From IMG/VR virus record IMGVR_UViG_3300025141_000754, positions 1 to 23,839 of that record: DNA of 23,839 nucleotides. One strand, written 5' to 3'. The notes under the pieces are model-generated. The model worked only from the letters and a program-made list of their open reading frames with translations. It searched no databases and had not been told where the DNA came from. Origin of the DNA: a virus. Below are positions 1 to 23,839 of the stretch, piece by piece (the stretch's first letter is position 1; each line of letters begins with the position of its first letter). The translations under genes and the position numbers were made by a program.

Positions 1-270
1 GGCACTGCCATCTAAATATAGGTCAGTCCTAGCATTACCCGCGCCATTGTTAATTTGGAAATTTGAAGAGTTGGCAGCATTATTATCCATTTCAAATATC
101 TGGTCACCAGAAGAAGTCTCCATCTCCATAGTGTTACCGAGATTAATTTTACTGACATCAATGGCTGCATCAGATGCTACATCCGCATTAGCAATCGTAC
201 CGTCAAGAATCATAGTAGTGGTTACGGTATCTGTTCCACCACCTTGTGTTGATGCAAAATTATTTAACAT
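1..270 (-). CDS. Virion fibre/appendage-type protein, N-terminal part (cut by window edge)
   Basis: The first 90 codons of a protein that runs off the left edge. The N-terminus is rich in Ser, Thr, Asn, Gly and Asp, with no membrane segment. It contains the phrase ILDGTIANADVASDAAID, a short repeated beta-type pattern often seen in phage tail-fibre and appendage proteins. It lies 11 nt beyond the stop of the adaptor gene, in the leftward late operon, where tail or appendage genes are expected. The ATG at 270 follows GAGGTAATTAAAA. The family is inferred from style and position only; the C-terminus that would define it is missing. Confidence 0.6.
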   Translation of the reverse strand, partial: MLNNFASTQGGGTDTVTTTMILDGTIANADVASDAAIDVSKINLGNTMEMETSSGDQIFEMDNNAANSSNFQINNGAGNARTDLYLDGSA

Positions 271-281
271 TTTTAATTACC

Positions 282-911
282 TCACGGGTATCCGCCAGTG
301 TTCATAACCCGTAGTTGTGAACCTGAGTGACGATCTTTGTTGTCTTGATTTTGTATATCGCCTATTGCCTTTTCAAAGGCCATCCCCCATAGTTGAACCC
401 TCTCATCATTCATAATAAAGGGTTCTGCTTCCAATAATGTACCGTATAAGTACACATCTGGGTTATTAGTCAGCATATCATTTGTGGTTGCTGAGTCAGA
501 CAATGCAGTAAAGGTCTTGTAATAAAGCATTGATGTAGTATAAACAGCATCTGGGTTTGGACCCAATCTTACATTATCCGCAATAATTGTGAAGACTTCT
601 GGTTTACCCTTGCTGCTTCCTGCCCATAGTCTCGTCATCATTTCTGGCGTAATATAAGCCAGTGGCGTTAATGGGTCAGTCGTGAGATGAAACTCCTTCA
701 TCTGCACAAATCCAGTAGGCAGGGAATATTCCCTTGTTCCAGCAGTAGTAGAGATTGCCGTAGATACAGTCTCCATATCCCTTATACGGAGAATACGATT
801 AAATCGAGCCTCCGCCAGAGCTATAAACTCTGGTATCCGATCAGTCAGATCACTTCTGTCTAACCAATTAGCAGTTGCTGTTTTTAATTCCGCGAAAGTC
901 GATATTGCCAT
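282..911 (-). CDS. SU10-like head-tail adaptor protein
   Basis: A 209-aa protein beginning MAISTFAELKTATANWL. The pattern of N-terminal helices (ANWLDRSDL, RIPEFIALAEARFNRILR), then TREYSLPTGFVQMKEFHL and LYYKTFTALSD, is typical of the adaptor that sits under the portal in SU10-like and related podoviruses. In assembled virions this protein forms the ring joining portal to tail nozzle. The length is usual for the family. The neighbours support the call: capsid protein and small neck genes upstream, a fibre-type gene downstream. The ATG follows AAGAGAAATTAA. The family is recognised by eye and not aligned. Confidence 0.7.
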   Translation of the reverse strand: MAISTFAELKTATANWLDRSDLTDRIPEFIALAEARFNRILRIRDMETVSTAISTTAGTREYSLPTGFVQMKEFHLTTDPLTPLAYITPEMMTRLWAGSSKGKPEVFTIIADNVRLGPNPDAVYTTSMLYYKTFTALSDSATTNDMLTNNPDVYLYGTLLEAEPFIMNDERVQLWGMAFEKAIGDIQNQDNKDRHSGSQLRVMNTGGYP

Positions 912-921
912 TTAATTTCTC

Positions 922-1524
922 TTAGTGTAAGGCTAAGTACCCATACCGACGGGGGTATGATGGATACATTACTCCTAAAGGGATACCATCCCCATGAAAC
1001 TTTACCAGTGGAGATTCAGACGGGATATAGACTTCGATTCCTCTGCCACGGGCAAACCCGATAAGGTATTCCATGTTTGGTCGTTGGTAAGCGAACTCAG
1101 AAGTATGGGAAGGATCGCCGGAAATCAACTCAACATCATCCATGTCTACTCCCCAGATGCCAATCTTTTTCGCTCCCTCTGCTATTGCCAGACCCATCAG
1201 GTAAGATATGGATGAATTAAAATAATCCAGACCAAGGTAATCTACTACCCGTTCAATAGGGTATCTTATTGCATTAGGGATATCATCGTAAGTTGCCTGC
1301 ATATACAGTGGAGTATCCAGCATTTTCAATCGGTCTTCGTATCCTGCCCTTCGTCTTGCCTCTGGTTTCCGCAGAAGTTCAAGCGGGTGGATTTCAAAAT
1401 ACCTGTCAAAATAGGGCCACCCCTCTTCATCCCACGGTAATCCCCATACTTCCCAATCCGGGTCTTCATAAGGTGCGTCATCATGGGTGGAGGGTGCAAG
1501 CCCTACAATCGCTACTTGCCTCAA
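922..1524 (-). CDS. Conserved phage protein of unknown function, Rossmann-like N-terminus, TTG start
   Basis: A 200-aa protein. It opens with a beta strand and glycine turn, MRQVAIVGLAPSTHDDAPY, and later has AEGAKKIGIWGVDMDD, giving an alternating strand-helix look like a Rossmann-type or nucleotide-handling fold. Trp, Tyr and acidic residues are frequent. No catalytic signature is recognised. The only start that keeps the first strand is TTG at 1524, which overlaps the stop of the gene before it as TTGA, with GAGG about 11 nt upstream. Similar proteins occur near capsid and adaptor genes in aquatic phages, but no function is established here. A structural or DNA-processing role cannot be separated. 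Confidence 0.6.
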   Translation of the reverse strand: MRQVAIVGLAPSTHDDAPYEDPDWEVWGLPWDEEGWPYFDRYFEIHPLELLRKPEARRRAGYEDRLKMLDTPLYMQATYDDIPNAIRYPIERVVDYLGLDYFNSSISYLMGLAIAEGAKKIGIWGVDMDDVELISGDPSHTSEFAYQRPNMEYLIGFARGRGIEVYIPSESPLVKFHGDGIPLGVMYPSYPRRYGYLALH

Positions 1525-1829
1525 ACGTGAACAAGCCTCATGGTTACATTAGAACCGCCTACCCTCTGGTGGTGTAAATACTGAGATACACCAGAACCGG
1601 AAAACTTCGGCACGTTTATGAATGTGAGGCCAGCGGCTAATTTCAGATCATTGGCTGTGCTGACAGAGGCGCTCGATGACGATGAGAAGTTAAAATAAAT
1701 TTCTCCGTCCGTATGAATGCCTAATATTTTTGCGGATGTAACATTCGTGGCTGCGGCAGAAGAACCTACTGTTACGACACTCTGCACATCCCACCTGTTG
1801 AAACTACCGTCATCGCTTCGTCTATACAT
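1521..1829 (-). CDS. Small virion-region protein, unknown
   Basis: A 102-aa protein beginning MYRRSDDGSFNRWDVQ. The composition is Ser, Val, Thr and Ala rich with a beta-strand look (VVTVGSSAAATNVTSA, EIYFNFSSSSSASVS) and no membrane segment or cysteine. Proteins of this type between the capsid and adaptor genes are often head-completion, decoration or neck proteins, but nothing here decides between them. AAGG lies 8 nt before the ATG. The stop overlaps the TTG of the next gene. Confidence 0.65.
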   Translation of the reverse strand: MYRRSDDGSFNRWDVQSVVTVGSSAAATNVTSAKILGIHTDGEIYFNFSSSSSASVSTANDLKLAAGLTFINVPKFSGSGVSQYLHHQRVGGSNVTMRLVHV

Positions 1830-1839
1830 GATTTATACC

Positions 1840-2166
1840 TTAAATGTTTGTGGGTGCTACTTTGAAGTATTTGTTATCGGGATCGTTAAGATACCGTGCA
1901 AGCAGTTTGGAGTCTTTTTCAATAGCCCCATTTGTATCTTTCATCCACTGTTCCCATATATTAAATGGAATAGAGGCTGCGTGATGCCACTCCCCGCGCT
2001 TGCCCACGGATAGCTTATCACCATAATCGTTATACCTTCGTTTATTCGCCTCTACAATAGGCTCTGCATCTTGTACAGTATTTATTGTAAACTTATCACC
2101 GGCCTCATCTATGTGTAGATCGGTACGCCTATGCTCCGAATAGCCAACAACTGATTTCTTAGACAT
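1840..2166 (-). CDS. Small conserved phage protein, unknown
   Basis: A 108-aa soluble, charged protein. The N-terminal third (KKSVVGYSEHRRTDLHIDEA) looks beta-rich. The C-terminal two thirds hold HHAASIPFNIWEQWMKDTNG and SKLLARYLNDPDNKYFKVAP, a helical segment with aromatic residues. Its gene overlaps the preceding one by 8 nt. The position in the capsid-to-adaptor interval suggests a virion or assembly protein. No family is named. Confidence 0.6.
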   Translation of the reverse strand: MSKKSVVGYSEHRRTDLHIDEAGDKFTINTVQDAEPIVEANKRRYNDYGDKLSVGKRGEWHHAASIPFNIWEQWMKDTNGAIEKDSKLLARYLNDPDNKYFKVAPTNI

Positions 2167-2371
2167 ACCCTATATTCCCTACTTTCGGTGCGCCATCAGC
2201 AGGATCATTATCAACATATGCCTTCTTTAGCCAGCCTACAGCATCTTGAGGGTCTTTTGCGGTAATGTATTTACCATCTCTACCTTTGGGGGTAGTTGAT
2301 TTCTTCGCAGATTTCTTACCCTTCACCATTTTATTAGCGATGGATTCAATTTCCTTGTCGATATTTTTCAT
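2159..2371 (-). CDS. Small Lys-rich protein, unknown
   Basis: A 70-aa protein with a very basic first half (ANKMVKGKKSAKKSTTPKG) followed by a more ordered WLKKAYVDNDPADGAPKVG. GGAG lies 5 nt before the ATG. The basic tail could bind DNA or a capsid surface, which is a guess from charge alone. It is the first gene after the hairpin downstream of the major capsid gene. Confidence 0.55.
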   Translation of the reverse strand: MKNIDKEIESIANKMVKGKKSAKKSTTPKGRDGKYITAKDPQDAVGWLKKAYVDNDPADGAPKVGNIGYV

Positions 2372-2419
2372 CTATGCTCCATTCTGACTTACTACAATTC
2401 TGTCAGTTAATGTTAAGGT

Positions 2420-2443
2420 TGGGGGTGAGTTGCCCCACCCCCA
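2420..2443 (-). terminator. Hairpin just after the capsid gene (weak terminator or processing site)
   Basis: A perfect 8-bp GC-rich stem (TGGGGGTG with CACCCCCA) and 8-nt loop, 10 nt beyond the capsid stop on the transcribed strand. The sequence after the stem is not a U tract, so it may slow polymerase or protect the capsid mRNA 3' end, not fully terminate. Partial termination here would suit high capsid expression. Confidence 0.45.
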
Positions 2444-2452
2444 GATACTTAT

Positions 2453-3421
2453 TTACGCAGCACAATCCGCAAGGATTCCGCTTGACTTCTCGTTCTTGGA
2501 AATCAAGCCATACTCAGCAAGCAACAACTGCTTATGAGCATCACCAGTTTTCGCAAGTTCGACAGTCTGGAAAGGACGGAGCCAACCAATGGCCCAGAAG
2601 TCCATGTCCAGAAAGAAGACATGCTCTGTAGAGTTCATGTTACGATCACTCACGATTCTGAACGTGCCAAAATCGGAAACATAAACGTCAACAGCGGCTA
2701 TGACATGTGCAGGTGCAGCACCCTTAGTTTCAGTTCTAAGAGATGATACAGACTGCGCCAAGTCAGAGATAGCCTGTTTGATTGCAGGTGGACACAAGAT
2801 CAGATCAGGGTTGCCACCAGCTTCATAGGCATCTTTGATGACATTCTTAATGCCAGCTTCCGTAATAGAAGCAGTGGCACTAGCTTCTGTCATCGCAGTC
2901 GTACCTGATGTACCAGCAGCCGGTGAACCCGATGAGGGATTCATCGACACATAGTTGGTAGCAAGCCACGCAGGAACACCAGCAGTTGTTCTGGCTGTGG
3001 TTGAGTCGCCAGCAGCGCGTACGATGTTCTGAAGCAACATGGATTCCATGTCTCTCTTCATGCGCTTGCCATTTTTAGCCAACTGGTAAGCCTGATGTTT
3101 GCCGTGTCCGGCATAGTTTACAGCGTCATCAGTTCCGGAAGTTTGATTCACGTACTGACTTATCTGGCAATAATTTCCCAATCGCGTTGGAAGTACCCGT
3201 GCGGTGGCAGCAATGCTGTCGTCGCCTTCTACCTTTCTATTGGCCGCACCAGCGGTAATAGTATCAGTCTGCCATTCAAAGAAAGTATTATCAACACTTG
3301 TCTTTGCACAACCTGACATAAAGGGGGTATCCAAGGGCGCGATATTATAAATCACGTCAGATAAATCCTCGCGAATCGCTACGGAACTATACGTCAGTGA
3401 CGTATTTGTAGCAATAGCCAT
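2453..3421 (-). CDS. Major capsid protein, SU10 (DUF5309) type
   Basis: A 322-aa HK97-fold capsid protein. The start MAIATNTSLTYSSVAIREDL and the following DVIYNIAPLDTPFMSG and FFEWQTDTI are the typical N-terminus of the SU10 major capsid family. The GRMKRDMES-like spine-helix region and the C-terminal beta part (VSDFGTFRIVSDRNMNS, VFFLDMDFWAIGWLRPFQTV) also fit. The length is usual. It follows the scaffold gene directly, and GGGAG lies 8 nt before the ATG. A strong hairpin follows the stop. Four small genes separate it from the adaptor gene. Confidence 0.85.
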   Translation of the reverse strand: MAIATNTSLTYSSVAIREDLSDVIYNIAPLDTPFMSGCAKTSVDNTFFEWQTDTITAGAANRKVEGDDSIAATARVLPTRLGNYCQISQYVNQTSGTDDAVNYAGHGKHQAYQLAKNGKRMKRDMESMLLQNIVRAAGDSTTARTTAGVPAWLATNYVSMNPSSGSPAAGTSGTTAMTEASATASITEAGIKNVIKDAYEAGGNPDLILCPPAIKQAISDLAQSVSSLRTETKGAAPAHVIAAVDVYVSDFGTFRIVSDRNMNSTEHVFFLDMDFWAIGWLRPFQTVELAKTGDAHKQLLLAEYGLISKNEKSSGILADCAA

Positions 3422-3436
3422 TTATTTATCTCCCTA

Positions 3437-4462
3437 TTAAGAATTAAACATATCTTCCAGCAAACTAGCCGCATCATCGACGTGACCTGATTGCCTTAGA
3501 CGTTTCATTTTGGTAGTACGTTTCTGTTTTCCTGCATCAGCCTTGGTTCTTGGTGAACCTGCGCGAATTACCCGTGGCTTGTTTTTCACCTTTTTCTGAA
3601 CTACATCAGGTGAAGAAGCCTTATCGAACTTCATGGCTTTATATAAAGTCATTAAAGACCTATGGTCTAACAAAGAACCAATCTCTTCAGATGTGTATCC
3701 TTGCGATAAAGCGTATGATTTAATTTCGCTACCTAGTTTCTGACGTGATTCAGCCTCTCCCCATTCAGGAAGTGCGCCGACCAATTTCCCGTGTTCTTCT
3801 TGTAGAACACGTTGATGGGTTCTTTGCGACTCCTGTTGATAGGCTTCGTGAGCTTGCTGCTGTTGGTATTGAACTTGCCTAACCCTTTCTTGCGTTTCCC
3901 GCAACTCATCCCTTTTAGTTATATATTCAAGCGGATTTTCGTTCTTTAAGGATTCCCAATCTACGGTGGCAAATTGGTCCAAAGCGCCCATAGAGTTTTC
4001 AACCACGTTTTGCAGGGCATTAACGTATTGCTGTCGTTCTGTCTGAATCTGCTGAACCTCTGTGCTCCATTGATTATGGTGTGCTTCGATATTCCGCCGT
4101 TGTTCGGACAGTTCTTGTGTTTTACGAGTATAATCTGAGTGCCGGGAATATCCCTTCAGAAGTTCGTCAAGGGGTATTGTATGCTCTTCACCATTTATGG
4201 TAACAGCATATAAGTCCTCTCCTTCTTCTGCCCGGTTATCAGTTTCTTCGGAGTCTTCTTCAGACTCTTCAGATTCCTCTTCCAATGATTCGTCTTCCTC
4301 TACAGGTTGAGACTCTTCTTCTTCCGCAGGTTCGGCCTCCTCAGTTTCCGGTGTTTCCCCTTCGGGTTCCGTCATTTTGAGTAGTGCCTCTTGTGCTTCC
4401 CATAAACTACCGGGTTGCGTTTGTTCTTCATGTGCTTGCGGGGCTTCTTGCTTTTCCGCCAT
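3437..4462 (-). CDS. Capsid scaffolding protein
   Basis: A 341-aa hydrophilic protein. Residues about 30-80 are strongly acidic, with runs of Glu, Ser and Asp. Residues about 85-115 (TINGEEHTIPLDELLKGY, then SRHSDYTRKTQEL) give the helix often seen in phage scaffolds. A long Gln/Glu-rich coiled coil runs to about 215, and the C-terminus is basic (KKVKNKPRVIRAG, KQKRTTKMKRLRQ), the usual capsid-binding end of a scaffold. It lies between portal and major capsid genes. AGGA is 8-9 nt before the ATG. No protease domain is seen, so cleavage would need another protein. Confidence 0.8.
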   Translation of the reverse strand: MAEKQEAPQAHEEQTQPGSLWEAQEALLKMTEPEGETPETEEAEPAEEEESQPVEEDESLEEESEESEEDSEETDNRAEEGEDLYAVTINGEEHTIPLDELLKGYSRHSDYTRKTQELSEQRRNIEAHHNQWSTEVQQIQTERQQYVNALQNVVENSMGALDQFATVDWESLKNENPLEYITKRDELRETQERVRQVQYQQQQAHEAYQQESQRTHQRVLQEEHGKLVGALPEWGEAESRQKLGSEIKSYALSQGYTSEEIGSLLDHRSLMTLYKAMKFDKASSPDVVQKKVKNKPRVIRAGSPRTKADAGKQKRTTKMKRLRQSGHVDDAASLLEDMFNS

Positions 4463-4477
4463 TTTTTAATTCCTCTA

Positions 4478-4726
4478 TCAGATTAATGGATGTTGCTCGT
4501 CAAGAATCTTGTTCATGTGTCCTGTTTCTATAATGGACGTTAAATGACCATGAATCCTGTCAAGCAGTCGCATTGCAAGCCAGATTGATTCTCTAGCTTG
4601 CAAATCTGCTGAACCGCTATTACTCCATCGGTTCATTAAATCTTCCTTTAGTACATCAAATGCTTCTTGAAACAACGGGTTTTCGAGAAGGGCATTTGCC
4701 CTATGCTCCCTTAGTTCGTTATCCAT
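4478..4726 (-). CDS. Small head-region protein, unknown
   Basis: An 82-aa, mostly helical protein (ANALLENPLFQEAFDVLKED, ARESIWLAMRLLDRIHGHL), soluble and slightly acidic. Its ATG is 7 nt after the portal stop with no clear Shine-Dalgarno, suggesting re-initiation by ribosomes finishing the portal gene. Small helical proteins at this place between portal and scaffold are common in phages with P22-like portals, but their job is unknown here. Confidence 0.6.
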   Translation of the reverse strand: MDNELREHRANALLENPLFQEAFDVLKEDLMNRWSNSGSADLQARESIWLAMRLLDRIHGHLTSIIETGHMNKILDEQHPLI

Positions 4727-4733
4727 TTAAATA

Positions 4734-6707
4734 TTATGTTGCTCCTATAGCTACTGCTCGTTTCTGTTCACGTTCAAGTTGAAGTTCAGCTACCTTTAAC
4801 TGTGCATCTACAGCAGAATCCTGTGCATCCTGTTGTACTTTCTGGGCTTTGATCTGTACATCAGCAGCCTTGATCTCAAGTTCCTTATGTTTGATCTGCA
4901 TCTCCATCTGAGCCATCTGCTCTTGTGGGGATGGACCCTGATCCGGTACTTGGCTTGGGTCAGTCAGGTAGTCACTTACATTCTGGAATCCCATAGCCTT
5001 GACAAGGGCGGAGCCAAGATTGTACATATTCTGTTCATTTACAATCTTTAGGCCGCCCTGCATTGATTGAGATGCGAATTGGATCATTTGAGACAGGTGC
5101 ATCATCTGCTGATCCTTATTACCCTGTCCTAGAGCAACAGATACGGTGCAGTCATACTTGTCGTTCCATACATTGGGCCGTACAGGAACCCACTCGTTAC
5201 GGAGCATGACTACTCTCTGCTTATCTTGGTTCTTATACAAAAGGGTGTATATGGTAGCCATTAAGTCCTTTACGCCAGTCTCTGCAAAGTTACGGGCGAT
5301 GAGTTCTACACGACTCTGGGCAGCAGACATCACGGCGTTGACGGCAGTAGCAGTCGTATGAGACGTTAGGGCGTTATCGTTCATGCCCTGAGACATCTTG
5401 GAAACACCTGCTCTGGATTCCCTTACCCCGTCCAGATACTCAAGCATTTGGAAGGAGTAGGGTTCCAGAGGAGGGGTGGTGAGGGGCGTTACAGCGTTTG
5501 GGGATTTTACCCTGACTACTCCGCCGGGTCGTTGCGTGAGCAGGTCATCGAGATTCGCTTGCCCTTCCAATACGGCATAGCGCCCAAAGTTCTGGTTGTA
5601 CATATTATCCATGAGGTTACGCATCAGCGTACTCTTCATCAACTGCAAGTCCATTACCAGATCAGCTATGGATAGACCAAAGAACTTGTGCGGTATCTTT
5701 ACTGGGGTTAGAGAGACAAAAGGTACAGCATCTATCTCGTCGTTCTCAAGGACTTTATTACCTACTGTACAGACCTTTCTTAATTCAGCAATGCCATCCC
5801 CATCGAAATCAGTCTTCAGGAATGATTCGTGCAGCCAGTATAATTTTAATGCGTCTTCAGGTTCTGAGTCTCTAAAGCCAAAGTGATTGCTCTCATCGAA
5901 ATCAAACCTTGCGGATCGTTCACCAGAAAAGGCATCAAAGTCCTCTTCTCCTCCACCCAGTTCGTCTGAATCTAAATCTTCATCTGGATACATCTCTCTT
6001 AGTTCAGATAGGGTCTTCTGAACCCTGTGACATACAAATCTAGCATTCTGTATGTCCTTCGCATCCCTTGCGATAAGGAATTCAGAAGGGGGTACGTTCT
6101 CAATCCGTATCCTGCCGTTATAGTTTGTCCGCTTGATTACTATGTGGTGGCCTTCGGATGACATCTCCCCGTAAGCACCCTCAGCGGTATCTCCGGGGGC
6201 GGTATGCTCTATAACCTCTACTTCAGGGTCATTCAGTAAAACAGCCAGTTCATCCTCAGTGAGGTTCTTATACTCCTCTCTCTGGGATTCGTCTGTCTCA
6301 TCCCACCAGACTTTGACGATACCGTTCTTGGATAACAATGCATCTGTAAACCAAGAATACATAATTTCCCAGCCGGGATTGTCTTTTGTAAAAACGTAAT
6401 TAACGTAATCTGTAGCCTGTTCAGCCATCTTTACGTCTTCTGGTCCATGAGGATTGAACTTAACCATTTCATCCCCAGACGCAAACACTCGCATAAGCGA
6501 TGGTTTTATCCACTCTATAGTATCCTGAACGGTCGAATCCACGAATTGAGAACGTCCCTCTACCTCGTTACCGAAAGGAAGTCCGTGATAATATTCCATA
6601 GCCTTTTCGCGCTGCGCTGAAATAGTATCTCCATATCCTAAAGAGTCTGTTATTTCACTCTTTATTCTGGATACCAGTTCTTCTTCAGTGATTTTTTCTA
6701 TCGCCAT
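4734..6707 (-). CDS. Portal protein, P22/SU10-like
   Basis: A 657-aa portal protein that forms the dodecameric DNA gate at one capsid vertex. The N-terminus (SLGYGDTISAQREKAMEYYH, then SQFVDSTVQDTIEWIKPSLM) is the classic start of the P22-type portal family, followed by FFGLSIADLVMDLQLMKSTL in the clip/stem region and RAGVSKMSQGMNDNAL near residue 450. The C-terminal 90 residues are Gln/Lys/Glu rich (QEQMAQMEMQIKHKELEIKA), a predicted coiled-coil barrel. The length is normal for the type. Its ATG overlaps the terminase stop by one base (TAATG), so translation is probably coupled. Confidence 0.88.
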   Translation of the reverse strand: MAIEKITEEELVSRIKSEITDSLGYGDTISAQREKAMEYYHGLPFGNEVEGRSQFVDSTVQDTIEWIKPSLMRVFASGDEMVKFNPHGPEDVKMAEQATDYVNYVFTKDNPGWEIMYSWFTDALLSKNGIVKVWWDETDESQREEYKNLTEDELAVLLNDPEVEVIEHTAPGDTAEGAYGEMSSEGHHIVIKRTNYNGRIRIENVPPSEFLIARDAKDIQNARFVCHRVQKTLSELREMYPDEDLDSDELGGGEEDFDAFSGERSARFDFDESNHFGFRDSEPEDALKLYWLHESFLKTDFDGDGIAELRKVCTVGNKVLENDEIDAVPFVSLTPVKIPHKFFGLSIADLVMDLQLMKSTLMRNLMDNMYNQNFGRYAVLEGQANLDDLLTQRPGGVVRVKSPNAVTPLTTPPLEPYSFQMLEYLDGVRESRAGVSKMSQGMNDNALTSHTTATAVNAVMSAAQSRVELIARNFAETGVKDLMATIYTLLYKNQDKQRVVMLRNEWVPVRPNVWNDKYDCTVSVALGQGNKDQQMMHLSQMIQFASQSMQGGLKIVNEQNMYNLGSALVKAMGFQNVSDYLTDPSQVPDQGPSPQEQMAQMEMQIKHKELEIKAADVQIKAQKVQQDAQDSAVDAQLKVAELQLEREQKRAVAIGAT

Positions 6708-8212
6708 TAAATAATTCCATAATTCTTGTATTCTACGTCATTCGTCCATGACGGGTCTTCGCCAGCTACGGCAAAGCGTTGAGATTGGAAGGCGTACCTT
6801 GTTGAAGACATGAGATCATCTCTCAGAGGAACTACCTTGTTGTCTTTCCTGTGATACATCCTGAATTCTTCAAACCAGTCAGAGAGTGTAGAAAATACCT
6901 TGAATTTCTCACCTTCTATGGCTTGTAACATAGCCATCAACCCCTCTTCTATTGAGTTTGAGCCTTTATTGTTTCCCAATGCAGGGGGATTAGTAAAATG
7001 TTCCAGTAGGAAATTGCACCCTAGACTCCTATACTGGTCAGCCAAGCCGGGATTACCCATAGAATCTCGTCTATTACCGTCATGGGGATAAGCAACGGGA
7101 ATAAAATGGGGTCTAGTGCGTATAACTTCGGCATGAATGGACGGGGAGGCTTTAGCCGCCCTGTAACAGTCGTAAACATAGAACACATCCTCATCCCTGT
7201 CTATTGCACACCACACAACAGCCGTAGGATGGTCCCATCCAAAGTCTATTGCAGCTATTCTAGGCCAATGCGACTCTATATGAATCGGATCGACCATTAT
7301 TTTCTCCTCACTGAGAGGGAATACAAGGCCAGAACCTATAGAAGGTCTGCCATAACGCCTCATTTCACGCTCATGGGGGCTATATGAGGACAGAATCTGC
7401 TCCATGACAGCTTCGTTCAAATGACCCCTTTTACCCCTCATTGAGAGGGTTTTCTCTGAAGCATCGTCCCAAGTAGCGTTATTCAGGGACTGTCCGGGCT
7501 TCAGGTCGTTCATAAAGGAGGCAACAGTCTCTGTCATGCCTGATTCTGGCGTAAATGTCATGTAAACCATGCCCTTACGGTCCAAAGTTCTAGTTACAGC
7601 TTGACTATAAAGTTCTCTTGATGGTTCCTCGTCCAACCATACGCAATCCACACTCCTTCCCTGCCACTTCTCTATGCCCATCTCGTAGGCTTTGAAGAAT
7701 AAAGAAGAGTTCCCACCGGAAACGTGCTTGATTAAAGCCACGCTTTTGGCGTTGGGAACGCCGGGCTTCCTTTCGGTCTTTATTATATGCTTTTTCGGTA
7801 TAGTACCGGACCCGAAAGCCTCTGGATCATCGGGGGAACCCAATAATTCAAATTGAACGATGTCTCTAGTTGTCTCGTTTGAGACACCACCAGCCCATCC
7901 TACAATGGGTTGGTAAAATCTCCTGCCTCTCCACCACTCTGGATAAAGCCCTGTCAGGTGGTATGACATTTCCATGCTACCGCAATAGGACTTACCTATG
8001 CGGTTAGCAGCCATCAAGAGTCTCTGGTTAGCCATAGACCCTGTTTCGTGAAAAGCTAGTTGATAGGGGTACGGATCATAGTTGTCGATCCTGTTGTATC
8101 GTTCCCTCTGTCTTATCTCCCTAGCTATTTCAACTGCTTCTTCTAGTTCTTCCTTTGTAGCCGGAGGCATGAATTGCTTTTTGCTGCCTCTCTGCACTCT
8201 TTCTACTTGCAT
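6707..8212 (-). CDS. terL: Terminase large subunit (packaging ATPase and nuclease)
   Basis: A 501-aa motor that drives genome packaging at the portal and cuts concatemers. Walker A is AANRIGKS at residues 68-75 and Walker B is CVWLDEE at 190-196. The coupling motif region MTFTPESG is at 218-225. The RNase H-like nuclease follows, with AAIDFGWDHP (Asp323), AYPHDGN (Asp378) and a last acidic pair at 465-466 before SSTRYAF. GGAA lies about 7 nt before the ATG at 8212; Met15 has no such site. The first 83 nt overlap a 50-aa gene in another frame. The portal gene follows by one-base overlap. Confidence 0.92.
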   Translation of the reverse strand: MQVERVQRGSKKQFMPPATKEELEEAVEIAREIRQRERYNRIDNYDPYPYQLAFHETGSMANQRLLMAANRIGKSYCGSMEMSYHLTGLYPEWWRGRRFYQPIVGWAGGVSNETTRDIVQFELLGSPDDPEAFGSGTIPKKHIIKTERKPGVPNAKSVALIKHVSGGNSSLFFKAYEMGIEKWQGRSVDCVWLDEEPSRELYSQAVTRTLDRKGMVYMTFTPESGMTETVASFMNDLKPGQSLNNATWDDASEKTLSMRGKRGHLNEAVMEQILSSYSPHEREMRRYGRPSIGSGLVFPLSEEKIMVDPIHIESHWPRIAAIDFGWDHPTAVVWCAIDRDEDVFYVYDCYRAAKASPSIHAEVIRTRPHFIPVAYPHDGNRRDSMGNPGLADQYRSLGCNFLLEHFTNPPALGNNKGSNSIEEGLMAMLQAIEGEKFKVFSTLSDWFEEFRMYHRKDNKVVPLRDDLMSSTRYAFQSQRFAVAGEDPSWTNDVEYKNYGII

Positions 8213-8282
8213 AACATTTTCCGGATTTCCCGTATTTCCATCCTTTGTTCCCGTTCTTTAGTTTACACCTCTGAATAGGCAT
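8130..8282 (-). CDS. 50-aa basic, Cys-containing phage protein overlapping terL
   Basis: A 50-aa peptide starting MPIQRCKLKNGNKGWKYGKS and continuing GKCYASRKSAE. This matches a widespread family of tiny phage proteins (MPI.RC..... G.KYGKSGKCY) of unknown function found beside terminase genes. The reading frame extends upstream to 8474, but the family start fits the ATG at 8282, with AGGA about 11 nt before it. Its last 83 nt overlap the start of the large terminase gene in a different frame. It has two cysteines and many Lys/Arg; metal or nucleic acid binding is possible but not shown. Confidence 0.65.
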   Translation of the reverse strand: MPIQRCKLKNGNKGWKYGKSGKCYASRKSAERQQKAIHASGYKGRTRRSS

Positions 8283-8325
8283 TAGTCGAAAAGTCCTATT
8301 GTTTTGTGCCACATCTTGTGAGGCA

Positions 8326-9198
8326 TCAGTTTTTCGTCCGAAAAAAATTATCGAACCATTCATTTCCGGTATTTTTGAATCCCTGCTTACCGTGAGGAAA
8401 TCGTACCATGATATCGGCGTTATTACTAGGTCGCTGAAACCCGAATTTTTTATACAACCTAAAAAGTTTTTCAAACTCCCTTTTGTATATCTCCAATCCT
8501 ACTCGTTCCCCATATCTTATTGCGAGTTGTTTTTGACTCCTATCCATTATTGGGGAGGGTTGTATGTAAAATGTGGTGTTTGTTCTATCCCCCATCTCTA
8601 TAAGGTCATCTACAACATCTTTTATCCCCTTCGTGCCTCTTTTAGAGGGGGTAACGGCAATTGCCCTTATTATCACATTATTATCGGGGACTTTTTCCCC
8701 TATTGCAGAAACACTTACAGGGCGACCCATGTGGTCTGCCAATGCGCCAACCTCTAGCTTTACCCCAGTATCTTCTCTGTGGAAGGAGCGGGTACGAGCA
8801 GACCCGTAGCGTGGCAAAGAACCGGCCCTCTTTTTTACCTCCTCAAACCCTATCTTTGGCAGAGCCTCAAATATATTTGCAGGGGTTCCCTTCACCGCAC
8901 CTGATAGTCTTACCCCAGCCATCGGGCCTACCATGTGTTCTGGTAATAAACCACTCTCAACATACATCCTGTCGGACGTAGTATCCAGTAAGCCTTTTTT
9001 CTCCCTTTTAGGGGGAGGGACAGTACCGTAAACCTCTCTTACCCGCTCTCTTTTCTTCTCTCTCTGCCTCTCATTGAAAGACCCAAGGTTTCTACGCCAT
9101 GTCTCCTGAACGCCCCTTTCGGTAACTCCGGGCCAAGTAGGGTCTAGCAGTCCTCTAGCTTCTCCGGGGTAAAAGCGCTCATAAGGCTTAGAAGGCAT
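8326..9198 (-). CDS. Packaging-region protein with GNAT-like C-terminal domain
   Basis: A 290-aa protein between the terminase subunits. The first about 100 residues are basic and Pro-rich (RREKKRERVREVYG, PPPKREKKG), with no recognised domain. The C-terminal half resembles a Gcn5-type acetyltransferase: VIIRAIAVTPSKRGTKGIKD could be beta4 and the acetyl-CoA loop, and KLFRLYKKFGFQRPS followed by IMVRFPHG is the usual alpha4-beta7 end. The canonical RxxGxG/A loop is degenerate (KRGTKG), so activity is uncertain. The ATG overlaps the small terminase stop by one base (TGATG). It might be a structural protein that reuses the fold. Confidence 0.6.
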   Translation of the reverse strand: MPSKPYERFYPGEARGLLDPTWPGVTERGVQETWRRNLGSFNERQREKKRERVREVYGTVPPPKREKKGLLDTTSDRMYVESGLLPEHMVGPMAGVRLSGAVKGTPANIFEALPKIGFEEVKKRAGSLPRYGSARTRSFHREDTGVKLEVGALADHMGRPVSVSAIGEKVPDNNVIIRAIAVTPSKRGTKGIKDVVDDLIEMGDRTNTTFYIQPSPIMDRSQKQLAIRYGERVGLEIYKREFEKLFRLYKKFGFQRPSNNADIMVRFPHGKQGFKNTGNEWFDNFFRTKN

Positions 9199-9602
9199 CA
9201 GTTCACCAGTTCGGGTATTTCTTCTACCTCTGTGACTCCGGTAAGTGCCTCAAACTCTCTCTTCAGTTCGTCCAGAGATTTATCTTCATGGGAGATTCTC
9301 TGCTCAATCCTGTCAGCAGGTTTAAGACCTGCCCTGTCCAGTATGTCTTTGGCTGCATTGAGCCTTACCTGCTCACTGGTGGCAGTCTGAGCAAGGATGC
9401 TGATCTGACTCACCGCAGCAGGAACTGCGTCCTGTACCATCTTCTTAATGCGCTGTTCAATCTCTTTCGCAAACTTGTTCTTGAGTACATGGCCCTGTTG
9501 CTTTGAAGTCGCTTGCGAATACCCTGCCTGTATCGCTGCTTTCGTAGCGTTCCCTGTCTGGCAGTAGGACTCAATGAAAGCCTCCTGTTTTTCTGTTCTC
9601 AT
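9198..9602 (-). CDS. terS: Terminase small subunit
   Basis: A 134-aa DNA-recognition subunit of the packaging machine. The N-terminus (RTEKQEAFIESYCQTGNATK, then AAIQAGYSQATSKQQG) is the helix-turn-helix of the Terminase_2 family, followed by helical oligomerisation segments (EIEQRIKKMVQDA, SEQVRLNAAKDILDRAG) and an acidic C-terminal tail. The ATG at 9602 overlaps the previous stop as ATGA. The frame is open to a TTG at 9617, but the coupled ATG is the better start. It is followed by the GNAT-like gene and then the large subunit. Confidence 0.85.
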   Translation of the reverse strand: MRTEKQEAFIESYCQTGNATKAAIQAGYSQATSKQQGHVLKNKFAKEIEQRIKKMVQDAVPAAVSQISILAQTATSEQVRLNAAKDILDRAGLKPADRIEQRISHEDKSLDELKREFEALTGVTEVEEIPELVN

Positions 9603-9901
9603 TTGTTTTTCGCCCAACTATATCTGCGTTTACCTGTACGATCATCACGCCCACCCGGCCAATCTCTCTTTACTCTGGGTAGCATAGACTTGCGCTCATA
9701 GCCATGCTTGGTTAGCGTATACCCCTCCCTCTTTAGTTCAGCCCTAGTCTGCATTCCTGAAGCCTTACCAGCAGCCCTAACTTTCTTATCCGTCACCTTC
9801 GCATAGGCTCTTTTTTCCCTTTCCCGCAACTTCTTGCGCTCCCTCGTCTTTTTCTGGGCCAGCCTATCTAAACGGGCAATCTCTTTGTCCATGTCACTCA
9901 T
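9599..9901 (-). CDS. Basic coiled-coil protein, unknown
   Basis: A 100-aa protein starting MSDMDKEIARLDRLAQKK. The first 50 residues are one continuous Lys/Arg/Glu helix (KTRERKKLREREKRAYAK); the rest is basic with Gly and Trp (KRDWPGGRDDRTGKRRYSW). GAGGA lies 7 nt before this ATG, favouring it over the in-frame TTG at 9919. Strong positive charge suggests binding to DNA or to an acidic partner. No family is recognised. It is the second gene of the leftward operon, just before the small terminase. Confidence 0.6.
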   Translation of the reverse strand: MSDMDKEIARLDRLAQKKTRERKKLREREKRAYAKVTDKKVRAAGKASGMQTRAELKREGYTLTKHGYERKSMLPRVKRDWPGGRDDRTGKRRYSWAKNK

Positions 9902-9911
9902 TTTCCAGTCC

Positions 9912-10238
9912 TCACGCAATGAGTCCCGGTGGAAGACCCCCTCCAGGAGGCCCTGTATTGCCCGCTACGGGCATTGGAGGCGGACCCCCTACCCCCCCTA
10001 CTGGGGTAGGTCCACCACCCATCAGTTCTCCAGCGAGGTCAGGAAATTGAGACAAAATAGCTTCCGCTTCAGCAGCTATCTCCATAAGCCTCTGTTTAGC
10101 CGCCATTATGTCTCCACCTTGTGGAGGTAGGTCTGGTCCGGGTCCAACCCCCATACCGGGAGGTGGTAAATCTGGGCCAACACCACCCATTCCTGGAGGT
10201 GGTCCCATAGGTAGTGGTCCGCTTGGTCCTATAGCCAT
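9912..10238 (-). CDS. Gly/Pro-rich low-complexity protein, unknown
   Basis: A 108-aa protein made of two Gly-Pro-Met-rich arms (repeats such as GPDLPPPGMGVGPGPDLPP) around one predicted helix (AAKQRLMEIAAEAEAILSQF). AAGGA is 8-9 nt before the ATG. It is the first gene of the leftward morphogenesis operon. Such Pro/Gly-rich proteins with a short central helix are seen at the head of packaging modules in related phages, with unknown function. The arms are probably disordered. Confidence 0.6.
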   Translation of the reverse strand: MAIGPSGPLPMGPPPGMGGVGPDLPPPGMGVGPGPDLPPQGGDIMAAKQRLMEIAAEAEAILSQFPDLAGELMGGGPTPVGGVGGPPPMPVAGNTGPPGGGLPPGLIA

Positions 10239-10280
10239 TTTATTATTCCTTTTGTTATCAATGTGTTAGTGTTATGGATG

Positions 10281-10286
10281 ATTATA
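10281..10286 (-). promoter_or_regulatory. Candidate -10 box of the leftward morphogenesis operon
   Basis: A perfect TATAAT on the minus strand about 43 nt upstream of the ATG at 10238. No good -35 box lies 16-18 nt upstream, so it may need a phage or host activator. A perfect 12-bp palindrome, ATCGAATTCGAT at 10312-10323, lies a short way upstream and could be the activator or operator site. Confidence 0.35.
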
Positions 10287-10311
10287 CCCCCCATTGGTGA
10301 GTGTGGAGGAT

Positions 10312-10323
10312 ATCGAATTCGAT
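10312..10323. repeat. 12-bp perfect palindrome upstream of the leftward operon
   Basis: ATCGAATTCGAT is fully self-complementary. It lies 25 nt upstream of the candidate leftward -10 box and could be a protein binding site. Confidence 0.4.
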
Positions 10324-10360
10324 TTCAAAATAAAAAGGGGGTGGGGCCGGTTTTGGCCGT

Positions 10361-10430
10361 ATATCAGCATATTCTAATATTGTAATACAGTTATACTGGG
10401 GCATATTAGCATTTCATAATATTCTAAACT
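10361..10430. repeat. ATATTAG(A/C)AT repeat cluster A
   Basis: Four copies or near copies of a 12-bp word on both strands: 10361-10372 (ATATCAGCATAT, variant), 10369-10380 (ATATTCTAATAT), 10403-10414 (ATATTAGCATTT) and 10419-10430 (ATATTCTAAACT, inverse). The same word recurs in cluster B at 12501-12642, on the other side of the plus-strand cassette. Could be iterons or regulator sites. Confidence 0.5.
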
Positions 10431-10435
10431 GTTTA

Positions 10436-10465
10436 TTTACGAATGCGAATGATTCTCATTATACT
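10436..10465 (+). promoter_or_regulatory. Candidate rightward promoter with Fur-box-like operator in its spacer
   Basis: TTTACG (-35, 4 of 6), an 18-bp spacer and TATACT (-10, 5 of 6). The spacer and the first -10 base form AATGCGAATGATTCTCATT (10442-10460), a 9-1-9 inverted repeat with one mismatch. It agrees at 11 of 14 positions with the 7-1-7 Fur consensus TGATAAT-N-ATTATCA. A repressor bound here would block the promoter. The likely transcript leads into the gene at 10880 through a long leader. Confidence 0.45.
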
Positions 10466-10691
10466 CCGGAAGTTATGATTCGAGTCTTTATCATAAGAAT
10501 ATTTGTATTGACATTTGGACAATTATCATGGCGGGATTGTGTGATCTTACTATATACGACACTCAACAAATTCAGTTTGTCAAGATACCATTAGATAATA
10601 AATAGCTATACTTCCCTATATACATATGGTAACCAGAATAGGACTAGGTCAATAAACAATTTGACCCTTTCCGCCGATAATGTAATAATCG

Positions 10692-10783
10692 GGTTGCTGG
10701 TTTATGCCAGCTTACTAAGGCAACCATCAGAGTCTTAGATATGGATTTATCTAGAATAGATTGCGTACTGATGAATTGCTAAG
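10692..10783 (+). ncRNA. Candidate structured leader segment
   Basis: GGTTGC (10692-10697) can pair with GCAACC (10720-10725) around an inner GCTGG/CCAGC stem (10696-10700 with 10707-10711). CTTAG at 10734-10738 can pair with CTAAG either upstream (10715-10719) or downstream (10779-10783). This suggests a folded 5' leader, but no known RNA family is recognised, and AT-rich DNA gives chance stems. Confidence 0.3.
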
Positions 10784-10815
10784 ACGTACCAAGGCTATTT
10801 AACAATTTAATTAAT

Positions 10816-10875
10816 GGAAACCCGCGTTATCCGGCGCGCTGGTTTTCTGTTGTCTTTTAGCCGGAAAAGGAAAAC
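10816..10875 (+). promoter_or_regulatory. Candidate translational switch: mutually exclusive hairpins over the RBS
   Basis: GGTTTTC at 10841-10847 can pair upstream with GGAAACC (10816-10822, one wobble) around an inner CGCG stem. Its GTTTTC part can instead pair downstream with GAAAAC (10870-10875), continuous with CTTTT/AAAAG (10854-10858 with 10865-10869). The second fold buries the AAAAGGA ribosome site of the gene at 10880; the first leaves it free. Confidence 0.4.
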
Positions 10876-10879
10876 TATT

Positions 10880-11986
10880 ATGTTTAATCAAATAGTAACA
10901 TCTGGAGTTATCAACCCTTCCATAGTTAGCAACAATAGACAGACCGCGCCATTGTTTTATGGTCCTGTTACCGCGCTAGATAATCCTAGCAACATAACAC
11001 AATCATTAGAACAAGCCGGTCTAACTTTTACCTATGCAACAGAACCGTTATACAACGAACATCTGGAAAAGATCGATAGATCACAAAAGTTAATAACTAT
11101 CGATAGCAATGGTAATAAGTCTACTAATGTCGATATGCTTTATAAGGATCATAAAGACCGCGAACAATGGAATGAAGATCACCCTGGATACACTCCAAAA
11201 GACTTAATTCGGCGCGAGGCAAAAGATAACTTTCTCAACATAGTTGGAAAGGATTATAAATTGCATCAACCCGAACAAGTTTATAAGGCTTACCTGGAGT
11301 TAGCTAATTACCTAGACTTACAGATACATATGGCTGGCGTTATTAATAACGGTCATTCTATCTGGGCACGGGTCAAACTGGATAAAGATATTGAAGTTAA
11401 AGATGCTAAAATTGCTCAATACATTACCATTATGACTGGCGTTAGCAAGTCTACAAAAGCGGGAGAAAGTCCAGAAGATGTAGCTTGTTTTAATCAATGG
11501 AATTTACTGCTAGGTAAAACAGAATGGTATTTAGGTAATGTTTCACATAGGGGTTTATTTAATCACGAACTATTCGCTCAGACTATTGCGAAGCGTTTGA
11601 ATTATGACCAAAAGGCGCGGGAACTAACCGCGCTAATTGAAACCCCTTGCAACACTTATGAGAAACATAACTATTTTAAAAATGTTCTATTCGCTGATTT
11701 TGCTAGTAAGGAAAAGATAGCAAAAAATACGCAAAAGCTAGAACGCTATATCGAGATAGCTAACTCTAAACCTTGCAAGGTTGACGCCGAAGCTAGGCAC
11801 AACACTTGGTATGGATCTTTTATGGATGCTACCTGGATTGCGGATAGATTCTCATCACGCGATATGTCGGGTTTAGGTTCTGGGCTTGCAAGTTCTAATC
11901 TTACGGGTCGCATAGGTAAGACTAAATCAAAAGCATACTCCCTGGCGTTAGGTCAGCCGGAAGTTTTACAGGCGTTAGCCGCATGA
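10880..11986 (+). CDS. DUF932-like phage/plasmid protein
   Basis: A 368-aa soluble protein. Several blocks recall the DUF932 family of phage and plasmid proteins: LFYGPVTALDNPSNITQSLE then AGLTFTYATEPLY near the N-terminus, FLNIVGKDYKLHQPEQVYKA in the middle, IWARVKLDKDIEVKD, and the IMTGVSKS to NQWNLLLGKTEW stretch. The family has no settled biochemical role. The ATG at 10880 has AAAAGGA 9-10 nt upstream; an in-frame ATG at 10814 would read through the structured leader and is less likely. The next small gene overlaps the stop as ATGA. The family call is by eye; codon use with GGCGCG words differs from neighbours. Confidence 0.55.
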   Translation: MFNQIVTSGVINPSIVSNNRQTAPLFYGPVTALDNPSNITQSLEQAGLTFTYATEPLYNEHLEKIDRSQKLITIDSNGNKSTNVDMLYKDHKDREQWNEDHPGYTPKDLIRREAKDNFLNIVGKDYKLHQPEQVYKAYLELANYLDLQIHMAGVINNGHSIWARVKLDKDIEVKDAKIAQYITIMTGVSKSTKAGESPEDVACFNQWNLLLGKTEWYLGNVSHRGLFNHELFAQTIAKRLNYDQKARELTALIETPCNTYEKHNYFKNVLFADFASKEKIAKNTQKLERYIEIANSKPCKVDAEARHNTWYGSFMDATWIADRFSSRDMSGLGSGLASSNLTGRIGKTKSKAYSLALGQPEVLQALAA

Positions 11987-12126
11987 TTATCAAACAAGAT
12001 ATTATTGGTTTGAAAAAGTTCACAATGGCTGATTATTTTCCAGACTTTATGATCGGTTTTCTTTTAACGCTCAACATAATCCAATTAGTTGGCTGGCTAT
12101 ATTTCCTGGTTAGCCTATGCGGATAA
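11983..12126 (+). CDS. 47-aa single-pass membrane protein, unknown
   Basis: A 47-residue protein that starts MIIKQDIIGLKKFTMADYF, followed by one hydrophobic helix of about 25 residues (FMIGFLLTLNIIQLVGWLYF) ending in LVSLCG. Its ATG overlaps the stop of the DUF932-like gene (ATGA), so it is probably translated by coupling. The charge layout predicts an N-terminus in the cytoplasm. No family is recognised. It could be a small toxin, a holin-like protein or a membrane anchor. Confidence 0.55.
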   Translation: MIIKQDIIGLKKFTMADYFPDFMIGFLLTLNIIQLVGWLYFLVSLCG

Positions 12127-12167
12127 TTATTATTATCCTTTTATTACTTTTAATCCTTTTCCTATAA
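12117..12167 (+). CDS. 16-aa hydrophobic micropeptide A
   Basis: A micro-ORF encoding MRIIIIILLLLLILFL, overlapping the end of the 47-aa membrane gene by 10 nt and ending 10 nt before a terminator. The Shine-Dalgarno is weak. The T-rich sequence could give such a run by chance. The main support is a second 16-aa peptide of very similar form at 21800 (MRITIIVIMLGLVILL), also overlapping its neighbour. Confidence 0.35.
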   Translation: MRIIIIILLLLLILFL

Positions 12168-12177
12168 CCTCCAATTG

Positions 12178-12205
12178 GCGCCCCTTCACTGGGGCGCATT
12201 TTTTT
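12178..12205 (+). terminator. Rho-independent terminator
   Basis: A GCGCCCC/GGGGCGC 7-bp stem, 6-nt loop, then A and seven T. Ends the DUF932-like cassette. Confidence 0.85.
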
Positions 12206-12216
12206 AAGGTACTACT

Positions 12217-12456
12217 ATGACAACTGAAGAAATAGCAGTTATTCACACGCTCTCACTACTGCGTCAATATTGCGTAAAAGAGCAAACAGCAGTTGACCAA
12301 CTAAGCAAAAATTTGCTTAAAGAATACGAGCACCCTAAAAACATGAAAAAAGATATTAGGACTGACTACGATAATTATGAGGGAATGTCGACAGCATATT
12401 TTGACGTTACCCAAAAAATTGAGTCTTTAATTATTACAGCGGTCACAGATGAATAA
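12217..12456 (+). CDS. 79-aa helical acidic protein, unknown
   Basis: A 79-aa protein, all helical by look (EEIAVIHTLSLLRQYCVKEQ, then TAVDQLSKNLLKEYEHPKNM), with no membrane segment and one cysteine. AAGG is about 8 nt before the ATG. It is a single gene held between two terminators (12178-12205 and 12466-12492), so it either depends on read-through or has a promoter inside the first terminator region. No family is recognised. Confidence 0.6.
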   Translation: MTTEEIAVIHTLSLLRQYCVKEQTAVDQLSKNLLKEYEHPKNMKKDIRTDYDNYEGMSTAYFDVTQKIESLIITAVTDE

Positions 12457-12465
12457 TTAAAAATG

Positions 12466-12492
12466 AGCGCTCCAAAAGGGGCGCTTTTTTTT
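12466..12492 (+). terminator. Rho-independent terminator
   Basis: An 8-bp stem AGCGCTCC/GGGGCGCT with one wobble, loop AAAA, then eight T. Its GGGGCGC arm is shared with the terminator at 12178. Confidence 0.85.
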
Positions 12493-12500
12493 CAGCTGGA

Positions 12501-12642
12501 ATATTAGCATATAATTAAATTCTAATTTTTTTCTATATTAGAATTTGGTTATATTCTAAAATATCTATATTAGCATTTTATTATATTTTAATTCTGGAAT
12601 ATTATAATATTTGAAATCTTCGATCTTCTTATATTAGAATTT
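12501..12642. repeat. ATATTAG(A/C)AT repeat cluster B
   Basis: Six copies of the 12-bp word on both strands: 12501 (ATATTAGCATAT), 12517 (AAATTCTAATTT), 12535 (ATATTAGAATTT), 12551 (ATATTCTAAAAT), 12567 (ATATTAGCATTT) and 12631 (ATATTAGAATTT). Spacing between neighbouring starts is 16-18 bp for the first five. The stretch between 12493 and 12678 has no gene. Confidence 0.55.
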
Positions 12643-12678
12643 CCTTATATTATTATATTACCCTGTGCTTCTGTGCAA

Positions 12679-13254
12679 TTAAGACCGTGCTTTTTTCATT
12701 TCTACCAGTGTGTCCGTGCCGTGCGTGTAACAAGCCAGACACTCAATACATTTCCTACCCGTGCAATTATCCCGTGTGCTTTTTTCTGTAGTGGTATTAA
12801 ATACCTTATCAAAATAGTAGGGTATTTTGTCTGTGATCCTATCCACAATGGGATTTGAATACACCAGTATTAAGTTCTGTGGTTTTTTCCGTGTTTCTAG
12901 TACACGTTTAACTAGCTTGTGACGTTTTGTAAATAGTGAAAATGTGGTTTTGGGATTGTGTTCTGTGATCAGTAGATAATTAATAAAATGAGTCTCGTTT
13001 ATTAATTCGCCGTGACCGTCAAACCTAAAATATAACGTGTTGAATTGTGGTATCTCTTTAAGTATATTAGACTTTAATAATATACTATTCTTTTCCCAAG
13101 CCGGTGCACAATTTTTCCGACTACCCTCCAACATTGCAAAACTGTAACAATCCCAACAAATACACTTTTCACAACTACTGTGCATTTTTTGACAGAATTT
13201 GTTAGTTAAGGTATTGGTATTAATAGCCGGTATTTCTACCAGTTTACCAGTCAT
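12679..13254 (-). CDS. Gp88-like Cys-rich phage protein
   Basis: A 191-aa protein starting MTGKLVEIPAINTNTL. The N-terminal SSCEKCICWDCYSFAML and the C-terminal DNCTGRKCIECLACYTHG Cys clusters, with a central KTTFSLFTKRHKLVKRVLE, recall the Gp88 family of actinophages and other phages, suggested to bind metal or an iron-sulfur cluster. The frame opens at 13272, but the promoter's predicted start point falls there, and TAAGG lies 8 nt before the ATG at 13254, which is chosen. Function is unknown. Its promoter sits in the end of the gene before it. Confidence 0.6.
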   Translation of the reverse strand: MTGKLVEIPAINTNTLTNKFCQKMHSSCEKCICWDCYSFAMLEGSRKNCAPAWEKNSILLKSNILKEIPQFNTLYFRFDGHGELINETHFINYLLITEHNPKTTFSLFTKRHKLVKRVLETRKKPQNLILVYSNPIVDRITDKIPYYFDKVFNTTTEKSTRDNCTGRKCIECLACYTHGTDTLVEMKKARS

Positions 13255-13278
13255 AACGCTAACCTTAACCATCAGCTA

Positions 13279-13307
13279 ACGATACAGCTATTCTAGATCA
13301 GTGTCAA
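13279..13307 (-). promoter_or_regulatory. Promoter of the Gp88-like gene, inside the end of the 49-aa gene
   Basis: TTGACA (13302-13307), a 17-bp spacer and TATCGT (13279-13284). The box and first ten spacer bases match the promoter at 13468 in 15 of 16 positions. It overlaps the last codons of the gene at 13288. Confidence 0.6.
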
Positions 13308-13437
13308 GTATATTTATTACTTCCGTCAAAAACCTATTCTTTTCTGTACTAGGTAGGTATCTGTATTCCTGTGCAGATATACCCCATTTTCTCAAGACTT
13401 TAGCCCATACTTGCTCTAGCAGTTCGCTTGGTGACAT
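13288..13437 (-). CDS. 49-aa protein, unknown
   Basis: A 49-aa soluble protein starting MSPSELLEQVWAKVLRKWG and ending NRFLTEVINILDTDLE. It has two amphipathic helices. AGGA is 8 nt before the ATG, and a good promoter (13468-13496) lies just upstream, both supporting it as a real gene. Its last codons carry the promoter of the next gene. The end LDTDLE resembles VDIDLD at the end of the 56-aa gene upstream, because both encode the shared promoter sequence. Confidence 0.6.
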   Translation of the reverse strand: MSPSELLEQVWAKVLRKWGISAQEYRYLPSTEKNRFLTEVINILDTDLE

Positions 13438-13467
13438 TGTGATTATCCTACTGTGTGTAAAAATAAG

Positions 13468-13496
13468 ATTATCTGATTAATCTAGATCAATGTCAA
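13468..13496 (-). promoter_or_regulatory. Promoter of the 49-aa gene, inside the end of the 56-aa gene
   Basis: TTGACA (13491-13496), a 17-bp spacer and GATAAT (13468-13473). The predicted leader is about 24 nt with AGGA before the ATG at 13437. It overlaps the last codons and the stop of the gene at 13477. Confidence 0.7.
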
Positions 13497-13647
13497 CCCT
13501 TTTCTTTCTTTTATATTCTGTCGCTGATTTCAGTTTATACCCTTTATAAGGGTTGTCCTTTTGGACTAGGTTACGCTGTCGCCTGTGTGCTCGCCTGTGC
13601 TTTTTATCTTGCGAATCATCCCGTCCTGTGCCTTGTGCATATCCCAT
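13477..13647 (-). CDS. 56-aa very basic protein overlapping the 86-aa gene
   Basis: A 56-aa protein starting MGYAQGTGRDDSQDKKHRRA and ending EYKRKKRVDIDLD. It is strongly hydrophilic and basic, unlike a random frame. It overlaps the 86-aa gene at 13566 by 82 nt in another frame, and fills the otherwise empty gap to 13477. AGGA is about 10 nt before the ATG. Nucleic acid binding is plausible from charge. Its frame rests on composition and fit. Confidence 0.5.
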   Translation of the reverse strand: MGYAQGTGRDDSQDKKHRRAHRRQRNLVQKDNPYKGYKLKSATEYKRKKRVDIDLD

Positions 13648-13826
13648 TGTGCAATTATCCTGTGCAGTCTGTCCTCTGGATCATACCTACGGTATAAGTC
13701 CTTCCGTCCTGTGAAACGCTTCAATAGATATTCAAAGGATATTGGCCCAGCGTTGGCACGTAAAACTGTCCAGACCCAATCTACTGCGTCTTCTGTGTAG
13801 CTTTTATTTGGTTCCCATTTAGGCAT
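13566..13826 (-). CDS. 86-aa protein, unknown
   Basis: An 86-aa basic soluble protein starting MPKWEPNKSYTEDAVDWVW. The middle (TVLRANAGPISFEYLLKRF, then YDPEDRLHRIIAQWD) has the helical look of a small winged-helix domain, with an N-terminal helix, a GPIS turn and a recognition-type helix, but this is inference. The Shine-Dalgarno is weak (AAAAGA). An inverted repeat at 13838-13865 just upstream might control it. A DNA-binding regulator is one possibility. Confidence 0.55.
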   Translation of the reverse strand: MPKWEPNKSYTEDAVDWVWTVLRANAGPISFEYLLKRFTGRKDLYRRYDPEDRLHRIIAQWDMHKAQDGMIRKIKSTGEHTGDSVT

Positions 13827-13837
13827 AAGTGTCTTTT

Positions 13838-13865
13838 TGACAGGGCATTGTGATATACACTGTCA
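13838..13865. promoter_or_regulatory. Inverted repeat TGACAG / CTGTCA upstream of the 86-aa gene
   Basis: TGACAG (13838-13843) and CTGTCA (13860-13865) are 16 nt apart, each with a TTT/AAA flank. They lie 12-39 nt before the ATG at 13826 and could be a dimer binding site. No clear -10 and -35 pair was found here. Confidence 0.35.
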
Positions 13866-13919
13866 GAAAAATACTACTTGGTACATTACATCTGTTGTCA
13901 CGGCATCCTTTAGGATGGA

Positions 13920-14045
13920 TTATACATATATCACATTCCCGTGTTTTATCCGCCCCCTGTCATAGCGGTGTGTAATGTAGTGGGTTCTGTGGGTTGCGGG
14001 TTCCACCATCCCTATTCTTTTCCGGCCCAACCTCCGGCTTTTCAT
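13920..14045 (-). CDS. Possible 41-aa basic peptide
   Basis: A 41-aa open frame starting MKSRRLGRKRIGMVEPATHR, basic and hydrophilic, with GGG just before the ATG and a candidate promoter at 14085-14112. It is the only candidate gene in the 13827-14123 gap. The case rests on composition and position; the ribosome site is too close to be good. Confidence 0.3.
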   Translation of the reverse strand: MKSRRLGRKRIGMVEPATHRTHYITHRYDRGRIKHGNVIYV

Positions 14046-14084
14046 GTCCCTATACTATAGTAACCCTTTTCGCTTATCTCCTTG

Positions 14085-14120
14085 ATTATAAAGGTAAATG
14101 TCTATAAGTAAATGCTTATA
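14085..14120 (-). promoter_or_regulatory. Candidate minus-strand promoter with an inverted-repeat operator
   Basis: TATAAT (14085-14090), a 16-bp spacer and TTTACT (14107-14112). A perfect 6-6-6 inverted repeat, TATAAGTAAATGCTTATA (14103-14120), covers the -35 box. It would serve the possible 41-aa gene and perhaps the 86-aa gene. Confidence 0.4.
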
Positions 14121-14123
14121 TAC

Positions 14124-14333
14124 CTATTGAATTCCATCCCCACAATTAGTACACCACTCCGGGGCCATTACCTCATTGCAACCATTACAGCCATTGTAAT
14201 CTTCTCCGGTGTGGTCGCGGTGACAAAAATCAGAGCAGTAATACAAAGCGTCTTCTATGTCTCCGTCTTCGCCTTCTACTAGATGCTGATGTACTGTGAT
14301 GTACCTGTCGCCATAAGCGTCTACATATGCCAT
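14124..14333 (-). CDS. 69-aa acidic zinc-ribbon-like protein, unknown
   Basis: A 69-aa protein starting MAYVDAYGDRYITVHQHLVE. Six cysteines sit in three pairs: Cys33 and 37, Cys49 and 52, and Cys61 and 64 (CSDFC, CNGC, CTNC), with His residues between, consistent with one or two zinc sites. AGGAG is 7-8 nt before the ATG, a strong ribosome site. It faces away from the replication operon across a shared control region. Its role is unknown. Confidence 0.65.
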   Translation of the reverse strand: MAYVDAYGDRYITVHQHLVEGEDGDIEDALYYCSDFCHRDHTGEDYNGCNGCNEVMAPEWCTNCGDGIQ

Positions 14334-14380
14334 GATTTTTCTCCTGTAGTGAGGGGGTATTTTTCCATGTGTTTCTCTGG

Positions 14381-14409
14381 TTGTATATATCTCTTAGTGG
14401 ATATATAAT
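14381..14409 (+). promoter_or_regulatory. Promoter of the rightward replication operon with an operator-like inverted repeat
   Basis: TTGTAT (14381-14386), a 17-bp spacer and a perfect TATAAT (14404-14409). A perfect 8-8-8 inverted repeat, TATATATC / GATATATA (14384-14391 with 14400-14407), covers the -35, spacer and -10. A second TATAAT at 14450-14455 is closer to the gene but lacks a -35 box. Confidence 0.55.
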
Positions 14410-14466
14410 GTATCCCTTATGGGGTATGTAACCATGATAACAATAATCGTATAATAGGGGGTATGA

Positions 14467-14970
14467 ATGAGCAGAGCGCAAAGGACTCTGAAGAAGTTAG
14501 TGATCGTAGTAAAGAATGTAGAACGCAAGTGCATTGTAGATCGAAAGAAAACTGGATGGTTCGACAAAGCAAGATACCTACATCGTATTCTAAACCATAT
14601 CGGACGAATACGTCAACTGGTAGTACCGGAATATGAAAAGACAACAGCACTGGCTAAATGCTGGCAGACCTATCTCAACGTGCAGGGCATGGATGACAAG
14701 AATGAAACCCGTGATGCGAAAAGAGTTGAATTCCATGATGTTCTGGATTATAGTATTAATAGGTTTGGTTCTGATGCTGTGGAATCACCTATTGCTGAAG
14801 TTAGAGCACATGGTCGTGGGTACGCAGTCGTCAATTGGAAAAGTATCTACGTTTCTAAACTTAAAGACACCAGTTTAAGGGGATATTATGAACCTGAGAG
14901 AGCCAGAAGGAATGGAAAGAGATCGCTTGTGGATACCGACTATTGGGCGATTAAAAGGGGTGTCAGATAA
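14467..14970 (+). CDS. First gene of the replication operon, unknown
   Basis: A 167-aa basic protein. The C-terminal two thirds read like a genuine soluble domain: YEKTTALAKCWQTYLNVQGM, then VEFHDVLDYSINRFGSDAVE and AHGRGYAVVNWKSIYVSKLK. The N-terminal part is basic and helical (GWFDKARYLHRILNHIGRIR). GGGGG lies 5 nt before the ATG. An alternative 57-aa frame opens at 14463, but the single long frame is preferred because it stays protein-like throughout. The last 83 nt overlap the next gene. No family is recognised; a DNA-binding or early control role fits its position only. Confidence 0.55.
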   Translation: MSRAQRTLKKLVIVVKNVERKCIVDRKKTGWFDKARYLHRILNHIGRIRQLVVPEYEKTTALAKCWQTYLNVQGMDDKNETRDAKRVEFHDVLDYSINRFGSDAVESPIAEVRAHGRGYAVVNWKSIYVSKLKDTSLRGYYEPERARRNGKRSLVDTDYWAIKRGVR

Positions 14971-15199
14971 ACAGCTTAACGCCTTGCTTGAAACGTCTGT
15001 TTTAGACGCAATGGCAGAGATTCGGGGACTACATAATTGTTTTGGCATCCCAAATAATTGGCGTATAGGAAAAACTTACACGGAATTAGACGATGCAGCC
15101 TCCTTAATCGAAGCTACTATGGAAAGTCTGTCAGATATAGCTTCTGATATGCGCCATATCAGCAAAGAAATGGAAGGGAGGGACAGGATAGATGGCTAA
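14888..15199 (+). CDS. 103-aa acidic helical protein, unknown
   Basis: A 103-aa protein starting MNLREPEGMERDRLWIPTIG. Later it has SDKQLNALLETSVLDAMAEI and a long C-terminal helix (LDDAASLIEATMESLSDIAS). AAGGGG lies 6-7 nt before this ATG; Met9 is a possible alternative. It overlaps the upstream gene by 83 nt and the helicase gene by 8 nt, so translation is probably coupled. It may be a helicase partner, judged from position only. Confidence 0.6.
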   Translation: MNLREPEGMERDRLWIPTIGRLKGVSDKQLNALLETSVLDAMAEIRGLHNCFGIPNNWRIGKTYTELDDAASLIEATMESLSDIASDMRHISKEMEGRDRIDG

Positions 15200-16148
15200 A
15201 TCTGTCCTCACTCCAGAGATGTTAGCACCCTACCTTCAGGTAGAAGCTGAACAATCCATCCGACCTGCTGAAGACTTCACTAAGCAGGTCATGGATTACT
15301 ATGTGCTTGGGGAAGACAAGACAGGCTACAAGATGCCGTGGCCTATCCTAGATGAGAAGTTCAGACTGCGTACTGGTGAGTGTACACTGTTAGGCGGGGT
15401 AAACTCGTCAGGAAAAAGTTTAGCCTTGGGTCAGGTGGCTTTGAACTGTATGACTCAGGGGGCTAAAGTCCTCTCTGTGTCCTTAGAAATGTCACCTCGT
15501 TCCCAGCTAATAAGACTCTGGAGACAATCCTCACTAAAGCCCAAACCAGACATCAACGATGGGCTTGAACTACAGCAGTGGACTAAGGATAAGCTGTACT
15601 TCTTTGACAAGGAAGGGGCTATCGACATGACCACTCTGGAGGCTGGGATACGTTACTCTATAGACACCTACGAGACGGATATGATCCTTGTGGATTCTCT
15701 GATGACGATCTCAGGGATTAAGAATGATGACTACTCCGCCCAGAAGGACGTGGTATGTCGCCTGTGTGATCTAGCCCGTGATCTGGAAGTACACATTATC
15801 TTGGTTGCCCATGCCCGTAAGTCCTTCTCTGTGACTGATAAAATCGACCGTTTTTCGATCAGGGGCGCAGGGGAGTTGACAGACCGTGTAGATAATGTAA
15901 TACTCCTGCAAAGGTACTATAACGATGATCCACTTGAAGCCGACTGCTACGTTGCAATATCTAAAGCCCGTCACTGGGATATGGCTGAGTGTGAGATCGA
16001 CCTGTGGATGGACAGAGCAAGTTTAAATCTACTCATGGCAGATCAGGTAGCAAAATCTAATCTTCCATCCTATGGGGAAAGAGAAGAATCTAATCTTACG
16101 TCCTATAGGGGAAGGGAAGAATCTTCTAAAAGTGAGGCTCCGTTTTGA
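15192..16148 (+). CDS. DnaB/RecA-like replicative helicase ATPase, no primase domain
   Basis: A 318-aa RecA-fold ATPase of the DnaB/gp4 type, expected to unwind the replication fork as a ring. Walker A is GVNSSGKS at residues 69-76, followed by the DnaB-style VLSVSLEMS (93-101). Walker B is MILVDSLM (164-171), ILVAHARK (203-210) is the next conserved block, and ISKARHWDM (256-264) is the arginine-finger region. The N-terminal 50 residues are too short for a DnaB N-domain or a primase. The C-terminus has two 11-aa repeats (SNLPSYGEREE, SNLTSYRGREE) and a hydrophilic tail. It could instead be a recombination ATPase. Confidence 0.75.
   Translation: MAKSVLTPEMLAPYLQVEAEQSIRPAEDFTKQVMDYYVLGEDKTGYKMPWPILDEKFRLRTGECTLLGGVNSSGKSLALGQVALNCMTQGAKVLSVSLEMSPRSQLIRLWRQSSLKPKPDINDGLELQQWTKDKLYFFDKEGAIDMTTLEAGIRYSIDTYETDMILVDSLMTISGIKNDDYSAQKDVVCRLCDLARDLEVHIILVAHARKSFSVTDKIDRFSIRGAGELTDRVDNVILLQRYYNDDPLEADCYVAISKARHWDMAECEIDLWMDRASLNLLMADQVAKSNLPSYGEREESNLTSYRGREESSKSEAPF
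16056..16121 (+). repeat. 33-bp in-frame tandem repeat in the helicase tail
   Basis: Two adjacent 33-bp units (16056-16088 and 16089-16121) encode SNLPSYGEREE and SNLTSYRGREE at helicase residues 289-310. The divergence between units shows it is not very recent. Confidence 0.7.
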
Positions 16149-16318
16149 GGAAGAGAGGCAAAGTTGTAAAGCTAAGGAATATCGAGACTGGGAAAATTGT
16201 TGAGGGCAAGGTTATCCAGCATGACTCCATACAGGGTTACTGGGTCGAGGAAAAGGTGTCCTCCAATTTTCTAAATGATTGGAAGTGGTATAGCCCGAAG
16301 GAGTGGGTTGAACTATGA
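16145..16318 (+). CDS. 57-aa protein with TTG start, unknown
   Basis: A 57-aa protein that opens RKRGKVVKLRNIETGKIVEG and ends NDWKWYSPKEWVEL. The strand-turn pattern with Lys and Trp suggests a small beta barrel. There is no ATG in the frame; a TTG at 16145 overlaps the helicase stop (TTGA) and has GAGG 7 nt upstream. Its stop overlaps the next ATG (ATGA). It fills the gap between helicase and the next gene exactly, which supports it. Confidence 0.6.
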   Translation: MRKRGKVVKLRNIETGKIVEGKVIQHDSIQGYWVEEKVSSNFLNDWKWYSPKEWVEL

Positions 16319-16512
16319 GTATGTCTGTGGAAAGCTACAACATCTTCATGGAGCAGGGAAAAAGCGCTCCTTGTAATGGGTGTTGCCATGAAGTCTTATG
16401 CAGAACTGGATTCACCTGCCAAATGTACCGTAAATGGGAAAAGATGAAGCCAAACGAGTGGAGAAGAGATCACCAGAATTACAATAAGATACCGGATCGT
16501 CCTTATGGATAA
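16315..16512 (+). CDS. 65-aa Cys-rich protein, unknown
   Basis: A 65-aa protein starting MSMSVESYNIFMEQGKSAP. Five cysteines cluster in CNGCCHEVLC and FTCQMY (Cys20, 23, 24, 29, 35), with His25 near; this suggests a metal-binding knuckle. The C-terminus is basic and Trp-rich (YRKWEKMKPNEWRRD). It is coupled to its neighbours by ATGA upstream and an 8-nt overlap downstream. No function is assigned. Confidence 0.6.
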   Translation: MSMSVESYNIFMEQGKSAPCNGCCHEVLCRTGFTCQMYRKWEKMKPNEWRRDHQNYNKIPDRPYG

Positions 16513-16840
16513 GAACTGGAAGAGGTTTGAGCGCAGGGTAGCCCACAGATCAGGTGGTAGAAGGATCAGTGTGGCTGACCGTGAGACAGACCTAGATGTA
16601 GAACATCCCTATCTAGGGATAGAATGCAAGTACAGAGAGAAACTAAGCCAGTACCTCAAGGATTGGTATACTCAAGCTGAAGATGGGTCTAAGAAAGGAC
16701 AGGTTCCAGTGGTAGCCATAGGCGAGAAGAACAGTTCTCGTATCTTTGCGCTACTGGACTTTGATGATTTAATCATGCTTCTAGTCCACGCTGTTGACAG
16801 CGAAGAAGCTATTCCAACGAACTACGGGGGTACGGACTAA
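16505..16840 (+). CDS. PD-(D/E)XK nuclease, Holliday-resolvase-like
   Basis: A 111-aa nuclease-like protein. It opens with a basic helix (NWKRFERRVAHRSGGRRISV), followed by DLDVEHPYLGIECKYREKLS, where Asp and the ECK triplet form a PD-(D/E)XK core, and then VPVVAIGEKNSSRIFALLDF. The size and order match small archaeal-resolvase or VRR-like nucleases used by phages to cut branched DNA. The operon context (helicase, exonuclease, ribonucleotide reductase) fits DNA metabolism. The exact substrate is not decided. Confidence 0.65.
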   Translation: MDKNWKRFERRVAHRSGGRRISVADRETDLDVEHPYLGIECKYREKLSQYLKDWYTQAEDGSKKGQVPVVAIGEKNSSRIFALLDFDDLIMLLVHAVDSEEAIPTNYGGTD

Positions 16841-16889
16841 TGCCTGTGGTGACACCTGTGGCCCCGTGGGTGACCTAGGATAACGGGGC
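16840..16889 (+). promoter_or_regulatory. Hairpin with a possible 12-codon leader peptide
   Basis: A perfect 7-bp stem GCCCCGT/ACGGGGC (16861-16867 with 16883-16889). An ATG at 16840, overlapping the nuclease stop as TAATG, opens MPVVTPVAPWVT and stops inside the hairpin loop. There is no U tract. It could tune expression of the gene at 16910. Confidence 0.35.
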
Positions 16890-16909
16890 ATTTACTACAG
16901 GAGACTATT

Positions 16910-17218
16910 ATGTCGGCAGAAGTAATCAGCATGGAAGAATTTAATCGCCCCATAGAAAGCAAGGACATCTCTGTGGAAGACCAAGAGGATTGGGACTGGG
17001 CTGTAAATAACTCTCCAAGGGTAATGAAGGAAGCCGATAACTTTATACGGCTCAGGATGCTATTGCAGAACATAGCCGAAGACACTCTACACGCTATCAG
17101 AGAGCAAGGGGGTGAGGATGACTTAGAGGGTGTAAAAGATGATTTAAGACTGGCTATAGATTATGGTATCCGTATCTTTGAAAACCCCACTACTTGCCCC
17201 CATTGTTCTGGCGAATGA
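16910..17218 (+). CDS. 102-aa acidic protein, unknown
   Basis: A 102-aa strongly acidic protein starting MSAEVISMEEFNRPIESKDI. The middle (EDQEDWDWAVNNSPRVMKEA, then FIRLRMLLQNIAEDTLHAI) is helical, and the end TTCPHCSGE has a CxxC. AGGAG is 8 nt before the ATG. It ends by overlapping the ribonucleotide reductase ATG. The CxxC might bind zinc or act in redox near the reductase, which is speculation from position. Confidence 0.6.
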   Translation: MSAEVISMEEFNRPIESKDISVEDQEDWDWAVNNSPRVMKEADNFIRLRMLLQNIAEDTLHAIREQGGEDDLEGVKDDLRLAIDYGIRIFENPTTCPHCSGE

Positions 17219-19071
17219 ATCCTTACGAATCTTTTATACATAAGTCCAGATATGCTAGGTATCTCTACGATAAAAACCGTCGAGAGGCTTGGGGAGAGAC
17301 GGTAGACCGCTACTTTGAGTTTATGCAGGGGGTAGCCCCTGATATAGGTATACCTGCCTCTCTCCGAACCGCTGTGCTTGCGCGTGACGTAGTTCCATCA
17401 ATGAGATGTTTTATGACAGCAGGGCCAGCTTTAGAACGGGATCACATGGCTGGCTACAACTGTAGTTACCTCACTGCGGATCATGTAAGGGCGTTCGATG
17501 AGAACCTGTATGTCCTGCTCTGTGGTACTGGGGTTGGGTTCTCTGTCGAGCGTCAGTACATTGGGAAGCTACCAGAGGTTGCTAATGAGTTCCACGACAC
17601 CGATAGTGTTATCAAGGTAAGAGATTCTAAGATTGGATGGGCTTCTGCCTTGAGGGAGTTGGTCAGCTTGCTATACTCTGGTGCTGTGCCACAATTAGAC
17701 TTCAGCCGTATCCGTGTCGCTGGCTCCAGACTCAAAATTTTCGGGGGAAGGGCCAGTGGGCCTGATCCTCTTGAAAGATTATTCAATCACTATATTAGAA
17801 TATTCCGAAATGCTGCCGGACGCAGGTTGAACAGCATAGAGTGCCATGACCTGCTGTGCTTCAATGGAGAGGCTGTGGTAGTAGGTGGAGTCAGGAGAGC
17901 CGCTGAGTTGAGCCTGAGCAACCTCACTGATGAGCGTATGCAGAGGGCTAAGATGGGGCAGTGGTGGTTAGAGGAGGGCCAGAGAGCCTTGGCTAACAAC
18001 TCTGTGTGTTATACCGAACGACCCGATATGGGCATCTTCATGCGTGAATGGATTGCCTTGTATGAATCCAGAAGCGGAGAGCGGGGGATATTCAACCGTA
18101 AGGCTGCTCAAGACATGGCTCCAGAGAGGCGTGATAATACCTATGAATTCGGAGTAAATCCTTGCAGCGAGGTGGTACTTCGGCCATCCGGTTTGTGCAA
18201 CCTCAGTGAGTGCATACTGAGGCCAAACGATAGTCTAGCTTCCGTGGCTGACAAGGTAGCCTTGGCTACTATTCTGGGAACCTACCAGTCCACCCTAACC
18301 AATTTCAGGTATGTGCGCCCTGTGTGGAAGAAGAACGCAGAGGAAGAAAGGCTGTTAGGTGTCAGCTTTACAGGAGTGTATGATTGCCCTGCCATTCTCA
18401 ACGCTACACCAAAACAATTAGAGAGTCTAAGGGATGTAGCTGTGGCTACCAATAAAGAATGGGCAAAGAAATTGGGGATACCACAATCCGTAGCTGTGAC
18501 CTGTATCAAACCGTCAGGCACTGTGTCTCAACTCACAGGTGTGGCATCATCGGGTCTGCATCCAGCCTTTGCGAAATACTATATTCGCAGGGTAAGGCAG
18601 GATAAGAAAGACCCCCTTAACGAGGCTCTGTTCAACGCAGAAGTTCCTTACTGTGAAGACCCCTACAACTCAGAGGCATGGGTGTTTTCCTTTCCAATGA
18701 AGGCTCCGGCCAAGTCTGTCATAAAAGATGACGTAGACGCTATCTCCCACCTTGAAACGTGGAAAAAATTTGCTATTCATTGGTGTGAACACAAGCCGTC
18801 TGTGACGATCTATGTGGCAGAGGATGAGTGGCTGAAGGTTGGTGCTTGGTGCTATGATAACTTTGATATACTCAGTGGCGTTAGCTTCCTGCCTAAATCG
18901 GATGATGGTCATGTGTATCAACAGGCTCCCTATGAAGAAATAACCAAGGAAGAGTACAAGAACTATCCGAAGCTGAAAGACATAGACTGGCACTCGATCA
19001 AGGAGAGTGCTGATAACACTACAGGCAGTCAGGAACTAGCCTGTACAGGAGATGCTTGTGAGTTACCCTAA
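17215..19071 (+). CDS. nrdJ: Class II (B12-dependent) monomeric ribonucleotide reductase
   Basis: A 618-aa reductase that makes deoxyribonucleotides using adenosylcobalamin. Key residues match the monomeric Lactobacillus-type enzyme in order and spacing: Cys83 (YNCSY), active-site NPCSE with Asn315, Cys317 and Glu319, partner Cys328 (11 residues on), and the C-terminal pair Cys610 and Cys615 (CTGDACELP). Other blocks are LLCGTGVGFSVERQ, SGERGIFNR and IKPSGTVSQL. It is over 100 residues shorter than the 739-aa Lactobacillus enzyme. The ATG overlaps the upstream stop as ATGA; the frame extends upstream to a TTG at 17194. It would supply dNTPs for phage DNA. Confidence 0.9.
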   Translation: MNPYESFIHKSRYARYLYDKNRREAWGETVDRYFEFMQGVAPDIGIPASLRTAVLARDVVPSMRCFMTAGPALERDHMAGYNCSYLTADHVRAFDENLYVLLCGTGVGFSVERQYIGKLPEVANEFHDTDSVIKVRDSKIGWASALRELVSLLYSGAVPQLDFSRIRVAGSRLKIFGGRASGPDPLERLFNHYIRIFRNAAGRRLNSIECHDLLCFNGEAVVVGGVRRAAELSLSNLTDERMQRAKMGQWWLEEGQRALANNSVCYTERPDMGIFMREWIALYESRSGERGIFNRKAAQDMAPERRDNTYEFGVNPCSEVVLRPSGLCNLSECILRPNDSLASVADKVALATILGTYQSTLTNFRYVRPVWKKNAEEERLLGVSFTGVYDCPAILNATPKQLESLRDVAVATNKEWAKKLGIPQSVAVTCIKPSGTVSQLTGVASSGLHPAFAKYYIRRVRQDKKDPLNEALFNAEVPYCEDPYNSEAWVFSFPMKAPAKSVIKDDVDAISHLETWKKFAIHWCEHKPSVTIYVAEDEWLKVGAWCYDNFDILSGVSFLPKSDDGHVYQQAPYEEITKEEYKNYPKLKDIDWHSIKESADNTTGSQELACTGDACELP

Positions 19072-19438
19072 TGAGTTAAGAGGGCCAGACGTACCGTCCC
19101 GACCAATTCCCAAACACAAACGATGGGCTAATAAGAAGTACACTGACTGGGTAGCTACGCTACCTTGTGCCGGATGTAGCATCCATGACGAAACGATAGT
19201 ACCTCATCATATGAAACATATATGCCAAGAATTAACAGGAGGTATGGGTATGAAGGCATCTGATTGGTTAGCTATGCCACTATGTTTCTCATGCCATGAT
19301 AAAGTGCATAATGCAGACAGGTGGCTTATAGAATACCAGCCAATCATGGTACTAAAAACACTTGACTCTGCCTTTAGAGTTGGTATACTAGACTACAAAG
19401 AGCCAAGAAGACTATTTGGAGAAGACTTAGATGATTAA
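19058..19438 (+). CDS. HNH/DUF968-like nuclease, GTG start
   Basis: A 126-aa protein. The zinc-and-His pattern LPCAGCSIHDETIVPHHMKH, then GGMGMKASDWLAMPLCFSCH and DKVHNADRWLIEYQP, resembles the HNH-type nuclease core of the Ref/DUF968 and YbcO group, with two Cys pairs for a structural zinc and a histidine pair for catalysis. The start is chosen as GTG at 19058, because AGGAG lies 6 nt upstream of it, whereas the ATG at 19052 directly abuts AGGAG. It overlaps the reductase by 14 nt. It may be a recombination nuclease; a homing role is less likely. Confidence 0.65.
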   Translation: MSYPNELRGPDVPSRPIPKHKRWANKKYTDWVATLPCAGCSIHDETIVPHHMKHICQELTGGMGMKASDWLAMPLCFSCHDKVHNADRWLIEYQPIMVLKTLDSAFRVGILDYKEPRRLFGEDLDD

Positions 19439-19454
19439 CCGGAGTATATGAGAC

Positions 19455-19973
19455 ATGAAAAAACTTTCAGAATATTTTAAGGACAGAAAATGGTATAGTA
19501 ATGACGAACCGAAGCCAACGCCTATAGATGCCTCCCCAGAGGGGATTGACATTACGATACGGAATATCAATCGGGTAACGATGCCACGAAGTGATGATTC
19601 TGGAACCGATAGAGGAGAGTATTACGAGTTCTTAGCAAAGTGTGATCTACACAGGGCTTTATGTGGCCTTGGTGGCTTTAAGAGATTCCATAGACAAGAT
19701 GAAGATGACAATTCATGGACAGTAGAAGCAGATGTAAGGCCGGGTTGCCACGGATTCGGAGCCAGAGAAAAATGGAGTGTTAAAAAATATGGTTGGCTGG
19801 TGCTATGCTATGGAGAATTGTATTTTATGTCTAAAAGAAAACAAGACTGCATAGATTGGTTAAGAGAGAATGTTCCCCCATATGTCCATGATGATGAACC
19901 TTGGTACTCAGACCTTCCGGGGTATGATACGGAACAGGGGGTTTACTTAGGCGATGGAGTATACGGGCATTGA
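19455..19973 (+). CDS. 172-aa protein, unknown
   Basis: A 172-aa acidic soluble protein starting MKKLSEYFKDRKWYSNDEPK. It has a DIDITIRNI-type strand, KCDLHRALCGLGGFKRFHRQ, and a KYGWLVLCYGELYFMSKRKQ segment that looks like paired strands and a helix. The end is acidic and Tyr-rich. CGGAG lies 10 nt before the ATG. No family is recognised. Confidence 0.55.
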   Translation: MKKLSEYFKDRKWYSNDEPKPTPIDASPEGIDITIRNINRVTMPRSDDSGTDRGEYYEFLAKCDLHRALCGLGGFKRFHRQDEDDNSWTVEADVRPGCHGFGAREKWSVKKYGWLVLCYGELYFMSKRKQDCIDWLRENVPPYVHDDEPWYSDLPGYDTEQGVYLGDGVYGH

Positions 19974-20185
19974 GTGATGAGCAATCAGAGAAGAAGTGGT
20001 ATCTCTGGGTTTCAGATAAGACATCAGACAAACCACTCATTTGTGTAACAGGTGGTGGATCAATGATTGGCGTAAATCAAAAGGAAGTTCGCAGATTACA
20101 TGAGGTATTCACTGAACTAATTACTATTTGGGATGAACGAGTACAGTTCACAAAAGATGGCCCTAGTGGAGAGAATGATGATTGA
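19970..20185 (+). CDS. 71-aa protein with TTG start, unknown
   Basis: A 71-aa protein opening SDEQSEKKWYLWVSDKTSDK and continuing PLICVTGGGSMIGVN, then a helix. The only start is TTG at 19970, overlapping the upstream stop as TTGA, with GGAG 10 nt before. No family is recognised. The stop lies 6 nt past the ATG of the next gene. Confidence 0.5.
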   Translation: MSDEQSEKKWYLWVSDKTSDKPLICVTGGGSMIGVNQKEVRRLHEVFTELITIWDERVQFTKDGPSGENDD

Positions 20186-20501
20186 TGAGCAATCGGTAGA
20201 ACGTGCGCTACACTGGATGGCAGAGAACGTAGGCACTCTGTCAAAGGCTATTTCAGACCGGAAGTATCTTGAGGACTTCAAAAAGGTTAAGCTGTCTATG
20301 CTTATACAGGAAGCCCCGCCGGGAACCGTCTCTTCCAAGGAGTCGTGGGCATTTGCCCATGAAGACTATGAAGAAGTGTTACAGGGTTTAAGAGCAGCAG
20401 TTGAGCAAGAAGCAGAACTTAAACATATGTTCACCATAGCAGAAGCGAGGATAGAAGTGTGGAGAACGATCCAAGCAAACAACAGAGCAGGGGTTGTATA
20501 A
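20178..20501 (+). CDS. 107-aa helical protein, unknown
   Basis: A 107-aa acidic helical protein starting MIDEQSVERALHWMAENVGT. Later it has YLEDFKKVKLSMLIQEAPPG and EDYEEVLQGLRAAVEQEAEL, and a last helix. GGAG is 6 nt before this ATG, favouring it over the ATG at 20175. It ends TAATG, shared with the next start. The helical shape and the place before a DUF736-like and a RecB-like gene hint at a DNA-metabolism partner; no family is named. Confidence 0.6.
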   Translation: MIDEQSVERALHWMAENVGTLSKAISDRKYLEDFKKVKLSMLIQEAPPGTVSSKESWAFAHEDYEEVLQGLRAAVEQEAELKHMFTIAEARIEVWRTIQANNRAGVV

Positions 20502-20866
20502 TGTCTGCGGATGAGATACAATTAGATGAATCGTGGGTACAGGACTACAATGATGCAATGCAAGCCCTTAACTACAATGAAGGGTTAATTCAACAGCGAC
20601 AAGAGGAACGCAAAATGCCTTATGAGCAGAAGGACAATTCACTTAATTTGTTTGTGAATAAGTTTAAGAAGGACGGTGGAAGGGAGCCAGACTTTACTGG
20701 TGACGCTTTGGTAGATGGGAGAGAGTGGAAGGCTTCAGCGTGGAAGAACAAGGACAAGAATGGAAACACCTATCTTGGTATCCAGTTCAGACCGCCACAA
20801 GACTCTGCTAAACGATTCCCACAGGCACAAAAGGCATCGGGTTCAGACCCATTCGAGATGGACTGA
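20501..20866 (+). CDS. DUF736-like protein
   Basis: A 121-aa protein starting MSADEIQLDESWVQDYNDAM. The C-terminal half, DNSLNLFVNKFKKDGGREPD then FTGDALVDGREWKASAWKNK, with DKNGNTYLGIQFRPP, closely follows the DUF736 pattern (gly-lys strand, DF/YTG, WxAW-like, KxGxxYLxIxF). DUF736 proteins occur in plasmids and phages, and a single-stranded DNA role has been suggested but not settled. AGGGG is 7-8 nt before the ATG. It overlaps the exonuclease gene by one base. Confidence 0.65.
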   Translation: MSADEIQLDESWVQDYNDAMQALNYNEGLIQQRQEERKMPYEQKDNSLNLFVNKFKKDGGREPDFTGDALVDGREWKASAWKNKDKNGNTYLGIQFRPPQDSAKRFPQAQKASGSDPFEMD

Positions 20867-21618
20867 TGCTTTTAGAGTATCACGATGGACAAGATGTAGA
20901 ACTGGAATTCAACGAGAAGAAGCACTACTATTCCGTTAATGGGGAGTATGCTCCCTCAGTTACTACGATCCTAGACTCCATAGCTAAACCCGCTTTAATA
21001 CCGTGGGCAGCTAATGAAGGAGCCAAGTGGTTCCTAGAACATTATGGACTCTTCAGTCAGGCTGAAATATCCTCAGAGGACATGGCTAAGGGGATACGAG
21101 GGGCGTACAGGAAATCCTCCGGCTCTGCCCTCAACATAGGCATGGAAGTTCATAAGTGGTGCGAGGAAGCGATCCTGTGGAAGTTGGGAAAGGGGGAAGC
21201 GCCTCTAACTCCGGAACGAACTGAGTCTAAGAACGCTATCAATGCGTTCAGAGAGTGGACTAAGGCCAATGATGTAGAGTGGCTCACCGTGGAAGAGAAG
21301 GTATATCACAGAGGTCATAAGTTTGCAGGTACTGTAGATGCTACAGCCATAGTAAACGATGATTACTGCGTAATTGATTTCAAGACTTCTGGTGCGATCT
21401 ACTCAGCCTATTACCTTCAGTGTGCTGCTTACGCTAAAGCTATAGAGGACATGAGAGGCAAGGAAGTAGACAAGGCGTATGTCTTGAGGTTCGATAAAAA
21501 GACAGGGGAGTTTGAAGCTGGCTCATCTGTGGAGATAATGGATAACTTCATAGCCTTCTTGGGGTTCTTAGAGGGGTACAGTAGGCTTAGAACCCTAGAG
21601 AATAGGAAGGGTAAGTGA
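20866..21618 (+). CDS. RecB/Cas4-like PD-(D/E)XK exonuclease
   Basis: A 250-aa nuclease. Motifs are NIGMEVHKWCEEA (helix with His), HKFAGTVDATAIVNDDYCVI then DFKTSGAIYSAYYLQCAAYA: catalytic Asp in GTVD, then the DFK pair, and the QxxxY helix of RecB/Cas4/lambda-exonuclease-type proteins. Such phage nucleases resect DNA ends for recombination and concatemer processing. TGATG links it to the DUF736-like gene and GTGA links it to the next. No Cys cluster for an Fe-S centre is apparent, unlike Cas4. Confidence 0.75.
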   Translation: MLLEYHDGQDVELEFNEKKHYYSVNGEYAPSVTTILDSIAKPALIPWAANEGAKWFLEHYGLFSQAEISSEDMAKGIRGAYRKSSGSALNIGMEVHKWCEEAILWKLGKGEAPLTPERTESKNAINAFREWTKANDVEWLTVEEKVYHRGHKFAGTVDATAIVNDDYCVIDFKTSGAIYSAYYLQCAAYAKAIEDMRGKEVDKAYVLRFDKKTGEFEAGSSVEIMDNFIAFLGFLEGYSRLRTLENRKGK

Positions 21619-21803
21619 GCCATACGCTCGTAACCGTCAAGTCGGTAGATGACTGCCCGTTCGGTATTACTTATAACGATGGGGACACTCATTTGCATAT
21701 GGATGTGCCGAATAGAAGCCTAGACATCTACGATGTAGATATAATAATTGAGTGGCTAATAGCCTTTAGGAGAGATATGGTAAAAGCGAGGGATGGGGAA
21801 TGA
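21615..21803 (+). CDS. 62-aa acidic protein with GTG start, unknown
   Basis: A 62-aa protein that opens SHTLVTVKSVDDCPFGITYN and ends with a helix (DVDIIIEWLIAFRRDMVKAR). The start GTG at 21615 overlaps the exonuclease stop (GTGA), with AGGAAGGG upstream. The stop overlaps the start of the 16-aa peptide (ATGA). No family is recognised. Confidence 0.55.
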   Translation: MSHTLVTVKSVDDCPFGITYNDGDTHLHMDVPNRSLDIYDVDIIIEWLIAFRRDMVKARDGE

Positions 21804-21850
21804 GAATAACAATCATTGTGATTATGCTGGGCTTAGTAATCCTTTTATGA
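21800..21850 (+). CDS. 16-aa hydrophobic micropeptide B
   Basis: A 16-codon ORF encoding MRITIIVIMLGLVILL. GAGGGATGGGG directly upstream is a strong ribosome site. Both ends overlap neighbours as ATGA: the 62-aa gene before and the metallophosphoesterase ATG after, so it exactly fills the gap. It resembles micropeptide A at 12117 in length and in its MRI start. The peptide could insert in the membrane. No annotated family is known to this reader. Confidence 0.55.
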   Translation: MRITIIVIMLGLVILL

Positions 21851-22599
21851 ACCTACTCATCATAGGTGATCCTCACGCTCATCCTGACTACGATAACAAG
21901 AGGTTTACTGCTCTTGGTAAGTACATAGCCAAGGAGAAACCAGCCGTTATTGTATGCATTGGAGACATGGCAGATATGCCAAGCCTGTCATCTTACGACA
22001 GAGGAACGAAGGGATTTGAAGGTAAGAGGTACAGCAAGGATATTAGCGCTGTGCTGGATGCCCAAGATAAACTACTAACCCCTATCTATAAGGCCAGAGG
22101 CTATAATCCAGTTCTACATATGTGTGTAGGCAACCATGAGGATAGGATAACGAGGGTAGTGAACGCCCAGCCAGAACTGGAGGACGCGATAGGGTTATTT
22201 GACCTTGAGTATGAGGCACACGGGTGGAAGGTGACCCCCTTCAAGAAATCCATCACAATAAAAGGTATAGCATTTAGCCATTACTTCACTGCTGGAATAT
22301 CAGGTAGGGCGATAAGTTCCACGCATATTGGACACGCAATGGTTACAAAACTACACTGCTCTGCTGTGCAAGGACACTCACATTTATACAACCATGCAGA
22401 ACAGACTAGACCAGATGGTCAGAAGATATTTGGTCTATCTGTAGGATGCTACTCTCACCCTGACTACACTGAATCTTGGTGTCAGGATACTGAGTACCAG
22501 TGGTGGAGAGGAGTCATTATGTTGGAAGGGTTAGACGGGGAGGGGTATTACAATGGGATAAGGGCTGTGACTCAGAGGAGTATTCTAACTAAGTCCTAG
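21847..22599 (+). CDS. Calcineurin-like metallophosphoesterase
   Basis: A 250-aa enzyme starting MNLLIIGDPHAHPDYDNKRF. Metal-site motifs follow the family order: D-P-H at residues 8-10, VCIGDMAD (about 36-43), CVGNHEDR, FSHYF, and AVQGHSHLYNH near the end. Such phage enzymes hydrolyse phosphomonoesters or diesters, sometimes DNA or RNA ends; the substrate is not clear here. The start at 21847 follows from the stop-start overlap with the 16-aa gene; an in-frame ATG at 21793 would overlap two genes. It is the last gene of the rightward operon. Confidence 0.75.
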   Translation: MNLLIIGDPHAHPDYDNKRFTALGKYIAKEKPAVIVCIGDMADMPSLSSYDRGTKGFEGKRYSKDISAVLDAQDKLLTPIYKARGYNPVLHMCVGNHEDRITRVVNAQPELEDAIGLFDLEYEAHGWKVTPFKKSITIKGIAFSHYFTAGISGRAISSTHIGHAMVTKLHCSAVQGHSHLYNHAEQTRPDGQKIFGLSVGCYSHPDYTESWCQDTEYQWWRGVIMLEGLDGEGYYNGIRAVTQRSILTKS

Positions 22600-22925
22600 A
22601 GGTGCTTTATACTTGTTACACACCCTGCGGGAAAGCAGGTAACTGAGTACCCTATAGGCTTTTCTTTCTTCTTGTGTTCTTCAAGGGCATCATCAAAGTC
22701 TAGTGTGTTGCAAATCTTCAATACTTTTTCATCTTGGTACTCCAGCCAGCCGACAGAATAGAAGGTAGGTAGTTCGCAGTCCTCTGCTACCACCCATCCA
22801 TCATCCGATATTATATCAACCCATTCTATAAGAATAAGTTCTTTTGCTTTTTCTTTCGCTCCAGTGGGCCGGGGAGTATCCACCCCAGTACCATCGGTGC
22901 TACAAAGATTAAGATTAGTAACCAT
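22596..22925 (-). CDS. 109-aa small conserved phage protein, unknown
   Basis: A 109-aa acidic soluble protein. The segment KELILIEWVDIISDDGWVVA then ELPTFYSVGWLEYQDEKVLK resembles a common small phage protein of unknown role (IxWxDxxSDDGW, VGWL), likely a beta-barrel. GGAG is 8 nt before the ATG at 22925. The first 100 nt overlap the end of the lipoprotein-like gene in another frame. Its stop shares CTAG with the stop of the metallophosphoesterase gene on the other strand. Confidence 0.6.
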   Translation of the reverse strand: MVTNLNLCSTDGTGVDTPRPTGAKEKAKELILIEWVDIISDDGWVVAEDCELPTFYSVGWLEYQDEKVLKICNTLDFDDALEEHKKKEKPIGYSVTCFPAGCVTSIKHL

Positions 22926-23278
22926 CCGCCCATCTCCACAAGTGAGCCAAGTAAACTCCAGAAGTTGTCAGGAGCGCAGCTATTCATATCTGAACTTGAT
23001 GTTGACCCAACCATCACTTCCGTTGCAACGTCCGCCACAGCCGCAGTCGTCAGTCCCCCAACAACCAGTCCGGCAGTCCCGGACACTGCGTTCCCCACAA
23101 GAGCACCTGTCGTCCCCAGACTGCTGACTATCGCTGCTTTCTTGAGTGTCGTACATCCTACTGTACAGGCACATCCGGCGATGACCACCAGCCAGTAACC
23201 CAACCGACTACGGCTACTACTACTATGATGCCTACGGCTGCCCAAAATCTTTTCTTTCCAGCGCTTAATGCTTTCCAT
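22826..23278 (-). CDS. Lipoprotein-like membrane protein, possible lysis-region gene
   Basis: A 150-aa frame. An N-terminal hydrophobic stretch GYWLVVIAGCACTVGCTTLK has lipobox-like IAGC. Then comes a Gly/Ala-rich hydrophobic section (SSLGTTGALVGNAVSGTAGL, then VVGGLTTAAVADVA) and a C-terminal membrane helix (GGWLLILIFVAPMVLGWILP) with basic tail. The start is uncertain: ATG at 23278, TTG at 23203 or GTG at 23188. The first part overlaps a 42-aa gene in another frame, as Rz/Rz1 pairs do. It could be a holin, spanin or envelope protein; none is proved. Confidence 0.5.
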   Translation of the reverse strand: MESIKRWKEKILGSRRHHSSSSRSRLGYWLVVIAGCACTVGCTTLKKAAIVSSLGTTGALVGNAVSGTAGLVVGGLTTAAVADVATEVMVGSTSSSDMNSCAPDNFWSLLGSLVEMGGWLLILIFVAPMVLGWILPGPLERKKKQKNLFL

Positions 23279-23286
23279 TTTTCCAT
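23158..23286 (-). CDS. 42-aa single-pass membrane peptide
   Basis: A 42-aa protein starting MEKWKALSAGKKRFWAAVGI, with a membrane helix (VGIIVVVAVVGWVTGWW) and the polar end SSPDVPVQ. GGAG is 5 nt before the ATG, a better ribosome site than that of the overlapping 150-aa frame. It begins 2 nt after the DUF6356-like stop. A basic N-terminus and one helix suit a small membrane or lysis factor. Its frame was found by hand, being short. Confidence 0.55.
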   Translation of the reverse strand: MEKWKALSAGKKRFWAAVGIIVVVAVVGWVTGWWSSPDVPVQ

Positions 23287-23288
23287 GT

Positions 23289-23471
23289 TCACTCCCCGTG
23301 TAAGTGTTTATGTAGTTTCTTTATTCCATCAGATGTGGTGGACGAAAACGTAAAGGGCAACATTCCATGTACCAAAGCAGTCAACGATAAAAGAAACAAT
23401 TTCAAAGACATTCTCCATGCGAATTTCCCGTGGCTCCACCAAGTCATCTCTACATCATATAAATGATTCAT
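23289..23471 (-). CDS. DUF6356-like small membrane protein
   Basis: A 60-aa protein starting MNHLYDVEMTWWSHGKFAWR, then SLKLFLLSLTALVHGMLPFT and TSDGIKKLHKHLHGE. The layout (NHL, MTYW-like motif, one hydrophobic helix, HGxxPF, then IKxL) is that of the DUF6356 family of small phage and bacterial membrane proteins of unknown role. The ATG at 23471 overlaps the upstream stop (ATGA), and AAAGG is close by, so this short start is preferred over the longer frame to 23633. Confidence 0.6.
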   Translation of the reverse strand: MNHLYDVEMTWWSHGKFAWRMSLKLFLLSLTALVHGMLPFTFSSTTSDGIKKLHKHLHGE

Positions 23472-23719
23472 AATACCTTTGCCACCACGATGTTTCCTTC
23501 TTTGTTTGTCTTTAACTCGACTGTGCGTTTCTCGCAAGTGAATCGAGTCTTCCCTGATGCCGTGTCTTTCCATCCATTTCTTTTCAAAGTACGTTTCATA
23601 CTTAGGCATCCAGACATCCCCATTTCTTCCCATTGACCATTACTGGGGTTCTCCCAATGACCCATGTATTCCTTTAGGTTATCGTTTATATATAACAGCA
23701 GTACGAACATGACCTCCAT
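23468..23719 (-). CDS. 83-aa protein, unknown
   Basis: An 83-aa protein with a hydrophobic start (MEVMFVLLLYINDNLKEYMG), then HWENPSNGQWEEMGMSGCLS and basic TLKRNGWKDTASGKTR, FTCEKRTVELKT. The hydrophobic N-terminus could be a weak signal or anchor. AAGGA is 13-14 nt before this ATG, which is far; Met4 is an alternative. It begins next to the stop of the gene at the right edge and is coupled to the DUF6356-like gene. Confidence 0.5.
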   Translation of the reverse strand: MEVMFVLLLYINDNLKEYMGHWENPSNGQWEEMGMSGCLSMKRTLKRNGWKDTASGKTRFTCEKRTVELKTNKEGNIVVAKVL

Positions 23720-23839
23720 TTATTCTGTTGATTCCTTTTTTTCTACGGTGTTATAGTGGACTGATCCATCCTTTTGATATTCTACGCGATAGTTGACAGG
23801 AACCATCTTGTACACAGTAAATTCCGCGCCATCTTTGGG
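23720..23839 (-). CDS. C-terminal 39 residues of a protein cut by the window edge
   Basis: A frame that stays open from the right edge to TAA at 23720. It encodes PKDGAEFTVYKMVPVNYRVE, YQKDGSVHYNTVEKKESTE, a beta-strand-like, charged end. Its stop directly abuts the next ATG. The rest of the gene lies outside the window, so nothing can be said of function. Confidence 0.5.
   Translation of the reverse strand, partial: PKDGAEFTVYKMVPVNYRVEYQKDGSVHYNTVEKKESTE

Follow-up and report, generated by a model that had tools for sequence, protein, structure and literature searches.

Hydrophobic 16-residue micro-ORFs at two operon positions of related deep-sea phages as candidate membrane micropeptides

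Introduction

Small membrane proteins of phages and bacteria are mostly 25–60 aa long, single-helix products of small ORFs that are missed in annotation, and operon leader peptides of the ilvL and ivbL type are short ORFs rich in branched-chain codons. Still closer to the locus described here are the Ibs peptides (IbsA-E), type I toxins of Escherichia coli which are very short (19 aa), nearly entirely hydrophobic, form a single helix and whose genes pair with antisense Sib RNA. IbsC is toxic even as a 15-aa truncation in which 10 residues are hydrophobic (PMC8309996), and frameshifted variants of it remain toxic as well (PMC7192591). Moreover, Arp1-3, hydrophobic 22–25-mers from random libraries, insert in the membrane and lower the membrane potential of E. 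coli (PMC6550523).

Here, we analysed a stretch of 23,839 nt of viral DNA (IMG/VR record IMGVR_UViG_3300025141_000754, positions 1 to 23,839), referred to as the window. It represents a marine, podovirus-like phage, whose portal shares about 40% identity with the portals of Pseudomonas phage tf and of marine phages, and also encodes a class II ribonucleotide reductase, a DnaB-like helicase, an exonuclease and an SSB; megablast against cultured phages gave no DNA-level match. A sequence-only reading of the window had pointed to two 16-residue hydrophobic micro-ORFs, proposed to be membrane peptides that tune neighbours, act as small toxins or serve as coupling devices. One lies just after a DUF932 gene (slot 1), the other between a Cas4-like exonuclease and a metallophosphoesterase, MPE (slot 2; Table 1). 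Genes this short fall below the usual length limits of annotation and proteomics.

Table 1. Coordinates of the features in both slots of the window.
Feature	Position	Strand	Remark
DUF932 gene (PF06067, PHROG 1221)	10880-11986	+	5' anchor of slot 1
47-aa small membrane ORF	11983-12126	+	between DUF932 and slot-1 micro-ORF
Slot-1 micro-ORF, MRIIIIILLLLLILFL followed by stop	12117-12167	+	10-nt overlap with the end of the 47-aa ORF
CCTCC motif	12168-12172	+	between slot-1 micro-ORF and terminator
Rho-independent terminator	12178-12204	+	directly after slot-1 micro-ORF
Exonuclease (PHROG 298), Cas4-like	20866-21618	+	5' border of slot 2
62-aa ORF, GTG start	21615-21803	+	stop overlaps the slot-2 micro-ORF start
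Slot-2 Shine-Dalgarno region, GAGGGATGGGG	21788-21798	+	anti-SD duplex of −8.7 kcal/mol
Slot-2 micro-ORF, MRITIIVIMLGLVILL followed by stop	21800-21850	+	ATGA overlap at each end
Metallophosphoesterase, MPE (PF00149, PHROG 221)	21847-22599	+	3' border of slot 2

Results

In slot 2, exonuclease, 62-aa ORF, micro-ORF and MPE follow each other with a 4-nt overlap at every junction. The micro-ORF is joined by ATGA at both ends, as the sequence-only reading had described: its ATG at 21800 overlaps the TGA of the 62-aa ORF (21801–21803), which has no Pfam or PHROG match, and its own TGA (21848–21850) overlaps the ATG of the MPE (21847–21849). The strong ribosome site noticed there consists of GAGGG (21788–21792) and GGGG (21795–21798) and pairs strongly with the 16S anti-SD sequence (−8.7 kcal/mol), a value of −7 being attained by just 7.6% of the ATGs in the window. 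The second 16-aa ORF, running from the ATG at 12117 to the TAA at 12167, was likewise found to overlap the stop of the 47-aa gene, and its ribosome site is indeed weak (−2.7 vs. a background mean of −2.5).

The identical length of the pair had been taken to make chance less likely, and our data strongly support a non-chance origin: the window contains two ATG-initiated ORFs of 14–18 aa with a GRAVY of at least 2.7, and 100 dinucleotide-preserving shuffles contained none. A strict scan with a degenerate DNA pattern (M-R-[IV]-...-16 aa-stop) matched 14 stretches in IMG/VR, of which 12 belong to the phage group of the window and lie at a gene's end; L098 and L099, which carry the same sequence, matched inside an 805-aa ORF, i.e., by chance. 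Among bacterial and archaeal genomes (257 Gb), the same pattern gave three matches, which run out of frame through long ORFs or have no proper stop and were discarded as chance, as were the 16-aa pattern matches in L082 and L144–L146, out of frame within longer genes. With a relaxed pattern, about 17 further contigs among the matches listed proved to be chance hits of the same out-of-frame kind, and every ORF that a free-length pattern found outside the group, again among the matches listed, sat out of frame inside a longer gene.

A further survey, independent of length or sequence pattern, covered stop-coupled ATG micro-ORFs of 8–40 aa, with a GRAVY of at least 2.3 defining the hydrophobic ones. 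In 644 kb of related contigs, it returned about 360 coupled micro-ORFs of broadly spread lengths, while the hydrophobic ones had 11 aa (2), 16 aa (11), 17 aa (2) or 18 aa (3), so that 16 hydrophobic ORFs fell between 14 and 20 aa. In contrast, control viral sequence (882 kb) yielded 352 coupled micro-ORFs and no hydrophobic one of 14–20 aa, the single hydrophobic representative being 8 aa long. Fisher's test gives P=1.5e-5 by distinct peptide, which overstates independence because the 17 peptides described below represent about 11 lineages (10–11 independent); by lineage, P is estimated to be nearer 0.001. Considering shuffles, control contigs and genome scan, a chance origin was rejected: the pair of micro-ORFs is not due to chance.

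The sequence-only reading led one to expect the same micro-ORF at the same place in related phages, and related deep-sea phage contigs in fact carry a hydrophobic peptide of 16–18 aa in the same two slots. All relatives compared are metagenome contigs. Altogether, 17 distinct peptides occupy the two slots (12 of 16 aa, two of 17 aa and three of 18 aa), and the four contigs spanning both slots (the window, L101, L092 and L270) have one peptide in each. The peptide sequences are too simple to establish common ancestry across lineages or slots.

For slot 2, the exonuclease–MPE interval of related contigs was inspected. The MPE relatives L002–L004 and L037 hold the micro-ORF in the same place, with the peptides MRIVIIVIMLGLVILL (L002), MRITIIVIMLGLVILL and MRIAIIVIMLGMIVLL (L037); in L037, the MPE starts with GTG, which still overlaps the micro-ORF stop (GTGA). 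The census further comprises MQVVIVVVLLLVIVIL (L006/L009/L010), MKVVLVLLLLSLVILM (L013, L101), MKIVLVLLLLSLVLLA (L015/L018, contig of L092), MQIAIAISLLVFLLIL (L034), MTLLVAGGIIFLLILLF (L012/L014) and MDALSLVLLVMAMFVFLG (L024). Surrounding small genes are reshuffled between the phages, and the peptide stays, starting at the stop of whichever gene precedes it. Most ribosome sites of this slot are strong (−6.4 to −9.3 kcal/mol), with L084 (−3.1) and L270 (0.1) as exceptions.

Region 21793–21846 could alternatively be an N-terminal extension of the MPE (MGNENNNHCDYAGLSNPF-) and the micro-ORF its out-of-frame shadow, since the MPE frame is also open upstream, up to a possible start at ATG 21793 (MGNENNNHCDYAGLSNPF-MNLL) located 7 nt upstream of the micro-ORF start; the extension frame is open in the window, L002–L004 and L037. 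However, the start codon of most MPE relatives corresponds to 21847, and slot 1, without an MPE, is beyond the reach of this explanation. Position 2 of the micro-frame, which corresponds to position 3 of the MPE frame, is nearly invariant (set A: 7/1/7), the opposite of what MPE coding would produce. Because the conserved position is the third one of the MPE frame, an extension cannot explain the conservation of slot 2, and we regard it as highly improbable.

For slot 1, the sequence 3' of DUF932 relatives was read without any peptide pattern. The peptide is MRVIIIILLLLLILFL in L094/L096, MQLMLIIAMLCLIFFMI in L103, MKIAIIFFLLLLFILLLI in L110/L111 and MAWLITGLAILMIILFFT in L270, where the gene upstream is also DUF932. 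In L092/L093/L100 (MRIVVVILLLFLILLL) and L101 (MRVVVVVLLLLLIMLL), the micro-ORF is ATGA-coupled straight to DUF932. In L091/L097, MRVTIIIVLLLLILFF follows another small gene, an unrelated ORF replacing the 47-aa gene, so that the peptide was kept while its neighbour was exchanged. Across the copies, slot-1 ribosome sites are weak (−0.4 to −4.0) and none is recognisable, which fits with reinitiation after the upstream stop. Terminator-like hairpins are visible after most of the copies.

Other contigs contain longer ORFs here: single-helix ORFs of 32 aa (L106) and 35 aa (L112) occupy the position of the 16-aa ORF, and DUF932 is followed by a single-helix ORF of 24 aa with TTG start and TTGA overlap in L272 (MRSDDGLILIIILVIIIILFHGLT) and of 40 aa with GTG start in L275. 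The TTG or GTG starts of some of these substitutes overlap the DUF932 stop. In L104/L105, no hydrophobic ORF was found after DUF932. As ORFs of 24–40 aa occur in the same place, a small membrane peptide after DUF932 emerges as a recurrent theme, with 16 aa as the commonest form, and DUF932 might act jointly with a small membrane protein; our literature search on DUF932 function found nothing useful.

According to the sequence-only reading, loss of the frame in phages keeping the neighbour genes would speak against the micro-ORFs. The expectation of retention held only partly: where the context is kept, the frame is nearly always kept too, and the slot-2 peptide is present in all examined contigs whose exonuclease reaches at least 68% identity with that of the window, except L275 (L020). 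The slot-2 micro-ORF is absent from several MPE relatives (L007, L020/L275, L031) and mostly from contigs with divergent exonucleases, and in slot 1 a 1-nt deletion in L109 breaks the ORF that the near-identical L110/L111 keep. The frameshifted copy of L109 suggests that the slot-1 ORF may be dispensable, unless it reflects an assembly error.

Further candidates were seen outside these slots or farther from the window. In L277 (about 3988–4041, reverse complement), a coupled hydrophobic 17-aa ORF (MMEILIAVYVTYIILGL) sits in a third operon position, between a ribonucleotide reductase and an HNH gene, and L262 has a 15-aa ORF (MKVLVVVVIAYIIGF) 8 nt after a 292-codon gene. In six cultured phages, stretches with related MPE, DUF932 or portal genes held no such 16-aa ORF. 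One 16-aa match, MLLLPLLRKVLLFLLL in L303, was rejected, being charged and located 4 nt beyond the stop of a short frame, and DSL-LC04 (L305) has a possible 20-aa hydrophobic ORF (MNPMLIAAVAGAIIGILLTL). In a group of distant phages (L115–L132), DUF932 is followed by a possible tiny ORF (MEYVQFLLDIFILVAT, 16–23 codons) that was not counted, since an inverted repeat, GTCCAG...CTGGAC, overlaps with it and an RNA hairpin may be present instead of a peptide.

When pairs and sets belonging to one lineage are aligned, their nucleotide changes distribute over codon positions 1/2/3 of the micro-ORFs as 23/3/25 (P=3e-6 for the scarcity at position 2). Codon position 2 decides hydrophobicity. The peptide frame is thus under selection, and the changes within lineages include synonymous and I/V/L exchanges. 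Hydrophobic 14-residue core, length and polar residue 2 are conserved over about 11 lineages, which supports the earlier proposal of a membrane peptide. At the sequence level, conservation of frame, length and hydrophobicity as well as position and coupling are established.

The same counts bear on the proposed coupling device, i.e., a bridge that hands ribosomes from stop to start and whose product is irrelevant. Slot 2 of the window, with ATGA at both ends, and the GTGA kept at the 3' end in L037 would suit it, but L034 and L024 have, in slot 2, a downstream start codon that the micro-ORF does not overlap, and slot 1 leads into a terminator. Since no coupled gene lies downstream, pure coupling is excluded for the DUF932 slot. 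Moreover, a pure coupler would not keep codon position 2, and hydrophobicity and the 16-aa length are conserved as well. Coupling as the sole role was thus not upheld, and we consider it very unlikely for the two slots together.

Another option would be that −1 frameshifting of ribosomes gives some of the upstream protein molecules a hydrophobic C-terminal tail as a membrane anchor. Most of the ORFs do lie in the −1 frame of the preceding gene (offsets 1, −2, 7, 13); however, ATGA and TAATG junctions yield this phase regardless, and the ORF of L024 is in the other frame. By eye, no conserved slippery heptamer precedes the overlaps, and the constant distance is that from ATG to stop. As this 16-codon span, the M and polar residue 2 are kept, initiation at the ATG is indicated, and the tail has hardly any probability left.

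The run of Ile/Leu codons in slot 1, ending 10 nt before the terminator, could also suggest an Ile/Leu/Val leader peptide with transcription attenuation at that terminator. Yet codon identity varies freely among the relatives (ATT/ATA/GTT, CTT/TTA/TTG), so that control codons are not conserved, and slot 2 of the window has no terminator. The interval between the terminator and the convergent gene of L093 showed no gene on the same strand. Rfam scans gave no leader family at gathering score, a Phe_leader with E=0.79 lying elsewhere (12411–12492). Attenuation is therefore most improbable as an explanation.

As a separate observation, the RNA 3' of the slot-1 micro-ORF (window 12168–12204; L093 5089–5165; L101 1080–1156; also after DUF932 in L275 and L272) has a three-part layout in several relatives: a hairpin comes first, then ACCUCC/CUCCUCC, a conserved motif complementary to Shine-Dalgarno sequences, and lastly the terminator. 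The hairpin stem is GCAGAC/GUCUGC in L093 and GCAUAC/GUAUGC in L101, with one pair changed on both sides. This element is possibly a 3'UTR-derived small RNA; it matches no Rfam family at threshold and is weakly similar to sRNAs with a CUCCUCC motif. Convergent to the DUF932 operon lies a Gene product 88-like gene (PF17338; 12679–13272, minus strand), which adjoins DUF932 in most relatives. Elsewhere in the window, a membrane/lipoprotein-like ORF (22826–23292, minus strand) is overlapped by a second ORF in another frame (22980–23174), a possible lysis (spanin-like) arrangement.

Discussion

Judged from their conservation, both micro-ORFs appear to be genuine genes, among the shortest conserved phage genes. 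Their products follow a simple plan: M, usually R, K or Q, and then 14 hydrophobic residues, normally making up exactly 16 aa (16–18 aa and GRAVY 2.3–3.5 overall). The uncharged cores of 14–16 residues are predicted to be able to insert as a single span, with favourable summed residue insertion free energies of −2.7 to −7.8 kcal/mol. That the micro-ORFs represent translated and selected membrane micropeptides is the reading we favour, at a probability of roughly 0.8, and the slots probably hold tiny membrane-inserted effectors.

We infer translation, membrane insertion and topology of the peptides as follows. Translation of each micropeptide would start by termination-reinitiation where the preceding gene stops, in slot 2 assisted by the good ribosome site, and the product could insert as one short helix in the inner membrane of the host, N-in, with residue 2, basic or polar, facing the cytoplasm. 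The DUF932 operon and the replication/recombination operon of the phage would contribute one copy each. Most likely, the peptides would act on the membrane as such or on one of the host's membrane proteins, much like the 19-aa Ibs peptides; the membrane potential could be lowered or adjusted, a superinfecting phage excluded or a membrane enzyme inhibited, the target being a guess. Such a membrane-modulating role is plausible because IbsC truncations and frameshifts stay toxic and selected hydrophobic 22–25-mers reduce the membrane potential, but as a specific assignment, drawn by analogy, it is tentative and somewhat short of an even chance. The roles as small toxins or in tuning neighbours, both put forward by the sequence-only reading, are possible for the putative peptides.

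The likeness to Ibs raises the option of a type I toxin with an antisense RNA on the opposite strand. Size and composition resemble IbsC (19 aa; PMC8309996, PMC7192591), and the hydrophobic peptides of both slots, with one predicted helix and 16–18 aa, are slightly shorter than Ibs. However, the position is operonic and stop-coupled, Rfam scans found no Sib or other antitoxin RNA, and promoter-like sites on the opposite strand of the window are not clearly above those in shuffles. An Ibs-Sib-like system is consequently unlikely, albeit the least improbable of the alternatives considered.

Within the micropeptide reading, we tentatively propose, at only just under even odds, an undescribed family of 16-residue phage membrane effectors, two per genome and paired with DUF932, in which selection acts on helix length and hydrophobicity and hardly on sequence. 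That several phage lineages keep a 16-codon gene of constant length at two places in their operons would imply that a bare membrane helix is enough for selection to act on, and a 16-residue effector would, if true, come near the smallest membrane gene conceivable. The common but functionally uncharacterised domain DUF932 gains a recurrent candidate membrane-peptide partner. Moreover, a simple rule (stop-coupled, 14–20 aa, uncharged after residue 2) could serve to find such genes and gave 0 false positives in the controls used.

Compared with leader peptides of the ilvL and ivbL type, slot 1 is likewise a branched-chain-rich short ORF near a terminator, but its codons are not conserved, no attenuator was recognised in the scans and slot 2 has no terminator. 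With small membrane proteins, the phage peptides share the single helix and the origin from easily missed small ORFs, whereas their length is held at 16 aa and their sequence reduced to the helix. They resemble Arp1-3 in hydrophobicity (GRAVY of at least 2.5), although Arp1-3 are artificial, longer and have a hydrophilic C-terminus, while the phage peptides end in hydrophobic residues. The Ibs peptides are closest, being slightly longer and of the same nearly all-hydrophobic single-helix build, yet their genes pair with Sib RNA, whereas the phage peptides are operonic and stop-coupled, with no antitoxin RNA found. The phage peptides are most likely Ibs-like in their physical nature while standing outside the Ibs family.
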